This document shows positions 1 through 53,321 of a DNA stretch of 53,321 bases, piece after piece. The position numbers were made by a program, and so were the translations under genes. The notes below the pieces were generated by a model, which saw only the letters and a list, made by a program, of their open reading frames with translations, was not told the origin of the DNA and made no database searches. Source of the stretch: a virus; the IMG/VR virus record IMGVR_UViG_3300034022_000841, positions 1 through 53,321 of that record. One strand, 5' to 3'. Numbering within the stretch: the first letter of the stretch is position 1; the number at the start of each line of letters is the position of its first letter.

Positions 1-756
1 ACACCAAATCATAGATGGAGAACGTTTATGTTAGCTAGAATGTCATCTGTTCAAATTCAAACTAACGAGTTTTTTGATGAACCTAGACCACTCTATAATG
101 GCGGTGGTGATGACGCTTTAATGAGTATTACTTATGTTACAACTGATTTTAGTCAAAAATTGAATAGACCTAAAACTAAAATTAACATAGAGCCGTTACA
201 AAAGGTTGATAAAGAAAAGAAACCAACAAAAACCGTTACAGTTACAAAACAAACAAGAAATTTCGACAAAGAAATAGGAACACTTCAGGATGATCTGGCA
301 AATATCCAAAACGATATGGTGTTAAATAATAATGAATATAAAAAAGTGAAAGGTACCGGTACTCCAGATGAAGAAAAATACCTTAATATTTTAAAAGATT
401 TAACCGATAAGAAAAAAGAAGTTACAAAAAGTATCGATTCTTTAGTAGATGACATATCAAAAGCAATTGTTGATAAAGAAACCGCAAAAGCTAAAGAGTT
501 TATGAGAAAGAATGCAAATAAAAAACCTGAGCCAGAAATCATATTACCAACGGCTATTGGTAAACCACCTAAAAAACCAGTACAAAGTAAAAAGGTAGAA
601 CCCGAGCCAGAGCAGCCAGAAACACAAGAAAAACCAAAACTACCAGAAATACCTAAAACCAATAAACCAGAAGAAGCCCCAGAAGATAATGAGGATTTAA
701 ATGAAGGTGTTTTAGGTAGAATAAAAAAACTATTTAATAAAATGGAGTATCTTTAA
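1..756 (+). CDS. Unassigned protein, 5' end cut by the window edge
   Basis: The frame is open from base 1 (it reads TPNHRWRTF before the first ATG at 28), so this is probably the 3' part of a longer gene and not a gene starting at 28. After the ATG the first 45 residues look globular. Residues about 75-160 are helical and rich in Lys, Glu and Asp, and residues 165-225 are rich in Pro, Lys and Glu like a flexible linker. The protein ends in a short amphipathic basic helix (GRIKKLFNKM). I do not recognise a family. Its place upstream of candidate tail genes makes a virion role possible, but this is only inferred from position. Confidence 0.6.
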   Translation, partial: TPNHRWRTFMLARMSSVQIQTNEFFDEPRPLYNGGGDDALMSITYVTTDFSQKLNRPKTKINIEPLQKVDKEKKPTKTVTVTKQTRNFDKEIGTLQDDLANIQNDMVLNNNEYKKVKGTGTPDEEKYLNILKDLTDKKKEVTKSIDSLVDDISKAIVDKETAKAKEFMRKNANKKPEPEIILPTAIGKPPKKPVQSKKVEPEPEQPETQEKPKLPEIPKTNKPEEAPEDNEDLNEGVLGRIKKLFNKMEYL

Positions 757-782
757 CTTTATTTTAATTAAATAATAAAATA

Positions 783-790
783 TATTTATA
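783..790 (+). promoter_or_regulatory. TATTTATA motif, candidate late promoter
   Basis: Exact TATTTATA, with 5 nt between its last base and the ATG at 796. It is in the sense orientation, like the other copies in the window. Confidence 0.45.
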
Positions 791-795
791 ACATT

Positions 796-1359
796 ATGGG
801 AAACGGAGCAATTACATCAAACGACTTAATGCAAAAATTAGTTAATGCAAAAAAAGTAATGAATAAGGTTGATGGTGGTAACTTTGAAAGAGGTCACATC
901 AATGAAAATATATTAAGATCATCACCAGAAGACGTACAGTCAATGGATACACCAGCGCCGACTAGAAGAGCGAATCCATCAAATGATCCCGATTTAATTA
1001 ATAAGTCGAAATTACCTGATAATATAAAAAAAGCTATGATTGAGAACCCAATACCACAAATTTCACTTTCAGAAACTTTGGATATGGATTTCGTAAACAA
1101 AGCGAAAAACCTAATGAGAGAAGAAGGTGTTATTTCATCTAAACCTACAGGTCAAAGACAACCCCAAGCATCAACTTCAAATGTTGATATAAATTCAATT
1201 GCTACATTAATTGAAAATACAGTTAGAAAGGTTATGGACGAAAAGTTAAACCAATTATTAGCTGCACATCAAACTAGTACTATTAACGAAAACTTAGTAT
1301 TAAAGGTTGGTGATTCAATTTTTAAAGGTAAAATCACAGGGGTAAATAAAGCAAAATAA
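796..1359 (+). CDS. Hypothetical phage protein, 187 aa
   Basis: Not recognised. The N-terminal 60 residues are polar, residues 60-100 are Pro/Asn-rich, and a predicted helix covers about 133-155 (hydrophobic heptads before LNQLLAAH). The C-terminal 25 residues (LVLKVGDSIFKGKITGVNK) look like a small beta-hairpin module. No signal peptide or membrane segment is present. The TATTTATA motif lies 5 nt upstream of the ATG, and 50 nt separate it from the next gene. Its position suggests a virion or assembly accessory, but the sequence shows no function. Confidence 0.6.
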   Translation: MGNGAITSNDLMQKLVNAKKVMNKVDGGNFERGHINENILRSSPEDVQSMDTPAPTRRANPSNDPDLINKSKLPDNIKKAMIENPIPQISLSETLDMDFVNKAKNLMREEGVISSKPTGQRQPQASTSNVDINSIATLIENTVRKVMDEKLNQLLAAHQTSTINENLVLKVGDSIFKGKITGVNKAK

Positions 1360-1409
1360 CTTTCCTTTTTTATTTTAATTTCTTATCATAGACATACAAG
1401 TAATATAAA

Positions 1410-2627
1410 ATGTCTAAAATAAGAGTATTAGCAATTCCTTCAGACGCCCATGGCGTAGGTAAGTACAGGGTACTAGACCCGTACAGATTCATTGGTTCCA
1501 ATTACGGCGAAGAATTCCATGTCGATATTGTCATGGACGTAGCAGATGATGATAAAATATTTGAGAACTATGATATAGTTGTTTTACATAGTTTTATCCA
1601 CAAAAGCACTTACGAAAGAAATTTAGAAAGAATCGCTTGGTTAAAAGCTAAAGGTATTAAGGTCATTGTCGATATTGATGACTATTGGTTAGTAGACCAA
1701 AGACATCCAGCATATCATCAAATTGTTTCAACTAAATTACCAGAAAAAAAAGTTCAATTATTAAAAGCGGCGGATTATGTTACAACAACAACTCCTTTAT
1801 TTGCTCAGGTGATTAAAGAAAGGTTAGGATTAAAAAACATCCACATTTTTCCAAACGCCGTTGATGATACAGAACCTCAATTCCAACCAAAATCAACTAA
1901 ATCTGAATTAATCCGTTTTGGATGGCTTGGTGGGTCCTCACATTTGCATGATTTAGAATTGATGCGTGGTAATATATCAAGTATTCATAATTCACATAAG
2001 GGTAAGGTTCAATTTGTTCTGTGTGGTTTTGATACTAGAGGAAGTGTAACTGAAATTGATAAGAATACTGGTCAAAAAAGGGTTAGGGACATTAAACCAG
2101 AAGAAACTGTTTGGAAAGTATATGAAGATATTTTCACAGATAAATATAAAACTTTAGATCCAGAATACATAAAGTATCTTTTACAATATAAGGAAGGTGA
2201 TTACGATGATGTAAATCAACCATATAGAAGAAGATGGACAAAAAATATTAGCACTTACGCATCTAATTACAACAATTTTGATGTATCTTTGACTCCATTG
2301 GTAGATTCATTTTTTAATGGGTGTAAATCACAACTCAAAGTTATTGAGGCGGGATTCCATAAAAAAGCGGTAATTGCTAGTGAAACTAATCCATATTCGC
2401 TTGATTTAAAATCAGCGGTAAGTAATGGGGAATTTACTGACGGTAATGCGTTATTAGTTTCACAGAACAAAAACCACAAACAATGGGCGCAACATATGAA
2501 ACGATTAATTGACAATCCAAATATGATTGAAGATTTAGGTAATCGTTTATATGAAACCGTTAAAGACAAATATTCGTTAAAAAAAGTTTGCCAAGATAGA
2601 GTTCAATTTCTTAAATCAATTAAATAA
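1410..2627 (+). CDS. GT4-like glycosyltransferase
   Basis: Predicted GT-B fold glycosyltransferase of the family 1/4 type, transferring a sugar from an activated donor. The N-terminal half shows alternating beta/alpha blocks (IRVLAIPSD, DIVVLHSF, IKVIVDIDDYW). The C-terminal half has the typical donor-site region: RFGWLGGSSH near 170-180, FVLCGF, then a PLVDSFFNGCKSQLKVIEAG block near 290-315 that corresponds to the E-x7-E area, followed by NGxLV-like text. At 405 aa it has the usual family length. The substrate is unknown. With the two glycosyltransferases at 5185 and 6249 it could decorate virion proteins or host glycans; the DNA here offers no hydroxymethylase that would suggest DNA glucosylation. 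Confidence 0.75.
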   Translation: MSKIRVLAIPSDAHGVGKYRVLDPYRFIGSNYGEEFHVDIVMDVADDDKIFENYDIVVLHSFIHKSTYERNLERIAWLKAKGIKVIVDIDDYWLVDQRHPAYHQIVSTKLPEKKVQLLKAADYVTTTTPLFAQVIKERLGLKNIHIFPNAVDDTEPQFQPKSTKSELIRFGWLGGSSHLHDLELMRGNISSIHNSHKGKVQFVLCGFDTRGSVTEIDKNTGQKRVRDIKPEETVWKVYEDIFTDKYKTLDPEYIKYLLQYKEGDYDDVNQPYRRRWTKNISTYASNYNNFDVSLTPLVDSFFNGCKSQLKVIEAGFHKKAVIASETNPYSLDLKSAVSNGEFTDGNALLVSQNKNHKQWAQHMKRLIDNPNMIEDLGNRLYETVKDKYSLKKVCQDRVQFLKSIK

Positions 2628-2638
2628 AACAAACAATT

Positions 2639-2872
2639 ATGTACTACTTAGTAACTATCGGTTATGAAACCGAACAAATGGACAGAGAAGGTAACCCACG
2701 TGTTAAAAAAGTCAAATACGTGTTACAAGCCGAATCAGTGGAAGAAGCAACTATTGTTGCTGCGAATTATCGCGCTGGCGATATTAGAGGTAGCGAAAGT
2801 TTAAGCGTCGCTAAAATGCCAATCGAATGTGTAATCGATGAAAAAAATACACCAGAATATTATAAAAAGTAA
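2639..2872 (+). CDS. Small conserved protein, DUF4494-like
   Basis: A 77-residue protein with one beta-beta-alpha-beta unit: the stretch VKKVKYVLQAESVEEATIVAAN resembles the repeat unit of the Bacteroidota family DUF4494, where two such units normally occur. Here only one is present. No function is known for that family. It starts 11 nt after the glycosyltransferase stop and ends 5 nt before dUTPase, so it is probably co-transcribed. The family link is by memory of motif shape and is tentative. Confidence 0.55.
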   Translation: MYYLVTIGYETEQMDREGNPRVKKVKYVLQAESVEEATIVAANYRAGDIRGSESLSVAKMPIECVIDEKNTPEYYKK

Positions 2873-2877
2873 AAATT

Positions 2878-3486
2878 ATGGATAGGGACGATTTAGAAAA
2901 ATTTATCGAGAAACTTCAAGAATACGAAGAAACGCTTCAAAGCGATGAAAACGTTGGTGAGGACTATTTTAAAGACATTGATGAAACATTGGCTGGAATA
3001 AGTAATTTAATCCTCAATGAGCAACAAACAGAATTTAATAAACTCACACTTAAATTTGTAAATAATTCTAAAAACCCTGACCCTACATTTGCTAACGAAG
3101 GTGATAGTGGATTTGATTTAAGAGCAAACCTCGAAGAACCAATTACACTATTACCTTTTAAGCGTTTTTTAGTACCTACGGGGCTTCATTTTCAGATGGA
3201 AAAGGGTTTTGAAGTACAAGTTAGACCACGCAGCGGTTTGGCGGTTAAAAACGGGATTACAGTGTTAAATACCCCTGGAACTGTGGATAGTCATTACAGG
3301 GGTGAAGTTAAAGTGCCACTTATTAATTTGGGAGAAGAACCATTTGTTATAAATAATGGTGACAGGATAGCACAAGGTGTTTTGTGTCCTGTTTTTGGGG
3401 AAGGTAAGGTTTATTTAGAATCAACTGAATCTTTAAATGAAACCACTAGAGGTGCTGGTGGTTTTGGTTCAAGTGGAATTCTATGA
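2878..3486 (+). CDS. dut: dUTP diphosphatase (dUTPase)
   Basis: Hydrolyses dUTP to dUMP and pyrophosphate, keeping uracil out of phage DNA and feeding dTMP synthesis. All five trimeric dUTPase motifs are present in order: GDSGFDLRA at 75-83, RPRSGLA at 116-122, the GTVDSHYRGEV block with catalytic Asp and Tyr at 134-144, GDRIAQG at 161-167, and the C-terminal GAGGFGSSG arm at 192-200. The catalytic core begins near residue 55. The preceding 50 residues are acidic and helical, an extension that usual dUTPases of about 150 aa lack. It lies 5 nt downstream of the small DUF4494-like gene. Confidence 0.95.
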   Translation: MDRDDLEKFIEKLQEYEETLQSDENVGEDYFKDIDETLAGISNLILNEQQTEFNKLTLKFVNNSKNPDPTFANEGDSGFDLRANLEEPITLLPFKRFLVPTGLHFQMEKGFEVQVRPRSGLAVKNGITVLNTPGTVDSHYRGEVKVPLINLGEEPFVINNGDRIAQGVLCPVFGEGKVYLESTESLNETTRGAGGFGSSGIL

Positions 3487-3494
3487 TATTTATA
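3487..3494 (+). promoter_or_regulatory. TATTTATA motif, candidate late promoter
   Basis: Exact TATTTATA right at the end of dut (the dut stop codon ends at 3486), 34 nt upstream of the phoH start. It would give phoH its own transcript. Confidence 0.4.
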
Positions 3495-3528
3495 AACAAA
3501 TAATAATTGAAATTTAAAACTAAAAATT

Positions 3529-4263
3529 TTGGCATTAAAACCGAAAAGTAGAAGAGAATCAACAAATACTGTTGTTTTAGTTGAAGAGAAAAAAACACCA
3601 CATAAACAAAGAATCCGAGAGATTATTAAAAAACCAAAAGAAAAGTTTTTAACAAGGAATCAAGAAATATATTGGGACATTTTAGGTGATAATCAAATCA
3701 CATTATGTTTTGGTCCTGCTGGAGTCGGTAAATCATATATTGCAATGAAAAGAGCAGTTGATTTATTATATGATGATTCCAACAAATACGAAAAAATTAT
3801 TATTGTTAGACCGGCCGTTGAAGCCGAAGAGAAATTAGGTTCTTTACCTGGTGGTTTAGAAGAAAAACTAGATCCATACATTTACCCATCATATTATTTG
3901 TTAAACAAAATAATTGGTAAGGATGCTAGAGAAAAACTAAAAGATGAAGGTTATATTGAAGTTGCAGCGTTAGCTTATATGCGCGGATGGAACGTTGACA
4001 ACACCATTTTAGTTTTTGAAGAAGCACAAAATGCTACACCTTCACAAATCAAATTATTGTTAACACGTATCGGTTACAACTCAAAGTTTTTTCTTTCTGG
4101 TGACTTAGAACAATCTGACAAATTTAAAGATAAAACAAAGTCAGGTCTTTATGACGCAAAGAAAAGATTAGGTGATGTTAAAGGTATTGGAGTTTTTGAA
4201 TTTGGTATGGAGGATATTGTTAGAAACCCCATCATTTCTGAAATTTTAAATAGATACGAATAG
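3529..4263 (+). CDS. phoH: PhoH-like ATPase
   Basis: P-loop NTPase of the PhoH family, common in marine and T4-like phages; its role in infection is still debated. Walker A GPAGVGKS spans 62-69. The Walker B region reads TILVFEEAQNATPSQIK near 158-172, the family signature with a Glu-Glu-Ala-Gln core. Further conserved blocks are IIVRPAVEAEEKLGSLPG and FFLSGDLEQSD. The start is TTG at 3529: an in-frame TGA at 3508-3510 excludes anything longer, and no ATG lies between. The first 40 residues are basic and precede the NTPase core. The downstream gap holds a TAnnTTTG box for the next gene. Confidence 0.92.
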   Translation: MALKPKSRRESTNTVVLVEEKKTPHKQRIREIIKKPKEKFLTRNQEIYWDILGDNQITLCFGPAGVGKSYIAMKRAVDLLYDDSNKYEKIIIVRPAVEAEEKLGSLPGGLEEKLDPYIYPSYYLLNKIIGKDAREKLKDEGYIEVAALAYMRGWNVDNTILVFEEAQNATPSQIKLLLTRIGYNSKFFLSGDLEQSDKFKDKTKSGLYDAKKRLGDVKGIGVFEFGMEDIVRNPIISEILNRYE

Positions 4264-4288
4264 CATTTACTTTAAATAATGTAGGGAC

Positions 4289-4296
4289 TATATTTG
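4289..4296 (+). promoter_or_regulatory. TATATTTG, candidate host-type -7 promoter box
   Basis: Matches the Bacteroidota -7 consensus TAnnTTTG, with 4 nt before the ATG at 4301. I see no clear TTTG -33 element, so the call is weak. Confidence 0.3.
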
Positions 4297-4300
4297 GTAT

Positions 4301-4909
4301 ATGAATGTTTATATATCAATTGATGGTGTCTTACGTAATTTTGTAAGCCGGTTCCATTATCACTACGAGCAAGCGTATGTTGACGTAGAAAATCCCGATG
4401 AATCTTTCGAGTATAAAGTTATTGAGCCAATAGCTAATGACAGTTTAATGAATTGTTTTACTTTTCAATCAAAAGAAGAGTATGATTTTTTCAGGTATAT
4501 AGAATATCCTATGGAGTTGTATGGTCATTCACCAGTTAGTTATAATGGTGCAATAAATGACTTAAATAAGTACATACACGAAAATCCCACACATAACGTA
4601 ACCTTGGTCGGTTTAGATGAATTTGGTAAATCTAGACCAGCAACATTCTTTTTCTTATCTAGAAATGGTTGCATGGTTAATAATGTCAAATTTATAACAT
4701 CTGATAACATTTCAAAAGAATGGGAAAATGTCGACATATGGATTAGTGATAACAAACAAATAATGGAATCCTGTCCAGAGGGTAAGGAGTTCCAATTGTT
4801 CGAAACAAAGTATAACCAACACTTTACTTATGACAAAAAAATAAATAAATTGATTGAAGGTCAAGCACCTATAACTTTTGATGAAAATAAATTAATAGAA
4901 AATAATTAG
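4301..4909 (+). CDS. HAD-like protein with altered nucleophile motif
   Basis: The N-terminus MNVYISIDGVLRNF resembles HAD phosphohydrolase motif I (DxDGV), but the first, nucleophilic Asp position is Ser6 while Asp8 and Gly9 remain. Residues about 98-125 (NVTLVGLDEFGKSRPATFFFLSRNG) resemble the motif II and III region, and IWISDNKQIMESCPEGK near 145-162 looks like the motif IV acid region. Phage HAD proteins of this size often resemble 5'-deoxyribonucleotidases. The missing nucleophile suggests a non-catalytic or altered role. Alternatively the resemblance is only of fold. It abuts the next gene with a 1 nt gap. Confidence 0.5.
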   Translation: MNVYISIDGVLRNFVSRFHYHYEQAYVDVENPDESFEYKVIEPIANDSLMNCFTFQSKEEYDFFRYIEYPMELYGHSPVSYNGAINDLNKYIHENPTHNVTLVGLDEFGKSRPATFFFLSRNGCMVNNVKFITSDNISKEWENVDIWISDNKQIMESCPEGKEFQLFETKYNQHFTYDKKINKLIEGQAPITFDENKLIENN

Positions 4910-4910
4910 A

Positions 4911-5192
4911 ATGGGAGAAATTTTTGGGAAGAATTACTATCTAGATTTAGATGCTGCGGTTGCGGTTTGTAAAACTGGTGATAATATTCAAGATGAGGAT
5001 GGAAAAGATATTGTAGAGATAAATGTCTTTAAATACGAAATGGTAAAAATGGCGATTGATAGAATCCTTGGCGAGATTGACGAAGTCGATGAAGAAATGG
5101 GTGTCTTTGGTCAAAAAAATACATCAATATCATTTAGGTTAGCATTTAACACATTAATAAAATACGGAATAATAATCGAAGACAATGAGTGA
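4911..5192 (+). CDS. Hypothetical protein, 93 aa
   Basis: Not recognised. Acidic, mostly helical, ending in NTLIKYGIIIEDNE. The beginning (YYLDLDAAVAVCK) is more hydrophobic. It overlaps the start of the next gene by 8 nt, so translation is probably coupled to the glycosyltransferase at 5185. No motif points to an enzyme. Confidence 0.6.
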   Translation: MGEIFGKNYYLDLDAAVAVCKTGDNIQDEDGKDIVEINVFKYEMVKMAIDRILGEIDEVDEEMGVFGQKNTSISFRLAFNTLIKYGIIIEDNE

Positions 5193-6252
5193 AAAATTAA
5201 AAAACATCGAAAAATTAGAAGATGCTTTAAGTAGATTAGATAACAACCAAAGTGTTGTTTATTTTTTATGTTACGACACAAAAGGCAACGCAAGAGCCGC
5301 AGTAAAACATATATACGATTTAGCGCTAATTACAAAACAAAACGGATTCAATAGTAAAATACTAGTTGAAGATAAAAACTATCCAAGTGTCAGTAGTTGG
5401 TTAGGTGATAGATATAACGATCTTGAAGTCGTTTCAATTAAAGATGATAAAATTGAAATTAAAATTGACGACATGATAGTTGTGCCAGAATATTATTCTA
5501 ATGTTTTACAGCAATTATCTAATATTCGTTGTATTAAGGTAATGTTAGTACAGCAAAAAGAATATATTTTTGAAACATTATCTATTGGTAGTAAGTGGGC
5601 TGAATTTGGTTTTGATAAAGCAATCGCAACCACCGCAGCGTCTAAGGAATATATTAAAAAATATTTTCCAGAAACTTTGGTTTACCTATTACCACCAATC
5701 ATTGATGATATTTTTAGTGAAAGTAAAAAACCATTAAAACCATATATCGCCATTTCAAGTAGAGATAGATTACAACACAGAAAACTAATTTCAGAATTCT
5801 ACTTGAAATACCCACAATTAAGATGGGTAACATTTAGAGACATGGTTCAAATGTCCTATGATGAATTTGCTGAATCGTTAAAAGAATGTTTTGTATCTGT
5901 TTGGATTGATGATGAAAGTACGTTTGGAACTTTCCCTTTAGAATCTATGAAATGTGGTGTACCGGTAATTGGTAAAATACCAACAACGGAACCTGATTGG
6001 TTAGGTGAGAATGGTATGTGGACATATGACATCAATAAAGTAGTCGATTTATTGGGTACATATTGTTTAGCTTGGTTAGAGGGTGTTGAAATCGGAGACG
6101 ATGTTAAAGAAAAAATGAAAGAAACCTTAACCCCATATAATAAAGAAATAACTGCACAAAATACTGTTTCAATCTTTAATTCATTAAGAAATAAAAGAAA
6201 AGAATCAATTACTACTGCACTAGATAAATTAAAAGTAGAAGAAGAAATATGA
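5185..6252 (+). CDS. GT4-like glycosyltransferase
   Basis: Predicted GT-B fold glycosyltransferase, 355 aa. The N-terminal domain carries SVVYFLCYDTKGNARAAVKHIYDLA, typical of the acceptor-side Rossmann fold. The C-terminal domain has IAISSRDRLQHRKLISEFY near 190-208, a motif DEFAESLKECFVSVWIDD and then STFGTFPLESMKCGVPVIG near 248-265, the donor-binding E-x7-E-like region of GT4 enzymes. It overlaps its 5' neighbour by 8 nt and its 3' neighbour by 4 nt (ATGA), so three genes form a tight translational unit. The glycan acceptor is unknown. Confidence 0.75.
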   Translation: MSEKLKNIEKLEDALSRLDNNQSVVYFLCYDTKGNARAAVKHIYDLALITKQNGFNSKILVEDKNYPSVSSWLGDRYNDLEVVSIKDDKIEIKIDDMIVVPEYYSNVLQQLSNIRCIKVMLVQQKEYIFETLSIGSKWAEFGFDKAIATTAASKEYIKKYFPETLVYLLPPIIDDIFSESKKPLKPYIAISSRDRLQHRKLISEFYLKYPQLRWVTFRDMVQMSYDEFAESLKECFVSVWIDDESTFGTFPLESMKCGVPVIGKIPTTEPDWLGENGMWTYDINKVVDLLGTYCLAWLEGVEIGDDVKEKMKETLTPYNKEITAQNTVSIFNSLRNKRKESITTALDKLKVEEEI

Positions 6253-7034
6253 AAAATATAACAATTTTAGTTCCAGTACATAAGTTAGACAATGATTATG
6301 ATAAGATGCTAGAAAACGCATTAGATTCTGTCAAAGAATTTCATAACGATGTTAAAGTTAAAATTATTTGTCCTGAAAAATTAAATAAAAAAATTAAAGA
6401 ATTCAATTTTGGTCAAAAATTAGAGGTTGAGGTTATTTATAACACATCAAAAGAAACCGATTTTTGTAGTCAAATAAACTTGGGCATCGATGCTTGTGAT
6501 ACTGAATGGTTTTCAATTTTAGAAGTTGACGACGAGTATCAAAAACCTTGGTTAAAAAGTATGAATGAATACGTAACCGAATATCCAGATGTTGATGTTT
6601 TTTTAACCATCGTTAAAGACATTGATCCGGAAGGTGAATTTGCTAGTTTCACAAACGAATCTGTCTGGGCTTACGGATTTTCAGATAAGCAAGGCGTTTT
6701 AGATAATGAGGTTTTATTAGAATATCAAAACTATCAAACGAGCGGTGGTTTATATAGAACTAGTGTTATTAAAAATAACGGATCATTTAAAAGTAATATT
6801 AAACTGACTTTTTCATATGAATTATTGTTACGTTTAACAAATAACGGTGTAAATGTTATGAGTGTTCCTAAAATTGGTTACAGACACGTTAATTTAAGAG
6901 AAGATTCTTTATTTTGGAATTATAAAAATGATGAAAAAGAAAAATTGACGGAAAAAGAAGTTAAATTCTGGTTAGAAACGGCTAAAAAAGAATTTTTTTA
7001 TAAAAATAAGCGCGAAATAAACTATGTAGATTAA
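6249..7034 (+). CDS. GT2-like glycosyltransferase
   Basis: Predicted GT-A fold family 2 glycosyltransferase, 261 aa. It opens with ITILVPVHKLDNDYDKMLENALDSV, the usual nucleotide-binding start. QINLGIDACDTEWFSILEVDDEY at 75-97 contains the metal-binding acidic motif (Asp94-Asp95, DxD-like), and the later GGLYRTSVI block near 172-180 fits the acceptor side. A start codon overlapping the previous stop (ATGA) indicates coupling with the GT4 enzyme. Together they probably build or attach one glycan. The target is not visible. Confidence 0.72.
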   Translation: MKNITILVPVHKLDNDYDKMLENALDSVKEFHNDVKVKIICPEKLNKKIKEFNFGQKLEVEVIYNTSKETDFCSQINLGIDACDTEWFSILEVDDEYQKPWLKSMNEYVTEYPDVDVFLTIVKDIDPEGEFASFTNESVWAYGFSDKQGVLDNEVLLEYQNYQTSGGLYRTSVIKNNGSFKSNIKLTFSYELLLRLTNNGVNVMSVPKIGYRHVNLREDSLFWNYKNDEKEKLTEKEVKFWLETAKKEFFYKNKREINYVD

Positions 7035-7038
7035 AAAA

Positions 7039-7737
7039 ATGCCTAGAAAACGTACCCAAAAAATTTATTTTGGGGAGGATCAAGAAAAGGCAGTAGTTAA
7101 TTACTTAGAAAGTACTGACGAAGCAGAAAGAAACAAGATATTCAATGAATATTTAAGAGAACCTCTCATCACGATGGTGGAAAGCATCATCAGAAGATAT
7201 AAATTGTATAGAAAAGATTATGAATTCAGTGATTTACATACTGATACAATGTCTTTTTTAATTACAAAAATGAACAAATTTGATCACACCAAAAACCATA
7301 AAGCGTATTCTTATTTTGGAACTATATGTAAGAACTACCTTATGGGGGCTATTCAAAAGGATACTAAAGACCAAAACAGAAGTGTATCCTATGAGGATAT
7401 TTCTTCCGATATTGAGGAAAGATCTGACTTGGCTTATTATATTGACGAAGACCAAATTGACTACCGAGATATCATTATTAAATTCACAATAGAATTAGAC
7501 AAATTTGTTGAAACTGAAAATCTAACAGACAACGAAAGAAAACTAGGTTACGCTTTGTTAGAAATCTTCAACAATTTTGACAAAATATTCCAAGTTGGGG
7601 AAGGTAATAAATTCAACAAAAACTTAATTTTATTGTCATTACGTGAAATGACATCACTATCTACTAAAGAAATTAGAATATCCCTAAAAAGATACCGAAC
7701 ACTTTATGAAGGAATTTTAGGTGGGTTTTTGGATTAA
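7039..7737 (+). CDS. gp55: Late transcription sigma factor, T4 gp55-like
   Basis: Predicted minimal sigma factor that redirects host RNA polymerase to late promoters. Residues about 60-110 resemble sigma region 2 of the gp55 family: KMNKFDHTKNHKAYSYF followed by GTICKNYLMGAIQKDTKDQNR, corresponding to the core-binding and -10 recognition helices. The N-terminus is basic (PRKRTQK). The C-terminal 75 residues are helical, and the length (232 aa) is close to T4 gp55 (185 aa) with an insertion. It follows the GT2 gene by 4 nt. In T4, gp55 recognises TATAAATA; the recurrent TATTTATA motif in this window is the natural candidate target. Assignment is by motif, without alignment. Confidence 0.75.
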   Translation: MPRKRTQKIYFGEDQEKAVVNYLESTDEAERNKIFNEYLREPLITMVESIIRRYKLYRKDYEFSDLHTDTMSFLITKMNKFDHTKNHKAYSYFGTICKNYLMGAIQKDTKDQNRSVSYEDISSDIEERSDLAYYIDEDQIDYRDIIIKFTIELDKFVETENLTDNERKLGYALLEIFNNFDKIFQVGEGNKFNKNLILLSLREMTSLSTKEIRISLKRYRTLYEGILGGFLD

Positions 7738-7741
7738 AATC

Positions 7742-7749
7742 TATTTATT
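7742..7749 (+). promoter_or_regulatory. TATTTATT motif, candidate late promoter
   Basis: One mismatch from TATTTATA. It lies in the 15 nt gap after gp55, 3 nt before the ATG at 7753. Confidence 0.35.
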
Positions 7750-7752
7750 AGT

Positions 7753-8130
7753 ATGAGAACGATAAGAAAAAACATAGCATTAGAAACTGACTCAGCTTTA
7801 GCACTAATGCAGGAAATCTATAACGATATTGTAGAACAAAAAAATACAGCCACACTGATAATGAAAAAGATGCTATCATTTATGAAAGAATCTGAGGATA
7901 TGTCAGTTATTGGACCAGTTATTAAAGAACAGCAAAAGATATTAAACGAGTGTACTGAAAAGAAAATATCACTTGTAAAAATACAAACTAACCTTATTCA
8001 AAAAGGTGCTAGTGACAGTAACAAATTTTCACCTGGTAAATTAACGTTAAGTGATGAAGATAGGGAAATCCTAGACAAATTAGTCAATGAAGACGATAAG
8101 GATAAAAGCGGCGAAAAATACTCATTATAA
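7753..8130 (+). CDS. Helical protein, 125 aa, next to gp55
   Basis: Not recognised. Almost entirely alpha-helical: residues 15-90 have coiled-coil character (LMQEIYNDIVEQKNTATLIMKKM), and the tail is acidic with LSDEDREILDKLVNEDDKDK. In T4 the late co-activator gp33 works with gp55, and a small helical acidic protein beside a gp55 homologue invites that comparison, but I see no gp33 signature and adjacency is not proof. It could equally be a baseplate or tail chaperone, since it overlaps the stop/start of the large tail-like gene that follows (1 nt). Confidence 0.6.
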   Translation: MRTIRKNIALETDSALALMQEIYNDIVEQKNTATLIMKKMLSFMKESEDMSVIGPVIKEQQKILNECTEKKISLVKIQTNLIQKGASDSNKFSPGKLTLSDEDREILDKLVNEDDKDKSGEKYSL

Positions 8131-10010
8131 TGGCTGATTTAAAAAAATTAAGGAGTGATGCTAAAGGTAAGTTTGCTGCGTTAACCACAATTGTGGAGAA
8201 AAAAGACGGGTTAAAAAATCTAACCAAAAAACTTGACGACGATGCCAAAGAGTTAAGTAAAAACGTTGGTAAAAAAGCACAGGATTTTGCCGACAAAGCA
8301 AAACAAAAAATACCTAATTTTAATAATGTATTTGAAAACCTAATAGGTGACCTTAATAAAATTTTAAAAACAGAACCTGTAAAAGGTGAGAGTAAGATTC
8401 GAAAATACACTAGAGAATCGGTTAACGAAACGACTAAACAAATAAAACAAGTTGTAATTGATAATGTTAAAGCTGTTTTATTCGCAAATGATAATGATTT
8501 TGGTTGTGGTTCAGGTTCTAAAATGCCAATGGACGCATTAAGTATAAAACCAAGTGAATTTGATTTTTTAGGTACTTTAAAAATGGACCCAGCATCAACA
8601 ATGGGTAATTTAGTTTACGAAGATACCACATCTAGGAATAAAACAAAAATGAATAAAGACCTATATCAAAGTTTTGATAGCGGTACTAATTACACATTTA
8701 CTAGTAATTCAGGTAATGATTTATTTACAATGGATTGGGATAGTGGAAGTCAACAATATAATTTAAGTGGATTACAAGGAGCCGGTATTACAACAATAGA
8801 CCAATTTATAACACAATATTATGAAACAATCGAATTCCCCCAACCAAGTGATATTCTAAAAAATAGTGTATCAATGTTATTAGCTGGTGATGGCTCACAA
8901 CCAAAAGAATTCGATATTAATATGAATAATTTAAATCGAATATTACAAAAAATAACTTGTGCCTGCGGTAAACCTAAAAAAGATGATGAATTACAACAAA
9001 ATCCAAAAGACCAGTTTAATGAAGATGATGTTGATGAGCAAATGTTTTTTGACACAGACGATTTGGATGGTATTGATTTAGATGATGAGGCACTGAGATT
9101 CAAAAGAGTTTTGAGGTTTACTGATTGTAATAACTTTGAAGTTCCAGTTAATCCAAATCATATTGAGGATTTTTCATTACTATCCAAGAAAAACACATTA
9201 GATGCTTATAATTCAATATTAAATAAAATGGCAAAAGATGCGTATAATGCGTCAGGCGGTTCAATTCCAATTGATAATTTACGCATATCAATGAATCTTA
9301 TGTCAATTTTTAATCTACCAAAAGCATTGTTAGGTTCAATATTTTCGGCTAAAATATTTTTACCGTTAGTGATATTATGGAAAACACTTAAAGCCGGAGT
9401 TTCGTCAGCATTTGTTAGTGCTAAACAATTAGTTAAAAATTTCTACAAATTATTTTATAACATTTTACAAGATTTGTTTTTTAAATTTATAACAATATTT
9501 TGGACTAAAGTTAAACCAGAACTAATTGCTTTAATTATTTCATTGGTCCCAAAAATTTTTAAAACATCAAAAGAAAAATATCTTAAAGTGATTAAAAGTT
9601 TACTCGCTTTCTTAAAATACGCGATACCATTTATTGGTATATCAAGTTGTGCTGAATTATATGAACAACTTTTAAAATTAATTGATTTACTTAGAGTTGG
9701 TATTAGTCAAAAGGTGCCTAGCTTAATGTTACAATTAGCAAAACTACGACCAGGATTTAGTGTCGATAGAGCATTAATTGAGGTTGCTCAAGGTTTAGAG
9801 AGTAGGGGTATAACCACTGGCGATTTCTTTGAACCTGGAGATAACAATTTACTAGCCACATTAGAAGAAACACTTAAAGGTTGGCATAGTGAAATGAATA
9901 CTAACTCATTTGTTCAAATTAGTTTAGACGCCACATCAATACCAGTCGCACCAGCAGGTGGTGCGGCACTAATAACACCATTGGTTAGAGGAACCGGTTT
10001 AATGTCGTAA
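8130..10010 (+). CDS. Large virion or tail-type protein with hydrophobic segments
   Basis: Not assigned to a named family. The order is: a charged helical N-terminus (1-110), a Gly/Ser/Asn-rich middle (about 120-230), a Cys pair (CACG, near 273-276) followed by a very acidic stretch (280-330), and then several long hydrophobic helices between about 385 and 520 (KIFLPLVILWK, LIALIISLVPKIF, FLKYAIPFIGIS). The C-terminus is polar and ends in small residues. Hydrophobic helices in a 626 aa protein between phage structural genes fit a tape-measure or baseplate-hub component, as in the T4 gp29 region, but length and similarity do not prove it. The ATG overlaps the previous stop codon. Confidence 0.55.
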   Translation: MADLKKLRSDAKGKFAALTTIVEKKDGLKNLTKKLDDDAKELSKNVGKKAQDFADKAKQKIPNFNNVFENLIGDLNKILKTEPVKGESKIRKYTRESVNETTKQIKQVVIDNVKAVLFANDNDFGCGSGSKMPMDALSIKPSEFDFLGTLKMDPASTMGNLVYEDTTSRNKTKMNKDLYQSFDSGTNYTFTSNSGNDLFTMDWDSGSQQYNLSGLQGAGITTIDQFITQYYETIEFPQPSDILKNSVSMLLAGDGSQPKEFDINMNNLNRILQKITCACGKPKKDDELQQNPKDQFNEDDVDEQMFFDTDDLDGIDLDDEALRFKRVLRFTDCNNFEVPVNPNHIEDFSLLSKKNTLDAYNSILNKMAKDAYNASGGSIPIDNLRISMNLMSIFNLPKALLGSIFSAKIFLPLVILWKTLKAGVSSAFVSAKQLVKNFYKLFYNILQDLFFKFITIFWTKVKPELIALIISLVPKIFKTSKEKYLKVIKSLLAFLKYAIPFIGISSCAELYEQLLKLIDLLRVGISQKVPSLMLQLAKLRPGFSVDRALIEVAQGLESRGITTGDFFEPGDNNLLATLEETLKGWHSEMNTNSFVQISLDATSIPVAPAGGAALITPLVRGTGLMS

Positions 10011-10014
10011 TTAA

Positions 10015-10212
10015 ATGGAAAAAGATAAAGTAATTGAAATAGCTAATGATGTGAAAAATCATTCAAATTCATCACTTATTGATGCTAGAAATTTTTTAAT
10101 TGATGAATTTGAAAAAACAAAAAAATTAATAATTGACTTAACTCGACATATGGAAGGTGTGGAAGATTTATATAACGAAGTTAATAACGAAATAGGTAAA
10201 AGAATAAAATGA
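10015..10212 (+). CDS. Small coiled-coil protein, 65 aa
   Basis: Not recognised. A single long helix (residues 15-62) with hydrophobic heptads, typical of small assembly chaperones or bundle-forming proteins. It begins 4 nt after the tail-type gene, and its stop overlaps the start of the OB-fold protein (ATGA), so it is translated with the baseplate genes. A chaperone role is an inference from size, structure and position. Confidence 0.6.
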   Translation: MEKDKVIEIANDVKNHSNSSLIDARNFLIDEFEKTKKLIIDLTRHMEGVEDLYNEVNNEIGKRIK

Positions 10213-11750
10213 AAATAATTGATGTTGGTACGGTTATAGATATTTTAGATCCACAAGGAATTGGTAGAATACGCTATTTTTCTTTTGATGATAATATTGC
10301 TACAAAACAAAGAGCATATACTGGTCCTGCTTGGGATAAAAACGACCCAACTGTTGCATTACCTTTTTTACCGACACATATTAATATCATTCCAGAAGTT
10401 AAAGGTGCTGTTAAAATTATAAAACACATTGCAGAATCTGATGGTTTAACAAACCAAGAATATATCCCAGGACCATTTACAACTTCACACGATTTTCCAT
10501 CACAATCATTTAGTAGTCAATTAACGTATACATCTTATGGTGTTGGTAGTATCCCTAAACCAGATATCAAAAGTTTTAGCGGGTCTAAATTATCTTTTGA
10601 GGACAATTACGTTGAAGCCAAATCCGTTGGTACAATGGCTAAATTAGGCGATATAGCTATAAACGGTAATTATGGTTCAGATTTATTATTAACTGAAGGC
10701 GGAGCTCAATTACGTGCGGGAAAATTTATATCTAAAGAAACAAAAAGTAAAACAATAAAAGAAAAATTAAGCATATATCCCTACCGCGGTAGAAAAGAAG
10801 CTAAATTATCTTTAAAGAAATATCCATATACTGCTGAATTATTCACTGAAACAACATTTGTGGATAAAATAAGTCGAATGGATTTAAAGCACATTGTAGA
10901 ATACGATTTAAACGATTTTGAATCTCCTACAGGTGTAACAATGACAATTTACGAGGTTATTACTGGTGAAGGTGACAAATATAAAACAGATATCTTTAAT
11001 CAGGAAACAACTAATTTTGGTGCAAATATTAAATTAATTTATCAAGATGAGATTGAAGTCGATTCAATAGAAGAGGCGTATGCTGAAGTAAGAACATTTA
11101 TTGCTAATTTAGATAATGAAAAAATGAATGTGATATCATCAACCCTGCCAAATAAAACCGCACATCCATTTTATTTTAGACCAGTTGTTTCACCAAACTC
11201 ATTAGTTAGAAGAGAAACCCCAACAAATTTAGGTAAATCAAATAAGGTTAAATTTCTTGAAAATATAGTTGTTAAACCTAGAAAAAATTACGGATTGTTT
11301 TTTGATGAAACATCTGCCGATCCTGTAATTTCAAAACTTAAAAAGACAAATCAATACGTTAGAAATAAAAACATTGTTTATGATGCTAAGGGTAAAATTT
11401 TAAGAGAAGATTATATAGAACAATCCATTGGTTCTGTTATGGCGGATAAATTTTTTATTCTTTCAACTGAAACAAATGGTGGTAGTGGTAAAAGTGTAGA
11501 TTTCCCTAATTTAAACAAATATGAACTTGACCAATTTGATTATATTGAAAGAATTGAACCAAATACTTGGTCATCAGTTAGGGGCGAAAAATTAATTGAA
11601 ATACTTGAATTAATGGTTGAAATGTTATTAGAACATAGGCACGGGATAGGTACCACCCCTGCATGGCCACAAGCCCTAAAAGATAAAATTAGGGACCTTA
11701 AAACTAAAATGCCAAATGACATGGTTAATAAATCAATTAGAATCAACTAA
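10209..11750 (+). CDS. Baseplate hub/spike protein with gp5-like OB fold
   Basis: The first 85 residues resemble the N-terminal OB fold of T4 gp5 and VgrG spike proteins: DVGTVIDILDPQGIGRIRY (the usual G-V-V-x-D-x-x-D-P-x-x-x-G-R-V-R-V pattern), then PFLPTHINIIPEVKGAVKII. Residues 125-170 (AKLGDIAINGNYGSDLLLTEGGAQLRAGK) look like the beta-rich segment found in related phage hub proteins. No lysozyme-like domain and no long repetitive beta-helix are seen, unlike T4 gp5. The C-terminus is helical and charged. A structural protein at the baseplate centre is likely. The exact counterpart is uncertain. Confidence 0.6.
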   Translation: MKIIDVGTVIDILDPQGIGRIRYFSFDDNIATKQRAYTGPAWDKNDPTVALPFLPTHINIIPEVKGAVKIIKHIAESDGLTNQEYIPGPFTTSHDFPSQSFSSQLTYTSYGVGSIPKPDIKSFSGSKLSFEDNYVEAKSVGTMAKLGDIAINGNYGSDLLLTEGGAQLRAGKFISKETKSKTIKEKLSIYPYRGRKEAKLSLKKYPYTAELFTETTFVDKISRMDLKHIVEYDLNDFESPTGVTMTIYEVITGEGDKYKTDIFNQETTNFGANIKLIYQDEIEVDSIEEAYAEVRTFIANLDNEKMNVISSTLPNKTAHPFYFRPVVSPNSLVRRETPTNLGKSNKVKFLENIVVKPRKNYGLFFDETSADPVISKLKKTNQYVRNKNIVYDAKGKILREDYIEQSIGSVMADKFFILSTETNGGSGKSVDFPNLNKYELDQFDYIERIEPNTWSSVRGEKLIEILELMVEMLLEHRHGIGTTPAWPQALKDKIRDLKTKMPNDMVNKSIRIN

Positions 11751-11755
11751 TTCGA

Positions 11756-11763
11756 TATTTATT
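11756..11763 (+). promoter_or_regulatory. TATTTATT motif, candidate late promoter
   Basis: In the 23 nt gap after the hub gene, 10 nt before the ATG at 11774. Confidence 0.4.
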
Positions 11764-11773
11764 AAATAAAAAG

Positions 11774-13144
11774 ATGTCATATTTTCGTTCATACTTTGAA
11801 AAAAACAACACTATAATAAAAAATTCTCAGATTAACACGGCTAAAAACCCTAATACTGAGATATTTTATGGTTCCGGATTCTCAAAATTTATTTTTAAAG
11901 TCGATTTAACAGATTTAAAAGCAAAAGTTGATGGCGGGGACTACGTTGTTAATGGTAACACAAAACATTACCTTAAAATGACAAACACCATTTTTGGTGA
12001 TGAAGCGTTTTTGGGGCAAAAAAGAGGTTCTGGTAGAGAAAGAGCCACCTCTTTTGATTTAATCATTTTTAAAATAACCGAATATTGGGATGAGGGTGTT
12101 GGTTTCGATTACGAACAAGTATATGATTTCACGTCTGGGAACGAAACATTCGACGAGAGACCGTCTAACTGGTTTAATAGAACTACTTTAGATTCTTGGT
12201 CTTCTGAAGGTGTTTATAGCACATCTCCAACGGTTATTGGAACCATTAGCATGGATAATGGTGATGAGAATTTAGATGTCGATATAACTGACTATGTTAA
12301 TAGCATAGTGGTTAGCGGAAACACCAATCATGGTCTTGGTATAGCATTTAGTGTTTTATATCAAGATTTATCCCCAGCAATCGACCAATCTGTTTCATTT
12401 TTTACAAAATACACACAAACCTTTTTTGAACCATTCGTTGAAACCGTATTTGACGATAGAATTGATGATAATAGAGATAACTTTATCGCTGAGGTAAATC
12501 AAAATCTTTATTTATACGTAACTAAAGGTTCAAATTACTACGATTTAGATAGTTTACCTACGGTTGATATCTTAGATTATAATAATGCTGTTATTTCGGG
12601 TTTAGGTAACCTTACAACGACGAAAATACGCAAAGGGATATACAAGGTCACCTTTGGTCTTTCGGGGCTTCTATGCGACGGGAAACGCTTTTATTTTGAT
12701 AAATGGAAAGGTTTGTCTATAGACGGCGTATCAATCGATAATCTTACTCAAAAATTTGTACCTAAGCCATATACTTCGTTATACACTATTGGCGCTAATC
12801 CGGTTGAATTACAGAGATATGTTATCCAATTTTTCGGGTTACAATTAAACGAAAAAATAAAATCTGGTGAAAATAGAAAGGTGGTTGTGACGTTTAGATC
12901 CTTAGATTATCCAAAATCAGTACTATTTGACGAGGTTTATTATAGAATATTTGTTAAAGAGGGTAAAACCCAGGTTAATGTATTTGAATGGACTCAGCTA
13001 GATAAAACCAATGAAAATTCATTCTTTTTAGACACTTCAATAATGATTCCTAGAGAATACTGGGTTGAAATAAAGGGTAAAACGCATAATGAGGAAATCT
13101 TCTATAAGGATTTAATAAAATTTGAAATTGTTTCAGAAAGATAA
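11774..13144 (+). CDS. Beta-rich virion protein with DNRLRE-like domain
   Basis: A 456 aa, beta-rich protein without signal peptide. Residues about 25-215 have the spacing of Trp, Asp and Thr seen in DNRLRE/CBM-like jelly rolls: EYWDEGVGFDYEQVY, SNWFNRTTLDSWSSEGVY, and LDVDITDYVNSIVVSGNTNHGLGIAF. The middle and C-terminal parts continue as beta sandwich-like text (YVIQFFGLQLNEKI and similar). Such domains occur in phage fibres and baseplate appendages that contact glycans. A tail or baseplate-appendage role is inferred from its position after the hub gene and its own late-type motif. The domain match is by pattern only. Confidence 0.6.
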   Translation: MSYFRSYFEKNNTIIKNSQINTAKNPNTEIFYGSGFSKFIFKVDLTDLKAKVDGGDYVVNGNTKHYLKMTNTIFGDEAFLGQKRGSGRERATSFDLIIFKITEYWDEGVGFDYEQVYDFTSGNETFDERPSNWFNRTTLDSWSSEGVYSTSPTVIGTISMDNGDENLDVDITDYVNSIVVSGNTNHGLGIAFSVLYQDLSPAIDQSVSFFTKYTQTFFEPFVETVFDDRIDDNRDNFIAEVNQNLYLYVTKGSNYYDLDSLPTVDILDYNNAVISGLGNLTTTKIRKGIYKVTFGLSGLLCDGKRFYFDKWKGLSIDGVSIDNLTQKFVPKPYTSLYTIGANPVELQRYVIQFFGLQLNEKIKSGENRKVVVTFRSLDYPKSVLFDEVYYRIFVKEGKTQVNVFEWTQLDKTNENSFFLDTSIMIPREYWVEIKGKTHNEEIFYKDLIKFEIVSER

Positions 13145-13155
13145 AAATATTTAAA

Positions 13156-13569
13156 ATGAACCTTAAAGAACTTATTAGAAAATGTATTATTGAAACACAA
13201 GAAGAACGCATCACTGAAAGTGGTGAATCAGCGTTACCCCTTTTTGTTCTTAGTGGTGGGGTTAATCAAGATGTAAAAGAAGTTCACATAGCGTCTGAAG
13301 ATACTATAAAAGAATTATTTAGTTTTGTGGGTGATGGTGTTAACGAAGTATACTACGAAGATGGTGAACTTATCATTGATTTTTGGGAAGACGCAAGGGG
13401 TAATATTAGCTGGAAAGATTATGCTCGGTTAGAAAAATACATGGAACAAATAAGTAATTACTATATGGATGAAGGAATATCTGAAATTATAACCGGATGG
13501 AATATTAACACAGTTCGTAGACAAATTAATATATCTTTTTCTGAGGATGATTACGATGTATCCTTCTAA
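13156..13569 (+). CDS. Small protein, paralogous N-terminus with the next gene
   Basis: Function unknown, 137 aa, acidic. The first 22 residues (MNLKELIRKC..., then ERITESG) closely match those of the next gene (MNINELIKKC..., then EHISETG), while the rest differs. The segment ITE-SG at 19-23 fits the T4 prohead protease rule (Leu/Ile-x-Glu before a small residue), so the head segment could be a capsid-targeting tag removed in the prohead. That is a hypothesis. The body is alpha/beta (VYYEDGELIIDFWED, INISFSEDDYDV). Confidence 0.55.
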   Translation: MNLKELIRKCIIETQEERITESGESALPLFVLSGGVNQDVKEVHIASEDTIKELFSFVGDGVNEVYYEDGELIIDFWEDARGNISWKDYARLEKYMEQISNYYMDEGISEIITGWNINTVRRQINISFSEDDYDVSF

Positions 13570-13578
13570 TTAACTAAA

Positions 13579-13586
13579 TATTTATA
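13579..13586 (+). promoter_or_regulatory. TATTTATA motif, candidate late promoter
   Basis: Exact copy in the gap between the two paralogous small genes, only 3 nt before the ATG at 13590. Confidence 0.4.
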
Positions 13587-13589
13587 AAA

Positions 13590-14048
13590 ATGAACATCAA
13601 CGAACTTATTAAAAAATGTATCAAAGAAGCTCAAGAAGAGCATATTTCAGAAACTGGTACATATATGGTATTGAGTAATTTAACTCAAATAAAGAACGAT
13701 ATTGAAATAATCTTATCATTTAAACACCACCCCGATTTCCCAAAATTAGTTACGGGAGAACACGCATGGGCCGGTGATCACATCACAACATCGAAAGATG
13801 ATATTGAAGAAGTTGCAAATTTCATAGAAAGTTATATGGAACAAAAAAACCTAACCGAATCAGAAAAAGATTTATCTGAAAATGGTGAAATAGACGAAAG
13901 TAAAAACTGCCCCACCGACCCAGCAAAATGGTCGGCGTCTAAGGCGGCGGCTAAAAGAAAATTTGACGTTTATCCTTCAGCATACGCTAATGGTTGGGCT
14001 GCCAAAAACTATAAAGCAAAAGGTGGTGGTTGGAAAAAATGTAAATAG
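13590..14048 (+). CDS. Small protein with tag-like N-terminus and basic conserved C-terminal module
   Basis: 152 aa in three parts. Residues 1-22 match the N-terminus of the preceding gene. Residues 25-105 are alpha/beta (including HPDFPKLVTGEHAWAGDHI). The last 45 residues (CPTDPAKWSASKAAAKRKF, then VYPSAYANGWAAKNYKAKGG) form a basic Lys/Ala/Tyr/Trp-rich module that I have seen in many phage proteins of unknown function. The basic module suggests nucleic acid binding. Residues 19-21 (ISE) could be a prohead protease site as in the neighbour. It ends directly before the reductase gene. Confidence 0.55.
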   Translation: MNINELIKKCIKEAQEEHISETGTYMVLSNLTQIKNDIEIILSFKHHPDFPKLVTGEHAWAGDHITTSKDDIEEVANFIESYMEQKNLTESEKDLSENGEIDESKNCPTDPAKWSASKAAAKRKFDVYPSAYANGWAAKNYKAKGGGWKKCK

Positions 14049-14810
14049 ATGAACTTACAAGAGAACATACATAGGATTAGACAAATGATGATTTCTGAGG
14101 AGATGGTACAATCTGATGCTTGGAAATCTATAGAGAAAACATTGGACGTTCTTAAAAAGAAGAAAAAAGTTTTATTATTAAGTTGTTCTAATAGACATAA
14201 TTGGGATAAAAACGATATTGATATACCAAAATCTAAAATGATTGCGATGTATCTTAATGATGAATTGGGTGATAAATCAACATTGATAGACGTTTCAGAA
14301 TTAAACATAGTTCCTTGTGAGGGTAATGTATCAAGAAAAGACGGTAATAGTTGTGGTTTATTAAAATCAAAACTTAAGGATAAAGATAAAAATCCAACCG
14401 GTCACCATAGATGTTGGGCTAGTATAAACAACCCCAAAGATGAACTTTGGAAAATAAGTAAAGAACTATTTGAGTCAGATGCGGTTGTATTTCTAAGTTC
14501 CGTTAGATGGGGACAAACAAATATGTTTTATCAAAATCTAATTGAACGTTTAACTTGGATAGAAAACAGACACACGGCGTTAGGTGAATCCAATTTAGTT
14601 AAAGATATTGAAACTGGATTTATATGTACTGGACAGAATTTTAACGGTGTAAATGTGAATGATTTACAAAAGAAAATCCATGAATTTTATGGTTTTAAAA
14701 TAAATGACGATTTATATTGGAATTGGCAATATACTAAAGATATAAATGACGAATCATTAAAATCATATAAAAATTCACATAAAAAATTTATAAAAGATAC
14801 CAAATTATAA
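14049..14810 (+). CDS. Flavodoxin-like NAD(P)H-dependent reductase
   Basis: Predicted flavodoxin-fold FMN reductase. After an 18-20 residue leader (MNLQENIHRIRQMMISEE) and a short helix comes a clean Rossmann-like start, KVLLLSCSNRHNWDKND, where the loop after the first strand binds phosphate of FMN. A Cys/His-containing insertion follows (IVPCEGNVSRKDGNSCG, HHRCWAS). VVFLSSVRWGQTNMFYQNLIERLTW is the typical flavin-binding strand-helix unit, and GFICTGQNFNG is a further flavin-contact loop. The leader is not part of the usual fold. The start codon follows the previous stop with no gap, and the pterin dehydratase follows by 1 nt. The electron acceptor is unknown. Confidence 0.7.
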   Translation: MNLQENIHRIRQMMISEEMVQSDAWKSIEKTLDVLKKKKKVLLLSCSNRHNWDKNDIDIPKSKMIAMYLNDELGDKSTLIDVSELNIVPCEGNVSRKDGNSCGLLKSKLKDKDKNPTGHHRCWASINNPKDELWKISKELFESDAVVFLSSVRWGQTNMFYQNLIERLTWIENRHTALGESNLVKDIETGFICTGQNFNGVNVNDLQKKIHEFYGFKINDDLYWNWQYTKDINDESLKSYKNSHKKFIKDTKL

Positions 14811-14811
14811 T

Positions 14812-15090
14812 ATGAAAATCGTTATAACCGAAAATCAAAAAAATAAAATTATGAATAGTAGTAATTGGAAGGAAGTAAGTGGTAAACTAGCTAAGACATT
14901 TTATTTTAAAAATTATAAAGAGGTGATGTCATTTGCGAATGAGGTTATGAAAATTGCTGACAAACAGAATCATCACCCAGATATGACGGTTCATTATGAT
15001 AATGTAAAGTTATCCATCACAGACCACGAAAAGGGTAAGATAACCGATAAGTGCCATAAATTTGTTAATGAGGTAGATAAAATTAAATAA
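14812..15090 (+). CDS. Pterin-4a-carbinolamine dehydratase (PCD)
   Basis: Dehydrates 4a-hydroxytetrahydrobiopterin, recycling the pterin cofactor of aromatic amino acid hydroxylases; in other organisms the fold also takes part in folate-type and molybdopterin metabolism. At 92 aa it has the normal PCD length. The family signature is intact: NHHPDM at 53-58, Tyr62, DH at 71-72, and the C-terminal Asp region. The N-terminal WKEVSGKLAKTFYF is the usual first strand pair. No pterin-dependent hydroxylase lies nearby, so the phage substrate is open. It lies between the flavodoxin-like gene and a basic virion-like protein with gaps of 1 nt. Confidence 0.85.
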   Translation: MKIVITENQKNKIMNSSNWKEVSGKLAKTFYFKNYKEVMSFANEVMKIADKQNHHPDMTVHYDNVKLSITDHEKGKITDKCHKFVNEVDKIK

Positions 15091-15091
15091 T

Positions 15092-15961
15092 ATGAAATTT
15101 ATAGTATCTAAAGAAGATAAAGAATATATTGAAGAATCTTTAAAATCAGGAGAGGTCTTGCAAGAAGACCTTAGAAGATGGTTTAAAGAAAAGTGGGTAG
15201 ACGTTAGTAAAAAGGTAGACGGTAAACACCCGCCTTGTGGTCGAAAAGACGCTGATGGGAAATCCTATCCAAAATGTAGACCTTCTAAAAAAGTGTCTAA
15301 AGAAACCCCAAAAGTTGCTTCATCTTATGATAAAAAAGAAAAAAAAGCAATGACATCACAAAAAAGAAGAGCCGAAAAAGAGGACCCAAAAGTCGGTAAA
15401 GGAAATAAACCAACTATGGTCAAGTTTGATGAACAAAGTAGTGTCGATGAAAGAAGTAGAAGTTTTGCTTTTACAAGAAAAAAAAGATTGTTTAGTCAAC
15501 CAGAAAGAATGTCCAATCCTCTTAGATATAAAGAAATGGATAGATTATCTGAAAGTGTGAAAAAAAGAACAATTATTCAAATATCGGAAGAACAATTTAA
15601 AAGATTATTTGAATATAATGAAGAAACTCCAGTTTTAATATATGAAGATGAAGATGGTTCGGTACAAATGACCAACTATGTTATTGATAATATGTTAAAT
15701 GAAGCCGAATATCAAGGACGTAAAGTTCAGCTAGGTAAGATAATGCAGGGCGATATTAAAAAATTTAAAGTGTACGTTAAGAACGATAAAGGTAAAGTCG
15801 TTAAGGTAAACTTTGGTTTTGGCGGTAAATCCGCTAAAGGAAAAAGAATGGTTATTAAGAAGAATAACCCAGCAAGACGTAAATCATTCAGAGCAAGACA
15901 CAATTGTGCAAATCCAGGACCGCGTTGGAAACCAAGATATTGGGCTTGTAGAACTTGGTAA
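15092..15961 (+). CDS. Basic phage protein with two conserved Cys/Trp/Arg modules
   Basis: 289 aa, strongly basic. Residues 28-70 (RRWFKEKWVDVSKKVDGKHPP, CGRKDADGKSYPKCRPSKK) form a Cys-containing module I associate with DUF5872-type phage proteins. The middle is Lys-rich and disordered, with the recurring pattern IIQISEEQFKRLF near 160-172. The last 85 residues (KVYVKNDKGKVVKVNFG, then RKSFRARHNCANPG and RYWACRTW) are a C-terminal module common in T4-like marine phages. Neither has a known function; the charge suggests DNA or RNA binding inside the head. The stop codon directly abuts the stop of the opposite-strand SAP-like gene, with no spacer. Confidence 0.65.
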   Translation: MKFIVSKEDKEYIEESLKSGEVLQEDLRRWFKEKWVDVSKKVDGKHPPCGRKDADGKSYPKCRPSKKVSKETPKVASSYDKKEKKAMTSQKRRAEKEDPKVGKGNKPTMVKFDEQSSVDERSRSFAFTRKKRLFSQPERMSNPLRYKEMDRLSESVKKRTIIQISEEQFKRLFEYNEETPVLIYEDEDGSVQMTNYVIDNMLNEAEYQGRKVQLGKIMQGDIKKFKVYVKNDKGKVVKVNFGFGGKSAKGKRMVIKKNNPARRKSFRARHNCANPGPRWKPRYWACRTW

Positions 15962-16276
15962 TTAAATTAATTTTTGTTTTGACCAATACCACAACCTATT
16001 ATCTGAATATCTATTTAAACATTTAGCATCTTTCTTTTCCACTAATTTACCTATTTGCACTAAATCAGAATGGCTTCGGATATCAATACCAACATTAAAG
16101 CCACCATCACATTTCTCATATGTGGTATTATTCATAGGGGGTTCATACTTACCCTCATCATCTAATTTTAACATTTTAATCATTTCGTCCTTTTTCATTT
16201 TACACTCAATACTTCTTGTGTAAATCATTTTTTCAAGGACATCCAATCTTAATTTGCTGTAATCAACTTCTGACAT
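15962..16276 (-). CDS. SAP-domain-like protein
   Basis: 104 aa. Residues about 6-45 (YSKLRLDVLEKMIYTRSIEC, then KMKKDEMIKMLKLDDEGKY) fit the SAP motif, a helix-turn-helix-like DNA-binding element (Leu-x-x-Leu ... Gly/Lys-x-x-Lys-x-Glu-x-Ile-x-x-Leu). The C-terminal 50 residues contain three Trp/Tyr-rich strands of unknown role. A TATATTTG box lies 4 nt upstream of the ATG. The gene converges with the + strand basic protein and lies just downstream of the capsid gene terminator. A DNA-binding role is inferred from the motif only. Confidence 0.6.
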   Translation of the reverse strand: MSEVDYSKLRLDVLEKMIYTRSIECKMKKDEMIKMLKLDDEGKYEPPMNNTTYEKCDGGFNVGIDIRSHSDLVQIGKLVEKKDAKCLNRYSDNRLWYWSKQKLI

Positions 16277-16280
16277 AAGT

Positions 16281-16288
16281 CAAATATA
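16281..16288 (-). promoter_or_regulatory. TATATTTG (minus strand), candidate host-type -7 box
   Basis: Reads TATATTTG on the minus strand, followed by ACTT and the ATG at 16276. Same sequence and same 4 nt spacing as the box before the gene at 4301. Confidence 0.3.
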
Positions 16289-16300
16289 CGTAATTTCTAT

Positions 16301-16336
16301 AAAATAAAAAACCCCCGTATTTCTACGAGGGCTTTT
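16301..16336 (-). terminator. Rho-independent terminator of the capsid gene
   Basis: Inverted arms at 16312-16319 and 16324-16331 (8 bp, one mismatch, loop of 4), flanked on the minus-strand 3' side by a T-run (A-run at 16305-16311 on +). It ends the leftward head transcript 20 nt after the capsid stop. Confidence 0.8.
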
Positions 16337-16355
16337 ATATACTACATTAAGAATA

Positions 16356-18083
16356 CTATCTTAAAGTTCCCATGTCAAATGTTTGGATACCTTTTACAGA
16401 GATTACACCATAGTAACGGTTGTTAACCATTTTCTTTGCGTATCTTGTCATGATACCTTTGATAGGTGTCATGTTGAAAGGATTATACATTGTTGGAGTT
16501 AATTGTAAAGGCACATATGGTGCGTAGATATAACCAGCATCCAATAATGACTTACCTTTGTGACCAATCAAGATTTTGTCAGCAGGGAAGTAAGGGTCAC
16601 GATACACTTGGTAACGGCCAGCTAAAGTACCTACTTTTTCAATACCCATGTTGTATTGGTCTTGCTCTGGATGAGCGTTTGATACGTGGAAATATTCTAA
16701 ATCATCGAATACAGCAGAAACTTCTGAAGAAACTACAATCCAGTTTGCACCACCACGTAAAGTTGTTTTATGGATTTGAGCCGATAATTGGTTAATCTTT
16801 GTGATTAACGTTTGGTTCCAATCCTTTTGAGTGTAACCTTGTAAAGTTGCTCCTGATGAACCACCGTACTTCCACTCATTGTAATCCCACTTAAGAGACC
16901 AAGCAGCACCTTTACGTAAATCACGTAAGATTTCACGGTCAACCTCAGCAGCGATTTGCTCAGATAATAAAGCAGTTAATTCAGCTTCAGCATCGATGTT
17001 GTGGAACGCACTAACGTCTTGAGCTAATTCTGGAGACCAAGTTGCTCTTAATTTTCTTTCAGTTACAGAAACTGTTACAGAAGAAAGATCGAAAGAAACC
17101 TCACCGATTTCTTCTTCGAATTCTAATGAATCATAAACTCTGAAGTTTAATACGAAAGCAGATGCTAACGCGTCAGAAGCTAAAGTTACAGCGCTGAAAC
17201 CAGCAGTTGCTGAATAAGTTTGTACGTCTACTTTTACATAGATTACACCTTCTTCGTCGCAAATGTCTTGGTATCCACCACTAGGATATCCTGATGTTGT
17301 ACTTTTTTGACCGTAAGCAACGATACCTTTACCGTATTGTTGAGTTACAACGTTGAAATTTTTAGATTCACCAGAGAAAGATACTGTAGCTGATGCTAAG
17401 AAATCTTCAGTGTCCATTACAGAACCGTTTGGTCCGATTAATTTACCTTGAGCTGTTTTAGTGAAACCACTAAATTTGATGATTACATCACTCTTAGAAG
17501 TACCAGTCATTGCTGAGTTAGCTACTTCAGTTACTTGTCCAGCAGAGAAAGTTACATAAGATGCACCTGCTAAAGTTACTCCAGAGAATTGACCTTTTGA
17601 ATAGTCAAATAAACCGCTAGTAGCTTCATCATTCGCTTCGTAGAAACGATCGTAAAGGTTTGTACCTGTGTAACCTGTGCTTGCGCTAGCTCCACCTGCA
17701 CCACCTGGGATACCGTATGGAGAATAATGTCCGTTTGCTGCGTTTCTTTCTTGTATCTTAGGGATAAAGAAGAATAATTTACCAATTGGTAAGTTCATAG
17801 CTTGAACTGAAACGATGTCATTCGCTAATAATTTAGAGAACACACGACGAATAATAGGGAATACCACTGTCTCGAAAGAACCTGAAGCATCAGAAACTGC
17901 TGCTTCGTTGATTAAATAAGACGCTTGGTTTTCATACAATTGCGCGATGTTATCTTTTTGGTGACCGTCAAGGTTTTCTAAGAAACCTAAGTCATCCCAT
18001 TTTCTAATAGTATCTTCTTTGATAACACGTAAATGTTTTAATCCAATGTTACCAACCATACCTGATTCTAATAATGCTCCCAT
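16356..18083 (-). CDS. gp23: Major capsid protein, T4 gp23-like
   Basis: Forms the hexamers of the head shell. The N-terminal 60 residues are helical and precede SYLINE-AAVSDASGSFETVV. The Glu60-Ala61 bond fits the T4 prohead protease rule (Leu/Ile-x-Glu then Ala) and sits where T4 gp23 (cut at Glu65) is processed. FPIIRRVFSKLLANDIVSVQ, then AMNLPIGKLFFFIPKI (about 75-110), matches the gp23 start of the mature shell domain. The C-terminus includes YAPYVPLQLTPTMYNPFNMTP, then KGIMTRYAKKMVNNRYYGVI, a strong family signature. At 575 aa it is slightly longer than T4 gp23 (521). It is the last gene of the head operon, right before a terminator. Confidence 0.93.
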   Translation of the reverse strand: MGALLESGMVGNIGLKHLRVIKEDTIRKWDDLGFLENLDGHQKDNIAQLYENQASYLINEAAVSDASGSFETVVFPIIRRVFSKLLANDIVSVQAMNLPIGKLFFFIPKIQERNAANGHYSPYGIPGGAGGASASTGYTGTNLYDRFYEANDEATSGLFDYSKGQFSGVTLAGASYVTFSAGQVTEVANSAMTGTSKSDVIIKFSGFTKTAQGKLIGPNGSVMDTEDFLASATVSFSGESKNFNVVTQQYGKGIVAYGQKSTTSGYPSGGYQDICDEEGVIYVKVDVQTYSATAGFSAVTLASDALASAFVLNFRVYDSLEFEEEIGEVSFDLSSVTVSVTERKLRATWSPELAQDVSAFHNIDAEAELTALLSEQIAAEVDREILRDLRKGAAWSLKWDYNEWKYGGSSGATLQGYTQKDWNQTLITKINQLSAQIHKTTLRGGANWIVVSSEVSAVFDDLEYFHVSNAHPEQDQYNMGIEKVGTLAGRYQVYRDPYFPADKILIGHKGKSLLDAGYIYAPYVPLQLTPTMYNPFNMTPIKGIMTRYAKKMVNNRYYGVISVKGIQTFDMGTLR

Positions 18084-18115
18084 TTTAAAATTTTTGTTTT
18101 TTAATTTTTTATTTA

Positions 18116-19282
18116 TTATTTTAATTTTTTCATCAAATCTTTCATTCTTGCAAATTGAGGTGCTTCGTAAACTTTTGATTCAGAAAGTACTTCAGTTGAA
18201 GATGTTGAAGGTGTTGATGCAATTTTTTCAACAACTGACTCAGTTACAGATTTTTTAGATCCAAGTTCAGTTTTGATTGAATTGTAAAGATTTTTTGATT
18301 CATTTATAGTAGAAATTGTGTCAAATCTTTTCAAAATATCCAACTTCTCAGTTTTTGTTGTTGAGTGCTCAGTAAACAATCTTGTAGCGTAAGCTAAATT
18401 TGCATTGAATACAGCAACCTCGTTAAGTTTATCTTTAAATAGTAATAACGCCTTTTTATATTCAGCATTTTGCTTTTTTAACGTTGTAACTTCTTCGTTT
18501 ACTGCTTCTCTTTTGTTACCAGCGAAATGTAATTTTTTACTTTTAATTCCACTATGATAACCGTGTCCGATGTTACGAGCAGATTCAGTCGCTTCAACTT
18601 CTTTTGATGTTGACATAACTTCTTCGTCATCGTTTTCACCGTCTAATTCGATTTCATAAACAGTTTCTTCTTCTTCACCTAATTCTTCGTCACCCGCCAT
18701 TGGCGCGTCTTCTTCTTCGTTATAACCTTCAGAAAATTCTTCTTCAGATTCATCTTCTTCGTTTAATTTGATGATATATTCATCTTCACCATCTTCTAAA
18801 CTAATGTTGTCACCATCTTTTTTAACAATAATACCATCTTCGTCAGACATTGCTTTAAACACTTTTAATACTTCTTCATCAGAAGCACCAGTCATGTCTA
18901 ACATGTCATTGTCATCAGTTGGCATCTCGTCATCGATTGCTGGTAATTCATCACCAAATCCTTCTTCATCATCAGGATCAGATAAATCTTCACCATCAAT
19001 GTCTTTAGATGGTTCATCGTTTATTGCTGGTAATTCGTCATCTCCCTCACCTTCAGCATCTGCTTCTGGGTCGGTAACATCTTCTTCATCTTCAGGAGCG
19101 TCTTCATCATCTGCTTGTTCAGCAGTTAACTTGATCTCCTCATCTTCCATAGATTCTTTAAGCAAATCGTTTAGTTCTTGTTTCATTGTTGACGCAAGGA
19201 TACCTTTTGCATTTTGCTTTACTGCTTCCTCAAGTGTTTGCACTTGAAGTAACGCTTGTTCTAAAATTGATTTTTCAGTCAT
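18116..19282 (-). CDS. gp22: Prohead core scaffold protein, T4 gp22-like
   Basis: Predicted internal scaffold that the capsid protein assembles on and the prohead protease then degrades. Residues about 45-220 are extremely acidic with Asp/Glu runs and little hydrophobic content. The C-terminal half is helical with NAEYKKALLLFKDKLNEVAV, then FNANLAYATRLFTEHST, a block conserved in gp22-like scaffolds of T4-like phages. Position between protease and capsid genes matches T4 order. It contains several Leu/Ile/Val-x-Glu sites (for example VTESV, VLSES) suitable for proteolysis. A TATTTATA motif lies 20 nt upstream of the ATG. Confidence 0.8.
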   Translation of the reverse strand: MTEKSILEQALLQVQTLEEAVKQNAKGILASTMKQELNDLLKESMEDEEIKLTAEQADDEDAPEDEEDVTDPEADAEGEGDDELPAINDEPSKDIDGEDLSDPDDEEGFGDELPAIDDEMPTDDNDMLDMTGASDEEVLKVFKAMSDEDGIIVKKDGDNISLEDGEDEYIIKLNEEDESEEEFSEGYNEEEDAPMAGDEELGEEEETVYEIELDGENDDEEVMSTSKEVEATESARNIGHGYHSGIKSKKLHFAGNKREAVNEEVTTLKKQNAEYKKALLLFKDKLNEVAVFNANLAYATRLFTEHSTTKTEKLDILKRFDTISTINESKNLYNSIKTELGSKKSVTESVVEKIASTPSTSSTEVLSESKVYEAPQFARMKDLMKKLK

Positions 19283-19302
19283 TTGTAATGATTAATTTAC
19301 TA

Positions 19303-19310
19303 TATAAATA
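19303..19310 (-). promoter_or_regulatory. TATTTATA (minus strand), candidate late promoter
   Basis: Appears as TATAAATA on +. It lies 20 nt upstream of the scaffold start, giving scaffold and capsid a strong proximal promoter. Confidence 0.45.
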
Positions 19311-19363
19311 GTAGTGTTTTTAAAAAAAGTTAGTTTTTAATCGTATAATCCTAATAAAAATTG

Positions 19364-20047
19364 TTATTTACTTAAAAAACTATTAAGGTTTCCCATTAGT
19401 TTTTTCATTCTATCATCAACAATTGGCTTTTCTTCAACAGATTCTTGATATTTGTCTTTATCAGATAAATCTTGGAAGATGTATGCGCCTGGTGTTGATG
19501 GTGATGAAACTAAGTCGAAACATACTAATTCAAAGTCATCTTGAACAATGTTTTGACCTCTTTCATTCTTTAATGAACCAACCCCTCTAGATGATATACC
19601 TAGAGTTGCTCCATTTAATAAAAGCATAGCTGCTTGGTCACCTTTAGTTGACACAATACCCATCTTTTTCCAACCCGGAGATGTGAATAGTTTAATTTTA
19701 CCCATAAGGATTTTACTATCCCACCAAGTTTCTAAAATACTGTGGGATACCCTGTCTAAGTCAATAAGTGATGATGATGGGTGATTTAGTTCGTTTAATG
19801 CCGAACCGCTATTAATAGCTTGTTGATATTTTTCGTTTTCTCTTTTTAAGAGTGCCTGTGGGTATATTCTACCGTTCTTGTTTGGTGTATCGTATTTTTG
19901 TAAAACGGCATAGAGAATAAAGTCCTGATTGGTATCTTTATTCTCCATTTCTTTTAACACTGCTCTGTTTTCACTAGGAGAAATGTGTCCAGCGTCGTAT
20001 TCTATTAAAATTCCCTTACCTATTTCGTTTGGACCTAATATCTTCAT
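19364..20047 (-). CDS. gp21: Prohead protease, T4 gp21-like
   Basis: Serine protease that matures the prohead by cutting scaffold, capsid and internal proteins. Catalytic His89 lies in LNELNHP (84-90), and the nucleophile in LGISSRGVGS (149-158) with Ser152/153. The following FDLVSSPSTPGAYI near 176-189 is a strong family signature, and the N-terminal QDFILYAVLQKYDTPNKNGRIYP is also typical. Length 227 aa is close to T4 gp21 (212). It sits directly upstream of the scaffold gene, as in T4, with a TATTTATA motif 17 nt before its ATG. Confidence 0.92.
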   Translation of the reverse strand: MKILGPNEIGKGILIEYDAGHISPSENRAVLKEMENKDTNQDFILYAVLQKYDTPNKNGRIYPQALLKRENEKYQQAINSGSALNELNHPSSSLIDLDRVSHSILETWWDSKILMGKIKLFTSPGWKKMGIVSTKGDQAAMLLLNGATLGISSRGVGSLKNERGQNIVQDDFELVCFDLVSSPSTPGAYIFQDLSDKDKYQESVEEKPIVDDRMKKLMGNLNSFLSK

Positions 20048-20064
20048 TTATAGATTTTTTATTC

Positions 20065-20072
20065 TATAAATA
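20065..20072 (-). promoter_or_regulatory. TATTTATA (minus strand), candidate late promoter
   Basis: TATAAATA on +, 17 nt upstream of the prohead protease start. Confidence 0.45.
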
Positions 20073-20086
20073 TCACATAATTAAGT

Positions 20087-20515
20087 TCAAAACTTGGTTT
20101 TACTAAAATTAAATAAGGTTTTATCGATTAAACAATTGTCAACTAGTTTTTTTACTAGATTTTCGAGCATAAAAGTAACCTCTTTGTTCTTTATGTCAAA
20201 TTGTTTTTCAGCGTATAATGTGATTTCAAGGTTCATGAATGATTTCTTATCCAATTTAATTCCCTTGGTTCTAATGTCTAAATCTACAATACTTTCTGTC
20301 TTAAAAAAGTTATTTAAATTAAATTCTCTAATTGTATCTTTAATTTTCTTTCTACTTCTTAGTATTGTTCTATCAAAATCGTCAGATTCATTTGTTGGTT
20401 TAACCCAAGCGTTTAATTTTATGTATACTGTTTTTAATGTTCTAAAGTCAACAGTTCCGTAGCCAATTTTAATTTTTTCATATTCGCCTAACTGAATATA
20501 CTTACCAAATTTCAT
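20087..20515 (-). CDS. Hypothetical protein, 142 aa, in the gp67/gp68 position
   Basis: Not recognised by motif. It is alpha/beta and basic: strands such as VDFRTLKTVYIKLNAWVKP and MNLEITLYAEKQFDI alternate with helices. It lies between the portal side of the head cluster and the protease, where T4 has the small prohead core genes 67 and 68 (gp68 is 141 aa). The similar position and length are the only support for such a role; the fold looks more globular than a core protein. Confidence 0.6.
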   Translation of the reverse strand: MKFGKYIQLGEYEKIKIGYGTVDFRTLKTVYIKLNAWVKPTNESDDFDRTILRSRKKIKDTIREFNLNNFFKTESIVDLDIRTKGIKLDKKSFMNLEITLYAEKQFDIKNKEVTFMLENLVKKLVDNCLIDKTLFNFSKTKF

Positions 20516-20606
20516 TTATCTTTTCATGTTATTGTCATTTTATGGTGTTAGTAACTAATTTAACTAATTTTTTTTGAAATTCCAAAAAAACGGTAATTTT
20601 GTGATA

Positions 20607-20618
20607 TATTTATTTATA
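20607..20618 (+). promoter_or_regulatory. Overlapping TATTTATT/TATTTATA motifs before rpsU
   Basis: Two overlapping copies (20607-20614 and 20611-20618) end 5 and 1 nt before the rpsU ATG at 20620. The preceding 90 nt up to the divergent gene show no other signal and no Shine-Dalgarno sequence. Confidence 0.4.
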
Positions 20619-20619
20619 T

Positions 20620-20811
20620 ATGATTATAATTGATTTAAGTAAGGAAAGAAATCTCGAATCTGCTCTTAGAACGTATAAAAGTAAGGTTCAAAAGACCAAG
20701 CAAATACAAAAATTAAGAGAAAGACAAGAATTTGTTAAACCTTCAGTAAGTAGAAGGAAGGAAGTATTGAAAGCGATATACCTTCAACAGAAAAAAAATG
20801 GTCTAGATTAA
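20620..20811 (+). CDS. rpsU: Ribosomal protein bS21 homologue
   Basis: A 63 aa protein with the full bS21 pattern: SALRTYKSKVQKTKQIQKLR at 13-32 and then RERQEFVKPSVSRRKEVLKA, matching the R-R-x-x-Y/F-x-K-P-S-x-x-R-R core of cellular S21. The length equals that of Bacteroidota S21. Cellular bS21 sits at the 30S platform next to the 16S rRNA 3' end, and in Bacteroidota it helps hide the anti-Shine-Dalgarno sequence, so a phage version could alter mRNA choice. It lies on + within a leftward head cluster, with its own upstream motif and a terminator hairpin that overlaps its 3' end. Confidence 0.93.
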   Translation: MIIIDLSKERNLESALRTYKSKVQKTKQIQKLRERQEFVKPSVSRRKEVLKAIYLQQKKNGLD

Positions 20812-20824
20812 TCCAGACCATTTT
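20795..20824. terminator. Bidirectional terminator made of overlapping gene ends
   Basis: A 10 bp perfect hairpin (AAAATGGTCT at 20795-20804 and AGACCATTTT at 20815-20824, loop of 10) spans the convergent ends of rpsU and the 248 aa gene, with A/T runs on both flanks. Each arm encodes Asn-Gly at the end of one protein. Confidence 0.75.
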
Positions 20825-21554
20825 CTAATTGTTTTAAACGATAGTAGTTAAATTTCGTCGGGACCATTTCGTCCATTTCTTTTTTAACATCCGTTAATTT
20901 TGTTGCAAATGTTGCGTCGTTAGATTTTGCTTCACTTAAGAGGGTATCTACTTTAGTGGTTAAACTTTCTTTTAATTCGTTAACCTTTGTTTTTAAATCT
21001 TCATCAGAAAGTGATATAATTGTTTTTAAGGTTTCTTTTTGCTCTTCATTTAATGTGTTATTATAAAGAACGTTAAAATTGTTTGCCAAAACAGCATGTA
21101 ATAAATTTTCATTTACTGTGTAAGTTTCGGTTGTTTTCTCAATATTTTCTTTTTTTGTTGTTAAATGTTCTACCAACTTCTTTTTAGCCATAACTTTCTT
21201 ATCAATATTATTTAAGTTATCATCTTCTAATAACTGATCAATTGAATCGTAAAGTTTGTTTTCATCTATTTGCGTGTCATGAACCGACATGTTGATAACT
21301 TGACAAAAGCTATTAATTTTCGTTGCCTTTTCCTTTAATAATTGACCAAGTTGTTCAACATAAAGTTTAGCGGTTTCTTTATCCTCAAAATACTTGTTCT
21401 CTATTTCTTCATAAAATAGATACATTTCTTTGAAATCTCTATTCTTCTTAATCACCTTAAACAAGTTTTTTGTATTTTGTTTAAAAGTTTTATCTGTGTA
21501 CGCCTCAGTTAATTTTTTCAATAACTTCGACTTTATTTTTCCAAAGTTGTTCAT
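20808..21554 (-). CDS. Helical head-associated protein with candidate prohead protease site
   Basis: Function unknown, 248 aa, nearly all alpha-helical with coiled-coil stretches, rich in Lys, Glu, Asp and Asn. Its N-terminus reads KSKLLKKLTE-AYTDKT: the Glu17-Ala18 bond matches the same (Leu/Ile)-x-Glu/Ala rule as the predicted capsid protein cut. This suggests a prohead core or internal protein processed in the head. It starts 2 nt after the portal stop and lies where T4 has its prohead core genes. Its last residues are encoded by one arm of the shared terminator. Confidence 0.65.
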   Translation of the reverse strand: MNNFGKIKSKLLKKLTEAYTDKTFKQNTKNLFKVIKKNRDFKEMYLFYEEIENKYFEDKETAKLYVEQLGQLLKEKATKINSFCQVINMSVHDTQIDENKLYDSIDQLLEDDNLNNIDKKVMAKKKLVEHLTTKKENIEKTTETYTVNENLLHAVLANNFNVLYNNTLNEEQKETLKTIISLSDEDLKTKVNELKESLTTKVDTLLSEAKSNDATFATKLTDVKKEMDEMVPTKFNYYRLKQLENGLD

Positions 21555-21556
21555 TT

Positions 21557-23368
21557 TTAATCGTTTAAAATATCTTTTAATTTATTCTCCATTTCATAAA
21601 TATTCCTTTGTGCCTTTTCCATATTAAATAAATCTTCTAATTTATCTCCACCGCCTAAAGATGAGATAAGTTTAGCTTTTTTACCTTCACTTAAAGGTTC
21701 CTCACCACCACCTGATGGCGGTCCTGATGGTGCAGGTGGTGCACCCATTGCTCCGCCCAATTCAGGCGCTTCACCACCACCTTCAGCGGCGGTAGCCGCC
21801 TCTGCTGCTTGCCTTTCATCTTCTGAGATACCGTACTTAGCATCAACCTCATCAAATATTCCAGAACGTTTAATTACGGTCTGTGTGTTTGTTAATTCAA
21901 AGCCCATCGCTCTTTCAAGACGTTGTTGTTGTAAATCAAGAAGAACTTCATTGTCACTAAATCCAAGAATATTTTTCTTAGCCCATGTATGTGAAACTGG
22001 TAAAATACCAACTTGAGATTGATCAGATGTCGCATCTTTGTAAAGTGTGACTTTTTCTTTCCATTGTTCAATACGTAATAAATCTGATTGTGCAGATGGA
22101 TTTGATAAACCTAATGTAAAGTTATTTAATTCATCTTCTAAACCTAACATGTATAGATGAATTAACGCAACCTTGTTTAATTCTTGAATTAATGATTTTT
22201 GAATTCTATTAATAGTTCTTGCAAAACGAATATCCATTAATGCAAGATTCTTACCATCACCAACAACTTCTTCAAAACCTAAAAACGCTTTAGGTATTCT
22301 AAGAGCCGCTAATAATTTCTTTTGAATATATTCAATATCCGCTATCTCACCTAAATTCTGTGCTCCAGGTAGTGTATCAATTGGGTTTGGTGCTGCTGGG
22401 TCACGTACTGGTATGAAATAATCTTGGTCAACAGCCATTTGATTATATCTCATATCCACTTGACCGTTTCTAGCATCTACTGATTGGTCTCTCTTGAATT
22501 TATTAGCAACACGTTGTACATATGGTTCAATATCTTTGTCGTCCATATTACCAACGAACACCTTGAATACCCTTCTTTCAGGGGCTCTAGATGTTCTATA
22601 AATTAACATAGCATCTTCCGCAAGTAATAATTGTTTCCAGATTCTTCTAATTTTATCCAACATAGATGTCCCATAAGGTAGTTTTCTATCATCACCTAAA
22701 ATTCTAAAGTGAGCAATTTCCCATGCTTGGAATTCCATGTCACGATTTTTCCATCTAAACATTAATTCTTTAGTCGGTAATTTGCTATCTCTTTGTGATG
22801 GTGTTAAACCTAAAGAACCTTCAACTCTTTCTATTTCAATATTTGGCAATTGTTGACAACCGATAATTCCTTTTTCTGGATCAACTTTTAAATAAACAAA
22901 ATCATCACCGTACTTACACATACCTCTAGCCCACATTTGTAAATTTGTGTTGATATCTAATTTGTTTTCAAACAAATCAATTAAAATGTTCTTAACTCTT
23001 TTTGATTCTGAATAAACGTTTAAAATAAATCCTTTTTCAGACATTGTAGTTGATTCCTCAGCATAAATGTCTAATGCTGCTGATACCTCTGGTGTAAACT
23101 CCATTGATTCGAAATCATAATATGCAGCTATTCTATTTGGCTCATAATAAACCGATTGATTGTACATTGAATTATCAACCTTAGCCCATTTATCAAAAAG
23201 ATATTGGCTTTGTTGTAGTTTCAATCTTTCACGCTCATATTCCATCGGGTCACTAGTCGTAAGGAGTTCTTCCTTAGAAAAATTAAACGATGGCGGTTGT
23301 GGTGTTTGTCCCTGATAGCCAAAGATTTTGGTTAATCTTTGAAATATTGTTAAATTTTGGTCTGCCAT
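21557..23368 (-). CDS. gp20: Portal vertex protein, T4 gp20-like
   Basis: Dodecameric portal through which DNA is packaged. Family blocks include YYDFESMEFTPEVSAALDIY, then AEESTT (about 82-107), WARGMCKYGDDFVYLKVDPE, then KGIIGCQQLPNIEIER, then SRAPERRVFKVFVGNMD and the region PIDTLPGAQNLGEIADIEYIQ, then KKLLAALRIPKAFLGFE, all characteristic of gp20. The length of 603 aa is slightly above T4 gp20 (524). The extra part is a Gly/Pro/Glu-rich tail near 525-575 followed by a helix. It lies 48 nt downstream of the terminase gene with a TATTTATA motif 5 nt before its ATG. Confidence 0.93.
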   Translation of the reverse strand: MADQNLTIFQRLTKIFGYQGQTPQPPSFNFSKEELLTTSDPMEYERERLKLQQSQYLFDKWAKVDNSMYNQSVYYEPNRIAAYYDFESMEFTPEVSAALDIYAEESTTMSEKGFILNVYSESKRVKNILIDLFENKLDINTNLQMWARGMCKYGDDFVYLKVDPEKGIIGCQQLPNIEIERVEGSLGLTPSQRDSKLPTKELMFRWKNRDMEFQAWEIAHFRILGDDRKLPYGTSMLDKIRRIWKQLLLAEDAMLIYRTSRAPERRVFKVFVGNMDDKDIEPYVQRVANKFKRDQSVDARNGQVDMRYNQMAVDQDYFIPVRDPAAPNPIDTLPGAQNLGEIADIEYIQKKLLAALRIPKAFLGFEEVVGDGKNLALMDIRFARTINRIQKSLIQELNKVALIHLYMLGLEDELNNFTLGLSNPSAQSDLLRIEQWKEKVTLYKDATSDQSQVGILPVSHTWAKKNILGFSDNEVLLDLQQQRLERAMGFELTNTQTVIKRSGIFDEVDAKYGISEDERQAAEAATAAEGGGEAPELGGAMGAPPAPSGPPSGGGEEPLSEGKKAKLISSLGGGDKLEDLFNMEKAQRNIYEMENKLKDILND

Positions 23369-23373
23369 ATCTA

Positions 23374-23381
23374 TATAAATA
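23374..23381 (-). promoter_or_regulatory. TATTTATA (minus strand), candidate late promoter
   Basis: TATAAATA on +, 5 nt upstream of the portal ATG. Confidence 0.42.
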
Positions 23382-23416
23382 CTTTTTCTTTCTTAATGTA
23401 CACAAAAACCGACAGA

Positions 23417-25195
23417 TTATAAATGCTTTTTATTAGCCCCAAATAACCAGCCATATTCTTGGTATTGTTGTTTTGCAGGTTGTGATTGTGTATTATTATA
23501 TTGTGAACCATCCATTTGCATTGAACCGATTGCATCTAGGGATGTTCCATATGAATAAAAATTCTTACCAGTTTCATATGTTCTTTCCGCAATCATCCAA
23601 GAATCAACCATAGCTTTTGATTGCTGTTCATTTCGTTTAAGTTGTGTGAAACATATATCCCCAGCATATAATGCGATACTCATGCTCATAATAGCATCAT
23701 CGTGAGCGCCCTTCATGTGGTCTGGTCTACCATTAATATACACAAAGGTGTTTAATTCGTTTAATAATCTATTTGACCTGATAGCAAAACCTTTCCTTAA
23801 TTGCTCCTCAAATGCGGCTACAATCTGGGTTCTTTTATTATTGAAGTTTATTCCCGGTATTTTTTCCATGGCTTTTTTATTATATTCCCATGGATTCATT
23901 GTGTTAACTCCGTCAATGAATAAACTCTTATAATTTAATTCCTGTAATTTTCTTGATGTAGCCACGCCCATACCACCAGTAATATCGACAACTATAAACG
24001 CTTCGTATAATATACCCCATTTATATGCAACTGCCGCTAAATCATCTGGTGGCATTTTACCAACATATTCAGCAACTTGTTCCCTTTCATCAAAGTCAAT
24101 AATGCTAATAGCTGAATAGTCATCACTATCACCTCTACTAACGTCCACGCCCATAATATATCTATGACCTTGTACTGGTTCATTCCATATCCAAAAAGTA
24201 CCTTGCATGTATTTTTCTTTAGGTACTTTAATCATATTTTTTGCAATATTCTCTTGAACATCTCCCGAAATAACACCATCTCCTGAACCTAAGAAGTCAC
24301 ATTCTAATTCCTGCGCAATCTTACGTCTATCATATTTAAATTTCTTAGACATAGATTCAAACCAAGATGAAAATGGTTTATATCCTTGTTCAACGAGTTC
24401 TTGATATTTTTCAATATCAAAGTCATGTAAAACAACTTCATCGTCGTTATATTGCTCCCTATTTAACATGTAATGGCATATATCAGGACATTTTACCCAA
24501 CATAGGTCTCTAGTGTAACGCGGGTCTTTAAACCATCTTAAATCCGTTATATGGAAATCATTAATTCCACGTAATGCTTGGTCATAAACACCATAATAGA
24601 TGGGGTCATAACCATTTGGTGTGGAGATAAGAATAATCTTACCACCTGTTGATAGGGACGCCATAGATGCCGCCCAAAAATCGTCACCTGCTTCAATATA
24701 TGCTGCCTCATCAAATACAAGTATGGTTGGGGTATATCCACGTAACGCATCCGCAGATGTAGCTACCGCCTTAACCTCACAACCATTGTTTAATCTAAAT
24801 CTACTTTCTGAGTTCTTATCGGGTGAAAATCCCACATTTATCCAATCCGGCCATTGCTCAATAAAGTGTCTAACTTTATTAGCCATTTCTACCGCGGTGT
24901 CTCTTTTGTTCGCAATAAGAAGAACTCTTTCAGGTTCACTTTCTTTTGCTGTCTGTAATTTTTTTGAAATCCACGCAGCGGTTACTGTTGTAACACCCGC
25001 CTGTCTATACTTTCTTGTAATGTTTTCGTTGTATGTTTCGTAATCCTGTATTAATTGAATTTGGTCAGGAAATAATTCTAGAGGAACATATTTCTTTTGC
25101 GTATTATCATAAGTTGTTAAGTATGTTTTTAAAGCATACGGAGCATCTTTAATAATTTTAGCATATTCTTTTAATTGTTCTAATTTATTATTCAT
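23417..25195 (-). CDS. gp17: Terminase large subunit, T4 gp17-like
   Basis: DNA-packaging motor: an N-terminal ATPase and a C-terminal RNase H-like nuclease. The Walker A position reads KYRQAGVTTVTA (62-73), a deviant form in which the usual Lys before Thr is Val and Lys62 may substitute, as in other viral terminases. Walker B with catalytic Glu is ILVFDEA at 158-164, and the coupling motif STPNG is at 191-195. The nuclease acids are Asp351 (GVDVSRGD), Asp404 (VVDITGG) and the HDDA near the C-terminus. At 592 aa it is close to T4 gp17 (610). A TATTTATA motif lies 3 nt upstream of the ATG. Confidence 0.95.
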   Translation of the reverse strand: MNNKLEQLKEYAKIIKDAPYALKTYLTTYDNTQKKYVPLELFPDQIQLIQDYETYNENITRKYRQAGVTTVTAAWISKKLQTAKESEPERVLLIANKRDTAVEMANKVRHFIEQWPDWINVGFSPDKNSESRFRLNNGCEVKAVATSADALRGYTPTILVFDEAAYIEAGDDFWAASMASLSTGGKIILISTPNGYDPIYYGVYDQALRGINDFHITDLRWFKDPRYTRDLCWVKCPDICHYMLNREQYNDDEVVLHDFDIEKYQELVEQGYKPFSSWFESMSKKFKYDRRKIAQELECDFLGSGDGVISGDVQENIAKNMIKVPKEKYMQGTFWIWNEPVQGHRYIMGVDVSRGDSDDYSAISIIDFDEREQVAEYVGKMPPDDLAAVAYKWGILYEAFIVVDITGGMGVATSRKLQELNYKSLFIDGVNTMNPWEYNKKAMEKIPGINFNNKRTQIVAAFEEQLRKGFAIRSNRLLNELNTFVYINGRPDHMKGAHDDAIMSMSIALYAGDICFTQLKRNEQQSKAMVDSWMIAERTYETGKNFYSYGTSLDAIGSMQMDGSQYNNTQSQPAKQQYQEYGWLFGANKKHL

Positions 25196-25198
25196 ATG

Positions 25199-25206
25199 TA
25201 TAAATA
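25199..25206 (-). promoter_or_regulatory. TATTTATA (minus strand), candidate late promoter
   Basis: TATAAATA on +, 3 nt upstream of the terminase ATG and just 3' of the preceding terminator hairpin. Confidence 0.42.
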
Positions 25207-25207
25207 C

Positions 25208-25233
25208 AAAAAAAGGTGGATAACCACCTTTTT
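25208..25233 (-). terminator. Rho-independent terminator
   Basis: Perfect 10 bp hairpin (25210-25219 with 25224-25233, loop ATAA) with a minus-strand T-run, 7 nt after the stop of the 437 aa gene. Confidence 0.85.
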
Positions 25234-25240
25234 ATTATTT

Positions 25241-26554
25241 TTAGTCATCACTTCTAGTGATCCCTATGGACCCTAACCAGTCATCTAAATCGTCATCATC
25301 TATACCTTCAGATGTGTCACTTAAATCCTCGTCAAAAGCGGACATAGCTTCTTCGTAATCGTAGTCATTAACCATTTGATTAATACCATCCATTAATTGA
25401 CTCATTAACCTTTTACCATTTTCACTTCCAGAAATAACCTCTTTCATAAAAATTAAAAATTCTCTAGCTGGTTTTTTAACAATATGTTGAAATAAAACTA
25501 ATTGTAACCCAACTTTATCTTCATCTGTTAAAACATCTTCAGGGAATTGCGAACGCATAATGTCCCATATTGCTGGTCCTAATCTTAAATCCCAAATTTC
25601 TTTATCCACAGTGTCTTCTAAATCACGTACCTTTTCAGCAGCATCTGCATCTTCAGGTTGACCATAAAGACCTGCAACAACTTCCATTGTACCTTTCACC
25701 AATTCGTGAACTAATATTGGAAAATTTATTGCTCTAGCGGTAACCTTTGGTGGGTTTGAATTTAAATCAACAGATTCTTTACCACCCGCTTGTGGTTCAC
25801 CATCACTACCGCCTGTAAGCATTTGTAAGGTATTATTTGACATCTGCCAATACATTGTGTCAGCAGTTGACATAACAATCCCGTATAACGATAATAAACG
25901 GTCTGATCCAGTTATTTCTCTAATTCTTTCCTCAACCAAATGATACATGTAATGACCTCTTTCAGAAGCACCTTGCATCATTGCGTTGATTAATCTTCTT
26001 TTCGCTCTTTCTAAATTTAAATGTGATAATTCATCAAATAATTCAGTTTCAATTTCAACTTCTTCAATGTTTGGTTCATTGCTTGGTGTCTTTTTAAAAC
26101 CCTCAGGGTCAACACCACTCATTCCAGATGTTATTTTAGCGTCATATTCAATATCACCTTCAATAACGCCTAATTGACCCATTGCTAGTTCTACCGCCAA
26201 TCTTTCTAATTCTGGTTTATGTGTACTCTCAATTTGTGCTATTTGCGCTTGAGTTTGTGTCATCAAACCCATAATTCGATGAAGATTACGTTCACCCGTT
26301 CCAGCATTAATCCCCGCATATCTACTAAGATTTGCGACTATTTGTTTATATCTAGCAGATGCTAACATCTCCTCAAAATTCGAGTTTGGTGCTTCAACAT
26401 CTTTAGGTAAAGGGACTTTCTTAAGATTTGTTTCACGATTAGCTAGGTCACGAGTAACGTCGTCGGCCGGTCTATCGTCTGTGTCAAATGTCATTGGCAT
26501 TTCAGTAAGATTTTCTTTTAATGCCAATAGTAATGATTTTTTAGTTAGTTTCAT
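25241..26554 (-). CDS. Unassigned phage protein, 437 aa, probably structural
   Basis: Not recognised as a named family. After a short basic helix (KLTKKSLLLALKENLTE) comes a polar linker to residue 45, then a mainly helical body. It includes RRLINAMMQGASERGHYMYH, then LVEERIREI near 190-220 and ARAINFPILVHELVKGTMEV, then VAGLYG near 272-300, which look like conserved packing helices. The C-terminus is acidic (SAFDEDLSDTSEGIDDDDLD). It precedes the terminase with a terminator between them. Position beside packaging genes suggests a virion protein. The NLTE-M step at 15-19 is a weak candidate for prohead protease cleavage. Confidence 0.6.
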   Translation of the reverse strand: MKLTKKSLLLALKENLTEMPMTFDTDDRPADDVTRDLANRETNLKKVPLPKDVEAPNSNFEEMLASARYKQIVANLSRYAGINAGTGERNLHRIMGLMTQTQAQIAQIESTHKPELERLAVELAMGQLGVIEGDIEYDAKITSGMSGVDPEGFKKTPSNEPNIEEVEIETELFDELSHLNLERAKRRLINAMMQGASERGHYMYHLVEERIREITGSDRLLSLYGIVMSTADTMYWQMSNNTLQMLTGGSDGEPQAGGKESVDLNSNPPKVTARAINFPILVHELVKGTMEVVAGLYGQPEDADAAEKVRDLEDTVDKEIWDLRLGPAIWDIMRSQFPEDVLTDEDKVGLQLVLFQHIVKKPAREFLIFMKEVISGSENGKRLMSQLMDGINQMVNDYDYEEAMSAFDEDLSDTSEGIDDDDLDDWLGSIGITRSDD

Positions 26555-26562
26555 ATGTTTAA

Positions 26563-27258
26563 TTACTCCGCAGCCATTTTAAATTTGTTTCCAGTTATTG
26601 CGTCATAAGTCATAAATTCTGGTATTCCATTGTGTCCCTTTTTTGCTTTGTTAGGCATTGGAACAACTTTACCAGTTTCTGCTTTTGGATTTGGATTCAC
26701 CTTAGGATTTTCATTTGGATTTCTAAAAGGTGTTCTTCTAGGATCATCTCTTCTTTTAGGTGGTTCTTTTGTTCCAGGGTCCTTTACCGGTGCTTCTCTT
26801 GGCGCTGGCTTTGTTGCAGGTGCATTACCTGATTCGTTAATTTTTTTAGTTATTGTTTCTATCATATCACCTTTAGTTGTTAAAGGATGATATCCATTTT
26901 CAACTAAAGAATTAACCCACTCATTCATTTCAGATTTTTTATCGTCTTTTTTTGCCACTGGTTTTGCTAATTTTTTCATTTCAGCATCAATCTGGCTTTT
27001 AGTTGGCTCTTTACCTAATTCTTTTTGTAATCTTTTAACAGCTGCAAAATAATATGACCATGGAGCAGTTTCGTTAACTTCAATATCCATAGCTGGATTA
27101 GCATCAATAACAGATTTAATTTTTGGGTCTTTTAATTTTTCAGCGCTAACTGTTAATTTTTCTGATAACATTTTAAGTTTCTTGTCACTAAAACTAACTA
27201 ATGTTTTCTCACTAAATCCTTCGTTAATAAGTTTTTCAACTAAATCTTTTCTATTCAT
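26563..27258 (-). CDS. Lys/Pro-rich phage protein, 231 aa
   Basis: Not recognised. Residues 1-50 are helical and start with MNRKDLVEKLINEGFSEKTL. A central repeat-like helix EMNEWVNSLVENGYHPLTTK and then GDMIETI (about 110-135) resembles text in many marine phage virion proteins. The region 140-205 is disordered and rich in Pro, Lys, Arg and Asn (for example RDDPRRTPFRNPNENPK). No membrane segment. It lies between two other unassigned genes with gaps of 1 and 8 nt, so it belongs to one leftward unit with them. Confidence 0.6.
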   Translation of the reverse strand: MNRKDLVEKLINEGFSEKTLVSFSDKKLKMLSEKLTVSAEKLKDPKIKSVIDANPAMDIEVNETAPWSYYFAAVKRLQKELGKEPTKSQIDAEMKKLAKPVAKKDDKKSEMNEWVNSLVENGYHPLTTKGDMIETITKKINESGNAPATKPAPREAPVKDPGTKEPPKRRDDPRRTPFRNPNENPKVNPNPKAETGKVVPMPNKAKKGHNGIPEFMTYDAITGNKFKMAAE

Positions 27259-27259
27259 T

Positions 27260-27661
27260 TTACTTTAATTTGTATTTTATTTCTTCGTTTATCAACCTTA
27301 AACCCTTTGACGCTAGCTTATTAGTTACAGAATCAATTTGTTCACCAAAATGAAAAGAAACCCTAACAGGTCTTTCTTCCGATTCAAAATCAAATGATTC
27401 CCATCCTAAAGCAATAATTCCATCAACCGCGTCAATCACTCCAAAGTAATCAGAATTTTGAACTAAATCTAGTTTTAAATCTGAATTTTTTAATAAACCA
27501 ACCAAATCGATTGATTCTACTTCTGGAGGTATTGCTCTACCTGCTGATGGAATTATGAACCACTCTTCAACTAACACACTTGGGTCTTCGCCAAAGATAA
27601 ATTCATATTGTCTTTGCCCTTTGTAATCTTGACCTAGTTCATTAATATAGAGTAGATACAT
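27260..27661 (-). CDS. Hypothetical protein, 133 aa
   Basis: Not recognised. Compact alpha/beta protein starting MYLLYINELGQDYKGQRQYEF, with conserved-looking EEWFIIPSAGRAIPPEVESI and ALGWESFDF. It has no signal peptide and no low-complexity segment, so it is probably a globular virion or assembly protein. It is separated by 3 nt from the upstream 441 aa gene and by 1 nt from the downstream gene. Confidence 0.6.
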   Translation of the reverse strand: MYLLYINELGQDYKGQRQYEFIFGEDPSVLVEEWFIIPSAGRAIPPEVESIDLVGLLKNSDLKLDLVQNSDYFGVIDAVDGIIALGWESFDFESEERPVRVSFHFGEQIDSVTNKLASKGLRLINEEIKYKLK

Positions 27662-27664
27662 CGT

Positions 27665-28990
27665 TTATTCAAAGTATTTGCTTAATGTCGTGTTGATCGC
27701 TTCATTTATGTCACCTAATTCTGGTGTAATATCTGTTTGATCATATTTTCTCAATGTTTTAATTTTCATTGGTTTATAGTGATTAAAATATTTTTTATCA
27801 CGTATATCTAATGATGTGTCGCCATGCTTTGCTGAAAAACTTTCATAATCATCAAAATCTTCTTCATCATAATCATCCGAATTGAAATCATCTTCTTTAT
27901 AATGTTTTGCTTTGTCATCTAACCAACCAATACCAGTTTTCATGCTTTTAGCTAATCTAGATGGTCTTTCAACTTGTTTTGACGCGTGGAAACCAGATCT
28001 TGAAGATTCTTCACCTGGCATTTCATTTGATGATTCTTCGTCGTCAAAGAAAAACATCTCATCAATTTCACTTTCTATAGCTTTTTCTGGTGTTTTTTTA
28101 CCACCAATCTTAGTGTTAATTAACTCTTCCAATTTTTTCATTGTTTCAGCTAATTCATCAGTTGGTTCATCTTCAGCGCTTGGTTCCGCACCAGCATCTT
28201 CCCCACTTTCTGGTTCTTCTGGGGTATAAGCATCATCAAAACTTTCTTCTGGCTCAAATCTATCAATTATTGCTTCTTTATCTTCTTCAGATAATTTTTC
28301 AATATCAACAGCAGACAAAATCATATTAATAACGTATTTTACGTCATCACTCTCCATTTCATCTTCGATTTCTCTAATTGCTTGTCCAAGTTTACCACTT
28401 AATCTCTGTACTTCTTTCATGTGTTCAGGACCGCCGTCACCACCTTCTGGTGTATCTGTTGGTTCTTCACCACCCATATCTTCTGGCGCTGCGTCCATAT
28501 CTTCTGGCATTCCACCCATGTCCTCTGGCGCCCCACCCATATCTTCTGGCGCAGCAGATGGTGCAGGAGCAGGTGCTGGAGCCGGTGCAGATGATGCTGG
28601 TTCTGGGAATGTTGGAGCTGGTTTAGGTGCCTCAGTTTTTTGTGTATTTTGTTTTAATACATATTTTGTTGCTTCTTCTTGAATCTCTTGTGAACTTAAT
28701 AATTCCAATCTTTTCAATGCTTCAGCATATGAATTAAATCTATTTTTATTCTTCATGAACATACCACCAATATAATCAAGGGTAGATTCAGTTAGACCTT
28801 TCTTTACGTAGTAACCATCTCTTTCTTTGATGATACCGTAAACACCATTAGTGCTTTCCTTAACAAGTTCCGATTTAGTGGTTGACTTGGGGTTATTCTT
28901 GTTTTCGTGGTAATATGTAAGTTCAAGAATTCTTTTCATTTTGTCAGAACCTTGCAACTTTTCGCTACCTAGAGGTTTTATATCTCCCAT
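27665..28990 (-). CDS. Acidic protein with PEDMGG repeats
   Basis: 441 aa. Residues 1-110 form a globular head: KPLGSEKLQGSDKMKRILEL, then ERDGYYVKKGLTESTLDYIG; such starts recur in marine T4-like phages. Residues 115-190 are Ala/Pro-rich and include four copies of PEDM followed by Gly/Asp. The second half is very acidic with helices and ends in ELGDINEAINTTLSKYFE. The composition resembles a prohead core or internal protein, but no family is assigned. Candidate cleavage site GLTE-S at 65-69. A TATTTATA motif lies 34 nt upstream. Confidence 0.6.
   Translation of the reverse strand: MGDIKPLGSEKLQGSDKMKRILELTYYHENKNNPKSTTKSELVKESTNGVYGIIKERDGYYVKKGLTESTLDYIGGMFMKNKNRFNSYAEALKRLELLSSQEIQEEATKYVLKQNTQKTEAPKPAPTFPEPASSAPAPAPAPAPSAAPEDMGGAPEDMGGMPEDMDAAPEDMGGEEPTDTPEGGDGGPEHMKEVQRLSGKLGQAIREIEDEMESDDVKYVINMILSAVDIEKLSEEDKEAIIDRFEPEESFDDAYTPEEPESGEDAGAEPSAEDEPTDELAETMKKLEELINTKIGGKKTPEKAIESEIDEMFFFDDEESSNEMPGEESSRSGFHASKQVERPSRLAKSMKTGIGWLDDKAKHYKEDDFNSDDYDEEDFDDYESFSAKHGDTSLDIRDKKYFNHYKPMKIKTLRKYDQTDITPELGDINEAINTTLSKYFE
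28471..28555 (-). repeat. Short tandem repeat coding for PEDMGG units
   Basis: Near-identical 18-21 nt units (ccacccatatcttctggcgc on +) repeated four times within the 441 aa gene. Likely variable in number between relatives. Confidence 0.7.
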
Positions 28991-29024
28991 TTTTTATAAA
29001 TTATATATAATCTTATTCTTATCC

Positions 29025-29032
29025 TATAAATA
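29025..29032 (-). promoter_or_regulatory. TATTTATA (minus strand), candidate late promoter
   Basis: TATAAATA on +, 34 nt upstream of the ATG at 28990, in the 70 nt gap after the nucleotidyltransferase gene. Confidence 0.38.
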
Positions 29033-29060
29033 CAAAAGAAATGGAAAAAAATTGAGGTTA

Positions 29061-29858
29061 TTAATACTCCACAGATAATTTCTTATCTATAAGTTTCTTT
29101 TTAAGTCCCAATAGTTTTTCAATGTACCCATTTCTTCTTAATAATTTGAAAGTAAGGTTCTCGTATGAGTACTCACCACCATCATCTAAGCCACTTTGTC
29201 TAAAACGTTTCAATTTTAATCTTAACTTCTCAACTTGGCTTTCAACGTCTTCGCCATTATTTGCATTTTCGACTAGTTTATCGATGGTACTTACAAAATA
29301 TTCTGCTTTTTTTAGTATTTTATCTTCATCAATAGATTCTTTCCCATATTCTGGTTCGACAATCCATTTATTATTTAATATAGAATATACCCCAGAGGAT
29401 ACGTGCTCCTGATTAATTTCTTGAACATAGATTTCAACATCGTAACCTTTAATTTTAATATCGTGTCTGTTGTTCCAAACCCTTTCTTTAGCGTCAAAAA
29501 ATTCTTTTACAATATCTTTTAATGAATCAGATGTTTTTTCAGCATCTTTACCCAATTCATCGAAATCAACTACAATGTGTAAATCAATGTCAGAAAACTC
29601 TGACCAGTTATAATTTGCCAACGAGCCGGTCAAAACAACGTCATGAACAAAAAAATTAATCTTCACAAAATCTAAAAAGGCATCAGAAATTAACATTAGT
29701 TTTTCTCTAACACCTTTATTCATGGTATAACCATAATCATTTTTCTCAAAAATATCTGAAGATAGTTCAGTTTTCTTATGAAACGATTTTACAATCTTAT
29801 CATCAAGTTCTGGGTCTGAAACCTCAATCAGTTCTTCAATTAATGTTTTCTTTCTCAT
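29061..29858 (-). CDS. Nucleotidyltransferase-fold protein
   Basis: Pol-beta superfamily minimal nucleotidyltransferase. The signature is VVLTGSLANYNWSEFSDIDLHIVVDF: Gly78-Ser79 followed by the metal-binding Asp90 and Asp92. A third acid probably lies in GYDVEIYVQE near 145. The C-terminal 90 residues are a helical bundle that could bind substrate. The nucleotide acceptor is unknown; relatives modify antibiotics, RNA or proteins (including toxin-antitoxin MNT proteins), but no partner toxin gene is seen here. Its ATG overlaps the stop of the KTSC gene by 4 nt. Confidence 0.75.
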   Translation of the reverse strand: MRKKTLIEELIEVSDPELDDKIVKSFHKKTELSSDIFEKNDYGYTMNKGVREKLMLISDAFLDFVKINFFVHDVVLTGSLANYNWSEFSDIDLHIVVDFDELGKDAEKTSDSLKDIVKEFFDAKERVWNNRHDIKIKGYDVEIYVQEINQEHVSSGVYSILNNKWIVEPEYGKESIDEDKILKKAEYFVSTIDKLVENANNGEDVESQVEKLRLKLKRFRQSGLDDGGEYSYENLTFKLLRRNGYIEKLLGLKKKLIDKKLSVEY

Positions 29859-30100
29859 TTAATTTTAGTATGTGAATATTTCCCCTTAACATGCTGGTTA
29901 AGATACTTCCCCTGAGAATCTGACATACGAAATTTCGCAAACAATTCCCAAGGAACGCTTTGGTATTCATAAATACCTCCATTATTAAAATTAACTATTA
30001 ATACCTGACTTTCGGTATCATAACTTGCGGATTTTATATTTGTTGAATTAATGTCAACAGTGATGATTTTACCTTCAATTCTTTCTGAAATTATAGCCAT
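29855..30100 (-). CDS. KTSC domain protein
   Basis: 81 aa, the KTSC domain alone. INSTNIKSASYDTESQVLIV, then NFNNGGIYEYQSVPWELF and SQGKYLNQHVKGKYSHTK match the family pattern of Ser-x-x-Ile-x-x-x-x-Tyr, Gly-x-x-Tyr-x-Tyr-x-x-Val-Pro and the Gly-x-Tyr-Phe/Leu-Asn end. The family is named after a domain found with lysyl-tRNA synthetase and its activity is not established. It is coupled to the nucleotidyltransferase gene by a 4 nt overlap. Confidence 0.8.
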   Translation of the reverse strand: MAIISERIEGKIITVDINSTNIKSASYDTESQVLIVNFNNGGIYEYQSVPWELFAKFRMSDSQGKYLNQHVKGKYSHTKIK

Positions 30101-30175
30101 AATGTTTTTTCCTATAATTTAAATATAAAAATCCATAAAACAAAATCCTAATCTAGGAAAATAGTCCCTTCTTGG

Positions 30176-30198
30176 TTAGACATTTTTTTAGACATTTT
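30176..30198. repeat. Direct repeat TTAGACATTTT x2
   Basis: Two identical 11-mers (30176-30186 and 30188-30198) one base apart, in the 157 nt divergent gap between the KTSC and clp genes. The period of 12 nt and the promoter-proximal position suggest an operator. Apart from these and a TATGTTTG box the gap shows nothing. Confidence 0.5.
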
Positions 30199-30230
30199 GA
30201 CGTTTATTTTTTTTTTACGATGAAATATGT

Positions 30231-30238
30231 TATGTTTG
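30231..30238 (+). promoter_or_regulatory. TATGTTTG, candidate host-type -7 box for clp
   Basis: Exact TAnnTTTG, 19 nt before the ATG at 30258. No convincing TTTG is found at the -33 spacing; the upstream stretch is a long T-run. Confidence 0.4.
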
Positions 30239-30257
30239 TTAAAAGAACAATTAGCAT

Positions 30258-32288
30258 ATGTCAGTAGATTTTTTTGAAGACGGTCCAAAAACCAACCCTA
30301 GGAACAGAAAAAGTTCCTCCACAACGCCAATTCTTGATAATTTTTCAAGGGATCTAAACAAACTAGCCGAGGATAATAAAATAGATCCGGTCGTTGGTAG
30401 AGACAAGGAAGTAAAAAGAATTGCACAAATTCTTTCGAGAAAGAAAAAAAACAACGCGGTCATTGTTGGTGATGCGGGTGTTGGAAAATCTGCACTTGTT
30501 GAGAAATTAGCGTTAATGATTGTTAAAGGTAATTGTCCAACCAATTTATTGGATAAACGACTGGTTTCCTTAGATTTAACTTCATTAGTTGCTGGTACAA
30601 AATATCGAGGTCAATTTGAAGAAAGGATTAAAGCTATTATACACGAATTAGCCGAAAACCCCAACGTAATTCTTTTCATAGATGAATTACATACAATGGT
30701 TGGTGCTGGTAACGCTTCTGGAGCAATGGATGCTGCAAATATCTTAAAGCCAGCATTAGCTAGAGGTGAAATTCAATGTATTGGTGCCACAACTTTTGAT
30801 GAGTTTAAAAAACACATTGAAAAGGATGGTGCTTTGGTTAGAAGATTCCAGAAAATCATATTAAAAGAACCAACAGAAACGGAAACAATAGAGATTTTAA
30901 AAAATCTAAAGCAATCATATGAGGACTATCACAGAGTTTCTTATGGTGAAGGTGTGATTGAAATTGCGGTCAAACTTGCTGGTCGTTATATGACAGATAG
31001 ACAATTCCCAGACAAAGCAATTGACGTTCTAGATGAATTAGGTTCGGAAAAAAGAGTAGTAATTGAGGTTCCAGAAATTATTGAGAAATTAAAAAAGGAT
31101 GCCGAAGTTATTAAAGAAAAAAAACTCGAAGTTGTTCGTACTCAAAATTATGAGCAAGCCGCAAAACTAAGAGATGAAGAAAGAAAAGTTATTAATCGTT
31201 TAAATAGCGAAAAAGCAATATGGGCAGACAACGAAAAAAATAATAAAATACCGATTAGTATTGATGATGTTTATGAAATGATCACATCAATGGCCGGTGT
31301 TCCAATTACTAGATTAGACCGCAAAGAAACTGAAAATTTAATTAACCTTGAAAAAAGATTAGGTGAAAAAGTTATTGGTCAATCAGAAGCTCTAGCTAGT
31401 ATATCCAAAGCCATTAGAAGAAATCGTGTTGGGATTAAAGAAACACAAAAACCTATTGGTTCATTCATTTTTATGGGATCAACTGGTGTGGGTAAAACAT
31501 ATCTAGCCAAAACTTTGGCTGAATTAATATTTGGTTCAGCGGACAATGTTATTAGAATTGATATGAGTGAGTTTATGGAAAAACACACAGTATCAAGATT
31601 AGTTGGTGCGCCTCCAGGATATGTTGGTTATGATGAGGGTGGGCAATTAACTGAAAAGGTTAAAAACAATCCATTCTCGGTGATTCTATTTGATGAAATT
31701 GAAAAAGCACACAAAGATGTGTTTAACATTTTACTTCAAATATTGGATGAAGGACACGTTACAGATTCTTTTGGTAGAAAAATAAATTTTACCAACACGT
31801 TGATTATTATGACCTCAAATATTGGGGCTAAAAGAGTTTCCGAATTTGGTGCAGGAATTGGATTCTCTACAGCATCTAGCGAACAACAATCATATGAGGT
31901 TAAAAGAACTATGATTCAAAAATCATTGAAACAACAATTTAACCCAGAATTCCTAAATAGAATTGATGATATTGTTTTATTTAATCCGTTAGATGAAACA
32001 GCACTTAAATCAATTATTACATTAGAAATGGAAAAGTTGACAAAAAGATTAATTGAGAAAAGTTATTCAATTAAATTTGATTCAACTGTTATTGATGAAA
32101 TTTTCAACAGAAATAAACAACAAGAATATGGTGCTAGACCAATCAAAAGAATAATTCAATCACTATGTGAAGATTTCCTTAGTGATGAAATATTAAAAGG
32201 CACCATTAAAGAGAATAAAAATTACAAAATAATATTCAAAGAAGATAAACTAATTCTTAAATTAGTTGTTGGAAAGGTTAGTGAGTAA
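30258..32288 (+). CDS. ClpC-like AAA+ unfoldase without N-domain
   Basis: Two-ring Clp ATPase, 676 aa, against about 830 for cellular ClpC. NBD1 has Walker A GDAGVGKS (71-78) and Walker B FIDELH (140-145). Residues 290-312 (YEQAAKLRDEERKV) form a UVR-like motif typical of ClpC. NBD2 has Walker A GSTGVGKT (407-414), ILFDEIEKAH (476-485) and the pore loop GAPPGYVGY. The loop GAGIGFSTAS at 531-540 contains IGF, the tripeptide that docks Clp ATPases on ClpP. The usual N-terminal repeat domain that binds adaptors is missing; only a 25-residue polar tail precedes NBD1. No phage ClpP is seen, so host ClpP is the likely partner. The last 27 nt overlap the convergent peptidase gene. Confidence 0.9.
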   Translation: MSVDFFEDGPKTNPRNRKSSSTTPILDNFSRDLNKLAEDNKIDPVVGRDKEVKRIAQILSRKKKNNAVIVGDAGVGKSALVEKLALMIVKGNCPTNLLDKRLVSLDLTSLVAGTKYRGQFEERIKAIIHELAENPNVILFIDELHTMVGAGNASGAMDAANILKPALARGEIQCIGATTFDEFKKHIEKDGALVRRFQKIILKEPTETETIEILKNLKQSYEDYHRVSYGEGVIEIAVKLAGRYMTDRQFPDKAIDVLDELGSEKRVVIEVPEIIEKLKKDAEVIKEKKLEVVRTQNYEQAAKLRDEERKVINRLNSEKAIWADNEKNNKIPISIDDVYEMITSMAGVPITRLDRKETENLINLEKRLGEKVIGQSEALASISKAIRRNRVGIKETQKPIGSFIFMGSTGVGKTYLAKTLAELIFGSADNVIRIDMSEFMEKHTVSRLVGAPPGYVGYDEGGQLTEKVKNNPFSVILFDEIEKAHKDVFNILLQILDEGHVTDSFGRKINFTNTLIIMTSNIGAKRVSEFGAGIGFSTASSEQQSYEVKRTMIQKSLKQQFNPEFLNRIDDIVLFNPLDETALKSIITLEMEKLTKRLIEKSYSIKFDSTVIDEIFNRNKQQEYGARPIKRIIQSLCEDFLSDEILKGTIKENKNYKIIFKEDKLILKLVVGKVSE

Positions 32289-33059
32289 TTTAAGCCCTGT
32301 GTCGATGGCTTTAGCAACGTCGTCGACACAGACATATTCTGATTTTCTGTGCATATTATAATATCCACAAGATAAATTTACCCCATCAATATCAAATCGT
32401 TTTTTCATCATATAAATGTCTGTGTAGGGATGACTACCATATAATGGTTTATAATCAATCTCCTCAAATGTTTTTGAAACAACTTTAAAGAAATCACTTT
32501 CCCTATCAAATATTCTAACACCGTTACAAATTTCGGTAACCAATTGATTTCCGGGAGCATCGTAGGATAATACGAACTTTGTATTTTCAAAAAACTCTGG
32601 TTCACAATTACTAGAACCAATACAACCTGTTTCTTCTGAAACAAAGAACGCTAGTTTGATATTATCAACACGATCCAATATTTCTAAACAAACATATACA
32701 CCACACTTATCATCACCACCACAACCAGTTTCTTCACCATTATCATCATAACCCTTTAAACATAAAACGTTTTCATCGTATGGGTATACTTGACCATAAC
32801 AACTTAATCTAGGTAACCATTCTTCTTTTATGTTGATTTTTGTTTTTTTATGGACGGTGTCTATGTGAGCACAAATCAACGGTTTTATTACATCGGTCCC
32901 CTTGGTAACAAAAATGTTACCATATGAATCCACACCATACTCATAACCCTTTTTATCAAAATACTCTGATAGGTACTCAACCATGTCCCATTCGTCATAT
33001 GTTACCGAAGGTATTGATAATAAATCACTTAGACGCTCGATATTTACCAGATTTTCCAT
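32262..33059 (-). CDS. M20-family metallopeptidase
   Basis: Predicted zinc-dependent aminopeptidase or amidohydrolase of the PepT/M20 type, 265 aa. Metal ligand positions are visible: His65 in ICAHIDTVH, Asp116/117 in GCGGDDKCG, the Glu-Glu pair at 142-143 in VSEETGCIGS with the general base, Asp167 in LSYDAPGN, and His237 in YYNMHRKSEY. The protein is shorter than cellular PepT (about 410 aa) because the dimerisation domain is much reduced. A TATTTTTG box lies 19 nt upstream. Its substrate is unknown; peptides from proteolysis by the convergent Clp are one idea. Confidence 0.82.
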   Translation of the reverse strand: MENLVNIERLSDLLSIPSVTYDEWDMVEYLSEYFDKKGYEYGVDSYGNIFVTKGTDVIKPLICAHIDTVHKKTKINIKEEWLPRLSCYGQVYPYDENVLCLKGYDDNGEETGCGGDDKCGVYVCLEILDRVDNIKLAFFVSEETGCIGSSNCEPEFFENTKFVLSYDAPGNQLVTEICNGVRIFDRESDFFKVVSKTFEEIDYKPLYGSHPYTDIYMMKKRFDIDGVNLSCGYYNMHRKSEYVCVDDVAKAIDTGLKLLTNLSNN

Positions 33060-33078
33060 TTTTATTATTTTTAGAACA

Positions 33079-33086
33079 CAAAAATA
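33079..33086 (-). promoter_or_regulatory. TATTTTTG (minus strand), candidate host-type -7 box
   Basis: Fits TAnnTTTG on the minus strand, 19 nt upstream of the peptidase ATG, the same spacing as for clp. Confidence 0.3.
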
Positions 33087-33139
33087 AACTTTTTTCTTGA
33101 AATTAATAAAAAAAAGTGGACTTTTTCTGTTTTTTTATA

Positions 33140-33147
33140 TATTTATA
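33140..33147 (+). promoter_or_regulatory. TATTTATA motif without adjacent coding start
   Basis: Exact copy followed by about 95 nt of non-coding sequence that ends in a strong terminator. It is the proposed promoter of the small RNA candidate. Confidence 0.4.
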
Positions 33148-33149
33148 TT

Positions 33150-33246
33150 CTCGAGGTACTCTTTGTCGATTACCTTTTCGTTTTTTTAATAGTGGGGTTG
33201 AACCCACGCAACGACCTTAAACCCCGACATCCAGTTGGGGTTTTTT
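33150..33246 (+). ncRNA. Candidate small RNA between promoter motif and terminator
   Basis: About 97 nt lie between a TATTTATA motif and a T-rich terminator, and no ORF of note is present. It contains a small hairpin (GTGGG at 33192-33196 with CCCAC at 33203-33207) with a GTTGAA loop, then the terminator stem. GC content is visibly above the surroundings. It is not a tRNA: no acceptor or anticodon stems fit. It could also be an untranslated leader of the lipoprotein gene, but that gene has its own motif after the terminator. Confidence 0.35.
33220..33246 (+). terminator. Rho-independent terminator
   Basis: 9 bp stem (33220-33228 with 33234-33242, one G-T pair, loop ATCCA) followed by six T. 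Confidence 0.85.
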
Positions 33247-33279
33247 ATTTCTATTTTGTTTTATGATATTAATTACATA

Positions 33280-33287
33280 TATTTACT
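33280..33287 (+). promoter_or_regulatory. TATTTACT motif, variant of the late box
   Basis: Preceded by CATA, with 3 nt before the lipoprotein ATG at 33291. Differs from TATTTATA at the last two positions. Confidence 0.3.
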
Positions 33288-33290
33288 GTT

Positions 33291-33473
33291 ATGAAAAAAT
33301 ATACAATGATTTTAGCTATTGGTGCTATGTTAGCATTAACGGCATGTGGTTCAGGGTCAACCACAACTGAAACAACCGACTCTACGTCGGTTAATCTAGA
33401 TTCTACAGCAGTATCTGCAACAGATTCAACAACAGCAGAAATTGGAAAAGATTCTGTAACAACTGTTAAATAA
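33291..33473 (+). CDS. Small Ser/Thr-rich lipoprotein
   Basis: 60 aa. The signal peptide MKKYTMILAIGAMLALTAC ends in the lipobox LTAC, so Cys19 is the likely lipidated residue. The mature part is about 40 residues of Thr, Ser, Asp and Glu without structure (SGSTTTETTDSTSVNLDST). The fate is inner or outer membrane of the host. A possible role is immunity or shielding at the cell surface, but the sequence does not show it. It is a single-gene unit: motif 3 nt upstream, terminator 4 nt after the stop. Confidence 0.75.
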   Translation: MKKYTMILAIGAMLALTACGSGSTTTETTDSTSVNLDSTAVSATDSTTAEIGKDSVTTVK

Positions 33474-33477
33474 ATTT

Positions 33478-33506
33478 AAGGGCTCTAGTAGCCCTTATTT
33501 TTTTTT
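33478..33506 (+). terminator. Rho-independent terminator of the lipoprotein gene
   Basis: 7 bp perfect stem AAGGGCT/AGCCCTT (33478-33484, 33490-33496), loop of 5, followed by nine T. Confidence 0.9.
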
Positions 33507-33533
33507 ACAACTTTCTTTTATTATATTAGTCAT

Positions 33534-33884
33534 ATGAAAGAACTATTAAAGAAAGTATTCGACAAGAAAATTGTTATCCCTATTGTTAGCGGTATAGGGG
33601 TTGTTGCAATATTCGAATATATCATCTACCCAGGACTAACCGCCGCAAATACATTTTTTAATGTATTATCATTTTTAATTGCAGTATTTGTATTTGTCTT
33701 ACTTTTTCACCTACTAAAAGTTGAAAACCTTTTTAATTCAGAGCATTTAGAACCAGGAGAAACTGAACTAGATTACATACCAAAAGAAGAGGTGATTAAA
33801 AAGAAACGAAACCCAAAGCAATTTTCAGATGTTAAAACAGAAGAGAAATTTGTAAAAACAAGAAAAAAAATAAAAAACAAATAA
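33534..33884 (+). CDS. Membrane protein, two TM helices
   Basis: 116 aa. Hydrophobic helices at about 13-35 (IVIPIVSGIGVVAIFEYIIYPG) and 42-64 (FFNVLSFLIAVFVFVLLFHLL). The remaining C-terminal half is charged and ends in a Lys-rich tail (EEKFVKTRKKIKNK). Not a recognised family. It precedes the SPFH gene with 1 nt between them, so the two are probably made together and may form a membrane complex. Two short TM helices alone would also fit a holin, but the long cytoplasmic tail and the partner gene argue less for that. Confidence 0.65.
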   Translation: MKELLKKVFDKKIVIPIVSGIGVVAIFEYIIYPGLTAANTFFNVLSFLIAVFVFVLLFHLLKVENLFNSEHLEPGETELDYIPKEEVIKKKRNPKQFSDVKTEEKFVKTRKKIKNK

Positions 33885-33885
33885 T

Positions 33886-34806
33886 ATGGCAATTTATAAT
33901 GAAAGTTTTGAGGACCGTTATGCTCGTCAAGAAAAAGAAAGAGAAGAATTAAGATTACAAAAACAATTAAAAATTAAAAAAATGATAAAAGCAATTAGTG
34001 CAGGTGTGTTAGGATTTATCCTATTGGTAGTATTATTTAATTCATGTGAGAGAATTGATGCTGGACATGTTGGTGTTAAAGTTAATCAGTATGGGGATAA
34101 TAAAGGTGTGGATGACGTAACCGCAGTTACAGGTATGGTATTCTATAATCCAATTACCACTCGTATCTATGAGTTTCCTACTTTCATTCAACACAAAGAA
34201 TATAAAGGTGAGAATTCATTCATTGTAAATAGTAAGGATGGTTCGGAATTTAATGTGTCGCCCATTATGAACTATTCAGTACAAAGAGATAAAGTACCGG
34301 CGATTTTCGCCAAATATCGTAGACCCCTAGAAGACATTGAAGAGGGATTTTTAAAGACAGCGGTCTATGATGCGTTCAGATTAGCCACTAACAAATACAC
34401 AGCGGATGAGTTAATCTCTAATAGAGCAATATTTGAAATCGAAGTTCGTAGATTATTGGATGGGCAATTATTAAAAGAGGGATTTACAATTAATCAGTTC
34501 ACGTCAAATTTAATTTACCCTGAAACATTCAAGCGTTCAATCGAAGCTAAGAACAATGCGGTTCAAGCGGCGTTAAGAGCCGAGAATGAAGTTAAAACAG
34601 CGGAAGCACAAGCTAAGATTAAAGTGGCAACTGCTGAGGGTAATGCCCAAGCTATGTTAACGTCAGCAAAAGCAGAAGCTGAATCAAATAGAATGAAGCA
34701 AGTAACCTTGACGCCGTTATTATTACAATTGGAATACATCAACAAATGGGATGGTAAGTTACCAGTTTATGGTACTGTACCCCAAATGTTTAAAAACATT
34801 CAATAG
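33886..34806 (+). CDS. SPFH/prohibitin-family membrane protein
   Basis: 306 aa. A charged N-terminal helix (1-33) leads to one TM helix at 35-52, then the SPFH/Band 7 domain from about 55: SCERIDAGHVGVKVNQYGDN, PITTRIYEFPTFIQHKEYK, VSPIMNYSVQRDKVPAIFAK, and YPETFKRSIEAKNNAVQAAL. An Ala/Glu-rich coiled coil follows (210-275), as in HflK, HflC and prohibitins. These proteins form large membrane rings that shield or control FtsH-type proteases. A phage copy may protect phage products or reshape host membrane proteolysis, which is inference. A terminator follows 25 nt after the stop. Confidence 0.88.
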   Translation: MAIYNESFEDRYARQEKEREELRLQKQLKIKKMIKAISAGVLGFILLVVLFNSCERIDAGHVGVKVNQYGDNKGVDDVTAVTGMVFYNPITTRIYEFPTFIQHKEYKGENSFIVNSKDGSEFNVSPIMNYSVQRDKVPAIFAKYRRPLEDIEEGFLKTAVYDAFRLATNKYTADELISNRAIFEIEVRRLLDGQLLKEGFTINQFTSNLIYPETFKRSIEAKNNAVQAALRAENEVKTAEAQAKIKVATAEGNAQAMLTSAKAEAESNRMKQVTLTPLLLQLEYINKWDGKLPVYGTVPQMFKNIQ

Positions 34807-34831
34807 TGTTAAAATATTAATATTTCATAAT

Positions 34832-34858
34832 ATGGGGGTTTTTTGCCCCCATTTTATA
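34832..34858 (+). terminator. Rho-independent terminator of the SPFH unit
   Basis: 7 bp perfect stem ATGGGGG/CCCCCAT (34832-34838, 34846-34852) with a T-rich loop, followed by TTTTATATTT. Confidence 0.8.
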
Positions 34859-34864
34859 TTTATA
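34857..34864 (+). promoter_or_regulatory. TATTTATA motif immediately after a terminator
   Basis: First of two copies before the kinase gene; 58 nt upstream of its ATG. Confidence 0.35.
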
Positions 34865-34869
34865 TGGAT

Positions 34870-34898
34870 AATATTTTGTTTTTTTTGAACAAAATATT
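34870..34898. repeat. 11 bp inverted repeat overlapping a promoter motif
   Basis: AATATTTTGTT (34870-34880) and AACAAAATATT (34888-34898) are perfect complements around a 7 nt loop. The right arm overlaps the second TATTTATT motif. It could be an operator or an mRNA leader hairpin. Confidence 0.55.
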
Positions 34899-34902
34899 TA
34901 TT
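34895..34902 (+). promoter_or_regulatory. TATTTATT motif before the RNA-repair pair
   Basis: 20 nt upstream of the kinase ATG and overlapping the right arm of an inverted repeat. Confidence 0.35.
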
Positions 34903-34922
34903 TTAGTGTAAAATTTAGAATA

Positions 34923-35351
34923 ATGGATATGGAAGAAAAATATATTGGTGATTTAATCCTACTTAGAGGCATTCCTGGTAGCGGTAAATCGACATTAGGG
35001 GATGTAATACTACATACCAATCAATCCAATATTCAGGATGTGTTATCTGCCGATAATTTCTTTATCGATGATAAGGGTAACTATAATTTTGACGCAACAA
35101 AATTAAAAGAAGCACATAATGATTGCCAGTTAAAATGTGCTGAAAGAATGAGGATGGAATTTTCTAAAATTGTTGTTGCAAATACTTTCACAGAAGAATG
35201 GGAAATGAAGATGTATTTTGAGATGGCTGAGAGATATCGTTATCGTGTTCACACATTAATTGTGGAAAATAGGCATGGTAGTTCTAATATTCACAATGTT
35301 CCAGAAAATAAACTACAATCAATGATAAGTAGATTTGATATTCAATTATGA
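34923..35351 (+). CDS. P-loop polynucleotide kinase-like protein
   Basis: 142 aa, the kinase half of a Pnkp-type enzyme. The P-loop is RGIPGSGKSTLG (15-26). SADNFFIDDKGNYNFD near 43-58 and LKEAHNDCQLKCAERM match the family pattern after the P-loop, with the Asp at 44 as likely general base. FSKIVVANTFTEEWEMKMYF corresponds to the substrate-lid region, and the end (NVPENKLQSMISRF) is the usual N-x-P-x-x-x-L-x-x-M-x-x-R-F. No phosphatase domain is present, unlike T4 Pnkp (301 aa). It directly precedes an RNA ligase gene, so 5' end repair of cleaved RNA is the likely job. Confidence 0.8.
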   Translation: MDMEEKYIGDLILLRGIPGSGKSTLGDVILHTNQSNIQDVLSADNFFIDDKGNYNFDATKLKEAHNDCQLKCAERMRMEFSKIVVANTFTEEWEMKMYFEMAERYRYRVHTLIVENRHGSSNIHNVPENKLQSMISRFDIQL

Positions 35352-35362
35352 CATGAGTAAGT

Positions 35363-36571
35363 TTGTTGTATCGTTTACAAAAGCAGTTAACCCCAAAACA
35401 AAAAAACTTAGTGTTAGAAAAATTAGAGACATACTTTCAAAATGGTTTGCTTTCAAAGCAAAAACACCCAAAATATGATTTGTTCATTTGGAATTATACT
35501 CCAAAGGTTCAATATGATAGGTTATGGGATGATATTACAATACAATGTCGCGGGTTAGTCACCAACTCAAAAGGTGAGATAATCGCTAGACCATTTAAGA
35601 AATTTTTTAATTACGAAGAACATAAACCTGAAGACATACCAAATGAAGATTATGTTGTTTATGAAAAGATGGATGGATCTTTAGGTATTCTTTTTTATTA
35701 TGAAGAAGAATTAACGGATGAAAGAAGATACAATATTTGGTTTAATAACAATTATGAAACGGGTATGGAAAAATTCTTTAACCCGAATGACTTACCTGAT
35801 TTCGATAACCCATATTACGAACCAACACCAAAAAGAAAGGGTGAGTGGATATTAGCAACTCGCGGATCATTTACCTCACCACAAGCAATTAAAGGAAAAG
35901 AAATTCTTGATAGGCATGACATCAGCGCATGGAGAAAAGACAATACATATTTGTTTGAAATTATCTATCCCGAAAATAGAATTGTTGTTGATTATAAAGG
36001 TGAAGAAAAATTAGTTGTTCTCGGTGGTATCCATACAGAAACAGGTGAAGAAATACCCGATAGTAGTTTGTTTTGGACGCAAGATTCTGGATTTGAAGTT
36101 GTTATGACATACAAAACATGGGGGGAATCGTATGACTTGTTAAAAGAAGAAATATCGAAAGATAGAGAAGGATATGTAATTCGTTTTAAAAATGGTTTTC
36201 GAATGAAAATCAAAGGCGACGAATATGTACGACTTCATAGGATTTTAACCAACATATCAAATAGAGATATTTGGGAATATTTGAAAGATAACAGACCGTT
36301 TGATGAACTACTTGAAAAAGTCCCAGATGAATTTAACAATTGGGTTAAAACCACAATTCTAGATTTACAAAATCAATTTGACACCATTAAAACCGATGTG
36401 GAAAATCAATTTAAAGAGTTGATAGATAAAAAAGAATTTGCTGAAAAAATAAAAGACAACCCCAATAGGTCATTTCTTTTTAAAAGATTAGATTCATACT
36501 CAAATCAATTAAACGAAATGATCTGGAACTCAATATACCCATCACACTCAAAACCTTTTAAAAATGACTAG
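35363..36571 (+). CDS. RNA ligase, T4 Rnl1-like
   Basis: ATP-dependent RNA ligase, 402 aa (T4 Rnl1 has 374). Motif I is EKMDGSLG with nucleophile Lys102, preceded by CRGLVTNSKGEIIARPFKKF, then FNYEE, typical of this family. Motif IIIa is YLFEIIYPENRIV, motif IV EGYVIRF and motif V RMKIKGDEYVRLHR, in the right order. The C-terminal helical part (from about 300) would bind tRNA. The start is TTG at 35363, since an in-frame TGA at 35354 blocks anything longer and no ATG lies near. The gene lies 11 nt after the kinase gene. In T4, Pnkp and Rnl1 repair tRNA cut by host anticodon nuclease. Confidence 0.9.
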   Translation: MLYRLQKQLTPKQKNLVLEKLETYFQNGLLSKQKHPKYDLFIWNYTPKVQYDRLWDDITIQCRGLVTNSKGEIIARPFKKFFNYEEHKPEDIPNEDYVVYEKMDGSLGILFYYEEELTDERRYNIWFNNNYETGMEKFFNPNDLPDFDNPYYEPTPKRKGEWILATRGSFTSPQAIKGKEILDRHDISAWRKDNTYLFEIIYPENRIVVDYKGEEKLVVLGGIHTETGEEIPDSSLFWTQDSGFEVVMTYKTWGESYDLLKEEISKDREGYVIRFKNGFRMKIKGDEYVRLHRILTNISNRDIWEYLKDNRPFDELLEKVPDEFNNWVKTTILDLQNQFDTIKTDVENQFKELIDKKEFAEKIKDNPNRSFLFKRLDSYSNQLNEMIWNSIYPSHSKPFKND

Positions 36572-36896
36572 AAAAAAAGAACCATTCATCGTTGTTGAGA
36601 TTGAAAAAAGAATGTACAACGATTTTAAGGATTTGTATAACACAAATCGAGACGGAATTTATCGCGGTGTTTTAGACATTTACACCGAATTTAAAAACAA
36701 TTCCAGAAAACGTGTTTTAACCTTATTGGTGTCAACGGATATGGGTGTGTTGTCATGGGATACCGAATTTAGTTTTAAGAAGTTGGATTACGAAATTTTA
36801 ATTAAGCAAATATTACCATATTACGAAGATAATGAGGACTATGAGAAATGTGCTGAAATTAAAAATCTGCACGATTATTTTGCAAATATTAACTAA
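36564..36896 (+). CDS. Hypothetical protein, 110 aa
   Basis: Not recognised. Alpha/beta protein starting with basic residues (TRKKEPFIVVEIEKRMYNDF). The last 30 residues (YYEDNEDYEKCAEIKNLHDYF) form a helix resembling the UVR-type or 'CAEIKNL' end seen in many small phage proteins. It overlaps the ligase stop by 8 nt, so it is translated with the RNA-repair pair. A role with it is possible but not shown. Confidence 0.6.
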   Translation: MTRKKEPFIVVEIEKRMYNDFKDLYNTNRDGIYRGVLDIYTEFKNNSRKRVLTLLVSTDMGVLSWDTEFSFKKLDYEILIKQILPYYEDNEDYEKCAEIKNLHDYFANIN

Positions 36897-36937
36897 TCGT
36901 ATATTCACTTTTTTATTTTTTTTTAGTACATTTCCCT

Positions 36938-37906
36938 ATGAAAATTCTTATAACAGGTGGTGCTGGTTATCTTGGTTCCGTCATCACTAAAAACATGCTA
37001 GATTTAGGTCATCAAGTTACCGTACTAGATAACCTAATGTTCAAACAAATATCCCCGCTACAATTCACTTATAACCCAAAATATAATTTTATTTATGGTG
37101 ACGTGCGTAATGAAAGTTTATTAGAAAAGCTGGTTAAAACACACGATGTGATTATTCCTTTAGCCGCCATTGTTGGATTTCCAGCATGTAAAGCCGATCC
37201 TAAACTATCTTGGGATGTTAATTTTGAACAAGTAAAAAATATAGTACCTCATCTGTCTAAAAATCAACTAATCCTCTATCCGAACACAAATAGTGGATAT
37301 GGTATTGGTGAGAATCAAACTGAATGTACTGAAGAATCCCCATTAAAACCGATATCTGTTTATGGTGAAAGTAAATGTGCTGCTGAAAATTTATTGATGT
37401 TTAGTACATCCGCAGTTTGTTTTAGATTGGCGACAGTATTTGGTAGTTCCCCAAGAATGAGAACCGATTTATTAGTTAATGAGTTTGTTTATAAAGCGAT
37501 GACAGACAAGTATATTGTCGTTTTTGAAAAACATTTTAAACGTAATTTCATACACATACAAGACGTTGCAAACGTTTTTACATTCGCCATTGAGAACTAT
37601 GACACAATGAAAAATAATGTGTATAATGTTGGTTTAAGTGATGCCAATTTAAATAAGGAAGAACTTTTAACCAAGATAAAACAATACATTCCTGACTTTG
37701 CCATATCATATTCTGATTTTTACGAAGATCCGGATAAACGAGATTATATTGTATCAAACAATAAAATAGAATCTATTGGATGGAAACCTAATTATGGTTT
37801 AGATGACGGTATTGTTGAATTGATGAAAACATATCAAGTCCTCATACCAAGAATGACATCTGAATTTAGAAATGGTTTTCCTTTAGGATACGCAAACAAC
37901 ACATAG
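36938..37906 (+). CDS. NAD-dependent sugar epimerase/dehydratase (extended SDR)
   Basis: 322 aa extended short-chain dehydrogenase acting on nucleotide sugars. The Rossmann NAD motif GGAGYLG lies at 7-13, the acidic residue that binds the ribose at Asp31, and the catalytic pair in VYGESK (Tyr142, Lys146) with Ser119. Further typical text: HDVIIPLAAIVGFP, FRLATVFGSSPRMR and RNFIHIQDVANVF. The substrate cannot be read from the sequence; partners downstream (RmlC-like) suggest a deoxysugar or similar nucleotide sugar. It begins the + strand glycan cluster and abuts the RmlC-like gene by 1 nt. Confidence 0.88.
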   Translation: MKILITGGAGYLGSVITKNMLDLGHQVTVLDNLMFKQISPLQFTYNPKYNFIYGDVRNESLLEKLVKTHDVIIPLAAIVGFPACKADPKLSWDVNFEQVKNIVPHLSKNQLILYPNTNSGYGIGENQTECTEESPLKPISVYGESKCAAENLLMFSTSAVCFRLATVFGSSPRMRTDLLVNEFVYKAMTDKYIVVFEKHFKRNFIHIQDVANVFTFAIENYDTMKNNVYNVGLSDANLNKEELLTKIKQYIPDFAISYSDFYEDPDKRDYIVSNNKIESIGWKPNYGLDDGIVELMKTYQVLIPRMTSEFRNGFPLGYANNT

Positions 37907-37907
37907 T

Positions 37908-38453
37908 ATGAGTAATAAATGGGATGAGTTCATAGAAACACCATCAAAAAAATTCGGGTATCAGGTACCTACTTTTACACCCTCAATATACAGAGAATAT
38001 AGGGGTGAAATTTTTACAACATTTCATAGTGAAGAACATCCAGTAATGAGACATATTCATTATGAAAAAAATGAGATTAGTATTCATGGTCGTTTTTCTA
38101 AATCATATAAAGGTGTATTAAGGGGACTACATTATGACAATAAAACCTGGAAATTAGTTCAGGCGGCGGTAGGTGATATCTATCTAGTGGTTTTAGATAT
38201 GAGACCAAATTCAGATACTTTTGGTGACTGGGAATCATTTATGATAACTGAAAAAGATAGAAATCAAGTTTTAATACCTCCAGGTTTTGCTAACGGCCAT
38301 TATGCATTAACTGATTGTATGTTTCATTATAATTTATTTTATAAAGATGGTTACGTTGATGCAAACGAACAAGGTGTTGTTAAATGGAACGACCCAGAAT
38401 ATCAAATGGAATGGCCAACAACTAACCCAACACTACAAAAAAGAGATAGATGA
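37908..38453 (+). CDS. dTDP-4-dehydrorhamnose 3,5-epimerase-like (RmlC)
   Basis: Cupin-fold sugar epimerase, 181 aa, the normal RmlC length. KGVLRGLHYDNKTWKLVQAA holds the conserved His and Arg of the active site, followed by GDIYLVVLDMRPNSDTFGDW and the very characteristic QVLIPPGFANGHYAL and WNDPEYQMEWP. In cells RmlC epimerises carbon 3 and 5 of dTDP-4-keto-6-deoxyglucose. No RmlA, RmlB or RmlD is seen here, so the phage enzyme would work with host or distal phage genes. Its stop overlaps the next start by 4 nt (ATGA). Confidence 0.85.
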   Translation: MSNKWDEFIETPSKKFGYQVPTFTPSIYREYRGEIFTTFHSEEHPVMRHIHYEKNEISIHGRFSKSYKGVLRGLHYDNKTWKLVQAAVGDIYLVVLDMRPNSDTFGDWESFMITEKDRNQVLIPPGFANGHYALTDCMFHYNLFYKDGYVDANEQGVVKWNDPEYQMEWPTTNPTLQKRDR

Positions 38454-39496
38454 AACACTTAGTATTTACTGGATGTTCATATGGTCAACAAGCAAGAGCT
38501 TTTCGGGACTTAATAAACATTGGTTACTTTGGTGATATAAAAGTATATAACTTACAAGGTAGTTCTTTAGGTAGTCAGTATCAGTTATATTCGGCAATGA
38601 TGTTTGTTCAAAAATTATTGGATAAAGGAGTTCAACCAAAAAATATATTTGTTATTTGTCAATGGTCAAGTATGTTTAGAGAAACAACATCTTATGATAT
38701 TACTGAATTCGAAGAGGTTAAAATATTTACAACATCGTTTGATGCTAGTACTTGGAAACTACGAAATGATTGTGAAATATATAGTCAAGGAATAGACAAT
38801 ATTGGTTTTATTAATATTGAAAATCAAATTGGTACGATTTATCGTGAAAAGAAAAAAGAATATAAAGAATTCAAAGAATTTCTATTAAAATCTCAACCAA
38901 CCAATTCTCCAACCGAAAGAGCAATAAGGTATCATTTTGACATTACTAACTTGCAAAATTTTTTAAAAATAAACGATATTAAATATCGATTTTTATTCTT
39001 TAATGCCTCATTAACTGGTTTTAATTTCGATAGGACAAGTACTCCCTTAAATGAGTTTGAAATCAAAACGGTTGAAAAAATTGAAGGGGTTGAGAAAATT
39101 GAAGAAGTAGATAACACCAAATATATATTACCTAAAAAATGGAAAGATTCTATTTTGTACAACGATAAAAAGTGGTCAAAATATCGCAATCTAATTGATT
39201 GGGGTAATTTTATTCTATATAATAATGATAGAATTGAGTATGGTGGGATTGATGAATTTGCGTTAGAAAATATCGGCACAATCGGGTACTTAACACATGG
39301 TGTTAAACCAGTATCCTTCGGAGATCATTTAAACCAATATGGTGACTTTAGATATGCTGTGGACTCTGGTTTAATAGACCAAGTCAATAATGAATTCATA
39401 AAGGATTGGGATTATAAAAACAATAATTTTAAAGAAATAACAATTGATAATTATAAAAACTTAAAAGAATATGGCGGCAAAGTTACACTTCTATGA
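38450..39496 (+). CDS. SGNH-like protein of the glycan cluster
   Basis: 348 aa. It begins LVFTGCSYGQQ, resembling block I of SGNH/GDSL hydrolases with Ser10, and has YNLQGSSLGSQYQL (block II-like Gly) and FVICQWSS (block III-like). Near the end SFGDHLNQYGD may supply the Asp/His pair, but the spacing is not the usual D-x-x-H, so activity is unsure. Proteins of this kind esterify or de-esterify glycans. It is translationally coupled upstream (4 nt overlap) and overlaps the next gene by 26 nt. Confidence 0.55.
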   Translation: MKHLVFTGCSYGQQARAFRDLINIGYFGDIKVYNLQGSSLGSQYQLYSAMMFVQKLLDKGVQPKNIFVICQWSSMFRETTSYDITEFEEVKIFTTSFDASTWKLRNDCEIYSQGIDNIGFINIENQIGTIYREKKKEYKEFKEFLLKSQPTNSPTERAIRYHFDITNLQNFLKINDIKYRFLFFNASLTGFNFDRTSTPLNEFEIKTVEKIEGVEKIEEVDNTKYILPKKWKDSILYNDKKWSKYRNLIDWGNFILYNNDRIEYGGIDEFALENIGTIGYLTHGVKPVSFGDHLNQYGDFRYAVDSGLIDQVNNEFIKDWDYKNNNFKEITIDNYKNLKEYGGKVTLL

Positions 39497-40757
39497 AACC
39501 GAAGGGCATAATAGATTTATTGAAAAAGCAAAATACAATATTAATTCCCATAAATTTGTTGGGAAATTCAATCGTTTAATAGAATTGGGTTTAATTAAAA
39601 ATCGAAACATTGCAAGTTATTTGGATAAATCAAATGACACTGTTATTATCTATAATCTAATGATTGCTACAATGTTTACAGATAATGATATCACCCCTCC
39701 AGAAAGGTCAACAAATATGGAAGTGGCTATAGAAAAACTCATAAGTGAAGTTCCAGATGTAAATAAAATTATTTTTGAATTTTCATATATTGAATATTAC
39801 AATCATGTATATCATGGAATATTGACTAAAATAATGGAAAAATATCCAAATATCAGATGGATTGTTTTTAGTTGTAATGCTCAATTAATTTGTGATTACC
39901 CACATAGAGTTTTCTTTTGGGATGATAAACCACATTCATACTGCCTAACACCAGACAATTTAAATTTCATACAATCTATGGTGTCAACAACTCAATTTAA
40001 AAAACAAAATAGATTTATATTTTTTAACCATCACCCCAAATTAACAAGATGGAGAGTTGTTAAGTTTATACACGAAAACGGTTTTGAAAATTTGGGTAAG
40101 ATTTCTTTTCCGGATTTAAATATTTTTCCAGTAAACGAAACAGCAAAAATGTACAACTCGGATTATGAGGTTGAATATATGTACAATCACCCATTTTCTA
40201 AAAAGTTTCCATTATTAATTGATTCAATGGCAGATGACGTAGTTGAAAAATCTGACACCGATTTTATTGGAATGATGCGAGAAAGGGTAGAAAATAAACA
40301 AATTTTTACATTAAGACAAGTTGGTTTTCACACATCAAATCTTCCGTTGCAAATATCCACTTATTTTGAGATTTTTATTGAAACCTTTTTTGGGGTAAAA
40401 GATAGAACTTGGGTTAGTGAAAAGACCTGGAAACCACTTGCGTCATTCACACCTTTTTGTGGAATTAATAGTGAAAAATATTATCCATTTCTTAAAGAAT
40501 CTGGATTTAGTTTTGATAACCCAATATATTTTAAGGATTATGAAAATAAAATTAAACATGTTGATCCATATGTTGAAAAAGAATATGTGTTATATTCATT
40601 TATGAATCACATAAAAAAATTATGTGAGTTAACTGATGATGAAATGCATGGTATGTATTTTTCAAATTTTAAAGAAACATCACATAATACAGAACACTAT
40701 CACCATAGGTTTGTTCCAACCATGACATTAAAACCATTTGAATTCATTGCAGAATAA
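39471..40757 (+). CDS. Glycosyltransferase-like protein with SEKTWKP motif
   Basis: 428 aa. The N-terminal half contains Rossmann-like strands (VIIYNLMIATMF, IRWIVFSCNAQLICDYPHRV). The C-terminal half has TYFEIFIETFFGVKDRTWVS, then EKTWKPLASFTPFCGINSEK, which resembles the donor-binding S/P-E-K-T-x-K-x-L/I block of family 10 (fucosyltransferase-like) enzymes. I read it as a likely glycosyltransferase, with fair uncertainty, since many phages carry such genes in surface-sugar clusters. It overlaps both neighbours (26 and 20 nt). Confidence 0.55.
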   Translation: MAAKLHFYETEGHNRFIEKAKYNINSHKFVGKFNRLIELGLIKNRNIASYLDKSNDTVIIYNLMIATMFTDNDITPPERSTNMEVAIEKLISEVPDVNKIIFEFSYIEYYNHVYHGILTKIMEKYPNIRWIVFSCNAQLICDYPHRVFFWDDKPHSYCLTPDNLNFIQSMVSTTQFKKQNRFIFFNHHPKLTRWRVVKFIHENGFENLGKISFPDLNIFPVNETAKMYNSDYEVEYMYNHPFSKKFPLLIDSMADDVVEKSDTDFIGMMRERVENKQIFTLRQVGFHTSNLPLQISTYFEIFIETFFGVKDRTWVSEKTWKPLASFTPFCGINSEKYYPFLKESGFSFDNPIYFKDYENKIKHVDPYVEKEYVLYSFMNHIKKLCELTDDEMHGMYFSNFKETSHNTEHYHHRFVPTMTLKPFEFIAE

Positions 40758-41493
40758 AATACTTTTTACTGGTTGTTCATATTCATGCGGAAATCCTAGT
40801 TTTCCACATGAATTTTCATTACTTGTTTATGACAAGACCTTAGGTGATCATTCTAAGGTTAAATCTTATGCATATCCAGGACAAAGTAATAATTTAATAT
40901 TAAAAAAAATATATGACGCAATTAATCAAGAAGATTATAATAATTCGTTATTTATTTGTCAATTAACTTTTTTACATAGAACAGGTGGATATCATGACAT
41001 CATAAATTCTTGGGTTGATTATCAGCCAGAATTTATAAATTCAATCCCAATGATTAACGAATCAAGCGATGAATTAAAATTTCCTTTTCATATTGATTTT
41101 ATTAAAAATGTTATACAATCAAGTTATGGTAAAATTGATAACAATATACCAGATGACATACTTAATGAATTAAAAGTATCATATGAAACATACCTTAAAT
41201 ATGTTTTTAATGAACACGAATCTTTCATGTATCTAATGTATCAAATCGATGTGTTAAATGCATATGCTGAGAAATTTAATTCTAAAATTATTTTTATATA
41301 TTGGCCAGAAATAAATAAAAATAAAGAATTATCCGAATTAAAAAAACGAGGGTTTTTCAATATTAATGGGGATTATTCAATGCTTAAACATACTATTAAA
41401 AATAACTATTGCTTACCCACTGACTCTCATCTTTCGGTTTCGGGTATGAAGCATATCGCTAAAGAATTACACAACTTTATCTATGTTAAATAA
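40738..41493 (+). CDS. SGNH/GDSL-type hydrolase or acyltransferase
   Basis: 251 aa. Block I: LFTGCSYSCG with catalytic Ser14. Block II: SYAYPGQSNN. Block III: LFICQLTFLHR. Block V: LPTDSHLSVSGMKHIA, which contains the catalytic Asp and His in the D-x-H arrangement. The full set supports an active SGNH fold, for example an O-acetyl esterase or transferase on a glycan. The start is TTG at 40738, overlapping the previous gene by 20 nt. Its stop overlaps the start of the next SGNH gene by 11 nt. Confidence 0.75.
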   Translation: MNSLQNKILFTGCSYSCGNPSFPHEFSLLVYDKTLGDHSKVKSYAYPGQSNNLILKKIYDAINQEDYNNSLFICQLTFLHRTGGYHDIINSWVDYQPEFINSIPMINESSDELKFPFHIDFIKNVIQSSYGKIDNNIPDDILNELKVSYETYLKYVFNEHESFMYLMYQIDVLNAYAEKFNSKIIFIYWPEINKNKELSELKKRGFFNINGDYSMLKHTIKNNYCLPTDSHLSVSGMKHIAKELHNFIYVK

Positions 41494-42253
41494 AAAATTT
41501 ATTTTTGCTGGTGATTCATTTACTTGGGGACAAGGATTACAATACTATGGTGAATTTAACGATATTAAAATCATGCCGTCAAATCATTATGTTAAAGAAT
41601 TTTTAACCGATGAACATGTGGATTTTATAAAGAAAAATCGATATTCTAAAATTGTAGCTAATCACTTAAATAAAGTGGACATTGTTAAAGATGAGAATGG
41701 TGGTTCAGATTTCGAAAGTATTGAGTTTATAAAAAACAATATAGATGAAAATGTTGAATATGTATTACTTCAAACAACACAACCATTTAGATCCCCATAT
41801 CGTTATTTTTATAAAGGTGAAGAAAAATGGTTAGACGGGTCTAATTTACACGATAATAATCATAAATTAAAAGAGTTTAAAGAATATCTAATTGAAGAAA
41901 AAATAAACATTGATGACTGGCTTTATGATCTTAAAAAACAAATAGTTTTAAATATAAAAGATTTGGCAATATATCTAGACAATAGAAATATAAAATTCAA
42001 TATTATTTCTTGGACAAATGATTATCTTAATTTAATTAAAAATGATGAATTGTTATCTAAAAAATTTTTAAATTTAGAATATGGTGGATATACATTTAGT
42101 TGTTTTGACACGCTTTTTAGCATGTACCCATATATGACAATACATAAAGATTATGAATTTTTTGGTGAAGGTAAAACAATGCCAGATCACCATATGGGTT
42201 TAACTGGTCATAAGACGATTGCTAATATTATATTAAAAAATATTACCAGCTAA
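41483..42253 (+). CDS. SGNH/GDSL-type hydrolase or acyltransferase
   Basis: 256 aa. Block I is FAGDSFTWGQGL with catalytic Ser12, the canonical GDSFT form. ENGGSDFESI is the block II Gly, VLLQTTQP block III, and TMPDHHMGLTGHKTIANI block V with the Asp/His pair. It is not an obvious duplicate of its neighbour at 40738: only the blocks are shared. Together they suggest repeated acyl editing of a glycan. It converges with the minus-strand gene at 42243 and overlaps it by 11 nt. Confidence 0.78.
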   Translation: MLNKKFIFAGDSFTWGQGLQYYGEFNDIKIMPSNHYVKEFLTDEHVDFIKKNRYSKIVANHLNKVDIVKDENGGSDFESIEFIKNNIDENVEYVLLQTTQPFRSPYRYFYKGEEKWLDGSNLHDNNHKLKEFKEYLIEEKINIDDWLYDLKKQIVLNIKDLAIYLDNRNIKFNIISWTNDYLNLIKNDELLSKKFLNLEYGGYTFSCFDTLFSMYPYMTIHKDYEFFGEGKTMPDHHMGLTGHKTIANIILKNITS

Positions 42254-42647
42254 TTTCCCAATCTTTGAAATCGGCAGCTAAACAATCTATTTTGTAATCT
42301 TTTCTACCGCCAACAATCTCTTGTATTTTATTTTTAGCGGTATTTCTAATACCATTAATTCCGTGGGTTAATTCTAGGTTATTACCGTCTTTAATACCTT
42401 TACGGTAATTTGATTCATTATGCCAAATGTGTAAATTCATTTGAGATAAAACAACAATCGCCCTAATTGTTTCTGCGGTTATCGGTTGATCCGTATCATT
42501 TAAACACAACTGAATATCATGAACAATATCCTTTATTTCTTGTGAGTATTCCACTTTGTGTTCAGCTATAAACACCTCTTTTAATTGTGATATTGATAAT
42601 CTATCAACTAATTCTGCTAAGGTTGGTAAATATTTTCTTTCTGTCAT
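42243..42647 (-). CDS. Conserved phage protein of unknown function, 134 aa
   Basis: Mostly helical. YLPTLAELVDRLSISQLKEV, the central HDIQLCLNDTDQPITAETIR and LTHGINGIRNTAKNKIQEIV form a pattern I recognise from many tailed phages, especially near nucleotide-sugar genes, but the family has no known activity. It is the last gene of a four-gene leftward unit (kinase, adenylyltransferase, cupin, this), with 4 nt overlap to the cupin gene. Confidence 0.65.
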   Translation of the reverse strand: MTERKYLPTLAELVDRLSISQLKEVFIAEHKVEYSQEIKDIVHDIQLCLNDTDQPITAETIRAIVVLSQMNLHIWHNESNYRKGIKDGNNLELTHGINGIRNTAKNKIQEIVGGRKDYKIDCLAADFKDWEISW

Positions 42648-43015
42648 AATGTATTTCCTTTTTCTATTCTATAACTATCACTATCGAAATGAGTTGTTGA
42701 TACTTCAAAAATCTCACCATCTGTTAGTGCTATTAATTGGTGCGGTTGTCCTGGTCTTTGTCTAACAACGTCACCTTTTTTTAAATTTATTTCTTTTGTT
42801 AATCCTTTTTCAGTATCGATAAATTTATAGATAAATTCCCCTGAATTAACATACCAAGTTTCATCCTTTAATAAATGATAATGCATTGAGAATCTACAAC
42901 CGCTATTGAAAACTAAAATTTTACCGCAGTAAAGTTCATTATTCTCAATAATTAGTTCGTGCCCCCATCCTTTTGGTATTTTACAACAATCAGTAATTTG
43001 TGGTTCTGGTAACAT
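42644..43015 (-). CDS. Small cupin, sugar-metabolism type
   Basis: 123 aa single cupin. GWGHELIIENNELYCGKILV and SMHYHLLKDETWYVNSGEFI carry the metal-binding His/His/Glu of the first cupin motif. The second motif is GDVVRQRPGQPHQLIALTDG with its His. It resembles the C-terminal domain of mannose-6-phosphate isomerase or mannose-1-phosphate guanylyltransferase. Next to the HldE-like pair a sugar-phosphate isomerase role is plausible but not shown. It overlaps the adenylyltransferase gene by 26 nt and the next gene by 4 nt. Confidence 0.75.
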   Translation of the reverse strand: MLPEPQITDCCKIPKGWGHELIIENNELYCGKILVFNSGCRFSMHYHLLKDETWYVNSGEFIYKFIDTEKGLTKEINLKKGDVVRQRPGQPHQLIALTDGEIFEVSTTHFDSDSYRIEKGNTL

Positions 43016-43406
43016 CGTTTTTACATTTATAAATTAAATTAGTGGTTGAGTACCCGTTAATTTTATTAAAATATACAATTTCTTTTGCATATTGTGAACC
43101 AATTATTGGTTTATTCAGATAATCATCACCAATAATAAAATAATCTGGGTTATAATCCATAATTAATTCAGATAATTCAATGTCTGAATTAAAAGATACT
43201 ACCGAATCTACTCCATTGATATTAGATATAAACTCCATTCTATCCGATAGTGTGTTAAATGGTCTAAATAACCCTTTTTTTTCATTAATTCTTTTGTCTG
43301 TGTCCAAACCCACTCTTATAGAACCAAAGGATTTCCCAAAATTTATAAGACGTATGTGGCCAATATGTAAAATATCAAATGACCCATTTATCCAAACTTT
43401 TTTCAT
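42990..43406 (-). CDS. HldE C-domain-like sugar-phosphate nucleotidyltransferase
   Basis: 138 aa cytidylyltransferase-like protein. The signature GSFDILHIGHIRLI has the HIGH motif at 14-17, and VGLDTDKRINEKKG, RMEFISNINGVDSVVSF and YFIIGDDYLNKPIIG follow the order of RfaE domain II (D-glycero-beta-D-manno-heptose 1-phosphate adenylyltransferase). In cells the domain is fused to the kinase as HldE or is a separate protein. It overlaps the kinase-like gene by 4 nt, so the two are made together. Glycerol-3-phosphate cytidylyltransferase is an alternative reading. Confidence 0.75.
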   Translation of the reverse strand: MKKVWINGSFDILHIGHIRLINFGKSFGSIRVGLDTDKRINEKKGLFRPFNTLSDRMEFISNINGVDSVVSFNSDIELSELIMDYNPDYFIIGDDYLNKPIIGSQYAKEIVYFNKINGYSTTNLIYKCKNDVTRTTNY

Positions 43407-44140
43407 AAAGTACTAACCCCTCTTTTTTGAATTACGATACCAGAACAATGATTAGCAAATCTAATTGAAACATCTACGTCTTTATTTTTCACATATGAAA
43501 CAACAAATGATGCCATAAAGGTATCTCCCGCACCACTAACATCCATTATAACTAATTCGTTTTCAGTTGGGTATGTTTTACCATTAAAAAAACAACCTTT
43601 ACTAGATTTAGTAATAATTAGTTTTTCTTTCCAGTAGTTATAATCTAATCCTCCTTTTTCACAGTTTTGCCACTCAGTTTCATTTATTTTTATGTATGAA
43701 TATTTTATTGCCCAAGGACCTAATATTTTTTTCGTATCTAAAAATGTTAAATTATGTGAATTAGATATTAATTCCAAATCTTTAGTTGTTAAAAACCCCT
43801 TATCATAATCTGAAACAATAACTGCATCATATTTTTCAAAATCGATAGATTCAAACTTAAATGTGTTTTCAATAACATCATTATCGTCTACACGAATTAA
43901 CATTTGATTTGATTTTTCATCAACATATCTAGTTTTCGTTATTTTTTCTTTATTTGATAGTAAATCAACTACCTCAACATCCAATGATAATAAATTATCA
44001 TAGACATTACCAGCCATCCCTAAATTTCTAGTTACTTTTGTCGGTTTAAAAACCGGAACGGGTGCTTCAGGGCATAATCTTTCGCACACTCCGTAAATAA
44101 AAACGTCATCACAAACGTCTCCGATTACTAATATTTTCAT
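43403..44140 (-). CDS. HldE N-domain-like PfkB sugar kinase
   Basis: 245 aa from the ATG at 44140; a longer frame to 44167 adds only MCFFNIIIN and is less likely. ILVIGDVCDDVFIYG, LCPEAPVPVFKP and NLGMAGNVYDNLLSL match RfaE domain I (heptose 7-phosphate kinase), where the C-P-E-A-P-V-P-V segment is diagnostic. AVIVSDYDKGFLT and VSGAGDTFMASFVVSY supply the PfkB phosphate-transfer motifs with the catalytic Asp. It is shorter than cellular HldE kinase domains (about 310 aa). With the adenylyltransferase it could make ADP-heptose for host or phage glycan, or imitate host LPS-core synthesis. Confidence 0.8.
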   Translation of the reverse strand: MKILVIGDVCDDVFIYGVCERLCPEAPVPVFKPTKVTRNLGMAGNVYDNLLSLDVEVVDLLSNKEKITKTRYVDEKSNQMLIRVDDNDVIENTFKFESIDFEKYDAVIVSDYDKGFLTTKDLELISNSHNLTFLDTKKILGPWAIKYSYIKINETEWQNCEKGGLDYNYWKEKLIITKSSKGCFFNGKTYPTENELVIMDVSGAGDTFMASFVVSYVKNKDVDVSIRFANHCSGIVIQKRGVSTL

Positions 44141-44197
44141 ATTAATAATAATATTAAAAAAACACAAAAAAGTGAATTGTTTTAGATTAAAATAGCG

Positions 44198-45595
44198 TTA
44201 TAATATAGCTCTAGTACCGATTAAGAAATTACTTAAGAATGGTGTTCCTGAAGCGGTATTTCCACTTAGTTTATAGTTAAAACTAAATCCAAACCTCTTA
44301 CTAATTTTATAATCAAAGGAAGCACCTACCAAAAAGCCCATATGTCTATTTACCGTAGTTGTTCCAGCAACACTATTCCAAGATATTGGTGCAAACATCG
44401 TAAATAACTGAGGTGAAATGGTTAATTTTTTACTATACTGATATGGCTTGGTCCAAAATGCCACAACAGAGGTTGACATGTTATAGTCATATGTGGTATC
44501 TGTCGATTTCAAAAATAAATTAATCAAACCTAAGTTATAACCAAAAACACCATGTTTTGGGGTTGGTTTAATCCACGTATACCCCAATAAATTCATGTAA
44601 TTACCATTCAAATAAGCAAATGCGCTTGAATACGAATGTATTGCGTTTAATTTGCCTCCATTAAAGTCCATCTTAGTATATCCACCACTAACAATAAACG
44701 TCTTTAAATCGCTCATAATGACCGTATTTGCAGAATAACTTTTATCGCCACCTAACGATGATTTAGAAACACCAATAGTTGCTGATTGTAACCATCTACC
44801 GTCAGGCGATTCAATTGTTGACAAATCTGATGACAATAACATTGGATTAGTTACCGCCGCTTTTTCCTTTTTCTTTTCTTCCTTTTTTTCTTCTTTCTTT
44901 TCCTCTTTTTTCTCCTCTGATTTACTCTCTTCTTTCTTTTCTTCTTTAGTTTCTGATTTAGCTTCTTCTTTTTTCTCTTCAGATTTAGTTTCCGATTTTG
45001 ATTCACTTTTACTTTCCGTCTTTGCTTCGGTTTTAGTTTCTGTTTTACTTTCCGATGATGATGACGATGAACTACTAGAAGATGAACTACTAGAGGATGA
45101 TGATCCACCACTCGTTGCAGGTGGTGTTGATGATGAACTTCCGCTTGATGGTGGTGGTGTCACTGGCGGTGGGGTTGACGCAGAACTAGCCGCGGCAGAA
45201 CTTGCGGAACTACTAGCTGCGGAACTTGCAGAACTACTAGCAGCAGAACTCGCGGCTGAACTAGCGGCTGAACTAGCGGCGGCGGACGCTGCCGAAGCCG
45301 CGGCGTTTGCTACAGCTTGTTGAACAACAGGGTTATTAATAACCGGACATGTTAATGCTTCATATGTGGTTTTTGTTGTTAATAACCACGTTTGCACAAC
45401 ACCTGTTTGTACTTCTAATGGTGAAAAGGTTCTAACTTGATTGTAAAAAGACACTGTAGCATAACCATTTATCATTGTTGTTGTGGCTATTTTTTTTTCA
45501 CCACTACATTTATCGATAAATGTTTGACTGTATGTTTGCCCATACGATATTGAGGCAAAACAAAGAATAATAAATAAAAAAATAATTTTTTTCAT
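44198..45595 (-). CDS. Secreted outer-membrane barrel protein with long low-complexity stalk
   Basis: 465 aa. The signal peptide MKKIIFLFIILCFASISYGQ (1-20) ends at Gln as in many Bacteroidota. A small domain follows at 21-85 (DKCSGEKKIATTT, VQTWLLTTKTTYEALTC). Residues 96-140 are almost only Ala and Ser, 141-163 Pro/Ser, 164-182 Ser and 182-246 Lys/Glu/Ser/Thr. The last 215 residues look like outer-membrane strands with alternating hydrophobic residues (KLTISPQLFTMFAPISW, RFGFSFNYKLSG) and end in IGTRAIL. It resembles the barrel of the 297 aa protein at 51463 (shared ISPQ-hydrophobic-F and KRF segments). Probably an outer-membrane protein of the infected cell. Role unknown. Confidence 0.65.
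   Translation of the reverse strand: MKKIIFLFIILCFASISYGQTYSQTFIDKCSGEKKIATTTMINGYATVSFYNQVRTFSPLEVQTGVVQTWLLTTKTTYEALTCPVINNPVVQQAVANAAASAASAAASSAASSAASSAASSSASSAASSSASSAAASSASTPPPVTPPPSSGSSSSTPPATSGGSSSSSSSSSSSSSSSSSESKTETKTEAKTESKSESKSETKSEEKKEEAKSETKEEKKEESKSEEKKEEKKEEKKEEKKKEKAAVTNPMLLSSDLSTIESPDGRWLQSATIGVSKSSLGGDKSYSANTVIMSDLKTFIVSGGYTKMDFNGGKLNAIHSYSSAFAYLNGNYMNLLGYTWIKPTPKHGVFGYNLGLINLFLKSTDTTYDYNMSTSVVAFWTKPYQYSKKLTISPQLFTMFAPISWNSVAGTTTVNRHMGFLVGASFDYKISKRFGFSFNYKLSGNTASGTPFLSNFLIGTRAIL
44858..45310 (-). repeat. Low-complexity Ala/Ser and Lys/Glu coding repeats
   Basis: Codon-level repetition (GCx/AGx runs, then Lys-Glu runs) within the barrel protein gene encodes residues 96-246. 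It has high potential for slippage and length variation. Confidence 0.7.
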
Positions 45596-45598
45596 TAA

Positions 45599-46450
45599 TT
45601 ACTTATTATTAAGACCAATCGCTATTTGAGTGTATTTTCTTATTGGGTCGACGTCAAATTTGATAGTTAAAAAATTAAAATCTCTAATAACACCAATCTT
45701 GAATGTTGTAAAGTTTGTATTCGACTTTGGAAAAGATATTCCACCAATAGCATCTCTACCTTGATATCTCAAAATTTCACGCCCAAAACCAATCATACCG
45801 TGAATTCCCAATTTGTTAATTCTTTTACCCGCGCCCAAATAAATTGCTGACTCTTTTTTAAAATCATTATCACTAATTGGGAAGTCAGCTATAGCAATGT
45901 TGCCATATGGGTAATATTTATTTTGATCAATCTCATATGTCATCACATAATCTAAAATAAAATATCCCTTTTTACCTCCGACTGCTCCCCAATAAGACAC
46001 TTGCTTATTATTGGTATGTCCAAAACCAAAAGTGGTATATGGCGATTCCTTTCTAATCGTGTCTCTTTTACCACTTTCATATATGTGAATTACACTTCTT
46101 TGTCTCCACCCTAAATCATCATACCAAATATATGGTAATGGTTGATACCACCCCCAATTACCCCAATAATACCCAAATTGATTTTGCCTGTTCCAATTTT
46201 GAACACGTATTCTACCACGCGGGTCTGGATTAGGTTGTAATTGTTGTTGTGGTGGATTATTTCTCCAATTACTCACATCATTTCTTTGTGGGGCTGATTG
46301 TTGTGTTTTTGGTGTTTCAACTCTCGGTTGTGGTGTTGATTGTTGCGGTGGATTAGTTCTCCATGTTGATACCTGTCCGAACATTAAAGTTGGGAATAAT
46401 AAAACTAAAAATAAAATTGTTTTCATACTGTTTTTTTTAAATTTTTTCAT
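45599..46450 (-). CDS. Secreted protein, likely outer-membrane associated
   Basis: 283 aa. ATGA overlap with the FeoA-like stop supports the start at 46450; MKTILFLVLLFPTLMFGQ from the second Met (46426) is the actual signal peptide shape. Residues 27-80 are rich in Pro, Gln and Asn, with the segment VSTWRTNPPQQ/VSNWRNNPPQQ repeated twice. The Trp/Tyr-rich segment QNQFGYYWGNWGWYQPLPYI follows, and then about 180 residues of beta-strand-like text (KKGYFILDYVMTYEI, TNFTTFKIGVIRDFNFLTIK). The end alternates hydrophobic residues. A surface or outer-membrane protein is likely; no named family. Confidence 0.65.
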   Translation of the reverse strand: MKKFKKNSMKTILFLVLLFPTLMFGQVSTWRTNPPQQSTPQPRVETPKTQQSAPQRNDVSNWRNNPPQQQLQPNPDPRGRIRVQNWNRQNQFGYYWGNWGWYQPLPYIWYDDLGWRQRSVIHIYESGKRDTIRKESPYTTFGFGHTNNKQVSYWGAVGGKKGYFILDYVMTYEIDQNKYYPYGNIAIADFPISDNDFKKESAIYLGAGKRINKLGIHGMIGFGREILRYQGRDAIGGISFPKSNTNFTTFKIGVIRDFNFLTIKFDVDPIRKYTQIAIGLNNK

Positions 46451-46683
46451 AATATATTTTTTAAAATAACTCTATCCAATTCTTCAGGTCTTAATGCTAA
46501 AGTTGATTCTACGTGACCACTTCCAGATAGAATATTAACCAAGTATAATCCTAACTTTTTTTCACTTATTTCAATTTGTTGCCCACATATAAAGCCCATC
46601 TCCATCATTTTTAACCTCAAACAAGGGACGCAATTTTCACAATCAACTTTTTGTGGTACATCTATAACTTCACACACTCTCAT
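46447..46683 (-). CDS. FeoA-like small protein with Cys cluster
   Basis: 78 aa. The SH3-like FeoA pattern is present: LKMMEMGFICGQQIEISEKK, then LVNILSGSGHVESTLALRPEELDRVI, where FeoA has L-x-x-L-G-L-x-x-G-x-x-I and A-L-R. It differs by a leading CENCVPC cluster (residues 15-21) that could bind metal. In cells FeoA assists the FeoB iron transporter; no FeoB is seen here. A TATTTATA motif lies 3 nt upstream and a terminator just beyond that, so it opens a leftward unit with the secreted proteins. Confidence 0.7.
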   Translation of the reverse strand: MRVCEVIDVPQKVDCENCVPCLRLKMMEMGFICGQQIEISEKKLGLYLVNILSGSGHVESTLALRPEELDRVILKNIL

Positions 46684-46686
46684 ACT

Positions 46687-46694
46687 TATAAATA
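46687..46694 (-). promoter_or_regulatory. TATTTATA (minus strand), candidate late promoter
   Basis: TATAAATA on +, 3 nt upstream of the FeoA-like ATG. Confidence 0.42.
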
Positions 46695-46722
46695 TAAAAA
46701 AAAGGGGTTGTGGACCCCTTTT
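46695..46722 (-). terminator. Rho-independent terminator of the CsgG unit
   Basis: Perfect 9 bp stem (46700-46708 with 46714-46722, loop TGTGG) with a minus-strand T-run (A at 46695-46703 on +). Confidence 0.88.
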
Positions 46723-46751
46723 AATTTATTGTTAATTTCTTTTATTTTAAC

Positions 46752-47468
46752 TTATTCGGTAAAAATCCCCTTTTTAATCATTCTATCTAGAATTCTTGCA
46801 CAAGCAATGTCTAACGCTTTTTTTGTTGCAATTGAGATAGTTGACTGATTAAATTTAATCGGATCTACTGTTGCGTCAGATAATAACGTTAATTGTCTAT
46901 TTGTTACCGCCTCACCCAAACCAGACGCCCCGAATAATACTCCAGTTTCAGCGTCAGTGAATCTTACCTGTAAACCAATACGTGTAACCATATTGTCTTT
47001 AACACCATCCTTTAAATTAACCGTTTCATCTTCAGAAATCGAATAATCATAACATTCTACTGTTACAAAATACTTCGCTAGATTAATTTTACCCCTGCCA
47101 TCTAGTTTGTTTTCCGATATCCCAGATTGAGATGCCTGGAATTGTTTTACCATACGATTCTTTATTTCGGTTTTATCCTCAGTAAATTTGAATCTATTTA
47201 AGTTTTCAAGGTATTCCATTGTTATATTGGCAACGCCCAAACCAACTCTTTTTTCTTTAAGTTCTGGGTACATTTCGTACATTTCGTCACTGATACCCGC
47301 TTTAAGAATTTGTATTGGAATTTGCGGACCGTCGTAGTCCAAAAATTGACTTATGTCTATTTTTGTTTCAAAAGACGCTTTATAATTTTCCGTTTTAGTT
47401 GTGCCTATTGTTTGACTAAATGCCGTTATAGACACTAAAACTGCTAAAATTGTTAATATTAGTTTCAT
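46752..47468 (-). CDS. CsgG-family outer-membrane pore-like protein
   Basis: 238 aa from ATG 47468; a longer frame to 47552 would overlap the 39 aa gene and lacks a signal peptide start. MKLILTILAVLVSITAFSQ is a signal peptide without the Cys of true CsgG lipoproteins. RVGLGVANITMEYLENLNRF, then KFTEDKTEIKNRM resembles the CsgG nucleotide-like strand-helix core. TRIGLQVRFTDAETGVLFGA, then ATKKALDIACARILDRMIKK is also typical. CsgG forms a nonameric secretion pore in E. coli curli export; whether this protein is a pore is unknown. It is the third gene of a leftward unit with two small membrane proteins. Confidence 0.7.
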   Translation of the reverse strand: MKLILTILAVLVSITAFSQTIGTTKTENYKASFETKIDISQFLDYDGPQIPIQILKAGISDEMYEMYPELKEKRVGLGVANITMEYLENLNRFKFTEDKTEIKNRMVKQFQASQSGISENKLDGRGKINLAKYFVTVECYDYSISEDETVNLKDGVKDNMVTRIGLQVRFTDAETGVLFGASGLGEAVTNRQLTLLSDATVDPIKFNQSTISIATKKALDIACARILDRMIKKGIFTE

Positions 47469-47470
47469 GT

Positions 47471-47590
47471 TTAAATAATTGCCGTAATTGCTGCTGTTAA
47501 TAATGTAAACCCACAATATAATATGAAGAAACCGAAACTCATGGCACCACATAATAATGAGAATTCGAAAATGTCTTGAAATTTTTTCAT
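47471..47590 (-). CDS. Small membrane protein, 39 aa
   Basis: ATG at 47590, stop TAA at 47471-47473. One hydrophobic helix (SFGFFILYCGFTLLTAAITAI) behind a short polar N-terminus (MKKFQDIFEFSL). It starts 4 nt after the upstream gene's stop, and its own stop precedes the CsgG-like ATG by 2 nt, the tight spacing expected of a real gene in this operon. Not recognised. Confidence 0.6.
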   Translation of the reverse strand: MKKFQDIFEFSLLCGAMSFGFFILYCGFTLLTAAITAII

Positions 47591-47594
47591 TTTA

Positions 47595-47825
47595 TTATTT
47601 TTTTACTGGACCTTCGTACCAAATATTATCAGGATTATTTTTAAATGTTCCATCAATTTTCCAGTCAACTTCTTGACTTATTCGACTTGCCCTATCTTCT
47701 TGCCCGCTTAACATTAAGTAGACAAAAAATAATTGAACTGCTAGCGCGGTAAATATGAATAAACCCGCTAACATCAGGTATCCGGCAAAAATCTTTTCTC
47801 CTGCCTTTTTTAATGATATAACCAT
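47595..47825 (-). CDS. Small membrane protein, 76 aa
   Basis: One long hydrophobic segment at about 14-40 (AGYLMLAGLFIFTALAVQLF, then FVYLML) after a basic N-terminus (VISLKKAGEKIF), so positive-inside topology. The C-terminal 35 residues are polar and extracytoplasmic (KIDGTFKNNPDNIWYEG). Not a recognised family. It leads the unit with the 39 aa protein and the CsgG-like protein. Confidence 0.6.
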   Translation of the reverse strand: MVISLKKAGEKIFAGYLMLAGLFIFTALAVQLFFVYLMLSGQEDRASRISQEVDWKIDGTFKNNPDNIWYEGPVKK

Positions 47826-47838
47826 AACTTACTTTTAT

Positions 47839-47846
47839 TATAAATA
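47839..47846 (-). promoter_or_regulatory. TATTTATA (minus strand), candidate late promoter
   Basis: TATAAATA on +, 13 nt upstream of the ATG at 47825. Confidence 0.42.
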
Positions 47847-47859
47847 TTGCCTTTTTAAT

Positions 47860-47889
47860 AAAAAAAAAAGAGGAGTAAAACTCCCCTTT
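47860..47889 (-). terminator. Rho-independent terminator after the lipase gene
   Basis: Stem 47867-47876 with 47880-47889 (10 bp with one A-C mismatch, loop AAA) and a minus-strand T-run. The 70 nt between this and the lipase stop hold no other signal. Confidence 0.75.
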
Positions 47890-47959
47890 AAATTAACCTT
47901 ATTTTTCTTCCATGTTGATATACAACTGCCATATCTATAAATGGTAAAAAAACATAATA

Positions 47960-48703
47960 TTAAGGATTCCATTTATTTAATGCACTTATGTAATTACTTG
48001 TCATATGGTCTTTAACGGTCTGACCTGTAAAAACTGCTTTAAGATATTCAGTTACTCTTTTCGTATCAATCATCCATTTTTTAATTTTACCCTCATCATC
48101 AATCCTTAATTCGGTATTAACGTGATAGTATCCAATATTTGGTGCGCGGGTAACCAAATCTAAATTATGGACGATTCTTAAAGATTCAATTGATGATTTA
48201 TCAAAGTTTTGTTTGAATATTTTATTTCCAACTCTTGGACTACCGATAGTACAACATATAATCTTATTTGATTTATAAATTGAATAAATCTCATATGCGC
48301 ATAAGGTAGAAACCGCGGCACCCAAACTGTGACCACAAACAATAATATTATCGACCTCACCTTCACCACCTAACGTTGATAACGCCTTTTCAAATGCTTC
48401 GTATGTTTTGTCTTTTACAGAATCCCAAGACGATTTAAAACCAATATGAACTTTTTCACCATCTTGAACAAATGGTACTTTATCAATTGACGCGTCGTTT
48501 TGAAAATCTTTTTTAGATGAACTACCTCTCCAAACGATATAGATAGATTTGTCTTTTGTTGCAACAAACCCTTGTGTGTCTGATTTTTTATCCTCAATCC
48601 ATTTAATTAATTTTAATCTTAGCGCTTTAAAATCAATGTCTTTTTCTTCTGAATATACTTTCTCGGTTAAACCAACATTGTATAGTATTTCGTTTTTTGT
48701 CAT
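47960..48703 (-). CDS. Class 3 lipase-like alpha/beta hydrolase
   Basis: 247 aa. The nucleophile elbow is GHSLGAAVSTLCAYEIY with Ser126. Catalytic Asp182 lies in HNLDLVTRAPN and His233 in VKDHMTSNYIS, so the triad is complete and in family order. The oxyanion segment VWRGSSSKKDFQND (58-71) is also typical. No signal peptide, so it acts in the cytoplasm or is released through a holin lesion. A phage lipase could attack host membrane lipids or lipoproteins at lysis or modify the envelope. TATTTATA lies 12 nt upstream. It forms its own single-gene unit. Confidence 0.88.
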   Translation of the reverse strand: MTKNEILYNVGLTEKVYSEEKDIDFKALRLKLIKWIEDKKSDTQGFVATKDKSIYIVWRGSSSKKDFQNDASIDKVPFVQDGEKVHIGFKSSWDSVKDKTYEAFEKALSTLGGEGEVDNIIVCGHSLGAAVSTLCAYEIYSIYKSNKIICCTIGSPRVGNKIFKQNFDKSSIESLRIVHNLDLVTRAPNIGYYHVNTELRIDDEGKIKKWMIDTKRVTEYLKAVFTGQTVKDHMTSNYISALNKWNP

Positions 48704-48715
48704 ATCTTATTTTAT

Positions 48716-48723
48716 TATAAATA
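48716..48723 (-). promoter_or_regulatory. TATTTATA (minus strand), candidate late promoter
   Basis: TATAAATA on +, 12 nt upstream of the lipase ATG. Confidence 0.42.
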
Positions 48724-48726
48724 CAT

Positions 48727-48753
48727 AAAAAAAGGGAGTTAAAAACTCCCTTT
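48727..48753 (-). terminator. Rho-independent terminator of the envelope operon
   Basis: Perfect 10 bp stem (48731-48740 with 48744-48753, loop AAA) and a minus-strand T-run at 48727-48733. It sits 4 nt beyond the stop of the 82 aa gene. Confidence 0.9.
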
Positions 48754-48757
48754 CGTA

Positions 48758-49006
48758 TTAACCTTCTGTTTCTTCTTTCTTTTTATGAGAGAATTTATCC
48801 ATTGTATCAGCACCCATTCCAATCCCTGTGATAATCATCACAGCATTCACCAATTCAGGTGATGGAGCAAATTCTGCGTGAGAGAACGAATTTAAGATCA
48901 TAGTTACACATAGGAACATTGCCCCTACAAATGCTATAACTGGTTTTACTGAAATTGAACCTCTTTCGTCTTTGAAGAGTTCAATTGCCCATTGTTTGAA
49001 ATTCAT
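48758..49006 (-). CDS. Holin-like membrane protein, 82 aa
   Basis: 82 aa with two hydrophobic segments, about 22-41 (VIAFVGAMFLCVTMILNSFS) and 53-67 (VNAVMIITGIGMGAD), separated by a short loop with Pro. The N-terminus reads MNFKQWAIELFKDERGSISV and the C-terminus is a charged Lys/Glu tail. The size, two TM helices and charged tail fit a class II holin. This is a topology argument only. It is the last gene before a strong terminator. Confidence 0.55.
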   Translation of the reverse strand: MNFKQWAIELFKDERGSISVKPVIAFVGAMFLCVTMILNSFSHAEFAPSPELVNAVMIITGIGMGADTMDKFSHKKKEETEG

Positions 49007-49044
49007 AATTTTTGTTTTTGGTTTATATTGTTTATTTGGTCGTT

Positions 49045-49674
49045 TTATCCTTCCGCGGGCATTTCCGCGTAATCATCTCGAATTTTACCACATTTTAAAC
49101 ATTCTTCAGTACCGTCTCCGTCTAAGTCACCCCAAACGTGTTCACATTGTCTATGTGCAAAATACGCATCAATTTTACCATCACCATCAAAATCAATACC
49201 ATCCATTATACCATCACCATCTTCATCAACTTCAATACCTGTTCTTGGTTGTGTAGTTGGTACTTGTTCAAACGTATCGTTTACCTTTTCTATTTTTGAG
49301 TTTTCAATAGCGTTTTGAAACGCTTCAGGTATGATTGGTGTGTTGTTTGGCGGAGTTACAGGTAAATCTGCGGTATTGCTTAATGCAGTACCATCTTCCT
49401 CATCCATTTTTTGAACTAACATCTTATCCTTATCTGTATCACTAAACCAATAGTCGATTATTTTACCATAACTACCGATAAATGCACCCAATAATAATAA
49501 TAAAAGTTCTTTCCATTCTCCTTCGATTGCTGATTTATTTAATATAGCAAAGAACATTCCACCTATAATAAACATAAATCCCCCCAATACCAATGCTGTG
49601 ATGTACCATCTTCTGGCCATCATGTTACTTAATAAATCTTTAAAACCACTTGGTGGTTGCTTGTTTTCTACCAT
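49045..49674 (-). CDS. Membrane protein with calcium-binding-like tail
   Basis: 209 aa. Two TM helices at about 22-46 (WYITALVLGGFMFIIGGMFF) and 54-71 (ELLLLLLGAFIGSYGKII), a linker rich in Thr and Pro, then a C-terminal region. The tail has three DxDGDG-type acidic loops (VDEDGDGIMDG, DFDGDGKIDAY, DLDGDGTEE) as in calcium-binding TSP3 repeats, and a Cys/His set (QCEHVWG, ECLKCG) that may bind zinc. The TM pair resembles phage holins with extended tails. A regulated holin or a membrane sensor is a guess from topology. Confidence 0.55.
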   Translation of the reverse strand: MVENKQPPSGFKDLLSNMMARRWYITALVLGGFMFIIGGMFFAILNKSAIEGEWKELLLLLLGAFIGSYGKIIDYWFSDTDKDKMLVQKMDEEDGTALSNTADLPVTPPNNTPIIPEAFQNAIENSKIEKVNDTFEQVPTTQPRTGIEVDEDGDGIMDGIDFDGDGKIDAYFAHRQCEHVWGDLDGDGTEECLKCGKIRDDYAEMPAEG

Positions 49675-49688
49675 TTTTTAATATGTTT

Positions 49689-49997
49689 TTACCACTTAGG
49701 TGCTTCTTCTTTAAATTCGTCACCCTCTTTTTTCTTAGGTTTAGGTGCTGGTGCTGAAGTTGCCCCTTTTTCTTTAATTATTACTGTTTTACCACCACCC
49801 GCTGCTTGTTGCTGTGTTTGTGAGTTGGTAATGTTAATTACAGGCGCCGCTTGTACGGGTGCCGGTTCTGCTTTGTCACCACCACCTAAAAGTGTTGATA
49901 ACCATACTCCACCTGCCGTCACTAATGTAGTTGCAACCCCAACTATTGTCTTTTTTAAACCTGACCAGGTTCCATCTTGTTCTTGTTCTTCTGCCAT
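49689..49997 (-). CDS. Small single-pass membrane protein
   Basis: 102 aa. One TM helix at about 17-37 (TIVGVATTLVTAGGVWLSTL) between a charged N-terminus and a Pro/Ala/Gln/Lys-rich C-terminus (VIIKEKGATSAPAPKPKKKE). Not recognised. It shares an operon with holin-like and secreted proteins, which suggests a membrane-associated function such as antiholin or spanin-like protein; neither is shown by motif. Confidence 0.5.
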   Translation of the reverse strand: MAEEQEQDGTWSGLKKTIVGVATTLVTAGGVWLSTLLGGGDKAEPAPVQAAPVINITNSQTQQQAAGGGKTVIIKEKGATSAPAPKPKKKEGDEFKEEAPKW

Positions 49998-50035
49998 TGT
50001 ATTTGTTTTTAGTTTTTTAGTTTATTTTGTTAACA

Positions 50036-50719
50036 TTATGCCCCAAACGCCTTAGTAAACCCTTCAGGACAAGTTTTTTTACATATCAAATCTGCAATAA
50101 CAGGTGCAAAAGCCGCCCCAATTGCAATACCAACTCCAGCCGGTGTTGCCCATAACGCCGCAGAATCTAAACTCTTTGCTAAACAATTTGAAATTATATT
50201 TTTTAATAGTGTGTGGTCAATACTATCACTAACATATGGCATTAGTAAAAATGCATCTTTTATAATTTCACTCATTTCTCCCACTACCGCAACTTTAACC
50301 GCCATACTAGTGATGGTTGATGCCATTACCGATAAAGTTGTTGATGTTGCCACCGCTGTTGGATTTGCTGGTTCTGGCGTGAATGCGTAAACAATTCCAG
50401 CCGAGATTGCTGCCGTTACTGCTATATTGCAAGCATTTGCATCTGCCCAGTTGTACGCATCTATTACACCCTCTTTTACTTCTTCATAAGTTTCTTTAAA
50501 AATTGGAACAACTTTATCATCCCACTCTCCACCCACGACATCTTCAATTCTGTGATTTATTTCAGGATGGTCGTGAATGTATCTTATTGCTTTATCGGTA
50601 AGTCCCCATGTTTCACATGTTGAACAAGGACCATCACCACCAAATCCATAAAATCTTACATAGTTATCTCCACAATCTGAGCGATGATATACTATTCCGT
50701 CTCCGTTTCTGTCTGCCAT
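50036..50719 (-). CDS. Hypothetical protein with hydrophobic middle, 227 aa
   Basis: The N-terminus (MADRNGDGIVYHRSDCGDNY, CSTCETWG) has a DxxGDG loop and a Cys pair. Residues about 96-135 are Ala/Thr/Val-rich and hydrophobic (NIAVTAAISAGIVYAFTPEP), and 190-212 (ATPAGVGIAIGAAFAPVIAD) is a second such stretch, ending CKKTCPEG. The pattern fits a membrane-inserting or Ca/Zn-binding protein, but no family is known to me. It lies in the leftward envelope operon. Confidence 0.5.
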   Translation of the reverse strand: MADRNGDGIVYHRSDCGDNYVRFYGFGGDGPCSTCETWGLTDKAIRYIHDHPEINHRIEDVVGGEWDDKVVPIFKETYEEVKEGVIDAYNWADANACNIAVTAAISAGIVYAFTPEPANPTAVATSTTLSVMASTITSMAVKVAVVGEMSEIIKDAFLLMPYVSDSIDHTLLKNIISNCLAKSLDSAALWATPAGVGIAIGAAFAPVIADLICKKTCPEGFTKAFGA

Positions 50720-50738
50720 AATATTTGTTTTTATATAA

Positions 50739-51116
50739 TTATTGTATTTTATTAAAATCGGTAATTCCTAATTGTTTTCCATTAGAATCAAATAATCCAA
50801 TTCTATATGCCGATGATGGTAAAGCGCTAGTGTATACCTTTAAAAGATTGTCGCCAGCAACCACGTTTAAGGTTTCTTTTGAAACAACCCTATTTCCTAT
50901 ATCGAATATTTTAACCGTAACCGAACCTGCTGTTTCAGTTTTAACATTCATTGCCACTTCCGAGGTAACAAATGCCGTTTGTAACTTAATACCCACCGAA
51001 CTTGTCATCTTAAGTTCTTCAGATACTGATTGTGGTGTTGGCATAATATCATCTTTATAACAACCTGTTAAAACCACACATAATAATACTATTGTGAGAA
51101 TTTTTTTCATTTTCAT
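50739..51116 (-). CDS. Lipoprotein with type IX sorting-domain-like fold
   Basis: 125 aa. The signal MKMKKILTIVLLCVVLTGC has lipobox LTGC, so Cys19 is lipidated. The mature part reads like a small beta sandwich: GSVTVKIFDIGNRVVSKETL, then NVVAGDNLLKVYTSALPSSA, then YRIGLFDSNGKQLGIT. This resembles the C-terminal sorting domain of T9SS cargo (the G-R-V-V/I-x, x-G-x-N and L-P-x-x-x-Y patterns), but here it makes up the whole mature protein behind a lipid anchor. Similar composition to the next gene at 51122. Confidence 0.65.
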   Translation of the reverse strand: MKMKKILTIVLLCVVLTGCYKDDIMPTPQSVSEELKMTSSVGIKLQTAFVTSEVAMNVKTETAGSVTVKIFDIGNRVVSKETLNVVAGDNLLKVYTSALPSSAYRIGLFDSNGKQLGITDFNKIQ

Positions 51117-51121
51117 TAATT

Positions 51122-51463
51122 TTAGTTTATAATTATTTTTGTCTTTTTTAATTGGTTTTTATCTACATCCTCAAGTACTAGATATAAATATCCTTTAGGT
51201 AAAGAATTGGTGTAAATCTTCTTAATATTTTCACCATTTTGCCCAATAAATTTTTCTCGGCTAATTACTTGATTCGTTGTTGCATCAATTAAGGTTAACA
51301 TATAGGTTCCGGATGAGGGTAAATCGAAATATATTGATTGACCATTTGTTACCTTACTTTCATCCACATTGAATATCTTTTCAACCGGAATATCTGGTGT
51401 TGGTATCTCCACTTTTGTGCATCCAGCTAATAAAATCAATGATATTAATATTATCTTCTTCAT
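51122..51463 (-). CDS. Lipoprotein with type IX sorting-domain-like fold
   Basis: 113 aa. Signal MKKIILISLILLAGC with lipobox LAGC (Cys15). The mature part includes GQSIYFDLPSSGTYMLTLID, then ATTNQVISREKFIGQNGENI, then YTNSLPKGYLYLVLEDVDKN and a final KKTKIIIN, matching the beta-rich T9SS C-terminal domain pattern including the ending. Partner of the preceding lipoprotein, with 5 nt between them, and 1 nt overlap with the barrel gene upstream (stop and start at 51463). Confidence 0.65.
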   Translation of the reverse strand: MKKIILISLILLAGCTKVEIPTPDIPVEKIFNVDESKVTNGQSIYFDLPSSGTYMLTLIDATTNQVISREKFIGQNGENIKKIYTNSLPKGYLYLVLEDVDKNQLKKTKIIIN

Positions 51464-52356
51464 TAGAATTGAAAGTTTGTTCCTATCATAAACATTATTG
51501 GGTTACTCTTTTTATAACCAACTGATTCACTTAATTTATCCCAAGTTGTGTTATATCTTATATTAGTATTTAACACAAATCTTTTAGTTATCTTCCAGTC
51601 AATAGATGTTCCATAATACAAATCCAAATTGAAATCATTTAGATATGCTAAATCTGAAGCCGTTCCGTCTTTAAATACTTTATAGATATCACTCATTGCG
51701 AATATTTGTGGTGAAATGTTTACTCTCTTTGTTTTCAATGTATATGTGTACATCACCATACCTCTATAACTTATTTCACTTGATGCCGGTATCATTGGAT
51801 ATATTAAATCTTTAAAATCGCCATTTTCATCAACCGTATATTTCCCTTCCCACTCACCTTGGTAAGTCCCCCAAAAAGATTTTGATGCGGTTAAACTATA
51901 ACCAAATGTGCCCCACTTCTTAGATCTAAACACATCAATAAACGATAGGGTGATATCTTTTTGAAAATCAAAATCGGTTGAGTAAAATGTTTGTATTGTA
52001 GTTGTTCTTTTTTCTGAATTTCTACTGAGGCCATATCCCACGCCATAATAATTCCATATAGGATTTATGGATGCCGCATATGTATGTCCCCATTGTCCGC
52101 TCATAGATGATTTATGATACCCCAAATTAAGAGTAGTAGACACTTGCTTTCCTATTACACCTACTGAAAGGTTTGACGACGAAAGTACATCTTTTGAAAA
52201 ATTAACATACGATTGTAATATACCCACATCGTTCCAATCATCACTTTCTCCAAATAGTTCTTTTGCCGATAGTTGTAATGTATCTGGTTTTACAATTTGT
52301 GCGTTTGTAACAAATGTTATCGAAATTAGTGACAGAATTATTATTAGTTTTTTCAT
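51463..52356 (-). CDS. Outer-membrane beta-barrel-like protein
   Basis: 297 aa. Signal peptide MKKLIIILSLISITFVTNAQ ending at Gln. The rest alternates hydrophobic and polar residues with Trp/Tyr at strand ends (WGHTYAASINPIWNYYGVGY, TFGYSLTASKSFWGTY) and closes in IMFMIGTNFQF, a terminal Phe as in outer-membrane barrels. It shares the ISPQIFAMS and ITKRFVLNTNIRY segments with the C-terminal domain of the 465 aa protein at 44198. A barrel with 8-12 strands is plausible. The function is unknown. It overlaps both neighbours by 1 nt. Confidence 0.68.
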   Translation of the reverse strand: MKKLIIILSLISITFVTNAQIVKPDTLQLSAKELFGESDDWNDVGILQSYVNFSKDVLSSSNLSVGVIGKQVSTTLNLGYHKSSMSGQWGHTYAASINPIWNYYGVGYGLSRNSEKRTTTIQTFYSTDFDFQKDITLSFIDVFRSKKWGTFGYSLTASKSFWGTYQGEWEGKYTVDENGDFKDLIYPMIPASSEISYRGMVMYTYTLKTKRVNISPQIFAMSDIYKVFKDGTASDLAYLNDFNLDLYYGTSIDWKITKRFVLNTNIRYNTTWDKLSESVGYKKSNPIMFMIGTNFQF

Positions 52357-53321
52357 CAGTTTATTTTTACTTTTAATTGTGTTCCATTTTTATTAACGGC
52401 ATCTGTTGTTGATACCGACGTCAACCCCAGCGTACCATTTAATCCTATTACAGGTAAGAATGTTACTTTATATTCCGTTGTTTTATCCAATGTAGTTGAG
52501 CCGTCAGTTATCAACGAACCTAATGTTATTGATGAACCCCTATTAGTTCCAAAATTAGTTGGATTACCTTTTGTGGTAAATTCTACCTTTTCAAACTTTA
52601 AAGCGGTATTATCGTAGTTTAAATTGAATTGTGTACCAACTAATTCTTGTTGTAATGGGTCTACTGATATTGTTACAACCAACTTACCACCAACATTTTC
52701 ACCCATTAGATACGCGTTAATTTGATTAGAAACTGAATTAGTTGATAAACTCATTGTTCTTATTGAGTTTGTAGTAACACTACTTTGAGTTTGTTTTGCC
52801 GAATGAGATAAGTTTATATCACCTATCCAGGTCACGTTCACATTATATGTGTTATTAAGTGTCCCAGTGTTTAAACTAAACGGAAATAAACTTCTTGTGT
52901 TATTAAATTGTGTGCCCCAATTAGTTTTAGTAATCGCGTCATAATCAGATTTACTATAAAGTTTCATCAAATAAGTTAATGCAGAATATTGTGTAAGTGG
53001 TTGGACACCTGTCAAATATTGTAATAATTTATATGTATCCGCCTCATTGAAAATCCCATTACCATCCACGTCTGCGTTCATATATTGAATACCAGAGGTG
53101 AATTCATTCCCACTTTCATTTCCAAACAAACCACCACTCGATAATTCCTTAAAAGCTATGAATACATCCGATACGGTTACAACACTATTATATAAGGTGT
53201 TTAAATCTGTTTGATTGGTGTATGATAAATCTATTCCGTGTTGTTTGTAATTTTGGGTTTGCGCGAATGTGTATTCAACCCTAACACCATACCAGCTATC
53301 TTGTGCCCTTATTTTCGATTG
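52356..53321 (-). CDS. Dockerin/cohesin-like surface protein, 5' end beyond the window
   Basis: The frame is open to the window edge (last visible upstream residues read QSKIRAQDSWYGV), so this is the C-terminal 321 residues of a longer protein. A dockerin-like acidic loop MNADVDGNGIFNEADTYKLL with a partial copy just before it (VTVSDVFIAFKEL) suggests a calcium-binding pair. Residues toward the end resemble a cohesin/beta sandwich: GGKLVVTISVDPLQQELVGT, then QFNLNYDNTALKFEKVEF. Such combinations occur in large adhesins or cellulosome-type proteins. In this operon it may form a surface fibre or adhesin. Function is open. Confidence 0.6.
   Translation of the reverse strand, partial: QSKIRAQDSWYGVRVEYTFAQTQNYKQHGIDLSYTNQTDLNTLYNSVVTVSDVFIAFKELSSGGLFGNESGNEFTSGIQYMNADVDGNGIFNEADTYKLLQYLTGVQPLTQYSALTYLMKLYSKSDYDAITKTNWGTQFNNTRSLFPFSLNTGTLNNTYNVNVTWIGDINLSHSAKQTQSSVTTNSIRTMSLSTNSVSNQINAYLMGENVGGKLVVTISVDPLQQELVGTQFNLNYDNTALKFEKVEFTTKGNPTNFGTNRGSSITLGSLITDGSTTLDKTTEYKVTFLPVIGLNGTLGLTSVSTTDAVNKNGTQLKVKIN

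Follow-up and report, generated by a model that had tools for sequence, protein, structure and literature searches.

What does a phage gain from an operon that runs from a cohesin/dockerin-like protein through an outer-membrane barrel and two lipoproteins to small membrane proteins? The window analysed here, a stretch of viral DNA of 53,321 nucleotides, ends within such an operon. Judging from comparison of sequences, the operon, carried by large phages whose hosts are presumably aquatic Bacteroidota, probably leads the infected cell to display sugar-binding surface proteins.

Operon layout and the three states of its upstream part

All 8 ORFs in the window's ORF list between the edge (53,321) and the conserved terminator lie on the minus strand (Table 1), with spacings from C to J of -1, -1, 5, 19, 38, 14 and 38 nt. 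The terminator-like hairpin (48754-48730, an 11 bp stem and a T run) is the sole strong one. It has a counterpart 3' of gene J in 77 of 99 distinct relatives, compared with 3 of 348 sites after the stop codons of B, C, E and F and 1 of 99 shuffled windows. ORFs, gaps and hairpin agree with the sequence-only reading, which had described a leftward operon of mostly few-nt spacing from the edge to one strong terminator.

Table 1. Features of the operon and of the unit that follows it.
Feature	Coordinates	Strand	Remarks
C, 3' part (321 aa), secreted C-type lectin/dockerin-like/cohesin protein	52356..53321, open at edge	-	Cohesin 23.8 bits, Dockerin_1 16.9 bits
D, outer-membrane beta-barrel protein	51463..52356	-	Sec signal, C-terminal Phe
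E, lipoprotein (GCTKVE), T9SS sorting-domain-like beta domain	51122..51463	-	co-varies with C
F, lipoprotein (CYKDD), E homologue, DUF3244/T9SS-sorting-domain-like	50739..51116	-	predicted surface export signal; co-varies with B
G, 227-aa protein without assigned function	50036..50719	-	optional in operon
H, 102-aa protein, single N-terminal membrane segment	49689..49997	-	opens invariant downstream part
I, 209-aa membrane protein, acidic Ca-loop-like tail	49045..49674	-	
J, 82-aa small membrane protein	48758..49006	-	holin-like by size and hydropathy only
Intrinsic terminator closing the A-J transcription unit	48730..48754	-	conserved in relatives
M, secreted CsgG-like fold protein, following unit	46752..47552	-	beside operon in nearly all relatives
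P, secreted, Ser/Lys/Glu-rich linker, barrel-like C-terminus	44198..45595	-	accompanies M

The operon was found on more than 100 viral contigs and has a counterpart in a cultured phage, which rules out an assembly artefact or host insert, the case in which it had been expected to be absent from all relatives. A search of bacterial genomes with C found no relative, and one with M gave a single match, a phage contig inside a Bacteroidetes bin. Among GenBank phages nothing matched C and D in DNA and tblastn searches; M and the fused-form C recovered the Flavobacterium phage vB_FspM_immuto.

In 103 distinct segments the A-H slot takes one of three states, with zero exceptions. Two cohesin proteins are accompanied by two lipoproteins, as in the window, in 84 of them, and one cohesin protein by one lipoprotein in 17. 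The remaining 2 segments (L223 and L236) lack a lipoprotein and encode a single cohesin protein to which a sorting domain of the type IX secretion system (T9SS) is fused. This fused state also occurs, outside the 103, in the MAG contig L159 and in immuto. Against Por_Secre_tail (cut-off 27) the fused domains score 44.5 bits in L159 and 36.7 bits in immuto gp15; those of L223 and L236 lie below the cut-off (25.5 and 22.6 bits). The L159 and gp15 domains are thus T9SS type A sorting domains by score, by their C-terminal position and by their secreted cohesin passenger. The bin of L159 encodes SprA of the T9SS translocon, although bin membership is no proof of host.

In immuto (gp13-gp19, MW353176), a phage cultured on Flavobacterium sp. 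LMO8, lectin, cohesin with fused sorting domain, and H-, M-, P- and A-like genes stand in a row. It differs from the window in that the sorting domain is fused and lipoproteins are absent, and its terminase is only 27% identical.

Other genes of the operon vary in different ways. D is present in about half of the relatives, and all 64 of 64 members have a signal peptide and a C-terminal Phe, which upholds its assignment as a barrel protein. The position of G varies, and a GH19 endolysin, which otherwise lies shortly upstream of the operon, replaces G in L114. H ends in Trp in 82/82.

Cohesin and lectin proteins and their putative lipoprotein partners

The sequence beyond 53,321 was supplied by a contig whose downstream part is identical to the window, in which the edge-cut C proved to be 765 aa long, C-type lectin domain included, and to be preceded by a 550-aa paralogue. 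In relative L096 (8663-10960) the full length of C is 765 aa; the "large calcium-loop protein" first proposed is no giant. As the lectin domain falls beyond the window edge, it was examined in relatives. C of L096 matches the C-type lectin family PF00059 (Lectin_C 26.5 bits, cut-off 22.6), and the Ca/sugar motif EPN...E...WND is found in 56 of 57 distinct C proteins. Immuto gp13 reaches 58 bits with Lectin_C, above the cut-off. Examination of S2 and S3 cohesin proteins turned up no EPN/WND motif, so the lectin is not a constant feature of the slot.

The proposed dockerin/cohesin-like nature of C held for the cohesin half. The window C falls just under the Pfam Cohesin (PF00963) cut-off of 24.1 bits (Table 1), fused-form relatives score 36.6-36.8 bits, and the predicted model of the full-length relative matches solved cohesins (Foldseek 2jh2, E 1.1e-6). 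By domain and fold, then, these are cohesins. Overall confidence of the C model is low (pLDDT 57), and for this reason the cohesin match alone was used from it. The dockerin half fell short of the Dockerin_1 (PF00404) cut-off of 22.9 bits in the window C; the first dockerin loop is retained in 49 of 57 distinct C proteins, and no intact second loop was seen. Cohesin fold and dockerin-type Ca loop are shared with cellulosomal assemblies, and immuto resembles scaffold displays in that a lectin with a dockerin-like segment (gp13) is separate from cohesin and anchor (gp15). Unlike in the cellulosome, the dockerin module here is below cut-off with one good loop, and cohesin-dockerin binding is putative.

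E and F combine a lipobox with a mature part that resembles T9SS sorting domains, and to this extent the initial description stood. They miss every curated cut-off and are not formal members of the family: E scores 16.1 bits with PF18962 (cut-off 27) and 16.7 with TIGR04183 (cut-off 23), F 14.3 and 12.9, respectively. Both are also free-standing lipoproteins rather than C-terminal domains on a secreted passenger. When T9SS sorting-domain profiles were compared with E, F and the S2 lipoproteins, probabilities were 87, 38 and 35%, the latter two a weak likeness; five control domains, like reversed versions, stayed below 1%. The scores (33.9, 24.8 and 24.3) exceed a column-shuffle maximum of 16.7. 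An HMM built from 11 bacterial sorting domains ranked E right after the two strongest true ones, and of 17 sub-threshold matches checked in six-frame scans covering 36 records, 15 fall in E or F. By these sequence measures no control comes as close to T9SS sorting domains as E and F do, though both stay below family cut-offs.

The optimal surface export signal of Bacteroidota lipoproteins is C-X-K-(D/E)2 (PMC5080379). F carries it directly after the lipobox as C-Y-K-D-D and is predicted to be surface-exposed, the signal being present in 36 of 81 distinct F proteins; E has only C-X-K-x-E, a partial signal. Searches of solved structures by sequence gave nothing useful for E and, for F, only designed repeat proteins over a 41-residue stretch. 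A type V pilus (Mfa1) match on F was dismissed (23.7 bits against a cut-off of 130, probably mostly signal peptide).

Every cohesin protein shows co-variation with a single lipoprotein. Partial correlation is 0.46 for B-F and 0.37 for C-E (partial Mantel p 0.0005 each), compared with 0.03 for B-E and 0.00 for C-F. Joint recombination of adjoining genes can be an alternative cause of the co-variation.

A CsgG-like fold in the following unit

The monomer model of M (mean pLDDT 70) matches CsgG, the curli channel of type VIII secretion (Foldseek 4uv2, E 1.3e-6; phage CsgG, E 7.8e-7), and its top 20 matches are all CsgG. TM to CsgG is only 0.3-0.5, yet by this predicted structure M has the CsgG fold. 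Its signal peptide ends in AQ, SQ or GQ and the mature N-terminus is without Cys, so M is not a CsgG-type lipoprotein. Sequence searches of solved structures with M and A gave nothing useful, and homology between A and M as CsgG-like paralogues found no support (8%).

Pelagimyophages and the methylophage Melnitz likewise have an operon, CsgGF, that joins a CsgG-fold exported protein to secreted proteins of unassigned function, for which a surface or lysis role was proposed (PMC7029224, PMC9004378). In contrast to those phages, the operon here adds cohesin, lectin and lipoprotein genes, M has neither a lipobox nor a match to Pfam CsgG, and the operon yielded no identifiable CsgF.

Proposed function and alternatives

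The sequence-only reading, in which the phage builds a surface assembly from lipid-anchored, sorting-domain-like proteins and a cohesin/dockerin-like protein, was partly upheld. Comparative evidence supports such an assembly well, through Sec signals, the export signal of F, the lectin, fused T9SS domains in the same operon position, and the co-variation; a site on the cell rather than on the virion is presumptive, and E and F fall short of formal membership in the T9SS sorting-domain family. We suggest that the operon produces a sugar-binding protein complex that sits on the outside of infected Bacteroidota cells. B and C would be Sec-exported cohesin-type proteins, C bringing a Ca-dependent C-type lectin, with B matched to the outer-membrane lipoprotein F and C to E. 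E and F may be T9SS-sorting-domain-like beta domains that became detached and turned into lipoproteins; in place of the sorting and anchoring domain that related phages have fused to their cohesin protein, they would tether C and B to the outer membrane. We consider it reasonably likely that such cognate pairs display the lectin on the infected cell and that they arose when T9SS cargo lost its sorting domain to a separate protein. The fused-form protein would be exported via the host T9SS. In the split form, barrel D, the CsgG-like M and the lipoprotein flipping route are candidate outer-membrane routes for B and C. More tentatively, the sorting domain might work in trans, the cognate lipoprotein delivering as well as holding the secreted protein, in which case the displayed lectin array would not itself be a direct T9SS substrate.

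Phage-encoded T9SS cargo is already known from Cryophage, whose type A cargo genes are highly variable between variants and for which hijacking of the host T9SS was proposed (PMC7468147). Phage-encoded proteins with T9SS sorting domains are common to both. In Cryophage the domain sits on enzymes and a PA14 protein, whereas the conserved operon of the window type encodes separate sorting-domain-like lipoproteins with cohesin/lectin proteins as partners. The papers searched contained no description of this split, paired form.

On the infected cell the complex may bind or mask glycans, with superinfection exclusion as the most likely purpose and adhesion to neighbour cells a less likely one. Under adhesion, the lectin coat would tie infected cells or debris to uninfected siblings or particles so that progeny meet hosts, the "sibling capture" proposed for curli genes of pelagimyophages (PMC7029224). 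The intact Ca site of the lectin and the CsgG-like partner alongside, as in those phages, fit this idea, but the CsgGF phage Melnitz gave no clumping (PMC9004378) and a ligand of the lectin is hypothetical; we regard it as unlikely. A lectin domain would also suit accessory proteins of the virion, with B and C decorating the particle and binding host glycans at adsorption. Phages that are otherwise near-identical can have sharply different C alleles (breakpoint ~52371), C contains mosaic cassettes, and there is exchange between lineages, as is typical of receptor-binding genes. This variation is strongest outside the lectin, and no reverse transcriptase was found in 16 long contigs; a diversity-generating retroelement acting on the lectin was discarded. 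Every protein, however, has a Sec signal or lipobox, the sorting domains of relatives direct proteins to the bacterial surface, and the genes are located 16-29 kb apart from the head genes, all of which makes a virion role improbable.

Lysis offers another context, in which E and F would be outer-membrane spanins acting with the holin-like J, H, I and the nearby GH19 endolysin, and B and C would be passengers. The position of that endolysin, the small lipoproteins adjoining small membrane proteins and the role in lysis proposed for phage CsgG (PMC9004378) all speak for such a cassette. PHROG spanin matches of E and F point the same way, but these, like the Cor matches, were set aside as lipobox matches. 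Fused-form relatives retain H and M without a slot lipoprotein, and E/F-type genes track the cohesin proteins in number and co-vary with B and C. This argues against E and F as two-component o-spanins, and not against a lysis role of H-J; the cassette as a whole is very improbable. Also very improbable, and the least credible of these readings, is a decoy in which E and F, as T9SS-like domains without passenger, mimic sorting domains and jam the host T9SS, removing T9SS-exported phage receptors or motility adhesins. It leaves unexplained the cognate pairing with B and C and the real passenger of the fused form.

If display of the lectin by cognate pairs is correct, widespread aquatic jumbo phages would rebuild the host surface with a sugar-binding coat, and the T9SS sorting domain could be detached to serve as a lipid anchor in its own right. 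With fused, one-pair and two-pair natural forms and the cultured immuto, use of the T9SS by phages and the anchoring of T9SS cargo become directly testable.

Extent and spread of the operon

By its sequence the window, a single linear viral record of 53,321 bases, is from a large T4-like phage, and genes for terminase, portal, protease and major head protein lie at 16-25 kb. Eight tightly packed ORFs (C to J) read leftward from the right edge. A hairpin like that 3' of J in the window is present there in 77 of 99 distinct relatives, compared with 3/348 after B, C, E or F and 1/99 shuffled windows, indicating that the transcription unit ends after J. The leftward operon running from the window edge to one strong terminator, as proposed in the sequence-only reading, is thus upheld. 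Downstream, further units carry a lipase, the secreted-protein genes M and P, and other genes.

The part missing past the edge is supplied by two contigs of relatives (L003 and L096), which match the window at ~98% across 10.9 kb. Extension beyond position 53321, a check suggested earlier, yields a full-length C of 765 aa, comprising a signal peptide, N-terminal beta domain, C-type lectin, beta domain, dockerin-like segment and cohesin. C is preceded by B (550 aa), the C-terminal part of which is homologous to C; A (187 aa) is also upstream. The search of related phages was equally productive: D has 93 viral relatives, C 46 and M 511, and the order A-B-C-(D)-E-F-(G)-H-I-J...M...P is conserved with mostly small gaps, which rules out an artefact. 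The contigs are up to 335 kb long.

Features of the operon and its surroundings (contig named where outside the window)
Feature	Position	Strand	Description
C, 3' part only	right window edge	-	cohesin/dockerin-like
D	after C	-	barrel protein
E, F	after D	-	two lipoproteins
G	after F	-	227 aa
H, I, J	after G	-	three small membrane proteins
I	49045-49674		acidic tail, repeated Ca-loop-like motifs (DEDGDGIMDGIDFDGDGKID), Cys pairs; tail missing in L159 homologue
Terminator-like hairpin	48754-48730		3' of J
Class 3 lipase	47960-48703		Pfam 1.1e-27; directly past operon terminator; in 22 loci
78-aa protein	46447-46683		FeoA-like by eye; between M and O; in 23 loci
P	44198-45595		secreted; long Ser and Lys/Glu low-complexity linker, barrel-like end; N-terminal Cys domain apparently common to gp18 of immuto
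Heptose kinase/adenylyltransferase-like and cysteine-dioxygenase-like (cupin) genes	42644-44167		adjoining surface genes
Band_7/SPFH-domain protein	33886-34806		Pfam 5.8e-22; PHROGs label is lipoprotein
GH19/PG-binding endolysin	L114 11706-12563		within operon; in many other relatives shortly upstream of A
T9SS sorting-domain protein	L240 886-1740		57.5 bits; second in the L159 phage contig
NUC1/EndA-like nuclease	L273 5124-5702		immuto; Sec-exported; directly upstream of lectin gene

Properties of the encoded proteins

Lectin_C matches 26/30 C members, and the Ca/sugar motif EPN...E...WND, whose residues are known to form the calcium site of mannose-type C-type lectins, occurs in 56 of 57 distinct full-length C proteins. 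The cohesin domain matches solved cohesins (the model of whole C is of low confidence); the first Ca loop of the dockerin-like segment, which scores under the Pfam cut-off, is kept in 49/57. D ends in Phe in 64/64, a residue common at the C-terminus of outer-membrane barrels. M has a CsgG-like fold but, unlike CsgG, has no lipobox.

The lipoproteins E and F are mutually homologous (98.8%) and, judged against controls, are clearly related to, or similar to, sorting domains of the type IX secretion system (T9SS). The resemblance noted earlier therefore stands, although both fall below curated cut-offs for such domains. An alignment of sorting domains from a MAG and phages gave probabilities of 87% for E, 38% for F and 35% for lipoproteins of loci with one cohesin protein and one lipoprotein (state S2), versus <1% for the controls, which were reversed sequences and five further domains, cohesin among them; scores were 33.9, 24.8 and 24.3, respectively, against a column-shuffled maximum of 16.7. 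With an HMM of bacterial sorting domains alone, E ranks next after the two strongest true members, and 15 of 17 checked matches from six-frame whole-record scans with sorting domains fall in E or F. F is also DUF3244-like (26/30 members, best E-value 2.9e-5). Its lipobox is followed by C-Y-K-D-D, an optimal form of the C-X-K-(D/E)2 export signal demonstrated by experiment in Capnocytophaga (PMC5080379).

Pairing and exchange of cohesin proteins and lipoproteins

Loci bearing M without E/F were scanned to survey the gene space between A and H. Among 103 distinct segments, 84 encode B and C with E and F, 17 are in state S2, and 2 lack a lipoprotein, their single cohesin protein having a T9SS sorting domain fused to it. 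Phage contig L159 (254 kb), which was binned with a Bacteroidetes MAG, has the fused form too, as does Flavobacterium phage immuto, which is in culture and has separate lectin (gp13), intermediate (gp14) and cohesin-plus-sorting-domain (gp15) proteins; the single L159 protein aligns along its length with gp14 and gp15 together. The fused sorting domains (44.5, 36.7, 25.5 and 22.6 bits) pass or come near the Pfam cut-off of 27. Given its second sorting-domain protein, the L159 phage has at least two T9SS cargo genes.

Pairwise identities across 64 loci, with the remaining genes held fixed, gave partial correlations of 0.46 for B-F and 0.37 for C-E (partial Mantel p 0.0005), compared with 0.03 for B-E and 0.00 for C-F, and this pairing was retained in 97-100% of half-samples. 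Within C, it is the C-terminal, cohesin-bearing part that couples more strongly to E (0.51, against 0.17 for the N-terminal part). A further co-varying pair is A-M (0.45). Recombination of linked genes yields such correlations as well, yet B and F lie at opposite ends of the block.

Close relatives exchange the genes between A and H, since one with a terminase 82% identical to that of the window is nevertheless in state S2. The DNA of the window and L096 is identical from ~52371 downward across the aligned stretch and ~77% identical above, the change being abrupt where C meets D. The window end could be an assembly join, but C is mosaic across relatives as well. Major head proteins of operon-bearing phages form two groups (76-83% versus ~38-49% identical to the window, in part measured on local segments), and operon genes are nearly as similar between these groups as within each. 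No reverse transcriptase was found in 16 long contigs.

Putative role at the cell surface

A phage-encoded T9SS cargo, there termed unique, is known from Cryophage (PMC7468147), and sibling-capture and lysis hypotheses have been put forward for phage CsgGF operons (PMC7029224, PMC9004378). In the text that describes an aquatic Bacteroidota jumbo-phage lineage, lectin, curli and lipoprotein go unmentioned (PMC12619734). The literature covered, which leaves out most subscription journals, yielded no account of the split, paired form.

The sequences show that the proteins carry export signals, lipid anchors, and domains of the lectin and cohesin types; they also show the one-to-one rule, the fused forms and the co-variation. 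The operon proteins would arrive at the surface of the infected cell, where E may hold C, and F may hold B, in place of a fused sorting domain, and the lectin would bind glycans of the host or a neighbour. For a large lytic phage superinfection exclusion seems the likeliest, if putative, benefit, with adhesion next.
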